Below, in pieces: positions 1 to 64,000 of a stretch of DNA of 64,000 nt (positions within the stretch are counted from its first letter, which is position 1; every line of letters starts with the position of its first letter). Below the pieces are notes generated by a model. The model saw only the letters and a program-made list of their open reading frames with translations, ran no database searches and had not been told where the DNA came from. The position numbers and the translations under genes are program-made. Source of the DNA: Mariprofundus aestuarium (GTDB taxonomy: Bacteria; Pseudomonadota; Zetaproteobacteria; Mariprofundales; Mariprofundaceae); contig NZ_CP018799.1 of assembly GCF_002795805.1 (NCBI RefSeq), positions 1,915,001 to 1,979,000 on the forward strand, in the 5' to 3' direction.

Positions 1-242
1 ATCACTTCACCCGTAATTTTCAAAGCCTGCAGAGCAGTCACCAAAGCCAGTGTGCCATTGGCGAACAGAGCAATGTGCTCCACCCCAAGATAATCACATA
101 ACTCATTTTCAAGCTGATGATGGAAAGGGCCGCAGTTGGTTAGCTGTTTATTTTTCCATATTTTTTCAAGGTACGGCAGGAACTCCTCCAATGGGGGAAG
201 GTGAGGCTGAGTTACAAAAATTTTTGTTTTCTTCAGACTCAT
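1..242 (-). CDS. Sugar aminotransferase, DegT/DnrJ/EryC1 family (partial, N-terminus only)
   Basis: The minus strand from the ATG at 242 reads an open frame of 80 codons that leaves the window at base 1. The translation contains GPFHHQLENELCDYLG followed by FANGTLALVTALQALKITGE, the typical N-terminal block of PLP-dependent sugar aminotransferases that form amino-deoxyhexoses on dTDP or UDP carriers (VioA/WecE/DegT type). Its ATG overlaps the TGA of the upstream glycosyltransferase (ATGA), so it belongs to the same operon. It is distinct from the complete FdtB-like aminotransferase further upstream, so the polymer may carry a second amino sugar. The catalytic lysine lies outside the window, so activity cannot be judged. 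Confidence 0.85.
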   Translation of the reverse strand, partial: MSLKKTKIFVTQPHLPPLEEFLPYLEKIWKNKQLTNCGPFHHQLENELCDYLGVEHIALFANGTLALVTALQALKITGEV

Positions 243-1960
243 CTCAACCTCTCAAGATCTGCCACAGCATGCAGAACACGTTTAGGCTCAATGGTATAAT
301 CATCGTGTTTGTTTCCTGCATGGCCTAAACAACTCCCGGTCAACAACTGAGGCCGATAACCCAGCCCCATCATTGGCCCGAACCATCCACCCCAATTGAA
401 TTGCTCCTCTTGAGAAAGTACAAGCATTTTAACATCGAAACTAGCAAAAATAAGGCTATTCAAGGATGATCCATTAGGCGCAACAATGAATTCAGCACTT
501 TGGAAGATACGCACCTGCTCTTCAAAACTATAGTCTTCAAGAAAAACAACCTTAAACCCCAATGGCTGGAGCACCCCAATAATTTCAGCTTCATTTTCCA
601 AGCAACGCCAACTGCTATTTTTACGGGAAAGAAAAACTTTTTCACGCTCACCTTGAGGACTATCACCGTAATAATCTAGCACTCTTCTTCTTATAAAACG
701 TAGCGCACTTTCAGTCCAAGACCCCTGATGCTCTGCGGGAACCGCATGACCTGGGAAAAGTTCAACGGGACAAAACGTGATGGTTGGAGCCACCAAAAGC
801 CGTTCCACCTTTAACCGCTCACCTTTTGACAAAACGTGGAGACTATTCTGGGCTATAGCATGCAAAAACTCATAGTGCGATGAGGGCATCCCCTCATCAA
901 CAATGATGGGAATATCGGAAAATCGAGGATGTTGAGTGAAATAAAACAATCTGGGAAGAAACTCAGCAAACCAATGTCCGTAATGATTGCTAAATAGCCC
1001 AGATAGCATAATCCCTTCAGGAATGGTGTTGCGAACCTCTTCGTACTTTATCAGCAGTGCGTCAGGATGCTGAGCTATGACCTGCTCATCATTTTTAAGA
1101 CTTACAAACTGCCCATATTGGGGGTCTGCCAGCGTATCTGACAATACGCCATCGCTAGCGTCAAAGATAAGGCTGGAACCTCCAACAATAGTCACCTCAG
1201 GCAGCTCGGCAATATAGGGTGTATTTGAACAGGTAACTGTCTCTTTTGGATCCGCTCCACCTGTTGATGGATAAACGATCCTTATGTTTTCAGGGTTTCC
1301 AAGCTCATTATAAATACCTTTATGACCCGGCACCCACGCTGAAACAGCACTGATACGCCGTAGCTGAGGTCGACTTGTCTCTGACAGTGAAGAAGAGGAA
1401 AGGCTTCTCGACAAGTCATCAAAACGCCCCAATTGCAACAATAGTGTTTGCCAGTATATTTCAGATGAATTATTCCCATCCACCCATTTTTTTAACTTGC
1501 TGATAAAGTTAGCTGCCTCAACACTATCCTTACACTCAACAGCAAGCGAGATTGCGCGTTGCAAAGACTGCTTCTGATCGGCATCAAGTCCCCAGGCATG
1601 GGTAAAATATCGTAGCGCATTGGTTTTATTGCCAAGCGCTGAGTGGGTACTGGCCAGAAAATAATTGGCATAATAGCTGTCCGGCTGCTGGTTCACCGCC
1701 ACAGTTAAATGTGTAAGTGCTGTTTCATACTCCTGCATCTGATGATAGGCATAACCCAGAAAAGAGACCACAGCAAAATTGTTCTCAACAGCAGTGCCCT
1801 TTGTGTTCGCCAGACATTGCTCAATAGCCTTGTGATACAGCCCTTTGTTGGCAAGCGCCATCCACTCACTATGCAAACTGCCAATATCATCTGCACAGGT
1901 TCTATCAACCGAAGGTCTTTTCAGAAAAAAATGCAGCAAGCGGGCAAAAGCTCCCTTCAC
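239..1960 (-). CDS. TPR-containing glycosyltransferase, GT61/DUF563 family
   Basis: 573 aa. The N-terminal ~130 residues hold tetratricopeptide-like helical repeats (e.g. YHQMQEYETALTHLTVAV). The C-terminal ~300 residues have GT61/DUF563 hallmarks: SNHYGHWFAEFLPRLF near residue 330, SRKNSSWR, and the late VAPNGSSLNSLIF block. GT61-type enzymes transfer sugars in capsule and surface-polysaccharide assembly; donor and acceptor cannot be read from the sequence. The start is a GTG with AGGAG six bases upstream. It overlaps the partial aminotransferase downstream by four bases and lies 91 bp after the preceding glycosyltransferase. A cytoplasmic or membrane-associated role is inferred, because no signal peptide or TM segment is visible. 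Confidence 0.8.
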   Translation of the reverse strand: MKGAFARLLHFFLKRPSVDRTCADDIGSLHSEWMALANKGLYHKAIEQCLANTKGTAVENNFAVVSFLGYAYHQMQEYETALTHLTVAVNQQPDSYYANYFLASTHSALGNKTNALRYFTHAWGLDADQKQSLQRAISLAVECKDSVEAANFISKLKKWVDGNNSSEIYWQTLLLQLGRFDDLSRSLSSSSLSETSRPQLRRISAVSAWVPGHKGIYNELGNPENIRIVYPSTGGADPKETVTCSNTPYIAELPEVTIVGGSSLIFDASDGVLSDTLADPQYGQFVSLKNDEQVIAQHPDALLIKYEEVRNTIPEGIMLSGLFSNHYGHWFAEFLPRLFYFTQHPRFSDIPIIVDEGMPSSHYEFLHAIAQNSLHVLSKGERLKVERLLVAPTITFCPVELFPGHAVPAEHQGSWTESALRFIRRRVLDYYGDSPQGEREKVFLSRKNSSWRCLENEAEIIGVLQPLGFKVVFLEDYSFEEQVRIFQSAEFIVAPNGSSLNSLIFASFDVKMLVLSQEEQFNWGGWFGPMMGLGYRPQLLTGSCLGHAGNKHDDYTIEPKRVLHAVADLERLR

Positions 1961-2051
1961 ACAAGCTCCTTTCCAAAAGAATTTATTGTCTGCAAGCCAA
2001 CTCCGGTCATTTGTCCTCTTATGATTTCATTATAACGACAACGACAATCTA

Positions 2052-3455
2052 TCACCTTCTACCATGCCGCCTGTCACCTAGTCTGATCCATAAAGCATAT
2101 GGAACAAGCCAGCGGAGGACGGCTTTTATTCCCCCTCTCCAATTCCTCGCTACCACGTTCGAATCTAACATTACTGATATCGAGAACTTATCCGGTGCCA
2201 CCCTGGACATCGAACCTTGGAGATCTGAATTCAGCATAACTCCTGCCGCCTCACAATATACTTTCCCCTTATCCTGAAAGGTAAGTTTTTTCTCCCTTAT
2301 CAAGGCATTGCACCGGGTCACTATCGCCAACCGCTCTTCTTCATGGTTAAGGTAATAGTCCACCAGACTGCTTAATTCCATCGCATTTCGGTACATGGGG
2401 ACAGGCATATTCCTGCCAAACAGGGAAAATAATTCGGAATCAGGGTGGTATTCGGTAATCAACAAAGCTCTTGATGCCATAATATCATACACACGATATG
2501 GCATGCCCGGACCGGCCTGATGATGAGGAATATTCAAGGCAATTTTTGAGCTCTGATATAGCCTGATTAATTTGTCGCGATTATTAATTTGTTCCCCGAA
2601 CTGAAAACAAGAAATCAACGGAAGTGAATACTGACTAGCCTTGATCCAGTTCTCCGTGCCATACAGATGCAGTCCTAAATCTGAAACTGCATCAAGGTAA
2701 TGGATTCGTTTGTTTAATGCATAAGCATTCGAAACAAGCATGCGGATATCATCCACGCTCATTTTAACATCGGTGCATATATCTCTGATGGGATCTAATG
2801 CCTGATCATCCATGTGAAAGTCACCCTTCAGGCTTTGAATGAAATCAAGGAAGGCTTCACGTTTGCTACTGTCCCCTCGCTGTAATTGAGCCAGAATATC
2901 AGTCAATTTTTCACAATAAAAATATGTCCCCACGAAACTAACCGGGATCACCTGCTCCACATAATCTACTGCATCAAATGCATCAGGATCGGTTGCAAAT
3001 GGAAGGTAATGCACTTTTCCCGTTAATATGGGGTAGCGCTGCTCAAATGCGACCACACTTTCCTGCGTAGGGACAAACACCTGATCACGCTCACAAAACA
3101 GAGGCTTGCCTTCACCTCCCTGATGATAAAAAGGTATCAGATCAACCATTCGAGTGATGATCGGACAGCTTGTTCCATCCATGATGGCTTGCGTAATCCC
3201 TCCACGGTTGGTCGAAAAAATAAAAACAGGATTAAGCCTGTTGATGTATTCCACAAGTTTAGTTTCGCTCACCCCGGATCTTAATGATGTTGCTCCCAGA
3301 TGGGGAACCAGATCATTCGTGCAGATGACATGCACATTCAGACCAACCGCTTCGAAAGCATGAACAACGGCGGTCATATATGGGTCAAATCCGCCATCGG
3401 ATTGATAGGTATGCACAAATGCCACGATGTTGCTGGAATGACTGGCGCTAATCAT
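2052..3455 (-). CDS. Glycosyltransferase, CgeB/group-1-like
   Basis: 467 aa with a GT-B-like layout. The N-terminus (VAFVHTYQSDGGFDPYM) resembles a Rossmann half. The C-terminal half has a YQSSKIALNIPHHQAGPGMPYRVYDIMASRALLIT segment, the pattern of CgeB-like and glycosyl-transferase group-1 C-termini, where a Glu/Asp-containing loop binds the nucleotide sugar. The ATG overlaps the TGA of the upstream sulfotransferase by one base (TGATG), so the genes are translationally coupled. It probably adds one sugar of the exported polysaccharide; specificity is unknown. The last ~40 residues are basic (KAVLRWLVPYALWIRLGDRRHGRR) and could associate with the membrane. The family assignment is moderate and the transferase assignment is better supported. 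Confidence 0.65.
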   Translation of the reverse strand: MISASHSSNIVAFVHTYQSDGGFDPYMTAVVHAFEAVGLNVHVICTNDLVPHLGATSLRSGVSETKLVEYINRLNPVFIFSTNRGGITQAIMDGTSCPIITRMVDLIPFYHQGGEGKPLFCERDQVFVPTQESVVAFEQRYPILTGKVHYLPFATDPDAFDAVDYVEQVIPVSFVGTYFYCEKLTDILAQLQRGDSSKREAFLDFIQSLKGDFHMDDQALDPIRDICTDVKMSVDDIRMLVSNAYALNKRIHYLDAVSDLGLHLYGTENWIKASQYSLPLISCFQFGEQINNRDKLIRLYQSSKIALNIPHHQAGPGMPYRVYDIMASRALLITEYHPDSELFSLFGRNMPVPMYRNAMELSSLVDYYLNHEEERLAIVTRCNALIREKKLTFQDKGKVYCEAAGVMLNSDLQGSMSRVAPDKFSISVMLDSNVVARNWRGGIKAVLRWLVPYALWIRLGDRRHGRR

Positions 3456-4309
3456 CAGCTATCCAGAAAATGAAGCATGCCCATTTTCTCCACTCGATCC
3501 TTCAGTGCGTCATAGTTGGAAATCGTATCACTTAATTCTTGAATCATAATTGAGTATTCCGACTTTTCGGGAAGTTCGAATTCAACACCTATAAAATCAA
3601 ATAACCCCTCAAGAAATTGTTCACGTTTTAATAGAAAGTCCTCATATGCAACTGAAAAAACAGGAAACCCTTGCTGCTTAAGTTGCTCTTTTTCCCTTTC
3701 AACCAGCATGATTTCAGAGTGCACACGCATCTCAAAATCATCCAGATCAACTTCATAATTGGCCACTTCAGGCTGAAAGTTTTTGCGATTATAAACGCCT
3801 CTTTTTTGCGCAATAATTCCTGAAAGAACTTTTCGCACTACGTTTTTTCTTTCAAGATAGATAACCTTGTAGCCGTCATCCTTGAGCATCGTGGCCAGGC
3901 TCGGCCAGTTATTCAGATGATTGACAAGCAATTTAAAACCAAAAGCTGACAAATCACCTTTCATGCTACGGACTTCATTTTGCTCCAACTCGTTTAGATA
4001 CTCTCTGATAGCAACAGCAGCTTTGTGAAAAACAAAACCCTTGCGATACAATGATTTGCCAAACAAACTGAGATGTTGATATTGCTTAATCCAGATTTCA
4101 AACGGGATGAATCGCAACTCAGAGGCAAGGCTCACAAAATCAATCTCTCCTCTTTCATCAATCCTTTCCAGAAGTGCTTTCACGCCTTCCAACGGAATAA
4201 ATGGTTCCTGAAGACAAGCCACACGGCTATGTGAATCAATTTCATCTACAATGGCAGTCGAGCCAGTACGTCCACGGGTAAAAATTATGAATCGGCTACT
4301 CGCACTCAT
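3455..4309 (-). CDS. Sulfotransferase family protein (paralogue 1)
   Basis: 284 aa from the ATG at 4309, chosen because GAGGAG lies eight bases upstream; an in-frame ATG eight codons earlier lacks this. RGRTGST at residues 12-18 matches the 5'-phosphosulfate loop of PAPS-dependent sulfotransferases. VIYLERKNVVRKVLSG in the middle fits the 3'-phosphate-binding Arg/Ser motif. It is the most divergent of three tandem paralogues (4503-5345 and 5342-6178), which share the same N-terminal block. It probably sulfates a sugar of the exported polymer, but this is inferred from context. No PAPS synthesis genes occur in the window. About 190 bp without a gene separate it from paralogue 2. Confidence 0.75.
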   Translation of the reverse strand: MSASSRFIIFTRGRTGSTAIVDEIDSHSRVACLQEPFIPLEGVKALLERIDERGEIDFVSLASELRFIPFEIWIKQYQHLSLFGKSLYRKGFVFHKAAVAIREYLNELEQNEVRSMKGDLSAFGFKLLVNHLNNWPSLATMLKDDGYKVIYLERKNVVRKVLSGIIAQKRGVYNRKNFQPEVANYEVDLDDFEMRVHSEIMLVEREKEQLKQQGFPVFSVAYEDFLLKREQFLEGLFDFIGVEFELPEKSEYSIMIQELSDTISNYDALKDRVEKMGMLHFLDS

Positions 4310-4502
4310 GCATGTTTCTCCTCTGCACCACAAAATTCTAATCGATTTTTCAAATTCTTTTATGTTACATGAATTTCTTAATCAGTCATAAATTCATCCA
4401 TGTAGAGTGGTAACTTTTCACTCCAGTAAATCGTACCCAACAACAACCCAACATGCAGAAGACATAATCCGCCCTCCCGATCTACTCAACTGCGGATCCC
4501 TA

Positions 4503-5345
4503 TCAAAGTGGGTCAGAAATTCCCATCTCATGTACCTTGGTAACCAAACTCTCATAATTCGCAATCGTCTTTGATAAATCAGGAATCATCACTGAATAAT
4601 CAGTTTCCGGAGGGAGCATAAATGGTATATCCAGCATTGAACAAATACCTTGAAAAAAAGTTTCCCGATCTTCCACAAAGTCTTCATATGTAATCACATG
4701 AACATCAAATCCTTTTTCTTTCAACCAGGTCTTTTCTTTCTGCACACTATCTTTTGCCCAAATCACTCGCTTTTCAAAATCTTCCAGATCTATCACATAT
4801 GATTCTTCGCTGGCGATATAATTTTTCAGGTTATATATCCCCCGCTGTCTGGCGATTAGCCCCGATAAAATAAGCTTCACAGTATTCTTTCTCTCAAGGT
4901 AGATGGCCATGTAACCTCTTGCTTTGAGAGCCCCCGCAAGATCTGGCCTCTCATCAAAGTGATTAGCCAGCACCTTAAACCCAAACCTTTTCCCCTGGCC
5001 GCTAAGCAAGGTCCGCTGTTCCGACTGATCGAGATAAAGACTCAGCATCCCCTTCTCTGATATTAGTCTGTTACAGGCCAAATACGTTACACCTATTACG
5101 GGCAGCCTGAATCGTCGGTATTGACTTGACCAGGCTCCATATGGCAACACCTGATAGGGCGCAGAAATATGCTTATAAAAACCCTTTCCATGTTCCAGAT
5201 AAGCCTTGGAAAGCTCAGGGCTTTTTTCAAGACTGATAAACAATTCCTGCAAGGCAACAATATCAGGGTGATTATCAAGCTCGTCAATGATAGCTGTTGA
5301 GCCGGTACGACCACGCGTAAAAATGAAAAACTTTTCCTTGCTCAC
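4503..5345 (-). CDS. Sulfotransferase family protein (paralogue 2)
   Basis: 280 aa. The P-loop-like FTRGRTGSTAIIDELDNHP at the N-terminus and AIYLERKNTVKLILSGLIARQRGIYNLKNY in the middle match its two neighbours, so the family is assigned from the PAPS-binding motifs shared by all three. The start is a GTG overlapping the TGA of the upstream paralogue (GTGA), with GGAG about 11 bases upstream. Residues 170-260 carry YVIDLEDFEKRV and VITYEDFVEDRETFF, also conserved in the paralogues. The substrate is unknown. The tandem arrangement inside a polysaccharide operon suggests either several sulfation positions or diverged acceptor specificities. Confidence 0.75.
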   Translation of the reverse strand: MSKEKFFIFTRGRTGSTAIIDELDNHPDIVALQELFISLEKSPELSKAYLEHGKGFYKHISAPYQVLPYGAWSSQYRRFRLPVIGVTYLACNRLISEKGMLSLYLDQSEQRTLLSGQGKRFGFKVLANHFDERPDLAGALKARGYMAIYLERKNTVKLILSGLIARQRGIYNLKNYIASEESYVIDLEDFEKRVIWAKDSVQKEKTWLKEKGFDVHVITYEDFVEDRETFFQGICSMLDIPFMLPPETDYSVMIPDLSKTIANYESLVTKVHEMGISDPL

Positions 5346-6178
5346 TGATCCAACTGCTCCGCCAACCCCTTTGAACTCAAGCCGTCCTTTAATTCTGCAT
5401 AGTTCGATACAATTTCATCAGCATGTTTGTTAATCATAACAGTATAATCAGATTGCTCTGGCACAATATGATCTATCCCCAAAAATTTGGAGATTGGTTT
5501 AAAAAAGGCATCACGATCTTCCAAAAAATCTTCATAGCCGATCTCCAGCAAGGGGAATCCTTTTCTCCTGAGCATTTCTTTTTCCTGCCTTACGTGATCA
5601 AGAGTCCAATCAACCCGCCTGATAAATTCAGCAACATCAATATGATATCTCTCATCAGGAGGAGTAAAGTTTTTTCGGTTATAAACTCCCCGGGCCTCAG
5701 CCACCATTCCTGATAGGACCTTCTTTACCACATTTCTCCTCTCAAGATATATCACTGAATAATCAGCTTCTAATAGACAGGCATATAGCTCGGGCCATTT
5801 ATGGAAATGATTAACCAGAATCTTAAAACCAACAGCCTTTTCATTATTACCATTTGACGCCTTCAAACCCTCGAGATATGTCTTCAGCAGTTTCTTTTGT
5901 GAAAACAGCTTTCCATTTTGGTAATAGAACCCAAATCTCCCTATTTTAAATGAATGAAACTGCCTGAAGAAAAACTCCATAGGTAAATACCTGTATGGGT
6001 TGTCCACATGGTCCATGAAGCTAGGTCCATGCTTTTCATAGGCTTCCATCACCTTTGGAGCATTCACCTTGTGAATAAAAAGTTCCTGATGACACATGAT
6101 TTGAGGGTGTTTATCCAACTCATCAACAATTGCAGTTGACCCTGTTCTGCCCTGAGTGAACACAATAAAATTCTTCAT
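5342..6178 (-). CDS. Sulfotransferase family protein (paralogue 3)
   Basis: 278 aa. It begins MKNFIVFTQGRTGSTAIVDELDKHP, again the 5'-PSB loop. VIYLERRNVVKKVLSGMVAEARGVYNRKNF supplies the likely 3'-phosphate-binding Arg and Ser. The ATG overlaps the wzt stop codon (ATGA), and its own stop overlaps paralogue 2. It therefore sits immediately behind the ABC exporter genes, which supports a role in modifying the exported glycan or its precursor in the cytoplasm. No TM segments or signal peptide are visible, as expected for an enzyme that uses cytoplasmic PAPS. Confidence 0.75.
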   Translation of the reverse strand: MKNFIVFTQGRTGSTAIVDELDKHPQIMCHQELFIHKVNAPKVMEAYEKHGPSFMDHVDNPYRYLPMEFFFRQFHSFKIGRFGFYYQNGKLFSQKKLLKTYLEGLKASNGNNEKAVGFKILVNHFHKWPELYACLLEADYSVIYLERRNVVKKVLSGMVAEARGVYNRKNFTPPDERYHIDVAEFIRRVDWTLDHVRQEKEMLRRKGFPLLEIGYEDFLEDRDAFFKPISKFLGIDHIVPEQSDYTVMINKHADEIVSNYAELKDGLSSKGLAEQLDQ

Positions 6179-6921
6179 ACTGCACCTTTAACGATTGCCT
6201 GATACTCACTCAATGCAGCATCTGTATCGCCATCAAATTTTACCGTTCCGTGATCCAGCACTATCGTGCGAGAACACACATCACGGATGATGCTTTCCTG
6301 ATGTGAAACAATTACCAGTATTTCACATCGATCAATCATTTTATTCATCCTTTCCTTTGCTTTGTTAACAAAAGACGCATCGCCCGTCGCAAAGACCTCA
6401 TCCAGCAACAAAATATCTGGTGCAAGAAATGAAGCGATGCTAAAACCCAATCGACTCCTCATCCCTGATGAAAGATGGATAAGCTGGTGTTCTTTATAAT
6501 CATCAAGCCCGGAGAAGTCTAAAATATCCCTCTCCATCTCTTTCATTTCACTCTTTGCCAGACCAAGGATCGCACCATTCAAATAAATATTATCCTGCAC
6601 CGTCATCGACATGGAAAAACCTGCTCCCAATTCCAGCAATGGGATCAAAGATCCTATTATCTCTACTCGGCCTTTTGTCGGCGGATAAATGCCAGCCATA
6701 CATTTCAACAACGTAGATTTTCCCGCACCATTATGGCCAACGATACCAACTCGTTCACCACTGGAGAATTCAAGATCGACCCCTTTCAGCGCCCTCATTT
6801 TTTTCACACCTTGACTCTGAGTCCCCCTGTGAAAAAGCCCTCTAAGTACTTTGCCCAGCCCTGAGGGTTGAGGGAAGGCCACTTCTAACTCATTAATTAG
6901 GATAAGAGCATCATTAGACAT
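6175..6921 (-). CDS. wzt: Polysaccharide ABC exporter, ATP-binding subunit (Wzt-like)
   Basis: 248 aa from the ATG at 6921, which overlaps the wzm stop; an in-frame extension to 6969 exists but lies inside wzm. Walker A GHNGAGKST at 62-70, signature LSSGMRSRLGF from 150 and Walker B ILLLDEVFATGD at 170-181 are intact. The sequence up to Walker A matches polysaccharide/polyol-phosphate exporters. The protein ends shortly after the ABC fold, so it lacks the C-terminal carbohydrate-binding domain of some Wzt proteins. Known exporters without that domain couple export to elongation rather than recognising a chain-end cap. It partners the adjacent Wzm. Confidence 0.88.
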   Translation of the reverse strand: MSNDALILINELEVAFPQPSGLGKVLRGLFHRGTQSQGVKKMRALKGVDLEFSSGERVGIVGHNGAGKSTLLKCMAGIYPPTKGRVEIIGSLIPLLELGAGFSMSMTVQDNIYLNGAILGLAKSEMKEMERDILDFSGLDDYKEHQLIHLSSGMRSRLGFSIASFLAPDILLLDEVFATGDASFVNKAKERMNKMIDRCEILVIVSHQESIIRDVCSRTIVLDHGTVKFDGDTDAALSEYQAIVKGAV

Positions 6922-7741
6922 GGTAGACCAACATTCTCCCCCATTTGACATGAACAAAGGCTCCGGCAAAAAACATCAAAACAGCCAGCGATGTTGGAAT
7001 TACAAACAAACTCCAGTCGACAACACCCTGATAATAAATTGCTTGATGAAACAACTCCACAAAGTGCATGAAAACGTTGAATTCCATAAAAATCCTATAC
7101 TGTTCTGGAATGAGCGATATCGGATAGATGATAGGCGTCAAATAAAAAAATGCCTGTGTAATTACATCCAGAACATATTTTATATCCCTTAAGTAGACGA
7201 CAACGACACTAAATACGGCCGCAAGCCCCATGCAAAAAACCAATGTCACCATTGCAGCCAATATAAAATAACCCCAATGAGGTGAAATAGCAAAATTGAA
7301 AAAAAGTGCGACTACATTTAAGGCCACAAATACCAGTAGAAAGTTAACAAATTCAGATGCCGTTACCACCATAGGAAATAAAATAGATGGAAGCGCCACT
7401 TTTTGAACCAGTGTTTTGCTGGACAAAATTGAATCTCCGCCCGCCTTCAAAGAACTTACAACAAATCGCCAAACAACCAGACCAGAAAATAGATACACAA
7501 CATAGTTCTCCATTTTCATCCGCATAAGCAATGGAAAAACAAGAGCTATGGCAATTAATGTCAACAGAGGGCTCAGAAGTGACCAGACTACACCCAAGAA
7601 TGATCCCGCATATCGCTTTGAAGTCCTGTCCCGCAGCAAGTTCCAGCCAACCAGCCTTGCAGACCATGTCGCCTGAAACAACTTCTTAATCCCACTCAGT
7701 GTTGATACATCATCATGGGCAACATATATCACTCTGGGCAT
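6914..7741 (-). CDS. wzm: Polysaccharide ABC exporter, membrane subunit (Wzm-like)
   Basis: 275 aa from the ATG at 7741, just after the aminotransferase stop; a GTG start at 7768 is possible but lies inside that gene. ABC-2 family features are visible: an amphipathic N-terminal segment with LVGWNLLRDRTSKRYAGSFLGVVWSLLSPL, about six hydrophobic segments, and FYLTPIIYPISLIPEQYR before the last helices. It forms the inner-membrane channel through which the lipid-linked polysaccharide is flipped, powered by Wzt encoded immediately downstream. The eight-base overlap with wzt suggests coupled translation. Confidence 0.87.
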   Translation of the reverse strand: MPRVIYVAHDDVSTLSGIKKLFQATWSARLVGWNLLRDRTSKRYAGSFLGVVWSLLSPLLTLIAIALVFPLLMRMKMENYVVYLFSGLVVWRFVVSSLKAGGDSILSSKTLVQKVALPSILFPMVVTASEFVNFLLVFVALNVVALFFNFAISPHWGYFILAAMVTLVFCMGLAAVFSVVVVYLRDIKYVLDVITQAFFYLTPIIYPISLIPEQYRIFMEFNVFMHFVELFHQAIYYQGVVDWSLFVIPTSLAVLMFFAGAFVHVKWGRMLVYHV

Positions 7742-7746
7742 CTGCT

Positions 7747-8838
7747 TCACAAGCAAAGCACCTGACACACCTTATTCACTTGGTTGGGCGTCATATGAGG
7801 ACCAATAGGGATGCTAATAATCTGCTCAGATATTCTCTCCGCCACCTTGAAAGACTCATTGGTGAATTCGGTGGCATATGCCCCCATTATTGAAGGCAAC
7901 TGAGGGTAGTGAATAAGTGTTTGCACCCCATTATCTTGGCACCGTTCCATGACACCCTCACGGTCTTTCACCCTAACTACATAAAGATGCCATGAGCTAA
8001 CCAGAGCCTCATCCATCTGTGGATTTATAATATCTGCCTGAGCAAGCCTAGCTTGATATTCTGAAGCTATTTTTAGCCTTCGACCGTTCCACTCATCTAA
8101 CCTAGCCAGTTTCACGCGAAGTATGGCCGCCTGCATTTCGTCCAGTCGAGAGTTCACACCTTTCAATTCATGCTTATATTTTTCTCTTGAACCATAATTT
8201 GACAACATTCTTACTCTTTCAATTAAATCCTCATCATTGGAGACAACTGCCCCGCCATCTCCCATGGCACCTAAATTCTTTCCTGGGTAAAAACTGAATG
8301 CAGCAGCATCTCCGAGTGACCCAGCCTTTCTACCTTTATATAACGCACCATGAGCTTGAGCTGCATCTTCAATCACTTTTATTCCATATTTTTTTGCAAC
8401 CGCATTAATTGCATCCATATCTGATGGTCGTCCATACAGATGGACAGGAATAATAGCCTTGGTTTTATCCGTAATTTTCGCCTCAATCAATGAAGGATCA
8501 ATATTGAAAGATTCATACTCTACATCTACTGGCACAGGTGTCGCCCCGGTCTCGGAAACAGCTAGCCAGGTGGCTATGAAGGTATGTGCAGGAACAATAA
8601 CCTCATCCCCTGAGCCGATATTCCATGCACGAAGTATCAATGTAAGCGCATCAAGACCATTTCCAACACCAACACATGAACAAACAGAGCAGTAATCAGC
8701 AAACTCTGTTTCAAATGCAGATAATTCCTGTCCATGAATATACCAGCCGGAGTCCAGAACCCTGAGACATGCGCCGTCGACCTCTTCTTTTAATTCCAAG
8801 TATGCTGATTTCAGATCCAGAAACGGTACATGTGTCAT
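7747..8838 (-). CDS. fdtB: dTDP-3-amino-3,6-dideoxyhexose aminotransferase (FdtB/QdtB-like)
   Basis: 363 aa from the ATG at 8838, which overlaps the fdtA stop (TGATG). A PLP-dependent DegT/EryC1 aminotransferase: [10 protein letters not shown] (Asp158 for the pyridine nitrogen) and [15 protein letters not shown] with Lys187 as the Schiff-base residue. With the neighbouring 3,4-ketoisomerase and acetyltransferase it would aminate dTDP-3-oxo-6-deoxyhexose at C3, using glutamate in characterised homologues. Whether the sugar is the galacto (Fuc3N) or gluco (Qui3N) form depends on FdtA and cannot be read with certainty. Cytoplasmic. Confidence 0.85.
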
Positions 8839-9251
8839 CACTTCCCTCGAACTTGAGCAACAAATTTTTCATAATCCCTGTAATAATCATTTTCATCATA
8901 CAACTCGGAAGCCAGCACCATGCACACAGCTCCAGAGGAAAAATTTGTAATATCCCGCCACATCATGGGGCTGACATAAAGGCCTAAATAAGGGAGGTTC
9001 ATATGAAACTTTTTTTTGTTACGCCCATCATTTAACAACACATCAAAACTGCCACTCAAGGCAACAATCAACTGCTGCAATTCCTTGTGCCCGTGAGCTC
9101 CCCGCTCAGCACCGCCAGGAACGTCATAGAGGTAATAAACACGATTGATATCAAAAGGGATATGACGGCCCCCACCTTCAATAAAGGTGAGGTTTCCTCT
9201 GGGGTCACTTATTTTCGGCAGGTCGACAATCCGGCATTGATCAAGCGACAC
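8838..9251 (-). CDS. fdtA: dTDP-4-oxo-6-deoxyglucose 3,4-ketoisomerase (FdtA/QdtA, WxcM-like cupin)
   Basis: 137 aa from a GTG at 9251 with GGAGG six bases upstream; the ATG at 9272 gives 144 aa but has no such site. A small cupin of the WxcM-like/FdtA family, with the diagnostic [14 protein letters not shown] supplying the paired histidines (53 and 55) used in ketoisomerisation, preceded by [10 protein letters not shown]. It converts dTDP-4-oxo-6-deoxy-D-glucose, the RmlB product, to the 3-oxo sugar aminated by FdtB. It overlaps fdtC upstream by 11 bases. FdtA versus QdtA stereochemistry is unresolved. Confidence 0.85.
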
Positions 9252-9813
9252 TGGAAACCTCCAATACACCATTGGTTAAATGGTATGTTTTTCCACAGCA
9301 GTCGGCGACCGCATTTTCATTCATCGACAACTTCTCTCCACACGCACAAACCCACCCCTTTATCCGGGCTGGATTACCATATACAAGCGCATGCGCAGGG
9401 ATATTCGTTGTCACCACACTACCCGCACCAACCAATGCGCACTCACCAACTTCTAAACCAGGAAGCATGGTAGCATTAGCTCCAATGCTACACCCGACCC
9501 GCAGCACCGTGTTAGCGTATTGACTAGGATAGACCTTGCTTCTAGGGACCCTGTCGTTGGTAAACGTGGCATTAGGCCCAATAAAAACATCATCCTCAAC
9601 TGTAACGCCACTCCAAAGGTGAACACCGCATTTGACGGTGACCCTATTCCCCATAAGAACGCCTGTCTCGATGAAGGTATGGTCACAAATATTGCAGTCC
9701 TCACCAACTACTGCGCCAGAGTTAATATGTGCAAACGCCCAAACTCTTGTACCACTCCCTACTTGAGCCCCTTCATCAACCAGCCCTTGCGAATGCACAA
9801 AAAAATCAGTCAT
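9241..9813 (-). CDS. fdtC: Sugar N-acetyltransferase, left-handed beta-helix (FdtC/WlbB-like)
   Basis: 190 aa. Hexapeptide repeats run through most of the protein (e.g. GSGTRVWAFAHINSGAVVGEDCNICDHTFIETGVLMG), followed by the CoA-binding GAGSVVTTNIPAHALVYGNPARIKGW typical of this superfamily. A short C-terminal Cys-rich tail (CACGE and CCGKTYHL) resembles the small tail seen in several homologues and may bind a metal. It probably N-acetylates the 3-amino-3,6-dideoxyhexose made by RmlA-RmlB-FdtA-FdtB. The ATG overlaps the end of rmlB by eight bases. Confidence 0.82.
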   Translation of the reverse strand: MTDFFVHSQGLVDEGAQVGSGTRVWAFAHINSGAVVGEDCNICDHTFIETGVLMGNRVTVKCGVHLWSGVTVEDDVFIGPNATFTNDRVPRSKVYPSQYANTVLRVGCSIGANATMLPGLEVGECALVGAGSVVTTNIPAHALVYGNPARIKGWVCACGEKLSMNENAVADCCGKTYHLTNGVLEVSSVA

Positions 9814-10813
9814 GATAGTACCAACTTACCGTTTTCCTGATGCCTGTTTCAAATGTTTCTGAAGGAGTCCACTCAAGGTCAGATCGCATTTTCTCTGCAT
9901 TAATGGCATAGCGCCAGTCATGGCCGGGGCGATCCTTTACAAAGGTGATTAACTTCTCATGCGGTGCATTTTCCGGCGCGTGCCTGTCCATCAACTGACA
10001 AATCAATCGGCAGATATCGATATTCTTCCACTCATTGATACCCCCGATATTGTACACTTCACCCAGCTGCCCTTTGCGAATGACCGCATCTATTCCTGAA
10101 CAATGATCCTCAACATAGAGCCAGTCGCGGATATTGGAACCATCGCCGTAAACAGGAATTGGAGTGCCATTTACGCAGTTGCGAATAATCGTAGGGATCA
10201 GTTTTTCACTATGCTGAAAAGGACCATAATTATTAGAACAATTCGTAGTTGTTACCGGCAATCCATAGGTATGAAAGTAAGCCCTAACCAAGTGATCAGA
10301 ACCAGCCTTAGAGGCTGAGTAGGGTGAGTTCGGTGCATAGGGTGTGGTTTCGGAAAAGGCAGGATCATCCACCTCAAGCGTTCCATAAACCTCATCGGTA
10401 GATATATGGTGAAATCGACATTCACCCTTGCCCCACTTTTTCTCTTTCTGCCAATAGTTCCGGGCCGCATCAAGCAACGTAAATGTGCCCATCACATTGG
10501 TTTTAACAAAGACCTCAGGGCCTGAAATAGAGTTATCGACATGAGACTCGGCAGCGAAATGAACTATGGTATCAATCTTATAGTCACGCAGCAGCTTATC
10601 AACCAGCTCACGATCGCAAATATCGCCCTGCACAAAGTCATGGCGCGACTCATCCGCCAGATCCTTAAGATTAATCAGTGAACCAGCATAGGTCAGCAGG
10701 TCAAGATTCACAATCCGCACATCCGGATCACTGGCCAGCATATAACGCACATAGTTGCAGCCGATAAAGCCGGCTCCGCCGGTAACCAGCATATTTACAG
10801 GTTTATATGTCAT
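9806..10813 (-). CDS. rmlB: dTDP-glucose 4,6-dehydratase
   Basis: 335 aa from the ATG at 10813 (TGATG overlap with rmlA). Extended short-chain dehydrogenase: GGAGFIG at 12-18 binds NAD+; STDEVYG provides the Thr139-Asp140-Glu141 catalytic set; Tyr165 and Lys169 form the YxxxK pair. It converts dTDP-glucose to dTDP-4-oxo-6-deoxyglucose in the cytoplasm, the branch point for FdtA. There is no rmlC or rmlD nearby, so the local pathway leads to the amino sugar rather than to rhamnose. Confidence 0.95.
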   Translation of the reverse strand: MTYKPVNMLVTGGAGFIGCNYVRYMLASDPDVRIVNLDLLTYAGSLINLKDLADESRHDFVQGDICDRELVDKLLRDYKIDTIVHFAAESHVDNSISGPEVFVKTNVMGTFTLLDAARNYWQKEKKWGKGECRFHHISTDEVYGTLEVDDPAFSETTPYAPNSPYSASKAGSDHLVRAYFHTYGLPVTTTNCSNNYGPFQHSEKLIPTIIRNCVNGTPIPVYGDGSNIRDWLYVEDHCSGIDAVIRKGQLGEVYNIGGINEWKNIDICRLICQLMDRHAPENAPHEKLITFVKDRPGHDWRYAINAEKMRSDLEWTPSETFETGIRKTVSWYYHD

Positions 10814-11682
10814 CAATATTCCCTTAATAATGAACTGAGGTAGTCACCATAGCCGCTTTTACCCAATGCTTCAGACAACGACTGCAGCTGGAAACCATCA
10901 ATATATCCCAAGCGCCATGCCACCTCTTCCGGACAACCTATCTTTAAACCCTGCCTTCGTTCAACAACCTCAACGTAGCGTGCTGCATCCATCAATGATT
11001 CGTGTGTGCCTGTGTCCAGCCAGGCAATGCCACGCCCCATTGGCTCCACTCTTAATTCACCACTCTGAAGATACGCCCTGTTCACATCGGTAATTTCCAG
11101 CTCACCTCGAACAGATGGTTTTAGACCTGCTGCGATATCTACAACCCTGTTATCATAAAAGTAGAGGCCTGTAACAGCCCAGTGGCTCTTAGGTTTTTCC
11201 GGCTTCTCCTCAATCGAGACGGCTTTATAACCATCTTTAAACTCCACCACACCATAGCGCTCCGGGTCCCTCACCCTGTATGCAAAAACCGTCGCACCCG
11301 ATGATTGACTGGCAGCCCCCTGAAGCTGCTTGACCATGCCTTGTCCGTAAAAAATATTGTCGCCAAGAATCAGGGCAACAGAATCATCCCCTATAAACTC
11401 ACGGCCAATGGTAAATGCCTGTGCCAACCCATCAGGACTTGGTTGCTCAGCATAGGAGAGCTTCAATCCCCATTGCGAGCCATCACCAAGCAGCCGCTCG
11501 AAGTTCGGCAAATCAGTCGGAGTGGAGATAATCAGAATTTCACGTATGCCGGCCAGCATCAGGGTGGAGAGCGGATAATAGATCATCGGCTTGTCATACA
11601 CCGGCATCAGCTGTTTACTGACCGAAAGCGTTAACGGATGCAGGCGTGTACCTGACCCTCCAGCTAAGATAATCCCCTTCAA
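10813..11682 (-). CDS. rmlA: Glucose-1-phosphate thymidylyltransferase
   Basis: 289 aa from a TTG at 11682 preceded by GGGAGG at five bases, giving the usual [16 protein letters not shown] start; GTG codons at 11688 and 11700 are less well placed. The GGSGTR nucleotide-binding loop is at 8-13, and LGDNIFYG at 106-113 carries the metal-binding Asp. It makes dTDP-glucose from dTTP and glucose-1-phosphate, feeding RmlB. First gene of the minus-strand polysaccharide operon, so the operon promoter should lie in the 11.69-11.9 kb region. Confidence 0.95.
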
Positions 11683-11864
11683 CGCCACCTCCCTCCCCAC
11701 AAATTCTTTTTCACAGCCAACAACCGCGACCAGATCAACGAAACGCCCTAAAGCAAGTCAAACTTGAGTTTAGCAGGCTATTTGGCACTTTGTAGGATCT
11801 ATGTAATCGGCATCACTCATCTCCAGCACCGCAAACGCTATCAGAAGACACGTCCAGCAAACCA

Positions 11865-11881
11865 CCCCCCCCCCAAAAAAA
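11865..11881. repeat. C10A7 homopolymer tract
   Basis: Ten consecutive C followed by seven A in the gap between rmlA and alr. Such a tract can slip during replication. It is non-coding here and lies about 180 bp upstream of the rmlA start and about 120 bp upstream of alr, so length changes could alter promoter spacing for either gene. No promoter elements could be placed around it with confidence. Confidence 0.8.
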
Positions 11882-11896
11882 CAATAAAGCTACATA

Positions 11897-11981
11897 AGAC
11901 ATGCTAACAATCACCTTTGACGTGATCGAGATTTCAGACATGCTAACAATCACCTTTGACGTGATCGAGATTTCAGACATG
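11897..11981. repeat. Perfect 39-bp tandem duplication plus 7-bp third start
   Basis: The unit beginning AGACATGCTAACAATCACC occupies 11897-11935 and is repeated without a mismatch at 11936-11974. The first seven bases (AGACATG) recur at 11975-11981 before the sequence diverges. The array ends 8 bp before the alr start codon, so it forms most of the alr leader. The unit is a multiple of three and open in one plus frame, but no ribosome site or sequence character supports a real protein. Confidence 0.95.
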
Positions 11982-11989
11982 ATTCCAAT

Positions 11990-13057
11990 ATGTCCCGACC
12001 TGCTATTGCCCAGATCAATCTCGATCATCTTCGTCATAACTATCGCCTGCTCAATCAAAGAGTTGGCCAAAGTGAAATCATGGCCGTAGTTAAGGCCAAT
12101 GCCTATGGGCACGATCAGTCTCTGGTCGGCCCTATCCTGCTTGAAGAGGGATGCAGGAGTTTCGGGGTCACCGATGCCACAGAAGGCTCAGAGTTGCGCG
12201 CGATCATTGGCAAGCACAACAGCACGGAGATCACCCTGCTTTCCGGAGTGTTTGATGCAGAGGATGCAGGCCTTTGTCTTGATTGCAGACTCACGCCGGC
12301 GATCACCGAGCTCAACCAGATCGAACTTCTAACCAAAGCTGGATTCAACGGTGACATCTGGCTTAAATTTGATTCGGGCATGAACCGGCTTGGAGCAGCT
12401 GACCCTGCCACGCTTTTCTCTCTGGTCAGTGATGCAGGACTGCATGTGCATGGGTTCATGTCGCACCTTGCCTGTGCTGATGAGCCGGAACACCCGATGA
12501 ATCTTGCACAAGCCAAAAACTTTTTCGAAACCTGCAACCTGATCTCACCCGACACACCCAAATCACTGCTCAACAGTGCAGGCCTGATCTCGCTTCAAGA
12601 CTATGCTTTTGATGTAGTTCGCCCAGGCATTGCGCTTTACGGCGCAGAACCTGTACCTGATCAACCCTTTGGGCTGAAACCTGTGATGTCCCTGACCGGA
12701 GAGGTCATGCAGATCAGGGAGGTTCAAGCAGGCGCATCAGTCTCCTATGGCGCCACCTTCATTTCAGAAAAAACCATGAAGGTTGCAGTTGTCAGCATGG
12801 GTTATGCCGACGGCATACCCCGCCCCCTCTCCAATCAGGGGGCTGTTTATATTCGCGGTGAAAAACACCCTATTATCGGGCGCGTCTGTATGGACTATAC
12901 TATGGTTGATATCAGCAACAGCGAGGTTCAACCGGGGGATAGCGTGGAGTTCTGGGGTGAACATATTTCAACTAATGAAGTAGCGGCAGAGATCGGCACG
13001 ATAAGCTACACGCTCTTCACCGGCGTTGGTGAGCGGGTAAGGAGACAAGCGGTGTGA
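11990..13057 (+). CDS. alr: Alanine racemase
   Basis: 355 aa. A fold-type III PLP enzyme that interconverts L- and D-alanine for peptidoglycan. AVVKANAYGHD places the PLP lysine at residue 35; VSYGATFIS near residue 250 carries the catalytic tyrosine; GYADGIPR and GRVCMDYTMVDI are standard C-terminal blocks. Upstream is only a weak ribosome-binding site, immediately after the 39-bp duplication, so expression may depend on that leader. The TGA overlaps the GTG of mlaE, linking cell-wall and outer-membrane lipid genes in one transcript. Confidence 0.95.
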   Translation: MSRPAIAQINLDHLRHNYRLLNQRVGQSEIMAVVKANAYGHDQSLVGPILLEEGCRSFGVTDATEGSELRAIIGKHNSTEITLLSGVFDAEDAGLCLDCRLTPAITELNQIELLTKAGFNGDIWLKFDSGMNRLGAADPATLFSLVSDAGLHVHGFMSHLACADEPEHPMNLAQAKNFFETCNLISPDTPKSLLNSAGLISLQDYAFDVVRPGIALYGAEPVPDQPFGLKPVMSLTGEVMQIREVQAGASVSYGATFISEKTMKVAVVSMGYADGIPRPLSNQGAVYIRGEKHPIIGRVCMDYTMVDISNSEVQPGDSVEFWGEHISTNEVAAEIGTISYTLFTGVGERVRRQAV

Positions 13058-13827
13058 TCAACATGCTGACGGCGACCGGGAAAATCGTGGAGAACCTCTG
13101 TCTCAGACTGGGGCTCTACGCTTACACCTTCGGTCGCGCCGTCAGCAGGATGGGCTCCAGGCCCTGGCACCTGCGCATGCTTCTTCAACAGGCAGAAGAG
13201 GTTGGCGTTCAATCACTTCCAGTCGTGCTGCTCACAGCCCTCTTCACCGGCATGGTGCTGGCACTGCAGTCCTACATTGTATTCCACCGCTTTGCTGCCG
13301 AAAGCCTGACCGGGCTCGTTGTATCGATGTCGGTTGTTCGCGAACTCGGCCCCGTTCTGGTCGGGCTGATGGTCGCAGGGCGCGTAGGTGCCTCATTTGC
13401 CGCAGAACTGGGCACCATGCGCGTCACCGAACAGATTGATGCGCTATGGACCCTCTCCACCGACCCCGTTCGGTACCTGATTATCCCACGTATCATTGCC
13501 GTGACTGCCATGATGCCGCTGCTTGCCGTAGTCGCTGATTTTGTCGGCATCTACGGTGGTTACGCGATAAGCGTATATGCGCTCGATCAGAATCCGGCCG
13601 TTTATATTGAAAATACAACCATCTACATGGAACTGGACGATTTCTATTCGGGAATTGTGAAAGCCGGATTTTTTGGAATGTTGATTGGTATCATAGGCTG
13701 CACCGAGGGCTTCAACTGCAAGGGAGGGGCTGAAGGAGTCGGCAAGGCAACAACCCGCGCTGTGGTCATCTCCTGCATGAGCATCCTGATCTCAGACTAT
13801 TTCCTCACTGCATGGATGTTCGGATGA
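13054..13827 (+). CDS. mlaE: Phospholipid-transport ABC permease MlaE
   Basis: 257 aa from GTG (GTGA overlap with alr, AAGGAG nine bases upstream). MlaE/YrbE family: an N-terminal amphipathic region, then hydrophobic segments with TALFTGMVLALQSY, the family-typical VVRELGPVLVGLMVAGRVGASFAAELGTMRVTEQIDAL, and C-terminal KAGFFGMLIGIIGCTEG. It forms the membrane core of the MlaFEDB complex that moves phospholipids between inner and outer membranes. The co-transcribed MlaF and MlaD complete three of its parts; mlaB and mlaC are not adjacent. Confidence 0.93.
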   Translation: MINMLTATGKIVENLCLRLGLYAYTFGRAVSRMGSRPWHLRMLLQQAEEVGVQSLPVVLLTALFTGMVLALQSYIVFHRFAAESLTGLVVSMSVVRELGPVLVGLMVAGRVGASFAAELGTMRVTEQIDALWTLSTDPVRYLIIPRIIAVTAMMPLLAVVADFVGIYGGYAISVYALDQNPAVYIENTTIYMELDDFYSGIVKAGFFGMLIGIIGCTEGFNCKGGAEGVGKATTRAVVISCMSILISDYFLTAWMFG

Positions 13828-14624
13828 GCGACAATCAGGTCCCACGCATCAGCATCCGCGGCCTCTCCAAGCGCTTCGGGGAGAAGGTCATCCTCGATGA
13901 TGTAAATCTCGATATCATGCCGGGCCGCTCCACCACTGTAATTGGCATGTCCGGCACAGGAAAAAGTGTGCTGATCAAATGCATCCTCGGCATTCTGAAG
14001 CCGGATGCCGGAGAGATTCTGGTCGACGGTGAAAACTGGCTGAAACTCAGCGAACATGAGCACCTGAAACGGATGAAGCGTATCGGCATGCTGTTTCAGG
14101 CCGGCGCCCTCTTCGATTCCCTTACTGTCTGGGAGAATGTCTCCTTCGCCCTGTTGCGCAAGGGCGTGGATAAAAAATCAGCCAAAGAGCGCGCCATTGA
14201 AGTACTGGACTGGGTCGGCCTGCATAATATCGAGGACCTCATGCCTGCAGAGCTATCCGGTGGCATGGCCAAACGTGTCGGACTTGCGCGCACCATCTGC
14301 CATAAACCAGACATCGTTTTTCTCGATGAACCCACCACAGGGCTGGACCCGATCATGTCCGATGTAATCAACCGTTTGATTGCACGCATGCACAGGGATT
14401 CAGGCGCCACGATTCTCAGCATCACCCACGACATGAAAAGTGCCGCCATGATCAGCGACCAGATTGCTCTGCTCTGCCACGGGCGCGTGCATAGGCAAAT
14501 CCCATCTGAGCAGCTAGACTCGGATCAGGATCCCATGCTTCGCCAGTTTATCGAAGGGCGCGCCGAGGGCCCGATCAACTGCAGCGACTGGGGCAAAGAG
14601 ATGGAGGTGGCCGTACAACCATGA
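13824..14624 (+). CDS. mlaF: Phospholipid-transport ABC ATPase MlaF
   Basis: 266 aa from the ATG at 13824 overlapping the mlaE stop (ATGA). Walker A GMSGTGKS at 41-48; ABC signature LSGGMAKRVGLAR; Walker B IVFLDEPTTGLDP; ITHDMKSA switch histidine. GMLFQAGALFDSLTVWENV is characteristic of the MlaF subfamily. It powers MlaE-dependent phospholipid transport from the cytoplasmic face. The stop overlaps the mlaD start. Confidence 0.94.
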   Translation: MSDNQVPRISIRGLSKRFGEKVILDDVNLDIMPGRSTTVIGMSGTGKSVLIKCILGILKPDAGEILVDGENWLKLSEHEHLKRMKRIGMLFQAGALFDSLTVWENVSFALLRKGVDKKSAKERAIEVLDWVGLHNIEDLMPAELSGGMAKRVGLARTICHKPDIVFLDEPTTGLDPIMSDVINRLIARMHRDSGATILSITHDMKSAAMISDQIALLCHGRVHRQIPSEQLDSDQDPMLRQFIEGRAEGPINCSDWGKEMEVAVQP

Positions 14625-15628
14625 ATCCGCATGCACGTCTTGGAGCCTTTGTGCTGGCAGCCCTTCTCCTGCTTGCCTTTGCCACCGGTAAAGTTGGCGA
14701 TATCGTCTGGCTGGAACAGGAAAACCATATTGTCGAAGCCGAGTTCGATGACACTCTCGGACTGGATGTTCAATCACCGGTTCTCATGGCTGGCGTTAAG
14801 GTCGGTGTCGTACAGGAGATCGGCCTGAGGGATGGCCTCGCAGTAGTTCGAATTGCCTTAAAACCTGACGTAAAATTACCTGCCTCCACCCGCGCAAGCA
14901 TCATCGGCCGGGGTCTGGTCGGCGAGAAAAACCTAGCTCTTACAGCAGATTCGAATGACACTGAACTACTTCCTGACGGCGCAACCATCCCCTCCGACCC
15001 CTCCGGTGATATTAATACATTTATCACCAAAGCCTCGAGCATTACCGATGATATTCAATCCCTCACCAGGGCGCTCTCTTCCGGCATTGGAGATGGTGAA
15101 GGCAAACAGAATCTTCAGCAATTGATCAAAAGCAGCAGCCAGGCTACCACCGAGCTTTCAGCCATGATCAAAGAGAATCGGGAGCAAATCCGTAGCACCA
15201 CCGAATCGATGAACAGAACCATGAAGAAGCTTGAGGTGGAGCTTCCTGCTATCCTCATGGACCTACGTAAGGCCAGCCGCAATATTAATCAACTTGTCAG
15301 CAACCACCGCAAGGATCTCGACACATTTGCTACAGAGCTACCGAAAACAGCCAGAGCCGGTCGAGAATTTTTCGAAAAAGGAACTGAAGCAACAGAGAAC
15401 CTCAATGCATCGCTGATCGACAACCGAGAAAACCTCTATCGCACACTATTTGAACTACGCAAGGCATCTGAGAACCTGGAAGCATTTTCTGGCGATATCC
15501 GGCGCAACCCATGGAAACTGATGAAGGAGAAGCCAGAGATCAAAGCCGACCGCAAGGCTCGTCAGGAGAAGATGGAGGAGATGTTGATGACCACAGGCAG
15601 GATGGGTATTGCTCCAACATACAAATAA
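14621..15628 (+). CDS. mlaD: Phospholipid-transport MCE-domain protein MlaD
   Basis: 335 aa. One N-terminal membrane anchor (LGAFVLAALLLLAFATG), then the MCE domain (about residues 38-120: VEAEFDDTLGLDVQSPVLMAGVKVGVV and GRGLVGEKNLAL). A long C-terminal helical/coiled-coil tail rich in Asn, Arg and Glu runs from about 150 to 320. E. coli MlaD is about 183 aa, so the extra ~150 residues are notable and resemble longer Mce-type proteins that build periplasmic barrels or needles. ATGA overlap with mlaF. Confidence 0.9.
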   Translation: MNPHARLGAFVLAALLLLAFATGKVGDIVWLEQENHIVEAEFDDTLGLDVQSPVLMAGVKVGVVQEIGLRDGLAVVRIALKPDVKLPASTRASIIGRGLVGEKNLALTADSNDTELLPDGATIPSDPSGDINTFITKASSITDDIQSLTRALSSGIGDGEGKQNLQQLIKSSSQATTELSAMIKENREQIRSTTESMNRTMKKLEVELPAILMDLRKASRNINQLVSNHRKDLDTFATELPKTARAGREFFEKGTEATENLNASLIDNRENLYRTLFELRKASENLEAFSGDIRRNPWKLMKEKPEIKADRKARQEKMEEMLMTTGRMGIAPTYK

Positions 15629-16418
15629 ACAGACGGTGGGTTTCATTGCGCTAATATTGCCTGTGGCCACCCTCGCACTTACACCTCTATCTGCATATGC
15701 AGAAACACCGTTTGAAGCATCACAACAACTTATCGAAACCGGGCAAATTACCGAAGCCAGACGGACACTGGAATTGGAATTGCGCCTACGACCGGAAAAC
15801 ATTGAAGCTCGCTATAATCTGGCCGTTCTCCTGGAAGAGAGTGACCATCAACCTGAGGCCATAGCCCTATACCAGAAAAATTTGGAAAAAGCCGTGCGAC
15901 ACCTTCCCAGCCTGATTAATCTGGCATCAGCACTGGAGCGATCAGGCAGAATATCCGAGGCACAGCAGTGGCTTGAAAAGGGAACTAAAGAGATTAAACA
16001 TGAAGCTACTCCGTGGTATCTGCTGGCCATGATGTCCGAAAGGCGTGGTGACAACATAACTGCTAACACGCTGTATCAGAAAGCCCTTAAAGCTGATCCG
16101 CTTAACGGGTTTGCTTATCTACACTACGCGATATTTCAGTCAGGCAATGACGTTGGCGACCGTGGAATTAAGTACGGCGCTAAGGCTATCAGGCTGCTGC
16201 CTAAGTGCGCTCCATGCTGGAGCTCTTATGGCACCATCCTGCAGCATGTAGGCAAAGATGGAGAGGCTCTCGATGCTTACCAACGCAGCCTCTCTATCGA
16301 TACAGATATAAATACCCGAAAAAAACTTATAGGTCTCTTACGCAGGATGGGAGAGGTTGAAAGAGCAGAGAGGATGCAACTCGGAATCAATGCATGGCAG
16401 AGAAACCACAAAGAGTAG
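15609..16418 (+). CDS. Secreted TPR protein at the end of the mla operon
   Basis: 269 aa from TTG, overlapping mlaD by 20 bases. An N-terminal signal peptide (VGFIALILPVATLALTPLSAYA, likely cleaved before ETPF) is followed by about six tetratricopeptide repeats (e.g. EARYNLAVLLEESDHQPEAIALYQ). TPRs bind other proteins, and the position suggests a periplasmic partner of the Mla system, but that is inference. It is not MlaC, which has a different fold. A later GTG at codon 10 could also be the start. Confidence 0.75.
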   Translation: MLQHTNKQTVGFIALILPVATLALTPLSAYAETPFEASQQLIETGQITEARRTLELELRLRPENIEARYNLAVLLEESDHQPEAIALYQKNLEKAVRHLPSLINLASALERSGRISEAQQWLEKGTKEIKHEATPWYLLAMMSERRGDNITANTLYQKALKADPLNGFAYLHYAIFQSGNDVGDRGIKYGAKAIRLLPKCAPCWSSYGTILQHVGKDGEALDAYQRSLSIDTDINTRKKLIGLLRRMGEVERAERMQLGINAWQRNHKE

Positions 16419-16595
16419 TACCCTAAGAAAAACCCAAAATCGGATTCAAAAATGAGTCATCGGGCAAAGCGTACGACACGACTCCGGGCACCGATGCCCT
16501 TCGCCCTTCAGGTCGCCGCCGTTCCTCCGCCATTCGGATTTACTTTATTATCCTGTAAATCCGTCGACAATTTTGCAGGAGAGAAAAATTGCACA

Positions 16596-16626
16596 CACGA
16601 TACGTGCAACATACGCACGTATCGTG
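16596..16626. repeat. Perfect 12-bp inverted repeat, 7-nt spacer
   Basis: CACGATACGTGC at 16596-16607 and its exact complement GCACGTATCGTG at 16615-16626 flank AACATAC. No T-run follows in either direction, so it is not a standard terminator. The inner half (TACGTGC-N7-GCACGTA) resembles the second inverted repeat at 16673-16693. Confidence 0.9.
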
Positions 16627-16672
16627 CACCAAGAACGTGGATTTTCATCACACCCTAGTACAAAAAGACCGT

Positions 16673-16693
16673 AACGTGCATTCATCGCACGTT
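16673..16693. repeat. Perfect 7-bp inverted repeat, 7-nt spacer, related to 16596-16626
   Basis: AACGTGC at 16673-16679 and GCACGTT at 16687-16693 flank ATTCATC. Core and spacer length are the same as in the neighbouring inverted repeat (ACGTGC-N7-GCACGT). The centres are about 72 bp apart. Confidence 0.85.
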
Positions 16694-16712
16694 TATATGG
16701 TATATATCATAG

Positions 16713-16746
16713 TAAAAAAAAGCCCCCGACGTTACCGTCGGGGGCT
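16713..16746 (-). terminator. Rho-independent terminator of the tRNA cluster
   Basis: An 11-bp stem (AGCCCCCGACG with CGTCGGGGGCT) around a four-base loop, followed on the minus strand by eight T. It lies seven bases beyond the 3' end of the last tRNA-Asp. Confidence 0.9.
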
Positions 16747-16753
16747 TAGTATA

Positions 16754-16830
16754 TGGCGGAGCGGACGGGACTCGAACCCGCGACCTCCGGCGTGACAGGC
16801 CGGCATTCTAACCAACTGAACTACCGCTCC
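16754..16830 (-). tRNA. tRNA-Asp (GTC), copy 1
   Basis: 77 nt including encoded CCA. The 5' GGAGCGG pairs with CCGCTCC, the anticodon loop is CTGTCAC (GTC), and the T-loop is GGTTCGAGTCC. Sequence identical to the copy at 16997-17073. It lies 24 bp after tRNA-Val copy 1 with no terminator between, so the pair is probably co-transcribed. Confidence 0.97.
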
Positions 16831-16854
16831 ATAGTGGTGATCAGTTTTTCAAGA

Positions 16855-16930
16855 TGGTGGGCGCTGCAGGGTTCGAACCTGCGACCTACGGCTTGTAAGG
16901 CCGTTGCTCTCCCAGCTGAGCTAAGCGCCC
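16855..16930 (-). tRNA. tRNA-Val (TAC), copy 1
   Basis: 76 nt with encoded CCA. The acceptor stem GGGCGCT pairs with AGCGCCC, the anticodon loop is CTTACAA (TAC), and the T-loop is GGTTCGAACCC. Identical to the copy at 17174-17249. Confidence 0.97.
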
Positions 16931-16966
16931 ATCTTCAGCAGAATACAAATGCACCCTGCTGGTGTT

Positions 16967-16992
16967 AAAAACGAGCCCCCTCGAAGGGGCTC
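16967..16992 (-). terminator. Terminator after tRNA-Asp copy 2
   Basis: GAGCCCC/GGGGCTC stem with a short CTCGAA loop, followed on the minus strand by GTTTTT. It separates the two tRNA pairs, implying a separate promoter for the downstream pair. Confidence 0.8.
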
Positions 16993-16996
16993 AAAG

Positions 16997-17073
16997 TGGC
17001 GGAGCGGACGGGACTCGAACCCGCGACCTCCGGCGTGACAGGCCGGCATTCTAACCAACTGAACTACCGCTCC
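16997..17073 (-). tRNA. tRNA-Asp (GTC), copy 2
   Basis: 77 nt, identical to copy 1, with encoded CCA and anticodon loop CTGTCAC. Its own terminator follows directly (16967-16992), and another terminator (17136-17169) precedes it on the minus strand. Confidence 0.97.
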
Positions 17074-17135
17074 AGCGGCAGGGGCGCAAAGTAATAACTT
17101 ACTCCCCTAAAATCAACTAATAATATGTTGATAGG

Positions 17136-17169
17136 AAAAAAGGCTCCGCATAAGAAACACAGAGCCTTT
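17136..17169 (-). terminator. Terminator after tRNA-Val copy 2
   Basis: AAAGGCTC/GAGCCTTT inverted repeat with a 15-nt loop, followed on the minus strand by six T. It lies five bases after the 3' end of tRNA-Val copy 2. Confidence 0.75.
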
Positions 17170-17173
17170 AAAA

Positions 17174-17249
17174 TGGTGGGCGCTGCAGGGTTCGAACCTG
17201 CGACCTACGGCTTGTAAGGCCGTTGCTCTCCCAGCTGAGCTAAGCGCCC
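17174..17249 (-). tRNA. tRNA-Val (TAC), copy 2
   Basis: 76 nt, identical to copy 1, with encoded CCA and anticodon TAC. It lies 56 bp downstream of the hupB stop, after a weak hupB terminator, and could be reached by read-through from hupB. Confidence 0.97.
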
Positions 17250-17250
17250 G

Positions 17251-17277
17251 AAAAAAACAAGGACTAAACAGCCCTTG
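17251..17277 (-). terminator. Probable hupB terminator
   Basis: CAAGG/CCTTG stem with a 10-nt loop followed on the minus strand by seven T. The stem is short, so termination may be partial and allow read-through into tRNA-Val. Confidence 0.5.
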
Positions 17278-17305
17278 CTTCTCGAAAGTGTTTTATTATC
17301 AGCTA

Positions 17306-17578
17306 TTACTTAACAGCGTCTTTAAGTGCTTTACCAGCTTTGAACTTAGGTGCCTTCGATGGGCCAACTTCGATCGCTTCACCAGTGCGTGGGTTGCGTG
17401 CTGTACGTGCCGCACGTTCTGCCACTGAGAAAGTACCGAAACCAACGATGCTTACTGAGTCACCGCCTGCCAGAGCGCCAGAGATACCGCCCAGTACAGC
17501 TTCAACAGCACTACCAGCTGCAGCCTTACTAAGGTCCGCTGATGCGGCCACGTGGTTTACCAAATCTGCTTTATTCAT
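17306..17578 (-). CDS. hupB: DNA-binding protein HU
   Basis: 90 aa from the ATG at 17578 (GGGAGG four bases upstream); an in-frame extension to 17629 overlaps the promoter and is not used. Begins [38 protein letters not shown] is the beta-arm region, with the GFGTF core and the RNPRTG tip that inserts into the minor groove. It is a histone-like dimer that bends and compacts DNA. Located directly downstream of lon, as in many Proteobacteria, but with its own strong promoter. Confidence 0.96.
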
Positions 17579-17609
17579 TATTCCTCCCGCTGCGTTCAAT
17601 GGAGTGCAA

Positions 17610-17639
17610 CTATAAGCAACAGACCCCATATCCTGTCAA
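17610..17639 (-). promoter_or_regulatory. Sigma-70 promoter of hupB
   Basis: On the minus strand a consensus -35 TTGACA (17639-17634) and a -10 TTATAG (17615-17610) are separated by 18 bp, with a TG upstream of the -10. The likely transcription start is about 30 bases before the hupB ATG. Confidence 0.75.
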
Positions 17640-17665
17640 CCGATTTTTTTTGTTTTTCCTCTAGT

Positions 17666-20098
17666 TCAATGCGCCACCGTCGAGCTGTCATCCAGATAGA
17701 TATCGCCAACGCTCCCCGGCACAAAATTCCCGGATATACTCATGCCTGCCGGCAAGCGAGTCAAGGCGTGTTCAAGCACTTTATCCATATTTGACACGGC
17801 ATGAATGCTCAATCCCTTTAAAATATCCTCATGAATGTCTTTCAAGTCCTTTGCATTCTCTTCAGGGATAATCGCATCGGTCAATCCACCGCGATGCGCA
17901 GCAAGCAACTTCTCTTTCAAACCGCCAATTGGAAGGGCCTTACCTCGCAGTGTGATCTCACCGGTCATGCATACATTGCGCCTGACCGGAATTCCCGTCA
18001 AAGCAGAAACAATGGAGGTAGCCATGGCAAGGCCCGCCGATGGACCATCCTTCGGAATAGCTCCCTCAGGAACATGCACATGAATATCCACCTTCTGATG
18101 GAAATCCGGCTTCAAGCCCAACTGGGAGGCACGTGAACGAACATAGGTAAGCGCAGCCTGAATCGACTCCTGCATCACATCACCCAACTGCCCTGTCACC
18201 GTAAGCTTACCCTTGCCGGGCATAAGTGCCGTCTCAATCTGCAGCAACTCGCCACCAACCTCAGTCCAGGCAAGACCAGTCACCACACCAACCTGATCAC
18301 TCTCTTCGGCCAGGCCGAAGTGGTATTTGCGCACCCCGAGAAACTCCTCGACATCGCTTGCGCTGACACGAATCAGCTCTTCACCACCGGACTGCACCAG
18401 CTTGCGGGCCACCTTGCGACAGAGCTTAGCCAGTTCTCGGGAAAGGCTTCGAACGCCAGCTTCCCGTGTGTAATAACGGATAATCTCAGTCAGGACATCA
18501 TCCTCAATCACCAGTTGATTCTTATTCAGGCCATGGTTCTTCATCTGCTTCTCCAGCAGGTAACGACGGCCTATCTCAAGCTTCTCATGCTCTGTGTAAC
18601 CGGAGATCGAGATGATCTCCATACGATCGAGCAGAGGACCAGGGATATTGTAGCTATTCGCAGTGGTTATAAACATCACATCGGAGAGATCGTAATCAAC
18701 CTCAAGGTAGTGGTCGTTAAAGCTATGGTTCTGCTCAGGGTCAAGCACCTCAAGCAGAGCTGAGGATGGATCACCGCGGAAATCGGCCCCCAGCTTGTCA
18801 ATCTCATCAAGCAGGAAGAGCGGATTTTTCGTACCCGCCTTCTTCATCGACTGGATCACCTTACCCGGCATAGAGCCGATATAGGTGCGGCGATGCCCCC
18901 TGATCTCGGCCTCATCACGTACGCCGCCAAGACTCATGCGCACATATTCACGTTTGGTTGCACGTGCAATTGATCTGGCCAGCGATGTTTTGCCCACACC
19001 CGGAGGGCCTACAAAACAGAGTATCGGCCCTTTCATCTTGCGAACCAGGTGCAATACGGCCAGATGCTCGAGAATGCGCTCTTTCACCTTCTCCAGTCCG
19101 TAGTGATCATCTTCCAGCACCTTCTCGGCGGCAGAGATATCCTTACTTACCCTTGAGCGCTTTTTCCACGGAATATCAATCAGCCAGTCCAGATAGTTGC
19201 GCACTACGGTTGCTTCAGCACTCATCGCCGGCATCATCTTCAAACGCTTAAGCTCTGCGTCAGCCTTCTCTTTGGCTTCTTGACTCAGACCCAGCTTCTG
19301 AATCTTCTCTTCAAGTTTCTGCAGGTCACTCTCGGCATCCTCGTCGCCCAACTCTTTCTGGATCGCCTTCATCTGCTCGGAGAGATAATACTCGCGCTGA
19401 CTCTTCTCCATCTGGCGTTTGACGCGTCCACGGATACGCTTATCTACCTGCAGCAGCTCCATCTCATCTTCCATATGGACATACAGGCGCTCCAGGCGGG
19501 CAGTCACGCTACGCAACTCAAGCAGTTCCTGCTTGTCCTCAAGCTTCAAACTCAAGTGTGCAGCAATTGTATCGGCCAGCTTATCCACCTCTTCCACGGC
19601 AGACACGGAAACCATCACCTCAGGAGGCAATTTCTTATTCAGTTTTACATAAGATTCAAATTTATGGACCAGTGAACGGGATACGATATCCAGTTCCTTT
19701 TCATCCTCAGCCAACCCTTCCATTAGGGAGAAGCGGGCGCGAAGAAACGCATCACCGGCAATCAGCTCATCAATCTGGATGCGCTCTCCACCCTCAACCA
19801 GCACCTTGATTGTACCGTCCGGCAATTTCAGTAACTGCAGGATATTACCAATGGTGGCAATTTGATAGAGATCGTCGGGGCCGGGATCATCGTGCGCGGC
19901 ATCTTTTTGAGCCAGCAGGATAATCTGCTTGCCCGAGCCCATGACCTCCTCCAGCGCCTTAACAGATTTATCGCGACCAACAAAAAGCGGCACGATCATA
20001 TGAGGAAAGACAACAATGTCCCTGAGCGGGAGAACGGGCAACATATCTGCTACCACCTGCACCTCTTCACCTCTCTTCTCTTTGGAAAATTCAGCCAC
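17666..20098 (-). CDS. lon: ATP-dependent protease Lon
   Basis: 810 aa from GTG at 20098 with AAGGAG six bases upstream. N-terminal LON substrate-binding domain ([22 protein letters not shown]), coiled middle region, AAA+ module with Walker [10 protein letters not shown] and Walker [10 protein letters not shown], and C-terminal peptidase with PKDGPSAG (Ser687) and [10 protein letters not shown] (Lys730) forming the Ser-Lys dyad. It degrades misfolded and regulatory proteins in the cytoplasm. The length equals that of proteobacterial Lon. It follows clpX on the same strand, in the common tig-clpP-clpX-lon-hup order. Confidence 0.97.
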
Positions 20099-20177
20099 CT
20101 GTCACTCCTTCAGTCAGAATCGGCAAGCCTGCGGTAAGCCGCATGAAATGAAAACCATAATCAATCGTTGGGATAAA

Positions 20178-21449
20178 TCAGGATGCGGCCTCTGCCACCT
20201 TAGGTTCCTGATCGCTCTTGAAGAGCAATAACGGCTTGCTCTTACCTTCAACAGCTTCGCGGTTGACTACACACTTTTCTACATTAGGCATCGTTGGAAT
20301 ATCATACATCACATCCAGCATGACCGATTCCATAATTGCCCGCAGCCCACGTGCGCCGGTCTTACGCTTGATCGCCTTCTCGGCAATCGCCTCCAGCCCA
20401 TCATCTGTAAAGGAGAGCTCCACATTGTCGTAGCCCATCAGTGCCGCGTACTGTTTAACCAGTGCATTCTTCGGTTCGGTCAAAATGCGCAGCAGTGCAT
20501 CCTTATCGAGCAGGCTGAGTGTTGCCACGGCAGGAAGCCTTCCGACCAGCTCAGGAATCAAACCGTATTTGATCAGATCCTCAGGCTCAACATGGCTCAA
20601 GATTTCGCCAATATCCTTCTCATCATCGGACTGCACCTGCGCCCCGAAACCGATCGAACGTGGCTTGCCTTTCACCTCGATCAACTTTTCAAGACCTGCG
20701 AATGCACCACCGAGAATAAACAGGATGTTGGTTGTATCAACCTGCATGAACTCCTGCTGGGGATGTTTGCGTCCTCCCTGAGGGGGAACAGCAGCAACCG
20801 TGCCTTCAATCAACTTGAGTAGTGCCTGCTGCACGCCTTCACCGGAAACATCGCGCGTAATTGATGGCCCTTCCGACTTGCGAGAGAGCTTGTCAATCTC
20901 ATCAATATAGATAATACCACGCTGCGCCTTCTCGATATCGTGATCAGCTGCCTGCAAGAGCTTGAGAATAATGTTCTCAACATCCTCACCCACATAACCT
21001 GCCTCGGTCAGTGTAGTAGCGTCGGCCATGACAAACGGCACATCAAATACGCGCGCCAATGTCTGTGCCAGAAGTGTTTTGCCGCAACCAGTCGGACCCA
21101 GAAGCAGTACATTTGACTTGGAAATTTCAACATCGTTCTTCTCATTGTGAGCGATGCGCTTGTAGTGGTTATACACGGCAACGGAGAGCAGTCGTTTCGA
21201 AGCCTCCTGGCCAATCACATACTCATCCAGATAAGCCTTGATCTCGGCAGGGCGCGGAAGACCTATCTCTTCCTTGCTATCCTTCGGCTCTCCAGAGAGC
21301 TCCTCTACAATAATCTCGTTACAGAGCTCTATGCACTCGTCACAGATAAACACGGTTGGACCGGCAATCAGCTTCTTTACGTCGTGCTGCGATTTGCCAC
21401 AAAACGAACAATATAAGGTATTGTCTCCGCCGTTATTTTGCGTCGTCAT
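20178..21449 (-). CDS. clpX: ClpXP protease ATP-binding subunit ClpX
   Basis: 423 aa from the ATG at 21449 with GGAGG upstream, overlapping the clpP 3' end by 17 bases. The zinc-binding domain has Cys14, 17, 36 and 39 (YCSFCG and ICDECIELC). Walker A GPTGCGKT at 118-125, Walker [10 protein letters not shown], and the IGF-like loop IGFGAQV that docks on ClpP. It unfolds tagged proteins, including those marked by tmRNA, and feeds them to ClpP. Confidence 0.97.
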
Positions 21450-22053
21450 CAGCACCTCCGGTCTTCACTTCCGCACGGGAAGTGAGCACTTTATCAATCA
21501 AACCGTAGTCCTTAGCTTCTTGAGCGGTCAAGAAATAGTCCCGCTCCACATCATCGGCAAGCTTCTCAAGAGGCTGTCCAGTATTGTTGGCCATCATCTC
21601 ATTCAACCGCTCTTTGAGCTTAATGATCTCGCGCGCATGAATCTCGATATCGGTTGCCTGACCCTGGAATCCGCCCAGTGGCTGGTGAATCATGACTCGG
21701 GCATTGGGCAGCGCATAACGTTTGCCTTTGGCTCCTGATGAGAGCAGATGTGCGCCCATACTGGCCGCCTGCCCAACACAGAGTGTAGATACATCACAAC
21801 GGATATAGTTCATGGTGTCGTAGATCGCCATGCCCGCAGTCACCAGTCCACCCGGAGAGTTGATATAGAGATAGATATCCTTATCAGGCCCTTCGGACTC
21901 CAGAAACAGCAATTGAGCCACAATCAGGTTGGCGACATTGTCATCCACCTGGCCGTTCAGAAAAACAATGCGCTCTTTGAGAAGACGGGAGAATATATCG
22001 TAGGAACGCTCTCCACGTGCAGTTTGCTCCACGACAACAGGAACCAGATTCAT
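21433..22053 (-). CDS. clpP: ClpP serine protease
   Basis: 206 aa from the ATG at 22053 (AAGGAG five bases upstream). Catalytic triad Ser98 (GQAASMG), His123 (MIHQPLGG) and Asp172, as in E. coli. Forms the tetradecameric barrel that degrades substrates delivered by ClpX. An in-frame upstream ATG at 22071 is less well placed. Co-transcribed with clpX and perhaps tig. Confidence 0.97.
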
Positions 22054-22207
22054 GTGCTCTCCTTCATCCATTCAGATCAATAGTTTGCGGCCCAGCATAA
22101 AGTATACTTACGTAAAAGTCATAGCATGGAGCTTGCCAAAATCACGACCGACCGCCATAACATGACGGAAAGCTATGCCCAGAGCCGCTCAGAACGGTAT
22201 AGCTTGC

Positions 22208-23533
22208 TTACTGTTCCTGCTCGGACTGCCAGACGGAGAGTGGTTTTGTCACAGCTTTAGTCTTGGCTTGAGAAGCAATAAACTCAACACAGCGTCGCTC
22301 CAGTAGTGCATCGCGCATGGATGCAAGCTGCTCCTGCTGACCTTTGATCCAGCTCTTGAACTGATCGCGCTGTGCTTCCGGGTACTGCTGGGACTGACGA
22401 TCGATCTCGGCATCGACTTCAGCATCATCAATGGTCAAATCGCCAGATTCACGCACCTTCTGAAGCAGCACGGAAAGCTTCAGGCCACGCTCGGACCGGG
22501 TGCGGATCTCGGACTGAAAAGCTTCGTCCTGGATCATTTCAGGTGTTACTTCCATGCCCTGCTGCTTCATATTCTGCAGCACACGCTGCGCGGTTTCGCG
22601 CACATCCTGTTCAATCAAAGTTTCTGGGAGTTCTACCGGATTGGCTTCAAGCAGTGCATTCAGTGCCGCTTCGCGGGTAGACTGGTGAGAGGCCTGCTCG
22701 GCCTCTTCATTCAGGCGATTCAGGGCATCTGCGCGCAGTGCTGCGGCATCATCAAAGCCAAGCATCTTGGCCAGATCATCATCGTTTTCAGCGGTCAGAG
22801 GCTTACCCACCGATTTTACAGTTGAGGCGAAGCTTGCCGCCTTACCTGCCAGGTGTGCTGCCTGATAATCAGCAGGGAACTCCACTTCGATGGTGACATC
22901 TTCACCCGCCTTCTTGCCGACCAATTGCTCTTCAAAGCCCGGGATAAAACGACCTTCGCCAAGCACCAGGGGAACATCCTCACCCTTGCCGCCTGCAAAC
23001 TCTTCGCCATCAATCGAACCAACAAAATCGATATGCAGCTGATCACCAGTCTCTGCCGCACGTTCAGCTTCAATCTCAAATTTCACCTGTGACTTGCTCA
23101 AGCGTTCAATCACTTGGTCAATATCGGCCTCTTCAACCTCAACTGTTGTTTCGTCGAACTTCAATTTATTCAATCCATTGAGCTCAACGGTCGGCCAAGT
23201 TGTCACTGTCATAGTGAATGCAAAACCACCATCAGCAGGCGCAGGTTTTACCTGCAACTGTGGCTGTACAGCAGGTGTCAGACCGGATGACTCGATGGCA
23301 GCAATATAGTGGGCCTGGATAAGTTCGGAAACCGTATCTTCATGAAGCTTGGGTCCAAACTGCTTAGTAATAACGCTGTTAGGTGTCTTGCCCGGACGAA
23401 AACCCGGAAGCTTGGCCTGCGAGGTCAACTTCTTCATCTGCTCGGCATAGATGCGATCATACTCGCTCTGTGCTACAACCACATGCACCTCATGTTCGTT
23501 ATTTCCAAGGGACTTCACTTCAGTCTGAATCAT
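22208..23533 (-). CDS. tig: Trigger factor
   Basis: 441 aa from the ATG at 23533 with GGAG upstream. N-terminal ribosome-binding domain containing LPGFRPGKTPNSVI (the FRxGxxP signature), a middle FKBP-type PPIase domain (ETGDQLHIDFVGSIDGEEFAGGKGEDVPLVLG), and a long helical C-terminal chaperone region. It binds at the ribosome exit tunnel and protects nascent chains. The leader contains a perfect palindrome and a hairpin, listed separately. Confidence 0.96.
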   Translation of the reverse strand: MIQTEVKSLGNNEHEVHVVVAQSEYDRIYAEQMKKLTSQAKLPGFRPGKTPNSVITKQFGPKLHEDTVSELIQAHYIAAIESSGLTPAVQPQLQVKPAPADGGFAFTMTVTTWPTVELNGLNKLKFDETTVEVEEADIDQVIERLSKSQVKFEIEAERAAETGDQLHIDFVGSIDGEEFAGGKGEDVPLVLGEGRFIPGFEEQLVGKKAGEDVTIEVEFPADYQAAHLAGKAASFASTVKSVGKPLTAENDDDLAKMLGFDDAAALRADALNRLNEEAEQASHQSTREAALNALLEANPVELPETLIEQDVRETAQRVLQNMKQQGMEVTPEMIQDEAFQSEIRTRSERGLKLSVLLQKVRESGDLTIDDAEVDAEIDRQSQQYPEAQRDQFKSWIKGQQEQLASMRDALLERRCVEFIASQAKTKAVTKPLSVWQSEQEQ

Positions 23534-23548
23534 CACTATCTCCAAATA

Positions 23549-23595
23549 TGCAGGTGCTTTCCTGCAATACTATCGTTACAGGGGTTTAAACCCCT
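23549..23595. repeat. Palindrome and hairpin in the tig leader
   Basis: AGGGGTTTAAACCCCT at 23580-23595 is a perfect 16-bp palindrome. TGCAGG/CCTGCA with a six-base loop lies at 23549-23566, just upstream of the tig ribosome site. Neither is followed by a T-run. They could be an operator and a translation-modulating hairpin, but function is not shown. Confidence 0.7.
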
Positions 23596-23672
23596 CAGCC
23601 ACCGGCGGGCAAATATATGTAACGGATTTCCGCCGAAGCGCAAGGGATGGGAATCACCCCTGCACTTATAAA

Positions 23673-23756
23673 TGGTACGAGGAGGGGGACTCGAACCCCC
23701 ACACCAAAGGTACTGGTACCTAAAACCAGCGCGTCTACCAATTCCGCCATCCTCGC
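23673..23756 (-). tRNA. tRNA-Leu (TAG)
   Basis: 84 nt with encoded CCA and a class II variable arm (TACCTTTGGTG). The acceptor stem GCGAGGA pairs with its complement near the 3' end, the anticodon loop is TTTAGGT (TAG), and the T-loop is GGTTCGAGTCC. It lies 140 bp upstream of tig on the same strand. Confidence 0.96.
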
Positions 23757-23876
23757 ACAGCGCTTCAACTAAAAAGGAGTAAAAGCATGCCTTACCCCCT
23801 GCAAAACGGTCGCGAATGATGCCACCGCCCTAACTGAAATCAAGAAACAGTCCAATCGATCCTGCAACACCCCTAA

Positions 23877-25334
<1,458 letters not shown>

Positions 25335-25437
25335 AACATCATCTGAAAGACTGGCCATATGTAGTCACACTGCATATGGCCAGTATTGTTGATGAGTTAG
25401 TACAGGACAGCGTTCACCCTGTCTTGGTCGATTGAGT

Positions 25438-26674
25438 GACTGCTCTTGGCTGCGGATTTCAACTCGTCGACGCAACACATGCGTTAAATCTCTCTGCCGG
25501 GGTTCTAAAGTTCAACGTCTTTCTTGGACGTTCGTTAAGCTCCCTTGCCACATAACCAAGTTGGGCCTGTGAGTGAATAGAGAGATCAGTTCCTTTCGGG
25601 AAATACTGGCGAAGAAGTCCATTGGTGTTTTCATTGGAACCGCGCTGCTCAGGGCTTTTGGGATCGCAGAAACAGACATTGATGTCGGTCGCCAGAGTAA
25701 AGCGTTTGTGATCTGCCATCTCCTTGCCCCGATCCCACGTTAGTGATTGATAGAGTCCATCAGGAAGCCTTTTCGAGTGTTTGATCAAGGCATTGATGAC
25801 CGTTTCGGTTTTTCTGTCAGCCACCTTCATCCACATTACGTAACGGGTATGACGCTCGACCAGTGTGGCGATATAACTGTTGTTAGAACCTGCAATCAGA
25901 TCGCCCTCCCAATGCCCCGGTACTGCCCAATCTTCTGCAATGGCTGGCCGCCCGCTAATTGAAACAGCATCGGTGATCCTGCCATGATTATCTCTCTTCT
26001 GCGTATGGTGGCGTGAACGACGCATGACCCGTGTACGTCTCAGGTGTGTCAACAGCCCCTTCTTCAATGCGCCTCGGGTCTGGGGTTTCGTGCGACCCCT
26101 GGTAATCCTCCTGCTCCGGGTGGGAGAACTTTAGCCGCCCGGCAATCTGCTCCGGCGACCATGACGACTGTAGCTTATAGTTGCCACGGCGAGCGCCAAT
26201 GCACTGTTCTTCACCAGTTTACAGGGCTGAGGTCGATGTGCACGTTCCCATGCCGCACGACCGCCTGATTTGCCCGATAGTTCTGTCGGTCTCCATAACG
26301 CTTGATCTCACGGCTTACCGTAGATGGAGCTCTGCCAAGCTTCTCGGCAATAGAACGGATCGAATGGCCGGTAACAATTGACCGCGATATCTCTTCTCGC
26401 TCTGCCATGGTCAGTGCCAGTCTCGAACGCTGACGTTGAGCAGGGCGGATGCCACCGCTCTCGGACAGGATGCGCCCTATTGAAGAGTAGTTTCGGTCAA
26501 ACAGCTGTGCAATCTGCTGAAGTGAGTCGCCTTTTTGCCAGCGATCCCACATCATCGCCTTCTGGGTTTCCGTGTAATAGATGCGAGGTCTTTGTTTCAT
26601 TTGCAACACTCCTCCTGTCTTTAAAGGCTCTAGTGTGTTGCATCGACGGGTTGAATCCACAGTCGGAAGCAGTC
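25438..26674 (-). mobile_element. Decayed IS30-family insertion sequence
   Basis: About 1237 bp bounded by imperfect 40-bp inverted repeats: 25438-25478 (GACTGCTCTTGGCTGCGG...) and the complement of 26635-26674 (GACTGCTTCCGACTGTGG...). These differ at several positions and by one indel. A single transposase frame, broken by mutations, fills the interior. No clear short target duplication could be recognised. It sits between purB and the VWA gene and ends 75 bp after the VWA stop. Confidence 0.88.
25459..26660 (-). pseudogene. IS30-family transposase, frameshifted
   Basis: The N-terminal part (26660-26211) has the helix-turn-helix region typical of IS30 (RSIAEKLGRAPSTVSREIKRY). The C-terminal part (26067-25459) has the DDE core: GHWEGDLIAG, SLTWDRGKEMADH and PEQRGSNENTNGLLRQYFPKG. 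Between them the frame changes at least three times: after RANQA the protein continues in another frame as AWERAHRPQPCKL, then as KLQSSWSPEQIAGRLKF, then as GALKKGLLTHL. About 20 bases of the expected SHETIYRSLFIQ stretch are missing. No active enzyme is expected. Confidence 0.88.
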
Positions 26675-26749
26675 ATTTAGCATTCCAGCATCTCAAAACT
26701 GAATTATCATTACAGGAGTTTAGAAAAGTTATATAACTACTACTCCTTC

Positions 26750-29572
26750 CTACGGAAGCTCTTTAATTACCATATGGTCAAGTTTAACCAGCGCATAGGG
26801 GTAGGCTGAGTTGCTACTGGCAAAGACAGCCGGTTTCAGTTTGCTGCCGAAAAACGGTACTTTGCCGACCTCATACCAGGTATCACCGTCCAGACTCGCG
26901 AATGCACTATAGGTAAAGCCGACCTTCTCAACCTTCAGGTGTACCGCAAAGCGGGTCGCCATTGATGTTGACCCCGGCTTCTGCCATGCAATCCAGTACG
27001 GGCCATTAACCTGAGAAACCTCACCATTAAGCACCTTGATCAAGCGGGCACTTACAACCTGCCTGCAGTCACGGCCTCCACACTTCGCAAAGGTAGCTTC
27101 ATCCTCTACGGAGATAACCAGACCAACATGGTCGTTTCCACTTCGATAGAAAAGCAGACCTGTCTGCTGTTTAGCCTGACCGGATTTACCGGCACTGAAT
27201 TCAGAATCAAGCTTCACAGAGACTGAAAAGTCGCCATTCAGGTTGTCACCATTATAAACAAGAAGGTTAGGCACATCACCCTTTACAAGGGAGGATTTCT
27301 TCGTCATCAGAATCAGGTTTTCGCCATCAGAGTTCATCAGTTTACTGCTGGGGTTGATTACCTGCCAGGCTTCGGAGAGGAAGTCGCCATTAAACTCATC
27401 ACTGTAAATAACACCTGATTCATACTCTGTTGATTCACGATCCCACAGATCGACAAATGGTTTTCTATCTGCCGCGGCCTTCTCAGCAGCAATCCTGTCA
27501 GCAACAGCCTTTTCTGCAGCAGCCTTCTCGGCTGCAACCTTGTTAGCAGCAGCTTTCTCGGCAGCGGCCTTCTCGGCAGCGATCTTGTCAGCAGCAGCCT
27601 GCTCAGCAGCGGCTTTCTCAGCTGCGACCTTGTCAGCAGCAGCCTGCTCAGCAGCGATCTTGTCAGCAACAGCCTTCTCGGCAGCGGCTTTTTCTGCTGC
27701 CACCTTGTCAGCGGCTGCCTTCTCTACTGCGGCCTTCTCGGCAGCGGCCTTCTCGGCAGCGGCCTTCTCGGCAGCGGCCTTCTCGGCAGCGGCCTTCTCG
27801 GCAGCGGCCTTCTCGGCAGCAATCTTGTCAGCAGCAGCCTGCTCAGCAGCGGCTTTCTCAGCTGCGACCTTGTCAGCAGCAGCCTGCTCAGCAGCGATCT
27901 TGTCAGCAACAGCCTTCTCGGCAGCGGCTTTTTCTGCTGCCACCTTGTCAGCGGCTGCCTTCTCTACTGCGGCCTTCTCGGCAGCGACCTTGTCAGCAAT
28001 AGCTTTCTCAGCGGCAGCCTTTTCTGCAGCGGCCTTCTCCTCGGCACGCTTCTTAGCCATATACGCTTCAGCAGCTGCCTTCTCGGCTGCAGCTTTCTCA
28101 GCGGCGGCCTTCTCGGCGGCGGCTCTCTCAATAGCACGCCTGTCAGCATCAACCTTTTCAGCCGCAAAAGTCTTACTTACCGCCAGCATCTGAAGCTGGT
28201 AACCCTTATATGAACTAGACGCAACCTTCTCAGCAGCAGCTCTTTCTGCAGCAGCCTTCTCAGCGGCGGCCTTTCTAGCAGCGACTTTCTCAGCAGCGGC
28301 CTTCTCAGCAGCAGCCATTGCCTCAGCCTTCTCAGCAGCAGCTCTTTCTGCAGCAGCCTTCTCAGCGGCGGCCTTTCTAGCAGCGACTTTCTCAGCAGCG
28401 GCCTTCTCAGCAGCAGCCATTGCCTCAGCCTTCTCAGCAGCAGCTCTTTCTGCAGCAGCCTTCTCAACAGCGGCCTTCTCAGCAGCAGCTCTTTCTGCAG
28501 CGGCCTTCTCAGCAGCAGCTCTTTCTGCAGCGGCCTTGTCAGCAGCAGCCTTCTCAACAGCGGCCTTCTCAGCAGCAGCTCTTTCTGCAGCGGCCTTGTC
28601 AGCAGCAGCCTTCTCAGCAGCAGCCTTGTCAGCAGCAGCCTTCTCAGCAGCAGCTTTCTCAGCAGCCGCCTTCTCAGCAGCAGCTTTCTCAGCAGCAGCC
28701 TTCTCAGCAGCAGCCTTCTCAGCAGCAGCCTTCTCAGCAGCAGCCTTCTCAGCAGCAGCCTTCTCAGCAGCAGCCTTCTCAGCAGCAGCCTTCTCAGCAG
28801 CAGCCTTCTCAGCAGCAGCCCCCTCAGCTGAGAGGCCCGCAGCCGTTATCTTCAATTGCTCCTGATAACCCTGCCCTGCTTTCAGGGCACTCTTCTCAGC
28901 AGCACCCTTTTCCGCCTCACTGAGTTTATTAATTGGATTATTAGGGTCCGCAAGTGCAATTTCTCTTCTTACTGAGTCAAAGGCGCTCGACAGCTCGGAT
29001 ACGCTATTGGCAGCGTAAAATTTTCCGCCACCATTTTTAGCTATACAGCTCAACTGGGAGGAGGTGTCGGCTTTCACATCAAAACCAATCACATGAATGC
29101 GAATATCATCCCCTGCAGACATCGCAGCCTTGCATGGATCACCCTTGCAGTTCTCAATACCGTCACTGAGAACAACAATTGTTCCCTTGCCACCCGCTTT
29201 CTTCATCTCCTTGATTGCATAATCAAGGGAACCACTTAGCGGGGTCATGCCTTTGGGTGTAAAGGAGTTAACGGAGTTAATAAATGAAGTGCGTGACGGA
29301 GCAATCGGGGCAAGAAGCTCCACATCACGGCAGTCGCCTTTATTCCTGTGACCGTAAGCTACAAGCCCGATATCAGTGTTGATGGAAAGTCTCGATATGG
29401 ATTTAGTCAGAGCATCGCGGGCAAGGTAGACCTTTGCTGTTCCTTCAATCTGTCCCCACATGCTTCCGGAGGAATCGACAACAAACAGCACTGCAGGATT
29501 TGCAGCAAACACAGCTACTGGAAGCAGCAGTGTTAAAGCCATCAAATTCAGTTTAATTATACGATTCAGCAA
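26750..29572 (-). CDS. Secreted VWA-domain protein with long AAAEK helical repeat
   Basis: 940 aa from TTG at 29572 (GGGAGGGG upstream); an ATG at 29626 gives 958 aa without a ribosome site. A signal peptide ([18 protein letters not shown]) precedes a von Willebrand A domain with the MIDAS motif [11 protein letters not shown]. Then about 450 residues are almost pure Ala/Glu/Lys pentads ([10 protein letters not shown]), interrupted once by a non-repeat stretch containing [18 protein letters not shown]. The C-terminal ~230 residues look like a lectin/beta-sandwich domain ([44 protein letters not shown]). The middle resembles the helix of TolA. It could bridge the periplasm, but its function is unknown. 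Confidence 0.85.
27471..28829. repeat. 15-bp AAAEK-encoding repeat array with larger internal duplications
   Basis: Roughly 90 units of a degenerate 15-bp sequence read as AAAEK on the minus strand. Two higher-order duplications are exact: 27582-27746 equals 27822-27986 (165 bp at a 240-bp offset), and a 102-bp unit encoding 34 residues (containing EAMAAAEK) occurs twice in tandem at about 28230-28433. These mark recent unequal recombination or slippage. The array makes long antisense open frames that are not genes. Confidence 0.9.
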
Positions 29573-29784
29573 CGTCCCCTCCCAGCAGTGACAGCGCCCA
29601 AAAAACCAACCTTTATTTACAGGCATCGAATGCTCTGTTTAATAGCACACTTCCCCACAATGCGCAATTAAACCCCAGTTAATACAAGCAGCTGAAGATT
29701 AAAGAACAATATTCACCATACGTCAATTTTTTTCCCCTCAGCAATGCATCACGCCACCTTTCAGAGTGACAGAAAAGCGTACTC

Positions 29785-30711
29785 TCAACGCAGCTCGGGC
29801 GGCAGGCTAAAGGTTACATTCTCCTCACAAACCTTAAGCACATCGGGGTCGGAAAACCCCTTCTCTTTCAACCAGCCACTTACCTGCTCCACCAGCACCT
29901 CCGGTGCGGATGCGCCAGCACTAATGCCGATACGATCATTAACGCCGAACCAGCCCGGCTCGATATCCTCGGCACCATCAATCAGATAGGCCTGACAACC
30001 AGCCCTCTCTGCCACCTCGCGCAAGCGGTTAGAGTTTGACGAATTCTTCGAGCCGATCACCAGCACCACATCTGAATTTGCCGCAAGTTCCTTCACTGCA
30101 GCCTGCCGATTACTGGTGGCATAACAGATATCCTCGCGTTTGGGCCCTTGAATATTCGGAAATTGCGCCTTCAGTGCTGCAATCACATCAATCGTATCAT
30201 CGACACTAAGCGTGGTCTGAGTGACAAAGGCAAGTTTATCAGGGTCATTCACCTCAAGGGAGGCGACATCCTCAGGCTCCGAAATCAGCAGCACAGCCCC
30301 CTCTGGCGCCTGCCCCATGGTCCCCTCTACCTCGGGATGTCCTGCATGGCCGATCAATACAACCTGATCACCATTCTGATAATGGCGCAGCAATTCCAGA
30401 TGCACCTTGGTTACCAGTGGACAGGTAGCATCAATCACACGCAAGCCGCGCTGATTAGCATGCAAACGCACTGCTTTGCTTACACCGTGAGCTGAGAAAA
30501 TCAGCAGGGAACCATCCGGGGCATCATCCACTTCAGCCACGAACACCGCCCCCTTTGCTTTCAGCCCTTCAACTACGAAGCGATTGTGTACGATCTCATG
30601 ACGGACATAGACCGGTGCGCCATATACCTCCAGCGCCCTCTCGACGATCTCGATAGCACGATCAACACCTGCACAGAAACCTCGTGGTTCAGCTAACAGC
30701 ACCTGACTCAT
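29785..30711 (-). CDS. ispH: 4-hydroxy-3-methylbut-2-enyl diphosphate reductase
   Basis: 308 aa from the ATG at 30711 (GGAG about nine bases upstream). Iron-sulfur cysteines Cys13 (PRGFCAGV), Cys97 ([11 protein letters not shown]) and Cys196 ([10 protein letters not shown]) match E. coli IspH; SAHGVS supplies a conserved histidine, and [10 protein letters not shown] binds the diphosphate. It catalyses the last step of the non-mevalonate isoprenoid pathway, making IPP and DMAPP. ispE, another gene of that pathway, is at 53.2 kb. Divergent from the peroxiredoxin gene. Confidence 0.96.
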
Positions 30712-30816
30712 AGACTCATCTCCCAAACTGGCATGTGGCGAAGGCTAGCATCGTGTCCTATGCTTGCGCATCCGATAATCCAGAGATGGATAAAAACCTC
30801 TGCCAAGGAGCCTTTG

Positions 30817-31299
30817 ATGAGCAATTATACGATCAACCCCGGTGATGCCGCACCCGCCGATATCGAGCTGGAGACTTGGCCAGAGGGAAAACTCAAGCTG
30901 GCCGACCTGAAAGGCAAATGGATCATCCTCTATTTCTATCCTAAGGACAGCACCTCAGGCTGCACGACCGAATCATGTGAATTCCGTGATGCACTACCCG
31001 ATTTCTCCGCTGCCGATGCAGCTATTGTAGGTGTCAGCCGCGATTCAGTGAAATCGCATGAAAATTTCACCACAAAACAGGGCCTCAACTTCCCGTTGAT
31101 CTCCGACCCAGATGAAGCTCTCTGCAAAGCCTTTGACGTCATCCAGACCAAGATGAACTACGGCAAGGAGTATCTTGGTGTGGAGCGCTCCACTTTCATC
31201 ATCAACCCCGAAGGCTCCATCACGCATGCATGGCGCAAGGTGAAGGTGGCAGGCCACGTTGAAGATGTCCTTAACACCCTGAAGGAAGCGCAGGGCTAA
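30817..31299 (+). CDS. bcp: Peroxiredoxin, BCP/PrxQ family
   Basis: 160 aa from the ATG at 30817 (AAGGAG six bases upstream). Thioredoxin-like fold with peroxidatic Cys49 in YPKDSTSGCT and resolving Cys54 (TESC) one helical turn later, the arrangement of atypical two-Cys PrxQ/BCP enzymes. It reduces hydroperoxides with thioredoxin. It begins a plus-strand run with coaBC and dut: coaBC starts six bases after its stop. Confidence 0.93.
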   Translation: MSNYTINPGDAAPADIELETWPEGKLKLADLKGKWIILYFYPKDSTSGCTTESCEFRDALPDFSAADAAIVGVSRDSVKSHENFTTKQGLNFPLISDPDEALCKAFDVIQTKMNYGKEYLGVERSTFIINPEGSITHAWRKVKVAGHVEDVLNTLKEAQG

Positions 31300-31304
31300 G
31301 CCTC

Positions 31305-32489
31305 ATGCTTAATGGCAAGCGAATACTGATCGGCATTGGCGGCGGCATTGCCGTCTACCGCGTGGCCGAGCTTGCCCGCCTGTTGATCAAGGCAGGGGCC
31401 GAGGTTCGCTGTGTAATGACGAAATCAGCCCGTGCGTTTGTCACCCCTCTCACCTTCGAAGCATTGACCGGCAACAAGGTGCACACCGAACTCTTCGATC
31501 TCACTTCTGAGAGGGAGATGGGCCATATCCAGTTGGCACGCTGGGCTGATGCAGTCGTTATCGCACCGGCCACAGCCAATATTCTGGCCCGTCTCTCGTA
31601 TGGCATCGCAGATGATCTGCTCACCACCATGATGCAGGTCAATGAGGCACCTGTACTATTGGCGCCTGCTATGAACAGCTCGATGTGGGAATCCGATGCT
31701 ACACGCCACAATGTGGAAACATTGAAGGCGCGTGGCTTTAGCTTTGTCGGCCCTGAACAGGGACAGCTTGCCTGCGGAGAACAGGGCATAGGGCGCCTCT
31801 CTGAACCGGAAGATATTGTCGCTGCCCTGCAACCTTTGCTTTGGGAAGAACAGGCACTGAAAGGCAAACAGTGGGTGATCAATGCAGGGCCAACTGTCGA
31901 GGCATGGGATGCCGTGCGCTTGCTGACCAACCGCGCCAGCGGCAAGCTCGGTGCATTGCTTGCCTCAACTGCCACGGCAATGGGGGCTGAGGTTACGCTT
32001 ATTGCAGGCCCGGGAACCCCGTCAACCCATCCGCAGGTGAAGCGAATCAACGTTGAATCTGCAGATGAAATGCTCGCCGCATGTACAAAGTCAGCCAGCA
32101 ATGCGGATACATTTATCGCTACAGCTGCCGTAAGTGACTTCCGATTTCATGAAATGTATACCGAAAAGATGAAACGTGGCAGCACAACAAGCATGCATGT
32201 CGAACTTATTGCCAACCCCGATATCGTCGCCCACATCGCAAACATGGAAAGGCGTCCATCTCATGTCATCGCTTTTGCCGCCGAATCGTCAAACCATATA
32301 GAATATGCAAAGGTCAAACTGTCGCAGAAAAACGTCGACGCGATTGTCGCCAATGATGTGAATAATATGGGATCGCACAGTGCCAGTGGCTGGTGGATCA
32401 CCCCAAGCTGCGAAACCACTATCGACACCGATACAAAACAGGCCTTTGCAGAAGAGATCATTCAACACATTATGGAGCTAAACCCATGA
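31305..32489 (+). CDS. coaBC: Bifunctional phosphopantothenoylcysteine decarboxylase/synthetase
   Basis: 394 aa. The N-terminal CoaC flavoprotein domain ([63 protein letters not shown] with the catalytic Cys) is fused to C-terminal CoaB ([44 protein letters not shown]). It makes 4'-phosphopantetheine from phosphopantothenate and cysteine for CoA synthesis. The coaBC-dut order is common in Proteobacteria. The stop overlaps dut. Confidence 0.95.
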
Positions 32490-32938
32490 GTAACCCAATC
32501 GTCCATATTCAGAAACTGCCGCACGGTGAAGGGATTGACCTACCATTCTATGCCACCACCCATGCCGCCGGAGCCGACCTGCGCGCCGCCGTCGATGAGG
32601 ATGTGATGATTGCCCCTGGCGAGCACGCACTGATTAAAACCGGTTTTGCCATGGCACTTCCCGATAATTACGAGGCGCAGGTTCGTCCCCGCTCTGGTCT
32701 TGCCCTGAAACACGGCATTACCGTACTCAACACGCCAGGCACGGTGGACGCCGACTACCGCGGCGAGGTGGGAGTAATCCTGATCAATCACGGTAAAGAA
32801 TCATTTGTTGTCAGCCGTGGCGACCGGGTTGCCCAGATGATCATCGCCCCGTTCGTGCAGGCCAATTTCCATGAGGTTTCCGAGCTCTCGGAAACCGAAC
32901 GCGGTTCTGGCGGCTTCGGAAGTTCAGGCAGAAAGTAA
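32486..32938 (+). CDS. dut: dUTP diphosphatase
   Basis: 150 aa from the ATG at 32486 overlapping the coaBC stop (ATGA). Contains all five trimeric dUTPase motifs: [35 protein letters not shown] (catalytic Asp), [10 protein letters not shown], and the C-terminal [10 protein letters not shown] arm. It hydrolyses dUTP to dUMP, preventing uracil incorporation and supplying dTMP synthesis. Confidence 0.96.
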
Positions 32939-33036
32939 ATAAACTGCTGCATCCGGTTGCCTGTTGAACTCCGCCTCATCCTCTACTGGTTGCCTGAGAT
33001 TTGCTTTGCATCCTATTGATATCAGTGCTCTAATTC

Positions 33037-33066
33037 ACAGACGGTCTGCGTGAACGTCTGTTTTAT
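33037..33066 (+). terminator. Possible terminator of the bcp-coaBC-dut run
   Basis: ACAGACG/CGTCTGT stem with an 11-nt loop followed by a short T-run (TTTTA). The loop is large and the T-run short, so the call is weak. It ends just upstream of pilP. Confidence 0.4.
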
Positions 33067-33084
33067 GGCAGCAGGGAGATAATC

Positions 33085-33582
33085 ATGAAGCTTTGGGCTG
33101 GGCTGTTGGCGATATGTTTAACCGGTGTTTTTACAGCATCGGCTGAAGATATTGCACCAACAGAAGAGGAAATCACTCCGGATGCGATGCAGCATCAAAT
33201 CACTGCTCCCGAGATCGATTTCGAAAATATGCGTGATCCTTTTTCCTCCTACCTGGTTCGGATGGCTTTGCGTGGCAAGGCCACGCTTCTGGATACCCAG
33301 ATGCGCCTCTCCAACCGCAAACGCGAAAAACTTGAAGATTACGATCTCTCCACGCTGCATCTCGTTGCCATCTTCAAAATGGGGGGCGAACACGTCGCTA
33401 TGGTAGAAGATACCACTGCCAAGGGTTTCATCGTCCGCCGCGGTAACTACCTCGGCCAAAACAATGGCAAAATCGAAAAAATCACCGATGACACTGTCTT
33501 TCTTGTTGAGCAGGTACTCAATCCTGCAGGCGAAATTATCGACCGTCAGGTCACCCTGACCATGAAAGAAGTTAACGAATAA
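33085..33582 (+). CDS. pilP: PilP-like type IV pilus assembly protein
   Basis: 165 aa from ATG with GGGAG six bases upstream. Signal peptide (LWAGLLAICLTGVFTASA|ED), a Pro/Glu-rich linker, RDPF, then the PilP beta-sandwich pattern LEDYDLSTLHLVAIFK, VRRGNYLGQNNGKIEKITDD, and an ending RQVTLTMKE. PilP links the inner-membrane PilNO complex to the PilQ secretin. No lipobox is present, although many PilP proteins are lipoproteins. The usual pilMNO and pilQ are absent on both sides, so this copy is isolated. Confidence 0.72.
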   Translation: MKLWAGLLAICLTGVFTASAEDIAPTEEEITPDAMQHQITAPEIDFENMRDPFSSYLVRMALRGKATLLDTQMRLSNRKREKLEDYDLSTLHLVAIFKMGGEHVAMVEDTTAKGFIVRRGNYLGQNNGKIEKITDDTVFLVEQVLNPAGEIIDRQVTLTMKEVNE

Positions 33583-33626
33583 AACAAAGCACGCTCTATC
33601 CAGAATGAGTATTTACAGACCCTCAC

Positions 33627-34277
33627 ATGGCTAGGAGAATGACTGCGGCTGAGATCCGGCGTTTTTTTGAGTACCTGCGTGATGAAAACCCCGCACCTGT
33701 CACCGAGCTTAACTACACCAATGAGTTTGAGCTCCTTGCCGCTGTCATGCTCTCCGCCCAGTCCACTGATGTAGGCGTCAATAAAGCCACCGCAAAGCTC
33801 TATCCGGTTGCCAACACCCCTCAGATGATTCTCGATCTCGGAGAGGCAGGCCTTAAATCTTATATCGCCACCCTCGGCCTCTATAACAGCAAGGCCAAAC
33901 ACCTGATGGCTACATGTGCAATGCTGGTTGAGCGACACAACGGGCAGATTCCACGCACCCGCAAAGAGTTGGAGTCACTACCGGGGGTTGGTCGAAAAAC
34001 TGCCAACGTAGTACTCAATGTGCTTTTCGACGAACCAACGATGGCGGTGGACACCCATATCTTCCGGGTTGGAAATCGCACGGGCATCGCTCCGGGAAAA
34101 ACGCCGCTTGATGTCGAAAAAGGTTTACTGAAAAGAATCCCGAAAGAGTTTATGCAGCATGCCCACCACTGGCTAATCCTGCATGGCCGTTACACCTGTA
34201 CAGCCCGCAAACCGAAATGCCACGCCTGCCCTGTCTCAGCGGAATGCCACTGGCCCGAGAAACCAACAGCGATTTAA
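33627..34277 (+). CDS. nth: Endonuclease III
   Basis: 216 aa. Helix-hairpin-helix LPGVGRKTA with catalytic Lys124, Asp142 in AVDTHIFRV, and a [4Fe-4S] cluster from Cys191, Cys198, Cys201 and Cys207 (C-x6-C-x2-C-x5-C). A bifunctional glycosylase/AP lyase that removes oxidised pyrimidines. The ATG at 33627 has no good ribosome site; the Met at codon 5 has AGGAG too close. Confidence 0.95.
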   Translation: MARRMTAAEIRRFFEYLRDENPAPVTELNYTNEFELLAAVMLSAQSTDVGVNKATAKLYPVANTPQMILDLGEAGLKSYIATLGLYNSKAKHLMATCAMLVERHNGQIPRTRKELESLPGVGRKTANVVLNVLFDEPTMAVDTHIFRVGNRTGIAPGKTPLDVEKGLLKRIPKEFMQHAHHWLILHGRYTCTARKPKCHACPVSAECHWPEKPTAI

Positions 34278-34550
34278 GCAACATCTCTACTTTTAATGAA
34301 GTTCAAGTGAATGCCCGCTTGTGTCCGCATCTTGCCGATCACCACAGGTCACAACCGGACATTCGAAATTACAACTTATTGAGCGTTTTGGTAGCTGATC
34401 TTCTTATATCGATGATACGCCGGTCATAGAAGAAGTGATCGTTGGACATAAAGTATCTGACTCTCAATTTTCATTTATTGGCTGCCAAGTAATGTTTCTG
34501 GCGCAACAGAAATTTCTTTATTAGAAATCATTGTGTTCTAAGCCGAAGGC

Positions 34551-36716
34551 TTATGAATTCTGCCGATAAACCTTAAGTACATTCGGTAACTGCATAATTT
34601 TGTCAGTGACTTTTTGCAGTTGTTCAAGGTCCTTTATCTCCATCATGATCTGCATGTCTGCCATTTGCGTATCTCTGTTCGATAACGTCTGAACACTGAG
34701 CACGTTTACTTTCAGGTCGGAAAGGATGCTGGTCATATCTTTTAGCAGACCTGTACGATCAATGGCCTGGATAGCAAGGTTGATCTCAAATGTCTGATCA
34801 TCATGCTCTGCCCACGCAACAGCAATGAGTCGCTTCTGCTTATCATGTTCCAGGTTGAGTATGTTGATGCAATCAGGGCGATGAACCGAAACCCCATGGC
34901 CTTGGGTGATAAAGCCAATGATCTCATCACCGGGAACGGGTCTGCAGCAGTTGGCCATATAGGATAAGAGGTTACCAACGCCACAAACATTGATAGCTGG
35001 ATCTGAACCACCTCTCTTTTTCGGCTTGGGTTTATAGGGCAGTGCTTTTAGTGATTCAGTGGCATAAATCTGGTTTAGACCCTGCGTTAACTGAGCTGAT
35101 GTGATATCACCACGTCCGACTTTAGCGTACCACTCTTTTTCACTGTTCACTTTAAAGTGAGTGAGGGCCTTATTCGTATCAGGATTTGAAATGTGTATGC
35201 GTTTGAGTTCGCGATCGACAGCGGTTTTACCATCTATCACATTTTGCTCATAATTCTGTTGCCGAAACCACGCTTTTATTTTTGCGCGTGCCCTGTTGCT
35301 GGTGATGTAACCCAGATTCGGATTGAGCCAGTCTCTGCTTGGTGCGGCTTGATTGGTGGTTAAAATTTCGACCTGCATACCATTTTGCAGTTGCGTGGTG
35401 AGCGGCACGATATGACCGTTCACTTTTGCACCGCGGCATTTGTGCCCTACTTCTGTGTGAATACCGTAGGCAAAATCAAGCGGGGTTGCGCCTTGCGGCA
35501 GATCAATGATTTTGCCATCAGGGCTTAATACAAACACGCGGTCAGAGAACAGCTCTGTTTTAAAACTGTCTAAAAATTCCTCATCATCACTTTCCGGTGT
35601 TTCCAATAATTTCCGGATGGAATGAATCGTTTTTTCCAGCACAGCATCCTGTTTGGTTCGCTCTTTATAACGCCAGTGTGCTGCCACACCAAACTCTGCA
35701 AACTCGTGCATGGCTTTGGTTCTGATCTGAATTTCAACAGGTTTTCCCTCAGGCCCATAAACGGCTGTATGCAGGCTTTGATAGCCATTGGGTTTGGTGT
35801 TGGCGATATAATCATCAAATTCTTTAGGAATATGGTGCCAGCGCCCATGTATCAGCCCTAGTGCGGTATAACACTCTGCAATGGTGGTGACCGTGACCCT
35901 GATGGCCTGAACATCAAACAGTTCTGAGAACTGTTTGTCTTTATGCGTCATCTTTGACCAGATACTATAGATATGCTTTGGCCTGCCATTAACTCTGGCA
36001 TCGATCTCGGAACTTTTGAGCAAGGTATCAATTTCAGTGACAACCTGTTTGATATAGGTCTCACGTCCGCCTCTTTTTTCCTCAAGCATCTTTGCAATAC
36101 GCTTATAGGTTTCAGGCTGCAAATAGCGAAAGGATAGGTCTTCGAGTTCCCATTTCAGTTGTCCGATACCTAAGCGGTTGGCAATGGGTGAAAAGATTTC
36201 AAGTGATTCCGATGCAATGCGCTTTTGTGTCTCTTCATCTGCCTTGGATAGCTCCCTGAGCCGCTGTACCCTGTAGGCAAGCTTGATGAGCACCACTCGC
36301 ACGTCATCAACCATGGCTAACAACATTCTTCTCAACCGCTCAGACTGCTCATGACCATCTGATTGACTTGCTTTGAACAAATGCAGCTTTTCCAGGCTCT
36401 GAACCATGTGAAGCACTTCGACAGAGAACTCATGTTGAATGACCTTGTGAAAGGCGGTTGAGCGAAGACGAATGTCACTGAGCAGACATACAATAATCGT
36501 CGTCTCATCAGCACTTAACTGACTGAGCAATATGGCGACATCCAGGCTACTTGGCATATCTGAATCAACATCTTGTGCATCCCAAACATGCTGACATGCC
36601 TTTTCAAGCAGGGCAGAGCCCTGGTTTAGATGCGCTGAATTCGCAATGAGCATGTCGATATACTCTGAGACAGAGTATTGCGATGTAATGCTTTGCTGTT
36701 GCTTTGTATTCTTCAT
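34551..36716 (-). CDS. relA: RelA-type (p)ppGpp synthetase
   Basis: 721 aa. The N-terminal HD-like domain is degenerate: the place of the metal-binding HDxxED motif reads CLLSDIRLRS (residues 77-86), so no hydrolase is expected. The synthetase domain has RPKHIYSIWSKM and NTKPNGYQSLHTAVYGPEG, with EFDD where bifunctional enzymes have RxKD; EFDD is the mark of synthetase-only RelA. TGS domain (VFVLSPDGKIIDLPQGATPLDFAYGIHTEVGHKCRGAKVNG), Cys-rich element (NCCRPVPGDEIIGF) and C-terminal ACT domain follow. It senses uncharged tRNA on the ribosome. Flanks and gene appear more AT-rich than neighbours. Confidence 0.93.
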   Translation of the reverse strand: MKNTKQQQSITSQYSVSEYIDMLIANSAHLNQGSALLEKACQHVWDAQDVDSDMPSSLDVAILLSQLSADETTIIVCLLSDIRLRSTAFHKVIQHEFSVEVLHMVQSLEKLHLFKASQSDGHEQSERLRRMLLAMVDDVRVVLIKLAYRVQRLRELSKADEETQKRIASESLEIFSPIANRLGIGQLKWELEDLSFRYLQPETYKRIAKMLEEKRGGRETYIKQVVTEIDTLLKSSEIDARVNGRPKHIYSIWSKMTHKDKQFSELFDVQAIRVTVTTIAECYTALGLIHGRWHHIPKEFDDYIANTKPNGYQSLHTAVYGPEGKPVEIQIRTKAMHEFAEFGVAAHWRYKERTKQDAVLEKTIHSIRKLLETPESDDEEFLDSFKTELFSDRVFVLSPDGKIIDLPQGATPLDFAYGIHTEVGHKCRGAKVNGHIVPLTTQLQNGMQVEILTTNQAAPSRDWLNPNLGYITSNRARAKIKAWFRQQNYEQNVIDGKTAVDRELKRIHISNPDTNKALTHFKVNSEKEWYAKVGRGDITSAQLTQGLNQIYATESLKALPYKPKPKKRGGSDPAINVCGVGNLLSYMANCCRPVPGDEIIGFITQGHGVSVHRPDCINILNLEHDKQKRLIAVAWAEHDDQTFEINLAIQAIDRTGLLKDMTSILSDLKVNVLSVQTLSNRDTQMADMQIMMEIKDLEQLQKVTDKIMQLPNVLKVYRQNS

Positions 36717-36749
36717 GTCAATGAATTGATTGGCTCTACCTATCGGTAA

Positions 36750-36890
36750 TTAGATTCGCGTCACTCTACTTGCACACCCTATAGGAACATATTTTGAAAA
36801 GAAGTGAAGCTCAAATGATTCATCACCCTGCAATTTCTCAAGCTCCTTCGGGGTCATGCCTTCGGAAACGGGGACAGGCCTTGTAATCAT
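36750..36890 (-). CDS. Possible small protein upstream of relA
   Basis: A 46-codon ATG-initiated frame encoding a mixed, protein-like sequence (begins MITRPVPVSEGMTPKELEKL; ends PIGCASRVTRI). It has no strong ribosome-binding site and I recognise no family. It lies 33 bp before the relA start, in the same frame but separated by a stop. It may be a small gene, a leader peptide or the remnant of a larger gene. The remaining bases to 37084 show nothing recognisable. Confidence 0.35.
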   Translation of the reverse strand: MITRPVPVSEGMTPKELEKLQGDESFELHFFSKYVPIGCASRVTRI

Positions 36891-37084
36891 ACTTTAATTC
36901 TAGAAAGTGTCGAATTCCAAGACTTGGCCCCTTGGACTACCCCTGATTCTGTAGACACTATTTTACTTAAACTTAGTTATCTATGGTTTCGGCCTGAGTG
37001 TCCGGGTTTGCCCAGACTAATGGGATGCGCTCAATGAATGCTTGCGGCGGCAGTCTCATTAAATGGCACATTTTATGCTGCTAC

Positions 37085-37510
37085 ATGAGCATGAAAAAAC
37101 GCTACTATATACGGCATCCATCCAGCATCCCCATTGATGCCCAGCCTATCGACAAAAGCAGTGGCATTGACCATACATCCTTGGTCAATATCAGCGGGGG
37201 TGGTCTTGCCTTCCAGAGTCATACACTGCTACCTATCGGTAAAAAGGTCCGCATTCAGATTCCAAGCATGGATTGCTCCTTTCGTGCCACCGGACAAGTA
37301 GCCTGGATCAAAAAAGAAGCACAGGGATGTACGGTAGGCATTGTATTTACTGATAAGAGTGAAGCATTCCATGTCCGGATGATTGAACAGATCTGCCATA
37401 TCGAGTCATACAGGAAACAAAACATGAAAAAGGGAAGAAACATCTCCATTGAGAAGGCTACAAGCGAATGGATTGAACACTTCGCAGCTGATTTCCCGCA
37501 GTTGTATTAG
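37085..37510 (+). CDS. PilZ-domain protein
   Basis: About 141 aa from the ATG at 37085; the frame opens at 36998 without a start signal. The c-di-GMP-binding PilZ signature is visible: basic KKRYYIRHPSSIPIDA near the N-terminus (RxxxR-type motif) and LVNISGGGLAF (the DxSxxG-type motif with Asn in place of Asp), followed by beta strands (KVRIQIPSMDCSFRATGQVAWI). The C-terminal ~40 residues are charged and unassigned. It probably couples c-di-GMP to surface behaviour. Stand-alone gene. Confidence 0.75.
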   Translation: MSMKKRYYIRHPSSIPIDAQPIDKSSGIDHTSLVNISGGGLAFQSHTLLPIGKKVRIQIPSMDCSFRATGQVAWIKKEAQGCTVGIVFTDKSEAFHVRMIEQICHIESYRKQNMKKGRNISIEKATSEWIEHFAADFPQLY

Positions 37511-37643
37511 CCGCTGGAAAAGCAAGTTGATCGTGGCATGAGTATCTCCAGAGTGCTCAAGAATTACGCACTCTAACCAAGGCAACCATGTAGGTAATTG
37601 TATCGAGTGTCCGCTTCCGGCTGTCGGGTTAAACGGTCATTCG

Positions 37644-38714
37644 TTAAATCTGTTTTTCAGGTGAATCTGCCATCACCTGCGACTCGGGCTTAGCACCCTC
37701 TTTCACGATTCGGATATCTTCACCCAACAGCATGTCGATAAAGGTTTGGCGAGTCAGGTCTGATGAGTCGTGGAACTGATTGAAAGGTGTATGGCCCTGT
37801 TGATCAGCCAGATTCAACTCGATACCCCAGATCGGTTGCACTGAGGTTGGCAACATCGAATAGCGGGTGTCACCAAGTATTGGTCTCTCTCCAGGAAAGA
37901 GCGAGATGTAACCATGGGAAAAGAATTCGAAACGTTTGATATCTTCAGCCAGCACCGAATCTTCGATGATTTCCGGCAGGTCACTGAGCTCAAAACGTTT
38001 TACCGACTCCCCTGCATACTGCTTCTCTTCGCCGGGTAGTCCGGCTCGTATGGCATCCATATAAAAATAGCCGTCTGCCTCATAGATAGAACGCCACAGA
38101 ATCAGATTACCCATCGTCGGTTTTATCTCGATGCGCTCCACCGTGTGGCCGCGTGATTCGGCCAGCGCCATGGCCATGGCCTCCACACGTTCATGCTGGG
38201 AGAAACCGACCAGCAGATAAGAGATGGCAAAGCAGAGACCGAAAGCGGCATAACGCGGCGTGCGTTTCACAGCGGCAAAGGCAATTGCGGCAACCAGAGC
38301 CATAGAGAAGAGTGGATCAAGAATAGAGATGATGTTCCAGGAGATGCGTTGATCACTGAGCGGCCACAAGAGAGAGGTGCCATATGAGGTGCAGGCATCA
38401 ATCACACCTGAGGTAGCATATCCGACAATAGTGAAGAGCAGCAAGCGCCTGAATGACAGATGTTTTTTCACCACAGGCCACATCAGAGCCGCCGCCAGCA
38501 GGCCACCAAAGGGGATAAAAAATATTGAGTGGGTAAAGTGACGATGGAAGTCGAGTTGGAGCAGTGGATCAACTTCGGACTGGGTGAAAAGTGCGTCAAT
38601 ATCGGCAAGCAGTCCGGCCAGAAAACCGACCACCATAGCGATCCGCGTTTCATTATTTTTTGAAAAACTCTGCGCCAGCACAGCGCCGGCCAACCCCTGC
38701 GTCACAATATCCAT
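37644..38714 (-). CDS. Membrane-bound metal-dependent hydrolase, YdjM/DUF457 family
   Basis: 356 aa from the ATG at 38714. The N-terminal half matches the LexA-regulated YdjM/DUF457 membrane family: MDIVTQGLAGAVLAQSF, GLLADID with acidic residues, and DFHRHFTHSIFFIPFGG with clustered histidines, plus about five TM segments to residue ~190. The C-terminal ~170 residues are soluble and contain KPTMGNLILWRSIYEADGYFYMDAI, seen in longer family members. The enzymatic substrate is unknown. Divergent from ribF with an 87-bp gap. Confidence 0.75.
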   Translation of the reverse strand: MDIVTQGLAGAVLAQSFSKNNETRIAMVVGFLAGLLADIDALFTQSEVDPLLQLDFHRHFTHSIFFIPFGGLLAAALMWPVVKKHLSFRRLLLFTIVGYATSGVIDACTSYGTSLLWPLSDQRISWNIISILDPLFSMALVAAIAFAAVKRTPRYAAFGLCFAISYLLVGFSQHERVEAMAMALAESRGHTVERIEIKPTMGNLILWRSIYEADGYFYMDAIRAGLPGEEKQYAGESVKRFELSDLPEIIEDSVLAEDIKRFEFFSHGYISLFPGERPILGDTRYSMLPTSVQPIWGIELNLADQQGHTPFNQFHDSSDLTRQTFIDMLLGEDIRIVKEGAKPESQVMADSPEKQI

Positions 38715-38801
38715 GGCGCGGATCGTGCCTCCTTTGCCCGCCTCGCTCAAGCTTCAAGCCCTGTACTGTTCTATCCGCATCTGAATGGCTACCATGCGGC
38801 C

Positions 38802-39722
38802 ATGCAGATTTTTCACTCATGGGAAGAGGCTCAGGCTTCTGAAATTCGCGGTGGTGCCATTACCGTTGGCAACTTCGATGGCGTACACATGGGCCATGAA
38901 CAGGTACTGGCGGAAACACGCGGCCACGCGCTTAATGCAAGTGGACCGACCATCGTCGTTACCTTCGAGCCGCACCCGCGCGCCGTACTCTACCCTGAAG
39001 AAGCACCCCGCCGTTTGTGCCACCTGCAGGAGAAGCTGCAATACCTCGAATCTGAGGGGGTAGATGCAGTCCTGCTGCTGGAGTTTACCAAGGAGCTGGC
39101 AAGCTGGCCTGCCGAGAAATTCTCACGCACTCTGTTTGAAACATTCACATTCAACCATATCCATGTCGGCTACGATTTCGCTTTCGGCCGTGACCGTCAG
39201 GGCCATGTCGATGATCTGCGCAGGCTAGGCGATGAAGCAGGATTCACCGTTTCCGTAGCGGCAGCATTCGAGATGCTCGGTGGTGTTGTCTCCTCCTCGC
39301 GCATTCGCTCGGCGGTTGAAGCCGCCGACTTTGATCTTGCCAACAAACTGCTGGGCCGGGATTACTCGATTGCCGGCAAGGTACTGCATGGCGACAAACG
39401 TGGGCGTGAGATGAATTTCCCGACCGCCAATGTCGATGTCGCTGACCTGGCGCACCCTCCTGTCGGCATCTATGCCGTTCGTGCCAATACCTGTGACAAA
39501 GAGTGGAACGGAGCCGCTTATCTGGGTTATCGCCCCACCTTCAATGGCCGCACCCTGCTTCTGGAAACACATCTTCTGGATGACTCCCCCGACCTCTATG
39601 AGCAGTGCCTGAACGTAAAATTCATCAAGCGAATTCGCGAGGATCGCAAGTTCACCGGCCATACCGATCTGGCCGCCCAGATTGCCAGAGACTGCGATGA
39701 CGCAAGGGCTATCCTCACCTGA
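38802..39722 (+). CDS. ribF: Bifunctional riboflavin kinase/FAD synthetase
   Basis: 306 aa. N-terminal FMN adenylyltransferase: GNFDGVHMGHEQVL nucleotide-binding motif at 23-36, VTFEPHPRAVL, GYDFAFGRDRQG, and SSSRIRSAVEAAD. C-terminal riboflavin kinase: HGDKRGREMNFPTANV (the GxPTAN motif), GIYAVR, and LLETHLLDDSPDLYEQCLNVKFIKRIREDRKF. It makes FMN and FAD. The ribF-ileS order is widely conserved; here ileS follows after 197 bp. Confidence 0.95.
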   Translation: MQIFHSWEEAQASEIRGGAITVGNFDGVHMGHEQVLAETRGHALNASGPTIVVTFEPHPRAVLYPEEAPRRLCHLQEKLQYLESEGVDAVLLLEFTKELASWPAEKFSRTLFETFTFNHIHVGYDFAFGRDRQGHVDDLRRLGDEAGFTVSVAAAFEMLGGVVSSSRIRSAVEAADFDLANKLLGRDYSIAGKVLHGDKRGREMNFPTANVDVADLAHPPVGIYAVRANTCDKEWNGAAYLGYRPTFNGRTLLLETHLLDDSPDLYEQCLNVKFIKRIREDRKFTGHTDLAAQIARDCDDARAILT

Positions 39723-39919
39723 TCAACTCCAACCTAGTTCACTGACCTGCTGCGCAAACGTCACATAAAGTTCCACCTGCTCCCCCTGCAGCAGATAGCT
39801 TCACTGTGCATAACAGAGTTGCCATGACTTTTTACAGGCATTCAATTCAGATCAATGAGACAAAAGCTTTTGTTTTGCCTATCATGCGCACCCTTTGAAG
39901 CAATGTAATGGAGCTAGAT

Positions 39920-42706
39920 GTGGCCAACGATAACCAGACGCAAGAATCATTCGATTACCGACCGACCGTTTTTCTGCCGAAAACCGATTTCCCCATGCGT
40001 GGCAACCTGCCACAGAACGAGCCGAAACGGCTGGCTTACTGGGAAGCTGAAGACATTTACGCCAAGCTTCGCGAAACCCGCAAGGATTCACCAAAATTCT
40101 ACCTGCATGATGGCCCTCCTTACGCCAACGGCAGCATTCATATTGGCCACGCACTGAACAAGGTGCTTAAAGATATCGTTGTCCGCTCACGCACCATGAT
40201 GGGATTTGATGCCCCTTACGTGCCGGGCTGGGACTGCCATGGCCTGCCGATTGAGCTGAAGGTAGAAGAGAAATTTAAAAAGAAGAAGCGTAAGAAAGAG
40301 GATATCACTGATTCTGAATTCCGTGCCGAGTGCCGCGAATACGCCAAAGGACAGATCGATATACAGCGCGAAGAGTTCAAACGCCTTGGTGTCATCGGTG
40401 ACTGGGAAAATCCCTACATCACCATGGATTACAATTTTGAAGCCAATACCGTGCGCGAGATCGGCCGTTTCCTCTCCAATGGAGGCCTCTACAAGGGTGC
40501 CAAGCCGGTCCACTGGTGTGTTTCCTGTGCAACTGCGCTGGCAGAAGCTGAAGTGGAGTACGAAGACCACACCTCACACTCAATCTATGTGAAATTCCCG
40601 GCCATGGATGATCTCACCGACATTGCACCGGAACTGACCGGTGATGTCTCGATCGTTATCTGGACCACCACACCGTGGACGATACCTGCCAACCTTGCCG
40701 TATCTGTGGGACCGTCCATTGAATATTCAGCGGTAAGAATCACCGACTGCGGTAAGAACAGTAACCTTAAGGTTGGTGAAATCCTGATTCTCGCTGAGGA
40801 TCTGCGTGAAGGTGTCATGCAGCAGATTGGCGCTGCTGGCGAAAGCATCACCCGCTTCAACGGCGAATCTCTCGACAAGCGCAAGTTCTCCCACCCTTAT
40901 CTGGAGCAGGAAGCCCCGATCCTTGTCGGTGATCATGTCACGCTTGAGGCCGGTACAGGAAGCGTTCATACCGCGCCTGGCCATGGCCAGGAAGATTACG
41001 AAATTGGGCTGAAATACGGTCTCAAACCCTTCAACCCTGTGGGCGATACCGGCATCTTTGATGAAGCCACGCCGGTAGTTGCCGGCCGCCACGTTTATCA
41101 GGCCAACTCCATTGTCATCGAGCACCTGCTTGCTTGTGGCGCCCTGCTGGAAACCAGCGAAGTTCGCCACTCCTACCCGCACTGCTGGCGCTGCCACAAA
41201 CCTCTGATTTTCCGCGCCACGCCGCAGTGGTTTATCTCCATGGATGCCAATGATCTGCGCAACAAGGCACTTAAAGAGATCAGCAAAACGAAATGGATGC
41301 CTGATTGGGGTGAAAACCGCATCCGCGCCATGGTCGAACAGCGACCTGACTGGTGCGTGTCGCGCCAGCGCAACTGGGGCGTACCGATCACAGCCATTCG
41401 TTGCAGTGGTTGCGAATCCCATAAGGTTACCACAGCAGATGTACTTGAAGGCATTGCCCTGCAGGTAGAGCAAAGCGGTGCCGATGTCTGGTTTGCTAAG
41501 GATGTTTCGGCATTCCTCCCCGAGGCTGCATCATGCCCGGATTGTGGTGGCACGGAGTTTGAGAAAGAGGTCGATATTCTCGACGTCTGGTTCGATTCAG
41601 GCAGCACCCATGCCTGCGTGTTAGAGCAACGCGATGAGCTCGAAAGCCCTGCAGATCTCTATCTGGAGGGAAGCGATCAGCATCGCGGCTGGTTCCAGTC
41701 TTCACTGCTTGAGAGCGTCGGCACCCGTGGTGTCGCTCCGTTCAAGGGCGTACTGACCCACGGTTTTGTTGTTGATAAAAATGGCAACAAGATGTCCAAG
41801 TCGAAAGGGAATGTGGTCGCACCGCAGAAGATCATCCAGCAGATGGGGGCAGATATCCTGCGCATGTGGATTGCATCCAGTGATTACTCGGCCGATATCC
41901 GCATCTCCGATGAGATCTTAAAACAGCTGGCAGAATCTTACCGTCGAATCCGCAATACCGTGCGTTTCCTGCTTGGTAATATCGATGGTTTTGATCCGGC
42001 AACCGACAGCGTTCCTGTGAATGAGCGCCTGCCACTGGATCAGTGGGCATCCCACCGCCTCTCCGTGCTTTCCCGCACTGTTGATGATGCCTATGAGAAC
42101 TATCAGTTCCACCGAATCCATCAGGAGATACACAACTTCTGCTCGGTCGATCTTGGTGGCTTCTACCTTGATGTCATCAAGGATCGCCTCTACTGCGATG
42201 ATGTCGGTTCAGCTCGTCGCGCATCGGCCCGTGCCACACTCTACGATCTGGCCGATACGCTCATTCGCCTGATTGCTCCGATACTGCCATTCACGGCCGA
42301 AGAGACATGGGAGTTCCTGCCCGGTTCTGCATCTGACTCGATTCATATGCACCGCTTCCATCCGGTTGCCGATATCAAAATAGATGAAGCTGCATGGGAT
42401 ACTTTCTTCGCGATTCGTGAGCAGTTGAATTCTGCGCTGGACCTAGCCAAGAAGGATAAGGTTGTAGGCTCATCAATTGCTGCAACGGTGACCGTTCCGA
42501 ACCTGGATCATTCGTTTGCCGAATCAATCGGTGAAACTTACGAACAGCTGTTCATCGTCGCAAAGGTAGAAGATGGCCAAAACCTGTCGGTGCGGGCTGC
42601 TGAAGGGGTGAAATGCCCTCGCTGCTGGAACTTTGGTGAGCCGGCAGAACCAGAGCATGAGACTCACAGTGAGCTCTGCCCACGCTGTTTTGAGGCCGTC
42701 GTTTAA
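39920..42706 (+). CDS. ileS: Isoleucyl-tRNA synthetase
   Basis: 928 aa from a GTG at 39920 with GGAG six bases upstream; the ATG at 39908 gives 932 aa but lacks a ribosome site. Class I synthetase: HIGH at residues 74-77, KMSKS near residue 624, WTTTPWTIPANLA in the editing (CP1) domain, and a C-terminal zinc ribbon (CPRCWNFGE ... CPRCFEAVV). This is the bacterial form with the C-terminal zinc site. The usual downstream lspA is absent; a bidirectional terminator and a convergent cytochrome gene follow. Confidence 0.95.
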   Translation: MANDNQTQESFDYRPTVFLPKTDFPMRGNLPQNEPKRLAYWEAEDIYAKLRETRKDSPKFYLHDGPPYANGSIHIGHALNKVLKDIVVRSRTMMGFDAPYVPGWDCHGLPIELKVEEKFKKKKRKKEDITDSEFRAECREYAKGQIDIQREEFKRLGVIGDWENPYITMDYNFEANTVREIGRFLSNGGLYKGAKPVHWCVSCATALAEAEVEYEDHTSHSIYVKFPAMDDLTDIAPELTGDVSIVIWTTTPWTIPANLAVSVGPSIEYSAVRITDCGKNSNLKVGEILILAEDLREGVMQQIGAAGESITRFNGESLDKRKFSHPYLEQEAPILVGDHVTLEAGTGSVHTAPGHGQEDYEIGLKYGLKPFNPVGDTGIFDEATPVVAGRHVYQANSIVIEHLLACGALLETSEVRHSYPHCWRCHKPLIFRATPQWFISMDANDLRNKALKEISKTKWMPDWGENRIRAMVEQRPDWCVSRQRNWGVPITAIRCSGCESHKVTTADVLEGIALQVEQSGADVWFAKDVSAFLPEAASCPDCGGTEFEKEVDILDVWFDSGSTHACVLEQRDELESPADLYLEGSDQHRGWFQSSLLESVGTRGVAPFKGVLTHGFVVDKNGNKMSKSKGNVVAPQKIIQQMGADILRMWIASSDYSADIRISDEILKQLAESYRRIRNTVRFLLGNIDGFDPATDSVPVNERLPLDQWASHRLSVLSRTVDDAYENYQFHRIHQEIHNFCSVDLGGFYLDVIKDRLYCDDVGSARRASARATLYDLADTLIRLIAPILPFTAEETWEFLPGSASDSIHMHRFHPVADIKIDEAAWDTFFAIREQLNSALDLAKKDKVVGSSIAATVTVPNLDHSFAESIGETYEQLFIVAKVEDGQNLSVRAAEGVKCPRCWNFGEPAEPEHETHSELCPRCFEAVV

Positions 42707-42735
42707 ATTCAAGCCTCTCTCTCTTTCAGCAAAGC

Positions 42736-42767
42736 AAAAAAAAGGCCCCGCTATGCGGGGCCTTTTT
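42736..42767. terminator. Bidirectional terminator between ileS and cytochrome b
   Basis: GGCCCCGC/GCGGGGCC stem around a TAT loop, flanked by A-runs on the left and T-runs on the right. It therefore works for ileS on the plus strand and for the cytochrome gene on the minus strand. Confidence 0.92.
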
Positions 42768-42792
42768 ATTTATAGGTAGAGAAGCTCAGACC

Positions 42793-43524
42793 TTACAGAT
42801 CTTCCGGCTCTCTGTTCAATGTCTTCTTACCTGAGAACATCGCAGAAACCAGTCCGCCGCCTTCTTTAATCTCGGTACGTGCCACCACGAAAACATGCAG
42901 CACAATCAGAAACATCAGGAAATAGGATGTGTAGATATGCACAGAACCGAACGGCCCTTTGAATGCACTCAGCTCTTTGGCTTTAACAGCATCTGTACCT
43001 GTTTTGTCATACGGCTTGATCGTTGCAGGATCAACTCCTTCTGCTGCGATCTGTGCGGCAAACGTTGAGCCGAATGGCGGATAGTAGATATCGGTACCTG
43101 CGCGAACCAGGCCAGTAACAGCCATTACAGAAAGCGTAATCATGATCACCGACACCGCAAGTCGACCTAGCGGATTATGCCCCACATACTGCTTCGGCTC
43201 ACCGGATTTGATGCTAACCAGATATGACTTTAACTCAGCAACATACCCCTTAGCTGGAAAAATATTCGTCCAGCGCGAGTAACGGCCACCAACAAAGCCC
43301 CAGACAATTCGCACCACCAGATTCAACACAAAAACATAACCGATCAGCACGTGAATCGTTTTAAGCGTGATCTTCGCTTCAAGACTGGTGATACCCATAT
43401 CCTTTTTGAACAGCATCATCAGGCCCATAAAAATCAACAGGATTACGGTGGTGAAATTCACCCAGTGGAAGATACGCGTAGGTGCATCCCATGCCTTGTA
43501 TGCCTTCAAAATGTTCTCTTTCAA
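42793..43524 (-). CDS. Cytochrome b561-family membrane protein
   Basis: 243 aa from TTG with AAGGAG six bases upstream. Four or five TM helices with the heme-ligand histidines expected of Ni/Fe-hydrogenase-type b cytochromes: TRIFHWVNF in helix 1, LKTIHVLIGYVF in helix 2, and SVHIYTSYFLMFLIVLHVFVV near the C-terminus. A ~45-residue periplasmic loop (YYPPFGSTFAAQ...) precedes the last helices. It would move electrons between a periplasmic partner and the quinone pool. The partner is not encoded nearby, so substrate is unknown. Confidence 0.8.
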   Translation of the reverse strand: MKENILKAYKAWDAPTRIFHWVNFTTVILLIFMGLMMLFKKDMGITSLEAKITLKTIHVLIGYVFVLNLVVRIVWGFVGGRYSRWTNIFPAKGYVAELKSYLVSIKSGEPKQYVGHNPLGRLAVSVIMITLSVMAVTGLVRAGTDIYYPPFGSTFAAQIAAEGVDPATIKPYDKTGTDAVKAKELSAFKGPFGSVHIYTSYFLMFLIVLHVFVVARTEIKEGGGLVSAMFSGKKTLNREPEDL

Positions 43525-43584
43525 GTCAAACTCCTTATCCCATCTTTCATGGGCATATCCTCTCAGAACTTATTACTTCACGAA

Positions 43585-43616
43585 ATAGCCCTCCTCCCAT
43601 ACGGGAGAAGGGCTAT
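43585..43616. terminator. Strong hairpin downstream of the FKBP gene
   Basis: ATAGCCCT/AGGGCTAT with an inner CTCCC/GGGAG stem and an ATAC loop, interrupted by one mismatch. It sits between the FKBP stop and the cytochrome b start. Only three T follow on the minus strand, so it may be a terminator, an mRNA-stabilising hairpin or a regulatory site. Confidence 0.45.
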
Positions 43617-43668
43617 CGACTCTAACTAAAAACATGACAAAAAGATGAACGCATCGCATTCACTGAGC

Positions 43669-44445
43669 TTATTTTGCAGCTTCAGCCTGTGCCGCCTCTG
43701 CTACTGCAGCGGCTTTAGCTGCGGCTTCTGCCTCAGCCTTCTCATCCACGATGGCGAGAAGTTCAACCTCGAAAACAAGTACGCTGTTGGGACCGATCTG
43801 GGCACCTGCAGCACGGTCACCATAGGCCAGCTCTGGTGGCAGAACAAACCTGTATTTGGAACCGACATTCATCAACTGAACACCCTCCTGCCAGCCAGGA
43901 ATCACGCCAGCCAGAGGAAAACTGATCGGCTCGCCACGGGTGATGGAGGAGTCAAACTCAGTCCCATCGATCAAGGTCCCCTTGTAGTGGACAGTTACCT
44001 TATCATTCAGGGTCGGCTTGGCACCCTCGCCCTGAAGGATCGCCTGATAATGCAAACCGCTCTCTGTTACGGTCACACCCTCTTTCTTGGCATGCTCGGC
44101 TAGGTAGGCATCACCTTCTGCTTTATTCTTTTCACCAGCCGCCTTCAGCGCGGCAGCTTTAACCTCAGCCTGCTTCACAAAATATGCCTGTTTTACTTTA
44201 TTGGCATCTTCCTGGGTCAACTTGGTGTCGACTCCATCAAGGCGGTCATTGATCGCTGCCGTCATCACAGCACGATCAAGCTCGGTTCCCAGCGTTTTCA
44301 GCGACATGCCGATATCCATACCGATGGCATAGCTCAGCTTTGCATTTTCGCTATCGAGACTTACTGCCGGCGCCTTTTTCTCTTCTGCCTGCTGGCCACA
44401 TGCAGCCAGCATTGCCACACAGGCAAGCACAACTATTTTCTTCAT
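43669..44445 (-). CDS. FKBP-type peptidyl-prolyl isomerase lipoprotein (Mip/FkpA-like)
   Basis: 258 aa from the ATG at 44445 with AAGGAG upstream. Lipoprotein signal with lipobox LAAC (Cys16). N-terminal FKBP_N dimerisation region (LSYAIGMDIGMSLKTLGTELDRAVMTAAINDRL), a connecting helix, then a complete FKBP domain (GEGAKPTLNDKVTVHYKGTLIDGTEFDSSITRGEPISFPL, VIPGWQEGVQLM, YGDRAAGAQIGPNSVLVFEVELL). The last ~25 residues are Ala/Glu-rich. It catalyses proline isomerisation in envelope proteins. It lies 86 bp downstream of a paralogue lacking the isomerase domain. Confidence 0.92.
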   Translation of the reverse strand: MKKIVVLACVAMLAACGQQAEEKKAPAVSLDSENAKLSYAIGMDIGMSLKTLGTELDRAVMTAAINDRLDGVDTKLTQEDANKVKQAYFVKQAEVKAAALKAAGEKNKAEGDAYLAEHAKKEGVTVTESGLHYQAILQGEGAKPTLNDKVTVHYKGTLIDGTEFDSSITRGEPISFPLAGVIPGWQEGVQLMNVGSKYRFVLPPELAYGDRAAGAQIGPNSVLVFEVELLAIVDEKAEAEAAAKAAAVAEAAQAEAAK

Positions 44446-44531
44446 CCTATTACTCCTTAAATTCATTCAGCGTAAGAAACTCTGTTTGGGAGAGTGGCCA
44501 TCGTTGATCATTAACCGCTCCAAAATGGTGA

Positions 44532-45512
44532 TTATTGCGCGACTTCAGCAGGCGCTACCGTTGCAGGAGCTGCAGCGGCCTTCTCAGCAGCGGCCTTCTC
44601 AGCGGCAGCCTTATCAGCGGCAGCCTTATCAGCGGCAGCCTTTTCAGCAGCGGCAGCCTTCTCAGCAGCAACCTTGTCAGCGGCGGCCTTCTCAGCAGCA
44701 GCTTTCTCAGCAGCAGCTTTCTCAGCAGCAGCCTTCTCAGCAGCAGCCTTCTCAGCAGCAACCTTGTCAGCGGCGGCCTTCTCAGCAGCAGCTTTCTCAG
44801 CAGCAGCTTTCTCAGCAGCAGCCTTCTCAGCAGCAGCCTTCTCAGCAGCAGCCTTCTCAGCGGCAGCTTTCTCAGCAGCAGCCTTTTCAGCAGCGGCAGC
44901 CTTTTCAGCAGCGGCAGCCTTCTCAGCAGCAGCCTTCTCAGCAGCAGCCTTCTCAGCAGCAGCCTTCTCAGCGGCGGCCTTCTCAGCGGCAGCTTTCTCA
45001 GCAGCAGCCTTTTCAGCAGCGGCTTTCTCAGCGGCAGCCTTCTCAGCGGCAGCCTTCTCAGCGGCAGCCTTCTCAGCGGCAGCCTTCTCAGCGGCAGCCT
45101 TCTCAGCGGCAGCCTTCTCAGCGGCAGCCTTCTCAGCGGCAGCCTTCTCAGCAGCAGCCTTCTCAGCGGCAGCCTTCTCAGCGGCAGCCTTCTCAGCAGC
45201 AGCTCGCTTCATCGCCTGATCAATCAGGTATTCCTGCTTGATAGTTTCCGCCTCTTCCTGAGTCAGCTTGCTCTTTTTACCCGCCAGACGATCAGCAATT
45301 GCTGCCGCCACGGCTTTGCTGTCAATTTCAACATCCAGCTGTTCCAGTGAGCTACTGATATCAATGCCAATTGCATAACTGAATCGCGACTTATCACTAT
45401 CCAGTGACAGAACCTCAGGTGCAGGGGTCACAGGTGCCGCCTTCTTCTGCTCCACAGGCTGACTGCAGCCAGCCAGTATCACTACGCAGGCCATGATAAA
45501 GATTTTTTTCAT
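44532..45512 (-). CDS. FKBP_N-derived lipoprotein with AAAEK repeat tail
   Basis: 326 aa from the ATG at 45512. Lipobox LAGC (Cys16). Residues ~35-100 align with the FKBP_N region of the adjacent isomerase: [58 protein letters not shown]. After that point, where the paralogue has its connecting helix and FKBP domain, there are ~220 residues of AAAEK pentads and the gene ends ([12 protein letters not shown]). No isomerase residues remain. Probably an outer-membrane-anchored periplasmic helix or spacer; function unknown. It looks like a duplicate of the FKBP gene that acquired the repeat. Confidence 0.85.
44563..45206. repeat. 15-bp AAAEK-encoding repeat array (second locus)
   Basis: About 43 units of the same 15-bp word seen at 27.5-28.8 kb (CTCAGCAGCAGCCTT on the plus strand), in the same orientation. 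Some stretches are near-perfect copies of one another, e.g. the run CTCAGCGGCAGCCTT repeated at 45040-45190. [10 protein letters not shown] variants occur at regular distances, indicating block duplication. Confidence 0.9.
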
Positions 45513-45638
45513 GGTTTCGTTCCCCTCTCGAAAAAACTGAGTATCAATATTCAAGTTCATACTTTAGCTCATAAGCGAGAATGTGCAATTCCAAAGCACC
45601 TCAGGCCTTTCACTACGTCACACCCCAGAGGGCAACAA

Positions 45639-47189
45639 CTATTCCCACTCGATAGTTGCTGGCGGCTTTCCTGATACATCGTAAACAACACGGTTAATAC
45701 CGCGAACTTCGTTGATAATACGATTGGATACCTTAGCCAGAAGGGAGTGTGGCAGCTCCGCCCAGAGCGCGGTCATAAAGTCCTGAGTCTCTACAGCACG
45801 CAGTGCCACCACCCATTCATAGGTGCGGCCATCGCCCATGACACCGACGGATTTAACCGGCAGGAATACAACAAACGCCTGGCTGGTTTTCTCGTACCAG
45901 CCGGAAGCACGTAGCTCCTCGATAAAAATCGCATCGGCTCGACGCAGCAGATCAGCATACTCTTTTTTCACTTCACCGAGTATTCGTACACCGAGCCCAG
46001 GGCCCGGGAATGGATGCCGATAAACCATCTCACGCGGCAATCCGAGCGCCACACCAAGCTCACGCACTTCATCCTTGAACAGGTCACGCAGTGGCTCAAG
46101 CAGCTTCAGATGCAGTGTGTCAGGCAGACCACCCACATTGTGATGGCTTTTAATGGTATGCGCTTTCTTGGTTTTGGAGCCGGCCGACTCAATCACATCG
46201 GGATAGATGGTTCCCTGTGCCAGCCACTTGGCAGCCGGCATGCTTTCAGCTTCTTTCTGGAATACATGCACAAACTCACGACCGATAATTTTGCGTTTGG
46301 CCTCCGGATCAGAGACACCTGCCAACTCACTCAGAAACTTTTCAGAGGCATCAACATGGTCGACTTTCACGCCAAGGTTGTTGGCGAACATCTCCATCAC
46401 CTGCTCAGCCTCATTCAGGCGTAGCAGTCCGTTATCGACAAAAATACAGGTCAGCTGTGCACCGATAGCGCGCTGCAGAAGTGCTGCGGCAACCGAGGAG
46501 TCAACACCACCGGAAAGACCGAGAATGACCTCTTCATCACCCACCTGCTCACGGATATGAGCCACTGCCTCATCAATATAGTGTGGCATGGTCCATTCAC
46601 GGCCGCAGCCACAGATATCATGCACGAACCTGGAAAGCATGGCTTTACCCTGATGGGTATGGGTAACCTCAGGGTGAAATTGCAGGGCATAGAAACGGCG
46701 AGACTCATCGGCCATGCCAGCAATCGGCGTAGAGTCATTCCTGCAGATGACCTCGAATCCATCAGGAAGGGCGGAAACCTTATCGCCATGGCTCATCCAG
46801 ACGTCGAGTCCACCATTTTCCTTACCCTCATCAATACCGCGAAGAAGCGCCGAATCACCTGAGGGGTATATTTCTGCATAACCGAATTCGCGGACGTGAC
46901 CGATTTCTACCGCACCACCAAGCTGCATTGCCATCGTCTGCATACCGTAGCAGATACCCAGTACCGGAACGCCCAATTTGAACACAACTTCCGGTGCCTT
47001 GGGGGTTTCATCTTCATATACGGAGTTAGGGCCACCTGAGAGAATAATACCGGAAGGCTTAAAGTCGCGGATCTCCTGTTCGCTCATATCCCATGGGTGC
47101 AACTCGGAATATACCTGCGCTTCACGCACGCGGCGCGCAATGAGCTGCGTGTACTGTGAACCAAAATCCAGAATCAGAATCTTTTCCAT
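45639..47189 (-). CDS. guaA: GMP synthase (glutamine-hydrolysing)
   Basis: 516 aa from the ATG at 47189 with GAGG upstream; the in-frame ATG at 47240 lies inside a hairpin region. N-terminal class I glutamine amidotransferase with nucleophile Cys80 ([12 protein letters not shown]) and [11 protein letters not shown]-loop ATPase [14 protein letters not shown]-terminal dimerisation domain ending [13 protein letters not shown]. It aminates XMP to GMP. It follows guaB after ~150 bp containing two hairpins. Confidence 0.96.
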
Positions 47190-47236
47190 TATTTCCTCAA
47201 CTCTCCGCGGTTTGCATTCTAAAAAGCTATCAATAC

Positions 47237-47293
47237 CCACCCACGGATGGGTGGCTTTTAGTGAATCACATGAAAACCGCGTTTTTCATGTGA
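47237..47293. promoter_or_regulatory. Two hairpins in the guaB-guaA gap
   Basis: TCACATGAAAA/TTTTCATGTGA (47266-47276 and 47283-47293) is a perfect 11-bp inverted repeat with a CCGCGT loop. CCACCCA/TGGGTGG (47237-47243 and 47248-47254) is a second, smaller stem. In the transcribed (minus) direction they come after guaB and before guaA. The first stem may be a partial terminator or a processing site; no long T-run follows either. Confidence 0.6.
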
Positions 47294-47338
47294 CGTTTAA
47301 TTAGAAAAAGGGCTCAAGCCCGATGCCGTATCAATCAA

Positions 47339-48916
<1,578 letters not shown>

Positions 48917-49326
48917 TCACCCTCGGTGAATGGCGTGCAGGGCGCAATAAACAGCGCAGATATAACCCGATTCAGGGCCGGAACAACAGGCATGATACAC
49001 TTATTAATGCACTACCTTCGCCTCAATCGCCCCAACCCTGCAGCTCCTTACTATAAATATAACCCACCATTCCGCTCTCTACAGGCATCATTCAATGACC
49101 TGCCTGCCAGCAAGGGCGCCCTCCAAATTATTTTCAAAACCCTCAACTGAGGGTGATCTAATCAGGAGCACTGACAGAAAATTATAACCTTACCATGCAT
49201 ATGGCTACCTGCTGCTTTTTGGACGCAACAAATTGAATAGCAAGAACCCCAACACTATTCGGGAATATCAATCATCCATTCAGCCGGGAGATTACAGGGC
49301 GCATCATAAAATATGCATACAGGCAT

Positions 49327-49354
49327 TTGACATCAACCACCCCCAACTTATAAT
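49327..49354 (+). promoter_or_regulatory. Consensus sigma-70 promoter of rplM-rpsI
   Basis: TTGACA at 49327-49332 and TATAAT at 49349-49354 are both perfect consensus, separated by 16 bp. Transcription is expected to start near 49361, giving a ~60-nt leader before rplM. Confidence 0.9.
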
Positions 49355-49376
49355 GCGCCGCCCTTGCACGGTAGAC

Positions 49377-49391
49377 CCCATTGCAAATGGG
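49377..49391 (+). promoter_or_regulatory. Leader hairpin upstream of rplM
   Basis: CCCATT/AATGGG with a three-base loop (GCA), inside the predicted rplM leader and about 30 bases before the start codon. Ribosomal protein leaders often bind one of the encoded proteins for autoregulation; that role is only inferred here. Confidence 0.45.
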
Positions 49392-49422
49392 AGCCATTAC
49401 ATTCGCAAACATGGAGAAATAT

Positions 49423-49854
49423 ATGCGTACTTGGACTGTTCGCCCCGGCGATATTGAACGCAACTGGTACATTGTAGATGCCACTGATCTTGTACTTGGC
49501 CGTCTGTCAACTCAGATTGCAACCCTTCTGCGCGGCAAACATCGCCCGGAGTACACCCCTCATGCTGACTGTGGCGACCATGTCATCGTGATCAATGCCG
49601 ATAAAATTGCTGTCACTGGCAACAAAGAGAGCGCTAAGGTTTATTACCGCCACAGCCGTTATGCTGGTGGCCTGAAAAGCATCACGCTTGAGAAGCAGCG
49701 CGAGAAATTTCCGGAACGCATCATCGAGTTGGCCGTTAAAGGCATGATGCCAAAAGGTCCTCTGGGCCGTTCCATGCTGAAGAAGCTTAAGGTTTACGCT
49801 GGCAGCGATCACCCGCATGCCGCACAGCAGCCTAAAGCAATGAAACTGAACTAA
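49423..49854 (+). CDS. rplM: 50S ribosomal protein L13
   Basis: 143 aa from the ATG at 49423 (GGAG upstream, start [21 protein letters not shown]). Typical L13 blocks: [51 protein letters not shown], and [33 protein letters not shown]. It assembles early onto 23S rRNA. It is paired with rpsI 13 bases downstream, the universal bacterial arrangement. Confidence 0.97.
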
Positions 49855-49867
49855 GAGGAAAGTGAAA

Positions 49868-50260
49868 ATGGCAGAGACAACTTATCGCGGCACAGGCCGC
49901 CGCAAACGTAGCGTAGCACGTGTAATCATCCAGTCCGGCAAGGGCACCATTCTGGTTAACGGCCGCGAGCTGGAAAACTACTTCCCGGTTGAGATCGTTC
50001 GTCAGCAGGCTGTACTGCCACTGACTGCAAATGATCTGATCGGTCGTATTGATGTGCGCGTTAACGTTAACGGTGGCGGCACCTCCGGCCAGGCCGGCGC
50101 AATTCGCCACGGTATAGCTCGCGCTCTGCTCGAGTACGATTCAGGTCTTCGTCCAGCACTGAAAGCTGCTGGCTTCCTGACCCGTGACTCACGCAAGGTT
50201 GAACGTAAGAAGGCTGGTCTCAAGAAAGCCCGTCGCGCTCCACAGTTCTCCAAGCGTTAA
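49868..50260 (+). CDS. rpsI: 30S ribosomal protein S9
   Basis: 130 aa from the ATG at 49868 with AGAGGA upstream; a GTG two codons earlier is also in frame. [14 protein letters not shown] start, [20 protein letters not shown], and the C-terminal [12 protein letters not shown] tail that reaches the P-site tRNA with its last Lys-Arg. Co-transcribed with rplM and followed by a strong terminator. Confidence 0.97.
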
Positions 50261-50285
50261 GTTTCGCAAGAAGCTGTTTCAAAAG

Positions 50286-50313
50286 GGAAGGCCTTGTGCC
50301 TTCCTTTTTTTTT
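50286..50313 (+). terminator. Terminator of rplM-rpsI
   Basis: GGAAGGC/GCCTTCC stem with a five-base loop followed by nine T, 25 bases after the rpsI stop. Confidence 0.93.
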
Positions 50314-50433
50314 GTCCGCAGAACAGATGGGTTGGCAAGACCCAGCCAGACGATAGGTTAAGCCCCGACCTATGTGCGATTACCGACCCCAAACAGAAAC
50401 CGAATCCATCGCAACCTCCATGGAGCCCTCAAC

Positions 50434-50937
50434 TTGACCACATCAGTTTATGAACCTGAACGCTTTAGAAGCACAGAATATCTTGCCGTTCTCGATGAAA
50501 CCGAGTCAACCTCACAACTCTCTATTCCGGCATCCTGTCTGAAGAAGATCAGAAAAGAGGGGGAGGCCGGTTACCCGCATGAGATTTGCGGCCTGCTTAT
50601 CGGCAACCTTGCAGAGCAAGGCTGGACCATCAGTGAAGTGAGGCAGGTTGATAACCTTAACAGTGAGCGGGCAGCCGATCGCTTCGAACTCGATCCCGCA
50701 GCCTACCAGCGTATCGATCGGGAACTGCGCGGCTCAGGCAGGGAAATCATCGGCGTTTACCACTCGCATCCGAATGCACCTGCAAAACCGTCACCAACCG
50801 ACCTCGGCAGCGCCTGGGAAGGGTTCGCTTATCCCATTGTCAGTATCTGCGATGGCAAAGCCTCCGACCTGCGCTGCTGGTCAATCAATGATGCCGGAAG
50901 CCGATTTCAGCAGATACGAATCCTGGAAACTGCATGA
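50434..50937 (+). CDS. JAMM/Mov34-type metalloprotease
   Basis: 167 aa from TTG at 50434, chosen because GGAG lies eight bases upstream. The JAMM zinc motif is complete: Glu50 (HEICGLLIG), His110 and His112 (GVYHSHP), Ser120 and Asp123 (KPSPTD). Bacterial relatives (Mec+/JAB1) trim C-terminal residues from ubiquitin-like sulfur carriers for cysteine, methionine or cofactor synthesis. No ThiS/MoaD-like carrier or MoeB-like E1 is nearby, so the substrate is unknown. The stop overlaps the downstream TPR lipoprotein (ATGA). Confidence 0.85.
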   Translation: MTTSVYEPERFRSTEYLAVLDETESTSQLSIPASCLKKIRKEGEAGYPHEICGLLIGNLAEQGWTISEVRQVDNLNSERAADRFELDPAAYQRIDRELRGSGREIIGVYHSHPNAPAKPSPTDLGSAWEGFAYPIVSICDGKASDLRCWSINDAGSRFQQIRILETA

Positions 50938-52664
50938 TAAACACCTTAAGGCACATCCCTGTTATTCTGCTCTGTGCTTTTGCCCTGCTTGCATGCGGCA
51001 TCCAGAAACCGGCCAACCAGAATCAGGTCAGCAAAGGTGACTCGGATAGCCAGCAGCAACAGATGGAACAGATGGAGCCGAAATTTCTCTATCTTGCAGC
51101 CCAGAACGCCCTGAAGGATGGCAATCGTGAACTGGCCAGCCAGCTCCTCTCTGCACTGGTCACCAAAGACCCGGACTCAATTGTGCCGCACATCCAACTG
51201 GCCGAACTGCTGCTTCAGCTTGGCCACACAGAGGAAGCAGAGAAACAGATTGCGCTGCTGCTGAAAAAAAACCTACAGAAAGACGATCATGAGAAACTGC
51301 TACTCTCCCAGGCTCGCCTGAGTGTCTCCAAAAACGAGCAAGCCAGAGCACTCGAACTACTGGATGAGCTATTCAAGGAGAACCCGATCAACCTCCGCGG
51401 TCGCGAATTGCAGGCGCTCATCCTCTCCGACCAGAATCGTCTTGCCGAAGCACTGACCGCCATCAATGAATCCATTCAAGTGGAGGAGATTGCGGAACTT
51501 CGCCTGCTGCAAGCCCAACTTCTCCTGAAACAGCATGAAAACAGGGCAGCTGAGGTGGCCCTGCAGCGCATACGCAAACTGGTTCCTGATAATGATACGG
51601 CTGTACTCATGCAGAGCAGCATCGCTCTGCAGGAAAATGACCGTGGCAAGGCTGAAGAGTTGCTGCGCGACTTCCTCAATGAGTACCCTAATGCAATGCG
51701 GGTTGGTCATGCGCTAGGCAAGATAATGGTTCAGGACAACCGCATTGCAGAGGCGATCATCATTTACCGCGATATTGCAAGCCGCTCCGGCGATAGTCCG
51801 GAGATCCTGAAAACACTTGGCATGCTTTACTTCCGCTATAACGATTTTGAAGGGGCAGAGCAGACATTCAGAAAGCTGTTAAACACCCAGCCGGATGATC
51901 ACAACCGCTTCTTTCTCGCGGCCAGCCTTGAGGCACTGAAACGTCCAGATGAGGCGAAGGAGATCTACGAGTCCATCAACCCGGAAGGCACGATGGGGAA
52001 TGATGCACAGGTTCGTCTTGCTGGCATTGACTTCAGAGAAGGCAACCTGAGGGAAGCCCTGAGCCTGTTGAATCACCTCTTAAAAACAGACCCGCAGCAC
52101 ACAGAAGCACAGCTGATCCGTTCAGCCATTCGCCTTGCCAATGGACAGTACAAGTTACTGCTTAAGGAGACGGAGGCGATGCTTTCCATGGATAAAGTGC
52201 ACCCCCAACTGCTCTTTAACCGGGCTGTCGCCTTTGACCACCTGAAAAGTTACGATCAGCTCGAAGCAGTGTTGACGCGGCTTCTCAAAAGTAACCCTGA
52301 GCACTCTGAAGCCATGAACTTCCTGGGATACTCCTATGCAACCCAGGGGATTCACTTGGACAAGGCGGAACTGTTAATCAATCAGGCCCTGAGCCTTAAA
52401 CCGGATGACGGCTATTACCTCGATTCCCTGGCCTGGGTTTACTATCAGCGAAACGAATATGACAAAGCGCTGGAAACCCAGAAAAAAGCGATCGCAAAGA
52501 TCGGCGATGATCCGGTCATGTATGAGCACCTCGGTGACATGCTCTGGAAAACAGGCGATTTTCCCGCAGCACGCAATGCCTGGAAAAAGTCCATTGAACT
52601 GAAGGCCGACACACCTGAAAAGCTCAGGGCAAAAATCGCCAACGGATTGGAAAACGACAGATGA
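50934..52664 (+). CDS. TPR lipoprotein upstream of lolB
   Basis: 576 aa. Lipoprotein signal MINTLRHIPVILLCAFALLAC with lipobox LLAC (Cys21), then about a dozen tetratricopeptide repeats through the whole length (e.g. AEALTAINESIQVEEIAELRLLQAQLLLKQ; EAMNFLGYSYATQGIHLDKAELLINQALSLKPDDGYYLDSLAWVYY). Such TPR lipoproteins next to lolB and ispE are common in Proteobacteria and probably scaffold envelope complexes. Outer- versus inner-membrane location is not decided by the sequence. Coupled to lolB by an ATGA overlap. Confidence 0.85.
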   Translation: MINTLRHIPVILLCAFALLACGIQKPANQNQVSKGDSDSQQQQMEQMEPKFLYLAAQNALKDGNRELASQLLSALVTKDPDSIVPHIQLAELLLQLGHTEEAEKQIALLLKKNLQKDDHEKLLLSQARLSVSKNEQARALELLDELFKENPINLRGRELQALILSDQNRLAEALTAINESIQVEEIAELRLLQAQLLLKQHENRAAEVALQRIRKLVPDNDTAVLMQSSIALQENDRGKAEELLRDFLNEYPNAMRVGHALGKIMVQDNRIAEAIIIYRDIASRSGDSPEILKTLGMLYFRYNDFEGAEQTFRKLLNTQPDDHNRFFLAASLEALKRPDEAKEIYESINPEGTMGNDAQVRLAGIDFREGNLREALSLLNHLLKTDPQHTEAQLIRSAIRLANGQYKLLLKETEAMLSMDKVHPQLLFNRAVAFDHLKSYDQLEAVLTRLLKSNPEHSEAMNFLGYSYATQGIHLDKAELLINQALSLKPDDGYYLDSLAWVYYQRNEYDKALETQKKAIAKIGDDPVMYEHLGDMLWKTGDFPAARNAWKKSIELKADTPEKLRAKIANGLENDR

Positions 52665-53212
52665 CTCCGAGGGTGGCAGGCGGAACACGCTTTCTGCAAC
52701 TAGCGACACTGCTCATCACAGTTGTAATCGCATCGGGGTGCGTTAAACAACCCTTATTGATCCCTGCTGAACCTGCAACCATCGGCCCTTACAGTAACTT
52801 CTCCGCTCGCCTGATCGCAATCGAACCCAAACGCCGATGGCAGGTGATACTGCAGTGGCATGCCGACACCCCTGAGAGGGGGGATCTTCGACTTACGCAT
52901 GCAGCCTCGGGCACAATCGTGGAGTTCCGCTGGTTTGGTAAGCGGATGCAGAGCCGCGACAACCACTCCCGGCTGTGGAAAGAGGTCGATGCCGCACAAC
53001 TGGCTACTCAGGGTATGGTCATCCCACCGCAACAACTAGCCTCCATTCTACTGGGGGAAATGCCTAACCATTTCATTGAAAAGAAACCGAACCTTTGGGA
53101 AAGCAGCGCCTCAGGTAGCCTGATACGACTGCAGTGGAAAGCCTCCTCGAAGCAGCTGACGATGACCGACACCAAACATGGCCGGCAGGTCAAACTGTTG
53201 ATTCAACCATGA
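52661..53212 (+). CDS. lolB: Outer-membrane lipoprotein receptor LolB
   Basis: 183 aa. Signal and lipobox LITVVIASGC (Cys27), then a single beta-barrel-like domain. RRWQVILQWHADTPERGDLRLTHAASGTIVEFRWFG is compatible with LolB strand patterns. Direct identity is weak; the call leans on size, lipoprotein nature and position immediately before ispE, where lolB usually lies. LolB receives lipoproteins from LolA and inserts them into the outer membrane, which would serve the several lipoproteins in this window. Overlaps ispE by four bases. Confidence 0.72.
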   Translation: MTPRVAGGTRFLQLATLLITVVIASGCVKQPLLIPAEPATIGPYSNFSARLIAIEPKRRWQVILQWHADTPERGDLRLTHAASGTIVEFRWFGKRMQSRDNHSRLWKEVDAAQLATQGMVIPPQQLASILLGEMPNHFIEKKPNLWESSASGSLIRLQWKASSKQLTMTDTKHGRQVKLLIQP

Positions 53213-54099
53213 AAGTCTTACTGCCGGCACCTGCCAAGATTAACCTGCACCTGTTAGTCACCGCCATCCGCGATGATGGCATGCACGAGCTGGACACCAG
53301 CTTCGCCTATACAGATATCTGTGATGAGCTGGAGATCGAAACCTGCGACAGCCTTAAGGTAAGCTGCTCGAACCCTCACCTCTCCGGTGAAAAAAACCTG
53401 GTCTTTAAACTGCTCGATGCATTCAGGGAGCAGTATGGCATTACACGCGGGCTTTCGCTGCACATCATCAAACGTATCCCGGAGCAAGCAGGACTCGGCG
53501 GCGGCTCCTCCGATGCTGCAACAGCACTGCTGGCGGCCAACCATATCTGGGGGGCGAATCGCCCACTGCAGGAGCTGATTACTTTTGCCACTCCATTCGG
53601 AGCCGATATCCCCTGCTTCCTTTACGGCAGGGCCAGCTGGGCACACGGCGGCATCGGAGAAAAGTTATACGATTACCCGAATCCATTGCCACAAAGGGCT
53701 CTACTGCTGGTCTGGCCTGGCATGGGGCTCGCAACCAGCGAGGTGTTCCGTCACTTCGATCACGATATCCACACCGGGCATCGCACATTGACCCAGTCGG
53801 GGGCGGTGGATACCATCCGCGCCGATTCAGTCAGCCTCGGGAGAAATGATCTCGAAGGCAGCGCATGCAAGCTGAGTCCGGAGGTTTCACAGCTGCTGTA
53901 CAGGCTGCGCAACTATTCGGAAACAGTATGGATGAGCGGAAGCGGCTCAACATGCATCGCCCTGTTTGATGATGATGAACAGGCTAGAGCAGCATCTGAG
54001 CGGTTGAAGATGCAGAACCCGACATTCTGGACATTTGTTGGCAGCATGCAGAGCAGACATCCGCTTGAACAAAAATATTGGGACGTAGCCAAGCGGTAA
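53209..54099 (+). CDS. ispE: 4-diphosphocytidyl-2-C-methyl-D-erythritol kinase
   Basis: 296 aa from the ATG at 53209 (ATGA overlap with lolB). GHMP kinase: PAPAKINLHLLV with Lys10, the ATP loop IPEQAGLGGGSSDAA around residues 90-104, FGADIPCFL, and MSGSGSTCIALF near the C-terminus. It phosphorylates CDP-methylerythritol in the non-mevalonate pathway. The last six residues (WDVAKR) and the stop are encoded inside tRNA-Gln: codon 291 begins exactly at the tRNA 5' nucleotide. Confidence 0.95.
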   Translation: MKVLLPAPAKINLHLLVTAIRDDGMHELDTSFAYTDICDELEIETCDSLKVSCSNPHLSGEKNLVFKLLDAFREQYGITRGLSLHIIKRIPEQAGLGGGSSDAATALLAANHIWGANRPLQELITFATPFGADIPCFLYGRASWAHGGIGEKLYDYPNPLPQRALLLVWPGMGLATSEVFRHFDHDIHTGHRTLTQSGAVDTIRADSVSLGRNDLEGSACKLSPEVSQLLYRLRNYSETVWMSGSGSTCIALFDDDEQARAASERLKMQNPTFWTFVGSMQSRHPLEQKYWDVAKR

Positions 54100-54153
54100 G
54101 GCAGCGGGTTTTGATCCCGTCATGCGCAGGTTCGAATCCTGCCGTCCCAGCCA
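54079..54153 (+). tRNA. tRNA-Gln (TTG)
   Basis: 75 nt with encoded CCA. The acceptor TGGGACG pairs with CGTCCCA, the D-arm is GCCAAGCGGTAAGGC, the anticodon loop is TTTTGAT (TTG), and the T-loop is GGTTCGAATCC. The first 21 bases are also the last seven codons (stop included) of ispE. A seven-T run begins two bases after the CCA and could cause partial termination before prs. Confidence 0.97.
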
Positions 54154-54225
54154 GTTTTTTTAGCAGAACCTCGATAGAAGTGATCGGCGACCGCTTACAC
54201 TATCGAACAGAGGAGTGTTCACACC

Positions 54226-55182
54226 ATGGTCTACGAGAAACTGCGGCTTTTTTCAGGCACTTCCAATCCACCGCTTGCGCATTCAATCTGTGAGCATATT
54301 GGTAAGCCACAAGGTGAGATTTACACCCAGCGCTTTTCAGATGGTGAGATATTCATCCAGGTTAAAGAGACCATTCGCGGCCTTGATGCATTCTTTATTC
54401 AGAGCACATCCTCCCCTGCCAACGATAATCTGATGGAGCTGCTGATCTTTATCGATGCAGCCAAGCGTGCCTCCACGCGCAATATCTGCGCTGTTATCCC
54501 CTACTTCGGCTATGCACGCCAGGACCGAAAAAGTGCCGGGCGAACCCCTATCTCAGCCAAACTCGTTGCAGACCTTATCTCCCGTGCCGGTGCAACACGC
54601 GTTTTGACGCTCGATCTTCACGCTACCCAGATTCAGGGTTTTTTTGATATTCCTGTGGACAACATCTTTGCCATTCCGCTGTTTGCCAAGGATATCGAAG
54701 AGAAAAATGCGCTCATGGACGATGTCATGATTGTATCTCCCGATGTGGGAGGCGTAGTTCGTGCCCGTGCACTGGCAGCTCGCCTGCATGTGGATATGGC
54801 GATTGTTGATAAACGTCGCCCTGCTCCGAATGTTGCCAAGGTGATGAATATCATCGGTGATGTAGAAGGAAAACACTGCATCCTGATTGATGATATGGTT
54901 GATACAGCCGGCACATTGTGTGGCGCCGCCGAAGCACTGATTGAGAAGGGTGCAACCAAGGTCAGCGCCTATGCATCGCATGGCGTTCTCTCCGGCCCCG
55001 CTGCAGATCGCCTTGTGGAATCGAACCTGCACGAACTGGTGATTACCGACAGTATCCTGCAACCACAGAGGATCCTGGATACCAACAAGGTTCGCACCAT
55101 CTCCATCGCTCCCCTGATGGGTGAGGCAATCACACGTATTTACGATGCCCGTTCAATCAGCAGCCTCTACGAGGACAGCTGA
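54226..55182 (+). CDS. prs: Ribose-phosphate pyrophosphokinase
   Basis: 318 aa. FSGTSNPPLAHSICEHIG start, FSDGEIFIQVKETIRG, PYFGYARQDRKSAGRTPISAKLVADL (flexible loop with Arg/Lys), DLHATQIQGFF, and the PRPP-binding IDDMVDTAGTLCGAAEAL. It makes PRPP for purine, pyrimidine, His and Trp synthesis. The ispE/tRNA-Gln/prs order is conserved in Proteobacteria, but rplY and pth, usually next, are displaced by 4 kb. Confidence 0.96.
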   Translation: MVYEKLRLFSGTSNPPLAHSICEHIGKPQGEIYTQRFSDGEIFIQVKETIRGLDAFFIQSTSSPANDNLMELLIFIDAAKRASTRNICAVIPYFGYARQDRKSAGRTPISAKLVADLISRAGATRVLTLDLHATQIQGFFDIPVDNIFAIPLFAKDIEEKNALMDDVMIVSPDVGGVVRARALAARLHVDMAIVDKRRPAPNVAKVMNIIGDVEGKHCILIDDMVDTAGTLCGAAEALIEKGATKVSAYASHGVLSGPAADRLVESNLHELVITDSILQPQRILDTNKVRTISIAPLMGEAITRIYDARSISSLYEDS

Positions 55183-55237
55183 TTCAGACAGTACGCCTGC
55201 ACCATTTAGCCTCACCACTGAAACTGAGGAATAACAG

Positions 55238-56596
55238 GTGAAGGCTATTTGCATTAACTCTGAAGTGGTGATGCACCATTATGCCGGGCTCAACAGCATC
55301 GGCAGCATCAATGCCGACCTGAAGAACGGTTTTCTCCGCGCCCCCTACTCTGAGGCTGAAAGCGAGGCTATTGCCTATATCGAACAGGCCGCGATTGACG
55401 GTGGCCTTCTTTGCCGCCGGGATCTGGCCGGTAACCTGATCGCCGAAACACCGGGCACCTTTTCAGAGTGGGTGGAGACCGGATCTCACATCGACACCGT
55501 CCCCGGTGGTGGTAATTTTGACGGCGCGGCAGGGGTTATTTCCGGACTTGAAGCGCTGCTGGCCATTCACCACTCCGGCACTGCGCTGAAGCGGGGCCTG
55601 CGCCTGCGCGTCTGGCGCGGTGAAGAGTCTGCCACGTATGGAGTCACCTCTATCGGCTCAAAAGCCGCCTTCGGAGCGCTCAATCCAGCCGCATTGCAAC
55701 AGACCTATGAGGGGCAATCGCTGGCTGAAGCTATGCGCGAACAGGGCGTCGATCCTGAAACTGTCCGTTCAGGCCTCGCAGCCATGCCTGATGCTGAACG
55801 CGATGGCATAACCGCCTTTCTCGAGCTGCATATCGAACAGGGCAAAGTACTGGAAACCGCCGACACAGATATTGGTATCGTCTCCGCCATCCGCGGCTCA
55901 AAACGGAGCTGGATTACAGTGAGTGGCACCTTTGACCACTCCGGTGCCACCCCTATGGGTGTTGAATTCCGCCAGGATGCCAACCTGGCGATGGCATATA
56001 TGCTCGTAGAGCTCGATCAACTGCTCCACAAGGCCAATGCCGAGGGTGTTGATCTAGTGCAGACCTCAGGCCTCATCAACCCGTCTGCGAAGGAGAACAG
56101 TCCTGTCCCCCTCCTCGACAACGCCGTCACCAAGGTAAGTGGTGCTGCCCACTTCTCATTTGAGGTGCGCGGCTGCAGTGCGCCGAAGGTGGATCGCTAC
56201 TGCGACCAGGCTTTTGAAGTAATCCGCGAAACAGCCGCACGCTTTGGTGTCAGCGTGGAGATCGACACCTTCTCCGATCAGGCTGGCATTGAGGAACTCG
56301 ATTCTGAAATCCAGCGGCTTCTGGACACCGGCTGTACAAAGCTGGGACTCAGTCACCTCTCCCTACCCAGCGGCGCGTGGCATGATGCAGGCACGGTAGC
56401 TGAGCAGCTAAAAAGCAATGGCTCACCCATCCCCGTCGGCATGATCTTCATCCCCTGCAGAAGGGGCATCAGCCATTCGCCCGATGAACTGAGTTCACCC
56501 GAACAGATTACAAAAGGAGCATCCCTGCTCGCTACTGCAATGGCAGAGATAGCATCCAACTACAGGTGGTGGTGGTTCTACTCCCCGCCGAAGTGA
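55238..56596 (+). CDS. M20-family amidohydrolase (allantoate amidohydrolase/N-carbamoyl-amino-acid hydrolase type)
   Basis: 452 aa from GTG with GAGG upstream. The di-metal site is recognisable: [21 protein letters not shown] (His, Asp), RGEES (Glu), and [11 protein letters not shown] (His). [31 protein letters not shown] is the lid/dimer segment of M20 hydantoinase-type enzymes. It hydrolyses an N-carbamoyl or ureido bond; exact substrate unknown. The 3' end overlaps the convergent pyrophosphatase by 19 bases. Confidence 0.82.
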
Positions 56597-57195
56597 TCCC
56601 TGTAATCCTGGATCGCCGCCTCTATCACCACTTTGGCATGCTCATAGCCATAAGGGTTGCCGATTGAAACCTGGTGTTCTTTTCCCGGCACATATTTATA
56701 GGTCAGAAAATAGTGCATCAGCCGGTCAATCAGCGCCGGCGGCAACTCAGAAAGGTCATCTATCTTTGCCCATAATGGATCATCCTCAATCACGGCGATA
56801 ATTTTATCATCCGCCTCACCGTTATCACACATCGGCAAACCGCCAACCACACGCGCGTTGAGAATAATCTCGGTTTTGGAGATCGGACGCTCGGTAATCA
56901 CACAGATATCTAGGGGATCGCCATCACCGCAGCTGGCCTGTTCCATAAGTTTGCCGACACGATCACCACAGTAGGTGCGGGGCACAAATCCGTAGAGGGT
57001 CGGGTGCTGTGACGATGACCTGACTGAGCGATCCACACGCAGGTAACCGGTCGCCTTATCCACCTCATACTTCACCATATCAAACGGGCAGATCTCAATA
57101 AAAGCATGTACCCGCCTTGGCGGCTCAGGGCCTACTTCAAGACCGTGCCATGGATGTGGCCGCCAGCGGAAAAACGGTGATGGAAAATCGCTCAT
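56578..57195 (-). CDS. Divergent family I inorganic pyrophosphatase
   Basis: 205 aa from the ATG at 57195 (AGGT upstream); an in-frame ATG at 57231 is possible. Family I motifs: [16 protein letters not shown] (compare KYEIDKxSG in E. coli Ppa), [23 protein letters not shown] (metal-binding Asp pair), [13 protein letters not shown], and [10 protein letters not shown]. It has insertions relative to the standard enzyme at 61.6 kb, e.g. between the YGF and GDGDPLD blocks. It may hydrolyse PPi or a related diphosphate. Convergent with the M20 gene. Confidence 0.8.
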
Positions 57196-57284
57196 AATTT
57201 TACCTGCCCATTCATCAATTTTTCCTGACACTACATGAGCAACGGCATGATTCCAGCCTTCACTCCGATGCTTTTACTCTAGCT

Positions 57285-57926
57285 TTAATGCGATAAAAAA
57301 TAGTCGTCCGCCGTTTCCTGCGTGCTGTCCATTGCCTGCTGTAGCCGTGCCAGGGCTTCTTCGTCATTGGCATCAGCAGCAATAAATTGGGGTTCGCCGT
57401 ATACGAACACCCCACGGGTAAACGGTTTTGGAATATAGAAGTGATCCCATGACGAGGTGATGCGCCACTGACGTTTCGTAGCCCATATCACGGGTCGGAT
57501 CGGAAGCCCCGTCTTTTTAGCAAGTTGCACGGTGCCAAGCTGAACCTTTTCGCGCGGCCCCTTCGGTCCATCCGGCGTGATGCCGAAATCGCAGTTCTCT
57601 TTTCTAAATGTACGTACCATCTGGAGTAGTGCTCGGCCCCCACCACGGGTGGATGAGCCACGCACGGTTCTGAACCCCTGCAGGTGCAGGGTGTCGGCAA
57701 TAAAACCACCGTCGCGGTGTTCAGAGATCAGCATATATCCCCGACAGCCTTTCAGCCCAACCCCCATCATCAGGATGCGCGCATGCCAGAAGGCGAAGAT
57801 ATGCCGTTCAGGATCAGCCGGGTTATAGGACCAGCCGACATGCTTCCAACGAATCGTATTTGACAGGAAAGCGATGATCACTTTGATCAGTCGCGGCACC
57901 AGCCACGTTATCAGTCGCTCTTTCAT
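57285..57926 (-). CDS. DUF374 lysophospholipid acyltransferase-like protein
   Basis: 213 aa. N-terminal hydrophobic helix (WLVPRLIKVIIAFLSNTI), then the DUF374 pattern: HIFAFWHARILMM (the His of the acyltransferase motif), MLISEHRDGGFIADTLHLQGF, RGSSTRGGGRALLQM and FGITPDGPKGPREKVQLGTVQLAKKTGLPI. This family is related to glycerolipid acyltransferases and often occurs near lipid A genes. Acyl acceptor unknown; probably an inner-membrane enzyme. Confidence 0.82.
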   Translation of the reverse strand: MKERLITWLVPRLIKVIIAFLSNTIRWKHVGWSYNPADPERHIFAFWHARILMMGVGLKGCRGYMLISEHRDGGFIADTLHLQGFRTVRGSSTRGGGRALLQMVRTFRKENCDFGITPDGPKGPREKVQLGTVQLAKKTGLPIRPVIWATKRQWRITSSWDHFYIPKPFTRGVFVYGEPQFIAADANDEEALARLQQAMDSTQETADDYFLSH

Positions 57927-58081
57927 CCGCTTTTGCAGCCTCCTAAAGCCTCGGCTTCACTCTCTCAGCCCCAAACTTATCACCAATTCCATGCAGGGGT
58001 AGATACTTTTCCCAATGAGAAAGCTCCACTAGCAATCATGTAGATCCGTGGCAGACGATAAGACATGCTGGCCGTGAAAAT

Positions 58082-58112
58082 AAAAAAAGGCCCGGCTTAT
58101 TACGCCAGGCCT
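58082..58112 (-). terminator. Terminator of the repeat lipoprotein gene
   Basis: AAGGCCTGGC/GCCGGGCCTT stem (one G:T pair) with a seven-base loop, followed on the minus strand by seven T. It lies 31 bases after the lipoprotein stop codon. Confidence 0.85.
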
Positions 58113-58142
58113 TGATTACTTTCGCTGTTATCTGTGATCGAA

Positions 58143-58460
58143 TTAATGTGCGCTATCAACAGCGGCTGCGGCAGCGTCTACTGCATCGGAAGCCACTTCA
58201 GCGGTAGCATCTGCTGCGTCGGAAGCCACTTCAGCGGTGGCATCTACTGCATCGGAAGCTGCCTCAACGGTAGCATCTGCTGCATCGGAAACTGCCTCAA
58301 CGGTAGCATCTGCTGCATCGGAAACAGCCTCACCAACTGCATCTACTGCATCGGAAACTACGGCTGGAACGGTAGTCTCTGCAGGTTTTTCGCTTGAGCA
58401 GGCCGCCAGAGAAAGCGCAAGTGCAGCAGCGATAGCTATGATTATAGTGTTCAACTTCAT
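58143..58460 (-). CDS. Small Ala/Asp-rich repeat lipoprotein
   Basis: 105 aa from ATG with GAGG upstream. Signal peptide IIIAIAAALALSLAAC with lipobox LAAC (Cys21). The mature part is about six 11-residue repeats of the type (A)SDAADATVEAV, predicted to be one amphipathic helix with a polar face of Asp and Glu. Resembles small helical lipoproteins of the Lpp type in size, but the heptad pattern is 11-mer-based and there is no C-terminal Lys. Function unknown; its own terminator suggests a single-gene transcript. Confidence 0.8.
   Translation of the reverse strand: MKLNTIIIAIAAALALSLAACSSEKPAETTVPAVVSDAVDAVGEAVSDAADATVEAVSDAADATVEAASDAVDATAEVASDAADATAEVASDAVDAAAAAVDSAH
58180..58365. repeat. 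33-bp tandem repeat within the lipoprotein gene
   Basis: Five to six units of GCATCGGAAGCCACTTCAGC-type 33-bp sequence (11 codons), differing at a few positions. Adjacent units are more alike than distant ones, consistent with recent slippage. Confidence 0.85.
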
Positions 58461-58757
58461 CGGATTTTTCCTCGTCGATAGGGTGTACTACACCTTTAAA
58501 AAAATTACCCCTTCAGGGTCCGTTTATACAATATTGAAGCGCATCGCATTGTCAATCAACTGAATGATCAATGCATATAGTTATGTGTCAAATGCATCCA
58601 TAAACAGGTCTACTATTACCATTCAGTCCCTTGGTACGTCCCTATATAAAGGTCTGGAGCAATGAAGGTGCATATGCCGAGTATGAGCCACTCTAGATCC
58701 CTTGCAGGACTCGAAACGAGATGAATTACTAACGACTGGATTTGATCCCAAACAATG

Positions 58758-59012
58758 TTAAAGACCGAGATATAGCTCGGAGACAATCAGCACAGAGGTT
58801 ACTGCGGCCACGTAGGTGTAGAGAACCATGCGGCGGCCGAAGGGATTGAGCTTTGCCATCGGAGGAAACCTGTCTTTATAGAGTTCATACTCTTCTTCGG
58901 GCATGGAGACCATGATTAGTTCACATGCACAGAAACGGAGATAGACGTATAGCGCGAACGTGATATTCATGCAGAACAACAGCGCCAGAATCATTACCGT
59001 CTGGTAACTCAT
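58758..59012 (-). CDS. Small two-TM membrane protein, unknown
   Basis: 84 aa from ATG. Two hydrophobic segments (VMILALLFCMNITFALYVYL and MVLYTYVAAVTSVLIVSELYL) flank a charged ~30-residue loop with MPEEEYELYKDRFPPM. I recognise no family. The upstream 58.46-58.76 kb gap shows nothing. It may be expressed alone. Confidence 0.6.
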   Translation of the reverse strand: MSYQTVMILALLFCMNITFALYVYLRFCACELIMVSMPEEEYELYKDRFPPMAKLNPFGRRMVLYTYVAAVTSVLIVSELYLGL

Positions 59013-59226
59013 CCTGTACCCCTGCCTGCTTCACTGTGCAGTAACCCCTCTTCTGTCATGCACTCGACTCTCAACTGATCAAAGAAATCTGTACACCCCC
59101 ACAAAAACGAGAAGACAGATTGGACTTTTATATTACGATGCATAGAGTGCGCGCCCGCGTTGAAAACCTGTATCAACGCCATCGTCACGGGACAACCCGA
59201 CGATGTAGATTTCCGGAGGACATACA

Positions 59227-59850
59227 ATGTCTGATTTTATTGTTGAAGCTGAGCTTCGTGAAGAAACTGGCCGTGGCGCCACACGCCGCCTGCGCCGCAC
59301 AGGCAAAATGCCTGGCATTATTTATGGCGGTGGCAAACCTGATCTGGCAATCACCATGGATTACAACACTGTTTCCAAACTTCTGAACCAGGAAGCATTC
59401 CACGCGTCCATGTTTGAAGTAAAAGTAAAAGGCTCGCGCGGCAAGAACACTGTTCTGCTGAAAGATGCCCAGTATGACCCTCTGATGGACACTGCTACCC
59501 ACCTTGATTTCATGCGTGTATCTGCTTCCGATAGCATCACCATGGAAGTTCCTGTGCTTGCCATCAACTTTGAGACATGCCCAGGCGTTGCTCAGGGTGG
59601 TATGGTCGCCCTCATTCGCCACGCGCTGGAAGTCACCTGCCGTGCGGACTCTATTCCAGAGCACATCGAAGTAGACTGTACCGGCCTTGAGATGAACTCC
59701 ACCGTCCACATCGAAGATGTCACCCTGCCAGATGGAGTAGAAGTACTTCACGATGTAAACTTCACTATCCTGAACATCTCTCCACCTAAGGCCGGTGGTG
59801 GCGATGCTGATGAAGCAGAAACAGAAGAAGAAGTAACAGAAGTCGAGTAA
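59227..59850 (+). CDS. rplY: 50S ribosomal protein L25/general stress protein Ctc
   Basis: 207 aa from ATG with GGAGG seven bases upstream. N-terminal 5S rRNA-binding L25 domain (EETGRGATRRLRRTGKMPGIIYGGG) and a C-terminal TL5/CTC beta domain (ITMEVPVLAINFE ... HIEDVTLPDGVEVLHDVNFTILNISPP), ending in an acidic tail (EAETEEEVTEVE). This is the long form; E. coli L25 has only the first domain. A possible TTGGAC-N17-TAGAGT promoter lies at 59120-59148. Confidence 0.95.
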   Translation: MSDFIVEAELREETGRGATRRLRRTGKMPGIIYGGGKPDLAITMDYNTVSKLLNQEAFHASMFEVKVKGSRGKNTVLLKDAQYDPLMDTATHLDFMRVSASDSITMEVPVLAINFETCPGVAQGGMVALIRHALEVTCRADSIPEHIEVDCTGLEMNSTVHIEDVTLPDGVEVLHDVNFTILNISPPKAGGGDADEAETEEEVTEVE

Positions 59851-59857
59851 ACCTTAA

Positions 59858-60430
59858 GTGAAACTGCTTGTTGGCCTGGGTAATCCAGGCAGCAAATACG
59901 AGCAGACGCGCCATAACATCGGCTTTCGTTTTCTCGATCTGCTGGCGAAATCGGAGGGGCTGCGCTTTGACGCAGCCCCTCGCTTTCACGCCGAGACAAC
60001 AATCTGGAACCGCTCACCCAGTCAGCGTGTTCTGCTGATCAAACCTCAGACATTCATGAACCACAGCGGCGAAGCCGTTGGTGCTCTGGCCCGCTATTAC
60101 CAGGTGGATGATGAGGATATATTTGTCGTTTACGATGATCTTGACCTACCCAGCGGAAAATTGCGCATTAAGCAGGGTGGTGGCCACGGCGGCCACAACG
60201 GCCTGAAGTCGCTCAATGCGCATCTGGAAACGCCTGAATACACGCGCATCAAGATCGGTATCGGTCGTCCACCACACGGCGATGTGACTGCGTGGGTACT
60301 CGGCAAACCCGATGAGGGTGACCGTGCGGATGAAAACCGTATCTTTGCAGCCCTGCTCGAAGAGGTAGGGACACTGCTTGACGGCCATGCCGACAGAGCA
60401 GCCAACCGCATTCATCTTAATTCTCAATAA
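59858..60430 (+). CDS. pth: Peptidyl-tRNA hydrolase
   Basis: 190 aa from GTG, eight bases after rplY. LLVGLGNPGSKYEQTRHNIGF carries the catalytic His (HNIGF) and Asn; KPQTFMNHSGEAV, YDDLDLPSGKLRIKQGGGHGGHNGLKS and RIKIGIGRP are family blocks. It recycles peptidyl-tRNA dropped from ribosomes, which is relevant to stalled translation. Conserved rplY-pth-ychF order. Confidence 0.96.
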   Translation: MKLLVGLGNPGSKYEQTRHNIGFRFLDLLAKSEGLRFDAAPRFHAETTIWNRSPSQRVLLIKPQTFMNHSGEAVGALARYYQVDDEDIFVVYDDLDLPSGKLRIKQGGGHGGHNGLKSLNAHLETPEYTRIKIGIGRPPHGDVTAWVLGKPDEGDRADENRIFAALLEEVGTLLDGHADRAANRIHLNSQ

Positions 60431-60462
60431 CACCCACCTTCGCTTAGAAAGAGGTTTCAAAC

Positions 60463-61557
60463 ATGGCACTGAGTATCGGAATTGTAGGCCTTCCCAATGT
60501 AGGGAAATCCACCCTGTTTAACGCCCTGAACGGTGGTGGCGCGGAAGCAGCGAACTACCCCTTCTGCACCATTGATCCGAATATCGGCATTGTACCAGTA
60601 CCGGATAAACGTATTGACGCACTCTCTGCCATTGTTAATCCCCAGGCCATCCAGCATGCCATCGTTGAGTTTGTAGATATTGCAGGGCTTGTGGCAGGTG
60701 CGGCTAGCGGTGAAGGGCTCGGCAATAAATTTCTGGCCAACATCCGTGAATGCGCTGCCATTGCCCATGTTGTGCGCTGCTTTGATGATGAAAATGTCAC
60801 ACACGTTGCCGGCAAAATTGATCCGCTATCCGATATCGAAATCATCGACACCGAGTTGATGCTCAAGGATATGGACGGTGTGCAGAAAGGTTTAATTCGC
60901 ATTGAGAAGCTGGCCCGAACCGGTGATAAGGATGCCAAGATTCAAGTTGAAGTGTTCAAGAAGGTGAATCAGGGACTGGAAGACGGTATTCCTGTGCGTC
61001 GCCAGGGCTTAACGTCTGATGAGTTGGCCATGGTCAAGGAGCTCTGCCTGCTGACCGCCAAGCCGGTTCTCTATGTGACCAATGTTGATGATGCATCCCT
61101 GCCCGACGGCAATGCATATGTTGAGAAGGTTCGCGAGTTTGCAGCTCAGGAGGGCGCTGGCGTTGCCGTTGTTTCTGCCCAGATCGAAGCTGAACTTGTC
61201 GAGATGGATGAGGAGTCACGAACTGAGTTCCTGACTGATCTTGGCCTCTCCGAGCCGGGTCTGAATACCGTGATCCGTGAGGCATACTCACTGCTTGACC
61301 TGATCTCCTATTTCACTGCCGGAGTTAAAGAGGTTCGTGCATGGACGATTCATCGCGGCGATACAGCACCAAAGGCAGCCGCAGTGATCCATAATGACTT
61401 TGAAAAAGGTTTTATCCGTGCGGAGACCATCGCATACGAAGATTTCGTCTCCTTGGGTGGAGAAGCAAAATGCAAAGAAGCGGGCAAGATGCGTCTGGAA
61501 GGCAAGGAGTACGTGGTCAAAGACGGCGATGTGATGCACTTCAGGTTTAATGTATAA
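60463..61557 (+). CDS. ychF: Redox-regulated ATPase/GTPase YchF
   Basis: 364 aa from ATG with AGAGG eight bases upstream. G1 [28 protein letters not shown]3 [19 protein letters not shown], coiled-coil insertion, and C-terminal TGS domain ([30 protein letters not shown]). In the G4 position the text is YVTNVDD, i.e. the non-canonical NxxE/D type that allows ATP use in YchF/OLA1. A ribosome-associated regulator of stress response. Confidence 0.96.
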
Positions 61558-61625
61558 AGAAAAAGTTACTGGAGAAAACCAGTCAAACACCTACACTAGC
61601 GAAAACAGATCAAGGGGAGAAAATT

Positions 61626-62159
61626 GTGGATATTACAAAAATTCCTGTAGGGGCTGATGCGCCCAATGATATCAATGTCGTGATCGAAGTACCGCAGCAC
61701 GCCGATCCGATCAAGTACGAACTGGACAAAACCTCCGGTGCAGTTTTTGTGGACCGTTTTATGCACACCGCCATGCACTATCCGTGCAACTACGGCTTTG
61801 TGCCGAATACACTCTCTGATGATGGTGACCCGGTAGATGTGCTTGTCGTAAGTCAGTACCCGCTGATTCCAGGCTGTGTTATCCCCTGCCGTCCGGTTGG
61901 CGTTTTGCAGATGGAAGATGAAGCGGGCATGGATGCCAAGATTCTGGCTGTACCTGCTTCAAGGCTTAAACCTTACTACTGCGATGTGAAGGGCCCTGAA
62001 GATCTTCCTGCATTCCTTATCGACCAGATCAAACACTTCTTCGAGCACTACAAGGATCTCGAGAAGAACAAGTGGGTGAAAGTGACCGGTTGGGGTGATG
62101 CAGAAGAGGCCAAAAAAGAGATCATGGATTCAGCAGCGCGTTATCAGGCTGAAGCTTGA
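61626..62159 (+). CDS. ppa: Inorganic pyrophosphatase, family I
   Basis: 177 aa from GTG with GGGGAG six bases upstream. Close to E. coli Ppa: [55 protein letters not shown], and [22 protein letters not shown]. Cytoplasmic hydrolysis of PPi. It is the canonical enzyme; a divergent relative lies at 56.6 kb and a membrane pyrophosphatase follows directly. Confidence 0.96.
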
Positions 62160-62181
62160 CGACTCCGCTTTAAAACCTCAT

Positions 62182-62213
62182 AAAGGTGGTTGAGCAATCA
62201 ACCACCTTTTTTT
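62182..62213 (+). terminator. Terminator of ppa
   Basis: AAAGGTGGTTGA/TCAACCACCTTT perfect 12-bp stem with GCAA loop (62182-62193 and 62198-62209) and a T-run to 62213. It separates ppa from hppA. Confidence 0.92.
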
Positions 62214-62247
62214 ATGGCTATTTTTTGTGCCGACTTGGGGAGGATAT

Positions 62248-64000
62248 GTGATCACAAATATGATTCCGGTCATCTTGGGTATTCTGGGCCTGGCATGCGC
62301 CTGGTACATCTATCAAACCATAAAAAAATACCCTACTGGCAAAGGTAAAGTCACTGAAATCGCTGCAGCCATCCACCTTGGCGCCATGGTATTCATGCGT
62401 CGTGAATATACGATCCTCGCCCTCTTTGTAGCTATCGTTGCATTTGCCCTCGGCGTAAGTCTTGGCCTTAACACCACAATCTCATTTCTGGTCGGCGCCG
62501 TCTGCTCTGCCATGGCCGGTTACTTCGGCATGTTTGCTGCCACCAAAGCCAACGTAAGAACTGCGATAGCAGCTCAGAACGAAGGTGCATCTGCAGCTTT
62601 GACCATCGCTTTTTTCGGAGGCTCGGTCATGGGGCTGACTGTTGCAGCACTTGGCCTGCTGGGCCTAGGTACCCTCTACCTCTTTTTTGGCGGCGATCCG
62701 GAAACCGCCCACGCTATCCACGGCTTTGGCATGGGAGCCTCTTCGGTAGCCCTGTTCTCACGTGTTGGTGGCGGAATCTTTACCAAGAGTGCCGATGTAG
62801 GGGCCGATCTGGTTGGCAAAATTGAGGCGGGTATCCCAGAGGATGATCCACGCAACCCGGGTGTGATTGCCGATAATGTCGGTGACAATGTCGGTGATGT
62901 GGCAGGCATGGGATCTGATATCTTTGAATCCTACTGTGGCGCAATCATTGCAACGATCGCCATGGCATCAACACTTGCAGCAGATATCCTTGACCCGCTA
63001 GGAGCGCAGCAATCACTGATGTTCCTGCCGCTGGCGCTGGCCTCAACCGGCCTGGTCTGCTCCATTATCGGCATAGGGCTGGTTAAGATGCTCTCAGGCC
63101 GTCAGGCAGAGGCGGCACTGCGTACAGGTACCATCGGTGCTTCACTGCTGTTTATCGTCGCGGCCTATTTCGTTATTCAGCTTAGTGACATCTCAACCCA
63201 TGTCTGGGGTGCAGTGCTAAGCGGCGCCATCGGCGGCATCATTATCGGACTTATTACAGAGTACTATACCGGCGACCAGCCTGTACGTGATATTGCCAAA
63301 GCAGGTGAAACAGGCCCTGCTACTGTGATCATTTCAGGACTCGCGATCGGCATGCAGTCGGTTATCATTCCCGTTCTCACCATTGCCGCCATCATCTTTA
63401 TCTCCACCAAGCTGTGCGGGCTCTATGGGGTTGGCATTGCTGCGGTTGGAATGCTGGCTACCGTCGGCATGACCATGGCGATTGATGCCTATGGTCCAGT
63501 TGCGGATAATGCCGGCGGCATTGCCGAAATGGCCGGGCTGGGCAAGGAAACACGCACCATTACCGACAAGCTCGATGAGTTGGGTAACACCACTGCCGCA
63601 ATCGGCAAAGGCTTTGCCATAGGTGCGGCCGCACTCGCTGCACTGGCCATCATCACCGCCTATGTGCAGACCGTTTCTGCCAATGTCCCCAACTTCAGCC
63701 TGGAACTGTCCCACCCCATCGTGCTTGTCGGCATGTTTATCGGTGCCCTCTTCCCCTTCTGGGTTGCATCACTGACCATGACGGCAGTTGGTGACGCTGC
63801 ATTTGAGATGATCAAAGAGATTCGGCGCCAGTTCAAAGAGATCCCCGGCCTGATGGAAGGGACGGCCGAACCGGACCACGCCCGCTGCATCAGTATCGCC
63901 ACCAACGCTGCCCTGAAAAAGATGGTTCTGCCCGGTATTCTGGCTGTTGCGGCACCTGTGCTTGTCGGTTTCGGTTTGGGTCCTGAAGCGCTTGGCGGCA
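62248..64000 (+). CDS. hppA: Membrane-bound, ion-pumping pyrophosphatase (partial, runs off right edge)
   Basis: 584 complete codons from GTG with GGGGAGG four bases upstream. Multi-TM protein with the substrate-binding signature [38 protein letters not shown], and a later [16 protein letters not shown] acidic loop. The segment [14 protein letters not shown] has Ala where K+-independent enzymes have Lys (GNTTKA), so a K+-dependent enzyme is predicted. Such enzymes pump H+ or Na+ at the expense of PPi; which ion cannot be decided here. The C-terminus is missing. Confidence 0.93.

Follow-up and report, generated by a model that had tools for sequence, protein, structure and literature searches.

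The gene for CDP-ME kinase (ispE) of Mariprofundus aestuarium runs into the gene for tRNA-Gln(UUG) on the same strand and ends there, which raises the question of how an essential mRNA is kept intact when maturation of the tRNA would be expected to cut off its stop codon. The locus was analyzed within a stretch of 64,000 nt (hereafter, the window, whose positions are used below) of a genome that consists of a 2.54-Mb single contig and has its relatives in the Zetaproteobacteria, family Mariprofundaceae. The features at the overlap are as follows.

53209–54099, + strand: ispE (CDP-ME kinase), 296 amino acids, with the stop codon within the tRNA gene (open reading frame, NCBIfam and Pfam)
54079–54153, + strand: tRNA-Gln(UUG) (ARAGORN, Rfam RF00005 and folding)
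54079–54099, + strand: 21 nt shared by ispE and the tRNA, coding for WDVAKR and for the stop UAA (tRNA nucleotides 19–21, D-loop)
54078/54079, + strand: expected RNase P site between ispE codons 290 and 291 (tRNA 5′ end by ARAGORN; cleavage predicted)
54226–55182, + strand: prs (ribose-phosphate diphosphokinase), 72 nt downstream of the tRNA

The reading frame, a genuine ispE by its NCBIfam and Pfam matches, consists of 296 sense codons between an ATG at 53209, which overlaps the stop of the upstream reading frame, and a TAA at 54097–54099. The tRNA matches Rfam RF00005 with 67.2 bits, its strand is predicted to fold into a cloverleaf, and, of the 47 tRNAs in the genome, it alone has a UUG anticodon, the other Gln tRNA being CUG. 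Codon 291 of ispE begins at tRNA nucleotide 1 (54079), and from there the frame continues TGG GAC GTA GCC AAG CGG TAA; this geometry, described in an earlier note on the same DNA, was confirmed by the sequence, ARAGORN, Rfam, and folding. The stop codon of ispE is borrowed from the adjacent tRNA-Gln. The genome carries RNase P RNA and tmRNA, and an Rfam search near the locus found no RNA family besides the tRNA-Gln. The earlier note also reasoned that RNase P cleavage of a two-gene transcript would separate codon 290 from codon 291 and so take away the ispE stop, and this argument is supported, with cleavage as its predicted step. The downstream prs probably shares a transcript with tRNA-Gln. 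A run of seven T directly follows the CCA of the tRNA (GTTTTTTTAG, 54154–54163), and an inverted repeat CGATAG...CTATCG, not called as a terminator, is located between this run and prs; attenuation of prs by these elements is possible. Elsewhere in the window (16754–17249, minus strand), a tRNA-Asp/tRNA-Val pair is duplicated in tandem.

The overlap recurs throughout the class. When ispE and its 3′ flank were fetched across the Zetaproteobacteria (n = 72 genomes) and each stop was placed relative to tRNA-Gln, it fell within the tRNA in 49 of the 72 (UAG at tRNA nucleotides 8–10 in 34 and UAA at nucleotides 19–21 in 15), a share of the class that exceeds chance. In the other 23, several of them from the same genus, the stop lies 0–69 nt ahead of the tRNA. 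None of the 72 zetaproteobacterial genes uses the third frame, in which translation would continue through and past the tRNA for a median of 37 codons (13–94). Parsimony on an IspE tree built with the tail removed requires at least 15 switches between overlap and gap, and 21 among the three states; well-supported branches alone require at least six. Close relatives with a stop before the tRNA, which the earlier note held to speak against its reading, exist even within one genus, and the state flips often; the note's reading is in part refuted on this point. Outside the Zetaproteobacteria, ispE/tRNA-Gln overlaps of 2–23 nt were found in several proteobacterial families and in one Omnitrophota genome.

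Overlap −21: L047, L229, and L238 (Pseudomonadota)
Overlap −10: L138
Overlap −23: L158 (Burkholderiaceae)
Overlap −2: L128 (Curvibacter)
Overlap −10: L126 (Omnitrophota)

Most tRNAs offer a ready stop in one frame near the 5′ end, as UAG occupies nucleotides 8–10 in 27 of the 47 tRNAs of this genome. A second overlap was observed in the same genome, where a DUF2155 gene (L067:6102–6644; genome C1:592701–593243) has its TAG 23 nt inside tRNA-Arg(ACG). A candidate promoter of this tRNA (TACTCT-TCGCCCGC) lies within the codons of ‘ITLRP’ of the DUF2155 gene; a TANNNT-plus-GC site is kept there in 23 of 24 relatives, and this overlap has also been gained and lost. As for the product of ispE, where relatives have a stop of their own, the enzyme terminates shortly past H284-P285, and the alignment with solved IspE structures reaches only about residue 270. 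On the basis of both comparisons, the WDVAKR tail is an addition created by the overlap, and IspE requires nothing beyond about residue 288.

To locate the promoter of the tRNA, a two-box matrix was derived from the tRNA leaders of the genome, leaving out tRNA-Gln(UUG) and tRNA-Arg(ACG). Most tRNAs that are first in their unit score 12–26 in this matrix, their boxes being TTGACA and TATNNT, followed by a CGCGCC-like discriminator. A promoter directly before tRNA-Gln was rejected; its 100-nt leader scores 1.2, a background value like those of the inner members of tRNA clusters. From 49500 up to the tRNA, the matrix scores highest at 53788–53825, inside ispE, with 12.6 (a score of 12 is reached by 1.5% of random 100-nt stretches).

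53788–53823, + strand: predicted promoter P_in (−35 TTGACC, 53788–53793; 17-nt spacer; −10 TACCAT, 53811–53816; discriminator CCGCGCC)
About 53823–53825, + strand: expected start of the P_in transcript
53824–54078, + strand: predicted 5′ leader of RNA started at P_in, some 254 nt from the ispE coding region that lack its start codon

P_in is also the sole match of a plain consensus scan, and its GC-rich discriminator is like that of the other tRNA promoters of the genome. It is most likely, judging from these sequence signals, that tRNA-Gln has its own promoter within ispE.

P_in occupies the same codons in all 72 zetaproteobacterial ispE genes. TTG, the 17-nt spacing, and TANNNT are each present in 72 of 72, and TTGAC at 17 nt in 71 of 72, counts whose significance is overstated by the inclusion of related genomes; the share of TTG in the other Leu columns of ispE is 8–43%. 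The −10 is always written xxT-ANN-NTN while the encoded residues drift (DTI, AKV, ATV), with Asp/Ala/Val at the first position, Thr/Lys/Ser/Asn/Arg/Ile at the second, and Ile/Val/Met/Leu at the third. In a redundancy control with 43 representatives of <70% identity, TTG was found in 43 of 43 (expected, 10.6) and the −10 T likewise in 43 of 43 (expected, 20.4). Only at codons 194 and 201 is the third base 100% fixed, one Met/Trp-type column aside. Two observations count against P_in: the −10 of Zetaproteobacteria is often TACCAT (4 of 6), and single genes do not stand out from shuffled versions. Synonymous shuffles scored by the plain consensus were as good in a median of 86 of 200 per zetaproteobacterial gene, i.e., not significant; the result of this comparison is weak in the class and stronger outside it. 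Since single-gene scores are ordinary relative to shuffles, the case for P_in is built on position-wise conservation and not on strength. The DNA-level constraint at P_in appears to exceed that on the protein, and the separate tRNA promoter inside ispE, which the earlier note had named in passing, emerges as a prediction strongly supported by comparative evidence. A dedicated tRNA promoter is also what the note listed first as refuting its own reading, and P_in is a predicted instance of it.

About 100 non-zetaproteobacterial IspE loci, picked by protein similarity alone, were surveyed by motif-anchored and whole-gene promoter scans. Upstream of tRNA-Gln, a P_in-like site (‘LTRN’ in IspE, TTGACA in the DNA) is also present in Gamma-, Beta-, and Deltaproteobacteria, Nitrospirae, and others. 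With tRNA-Gln downstream, 42 of 62 loci have their best-scoring consensus promoter within ispE at the place of P_in, versus 4 of 34 without it (one of these four, L045, ends at a contig edge), and a P_in-type site is absent from 20 of the 62. Phylogenetic pairing of the site with the tRNA-Gln neighborhood gave only five usable pairs and did not establish an association. The ‘LT’ codons are TTG-ACA in 41 of 46 non-zetaproteobacterial ispE genes with tRNA-Gln, where 1.9 would be expected from the gene’s own usage, and these loci include genomes of 60–71% GC. Independently, a blind search for the bare DNA pattern was run on 398 genomes of the phylum; it matched 19 times, whereas the reversed pattern, used as a control, matched twice. 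Twelve of the 19 are within ispE, 298–398 nt ahead of tRNA-Gln(UUG); one is in a long same-phase reading frame with an LTRD motif, for which no tRNA was found, and one precedes tRNA-Asn. The other five are a repeated element of one genus (L232–L236), in which TTGACAAGTAA..CTCAAAAT lies inside short reading frames encoding ‘LTSN...LKIHC’ and which is probably a conserved promoter with a different target. Overall, we consider it fairly probable that an ancient tRNA-Gln promoter written in ispE codons shapes the enzyme, ‘LTRN..I(T/K)(I/M)’ being the footprint of TTGACA-N17-YAMAAT that persists across proteobacterial classes, Nitrospirae, and others, and is mostly absent without a tRNA-Gln neighbor.

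The source of the ispE mRNA itself was surveyed in the upstream region.

49327–49363, + strand: strong promoter TTGACA-N16-TATAAT-GCGCCGCC before rplM-rpsI (tRNA/r-protein type, matrix scan)
52661–53212, + strand: lipoprotein-like reading frame at the place of lolB, whose end overlaps the start of ispE (ATGA)

After rplM-rpsI follow an MPN-domain-like reading frame, a TPR protein, the reading frame in the lolB position (which has no family match in NCBIfam/Pfam), and ispE, with overlapping starts and stops; from 50374 to ispE, the reading frames are joined by ATGA-like overlaps. The rplM-rpsI promoter is a candidate for the upstream source of the ispE mRNA, and its operon may extend as far as ispE.

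The reading that we prefer, and in which we have good confidence on sequence grounds, is that ispE lives on a borrowed stop, with tRNA-Gln mainly supplied from its own ispE-embedded promoter and the overlap tolerated. The overlap, its recurrence, and the conservation of the promoter sequence are seen directly in the genomes, while promoter activity, RNase P cutting, and rescue are predicted. A promoter of the stable-RNA type, located about 260 nt ahead of the tRNA, would be the main source of tRNA-Gln(UUG) and probably also of prs; the P_in transcript would begin near codon 206, would not be an ispE mRNA, and would have its leader trimmed by RNase P. The full ispE mRNA would originate further upstream and enter the tRNA for want of a terminator or stop before it. 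Ribosomes would terminate on the D-loop UAA (UAG at nucleotides 8–10 in relatives), and later folding and cutting of the tRNA part would yield a nonstop ispE message, from which tmRNA would probably rescue late ribosomes. The ispE mRNA has no way around the tRNA, so its processed copies would be nonstop, and because termination is possible before folding and cutting, one transcript could give both IspE and the tRNA; the claim of the earlier note that a transcript yields either the tRNA or IspE, but not both, is unsupported, as ribosomes can reach the D-loop UAA and terminate ahead of tRNA folding and cleavage. Having its own promoter, tRNA-Gln would be independent of the ispE mRNA, and with IspE needing nothing after about residue 288, the gene’s own stop would be cheap to lose. 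The fixed UAG/UAA of the tRNA would then serve as a backstop, and the overlap would be gained and lost repeatedly. The stable-RNA type of the promoter suggests that tRNA-Gln (and prs) may track growth rate independently of ispE.

Four other explanations were weighed against this. A selected coupling, in which tRNA-Gln is cut from ispE mRNAs and its maturation limits IspE by nonstop decay, linking isoprenoids to tRNA output, agrees with the overlap geometry, with the lack of a terminator or stop between the two genes, with the presence of RNase P RNA and tmRNA, and with the promoterless immediate leader of tRNA-Gln, and the same idea has been put forward for selB/selC (Mukai 2021, PMC8124441). 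The conserved internal promoter, however, would give the tRNA a supply of its own, 23 of the 72 relatives avoid the overlap, the state flips often, and IspE has no functional tie to tRNA-Gln; we regard the coupling as unlikely, and regulatory coupling as a function, suggested in the earlier note, finds no support. Repeated gain and loss, together with the use of the two short frames only, are more in keeping with a borrowed stop that is tolerated than with a switch under selection. Equally unlikely is that the internal promoter serves prs and the tRNA is merely in the way: prs is within about 80–300 nt in most loci, but L119, L126, and L149 have the site and tRNA-Gln with no prs match within the fetched flank, L050, L056, L086, and L087 have prs without tRNA-Gln and lack the site there (L102 being an exception), and the discriminator is of the stable-RNA type.

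Plain co-transcription, with a promoterless tRNA-Gln cut only from ispE-prs readthrough RNA and the LT motif being a feature of the IspE protein, would suit the compact order ispE–tRNA-Gln–prs and the modest best consensus scores in Zetaproteobacteria. It has difficulty with a TTG codon and a third-base T that are fixed while the amino acids drift, with the occurrence of TTG-ACA in GC-rich genomes, which seldom use either codon, and with the outcome of the blind search, and is judged quite improbable. Finally, an artefact of the start codon or gene call, the true ispE being shorter or the reading frame a pseudogene, could appeal to the WDVAKR tail, which plays no role in the IspE fold; the frame is, however, intact, with conserved residues to H284-P285 in relatives, and 49 genomes have no earlier stop, so that its probability is close to nil.

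With the borrowed stop as the preferred reading, most of one bacterial class appears to end an essential gene on the stop of a tRNA, and the nonstop cost of tRNA processing becomes testable. The embedded promoter would stack protein, promoter, and tRNA information on one strand. If LTRN is a promoter footprint, the conservation of residues in an antibacterial drug target has its reason in the DNA, and knocking out or recoding ispE will disturb the supply of tRNA-Gln.

Among known systems, the locus most invites comparison with the selB/selC (tRNA-Sec) overlaps of Alpha- and Gammaproteobacteria and Nitrospirae, for which the nonstop-mRNA idea was proposed (Mukai 2021, PMC8124441); in Dyella/Luteibacter, the selB stop is inside tRNA-Sec, and in close relatives a stop upstream of the tRNA has been regained (PMC8124441). 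Both cases have a same-strand reading frame running into a functional-looking tRNA that contains its stop, and both are recurrent, with some relatives stopping before the tRNA. SelB and tRNA-Sec are functional partners, whereas IspE is a CDP-ME kinase and not a partner of tRNA-Gln, and the locus therefore resembles the selB-selC system without being filed under it. In addition, the ispE stop is at tRNA nucleotides 8–10 or 19–21 and not 46–48 as in selB/selC, nesting of a whole tRNA is not seen, and ispE is predicted to contain a promoter for the tRNA. Animal mitochondria, as far as they are covered by the work cited in PMC8124441, also have tRNA genes overlapping protein genes, where RNase P-type cutting removes the mRNA end; those overlaps are explained there by genome compaction and tRNA punctuation, whereas the present one is on an ordinary 2.5 Mb bacterial chromosome. 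P_in shares the −35, 17-nt spacer, −10, and CGCGCC-like discriminator with stable-RNA (stringent-type) sigma-70 promoters, but unlike them is wholly inside an essential reading frame and written in codons. The Escherichia coli prs promoter reportedly lies inside the upstream ispE (Hove-Jensen and co-workers), and is thus likewise a next gene’s promoter located in ispE, at a different place; a promoter-like site at that place, about 190–215 nt before the ispE end, is seen in gammaproteobacteria with prs but no tRNA-Gln (L050, L056, and L087). A literature search on ispE-embedded promoters (ispE/ipk/ychB-prs) found no relevant open-access paper, and subscription journals may hold reports. New here relative to these systems are the extent across a whole class, the stops carried by a tRNA, and the predicted dual-coding promoter.
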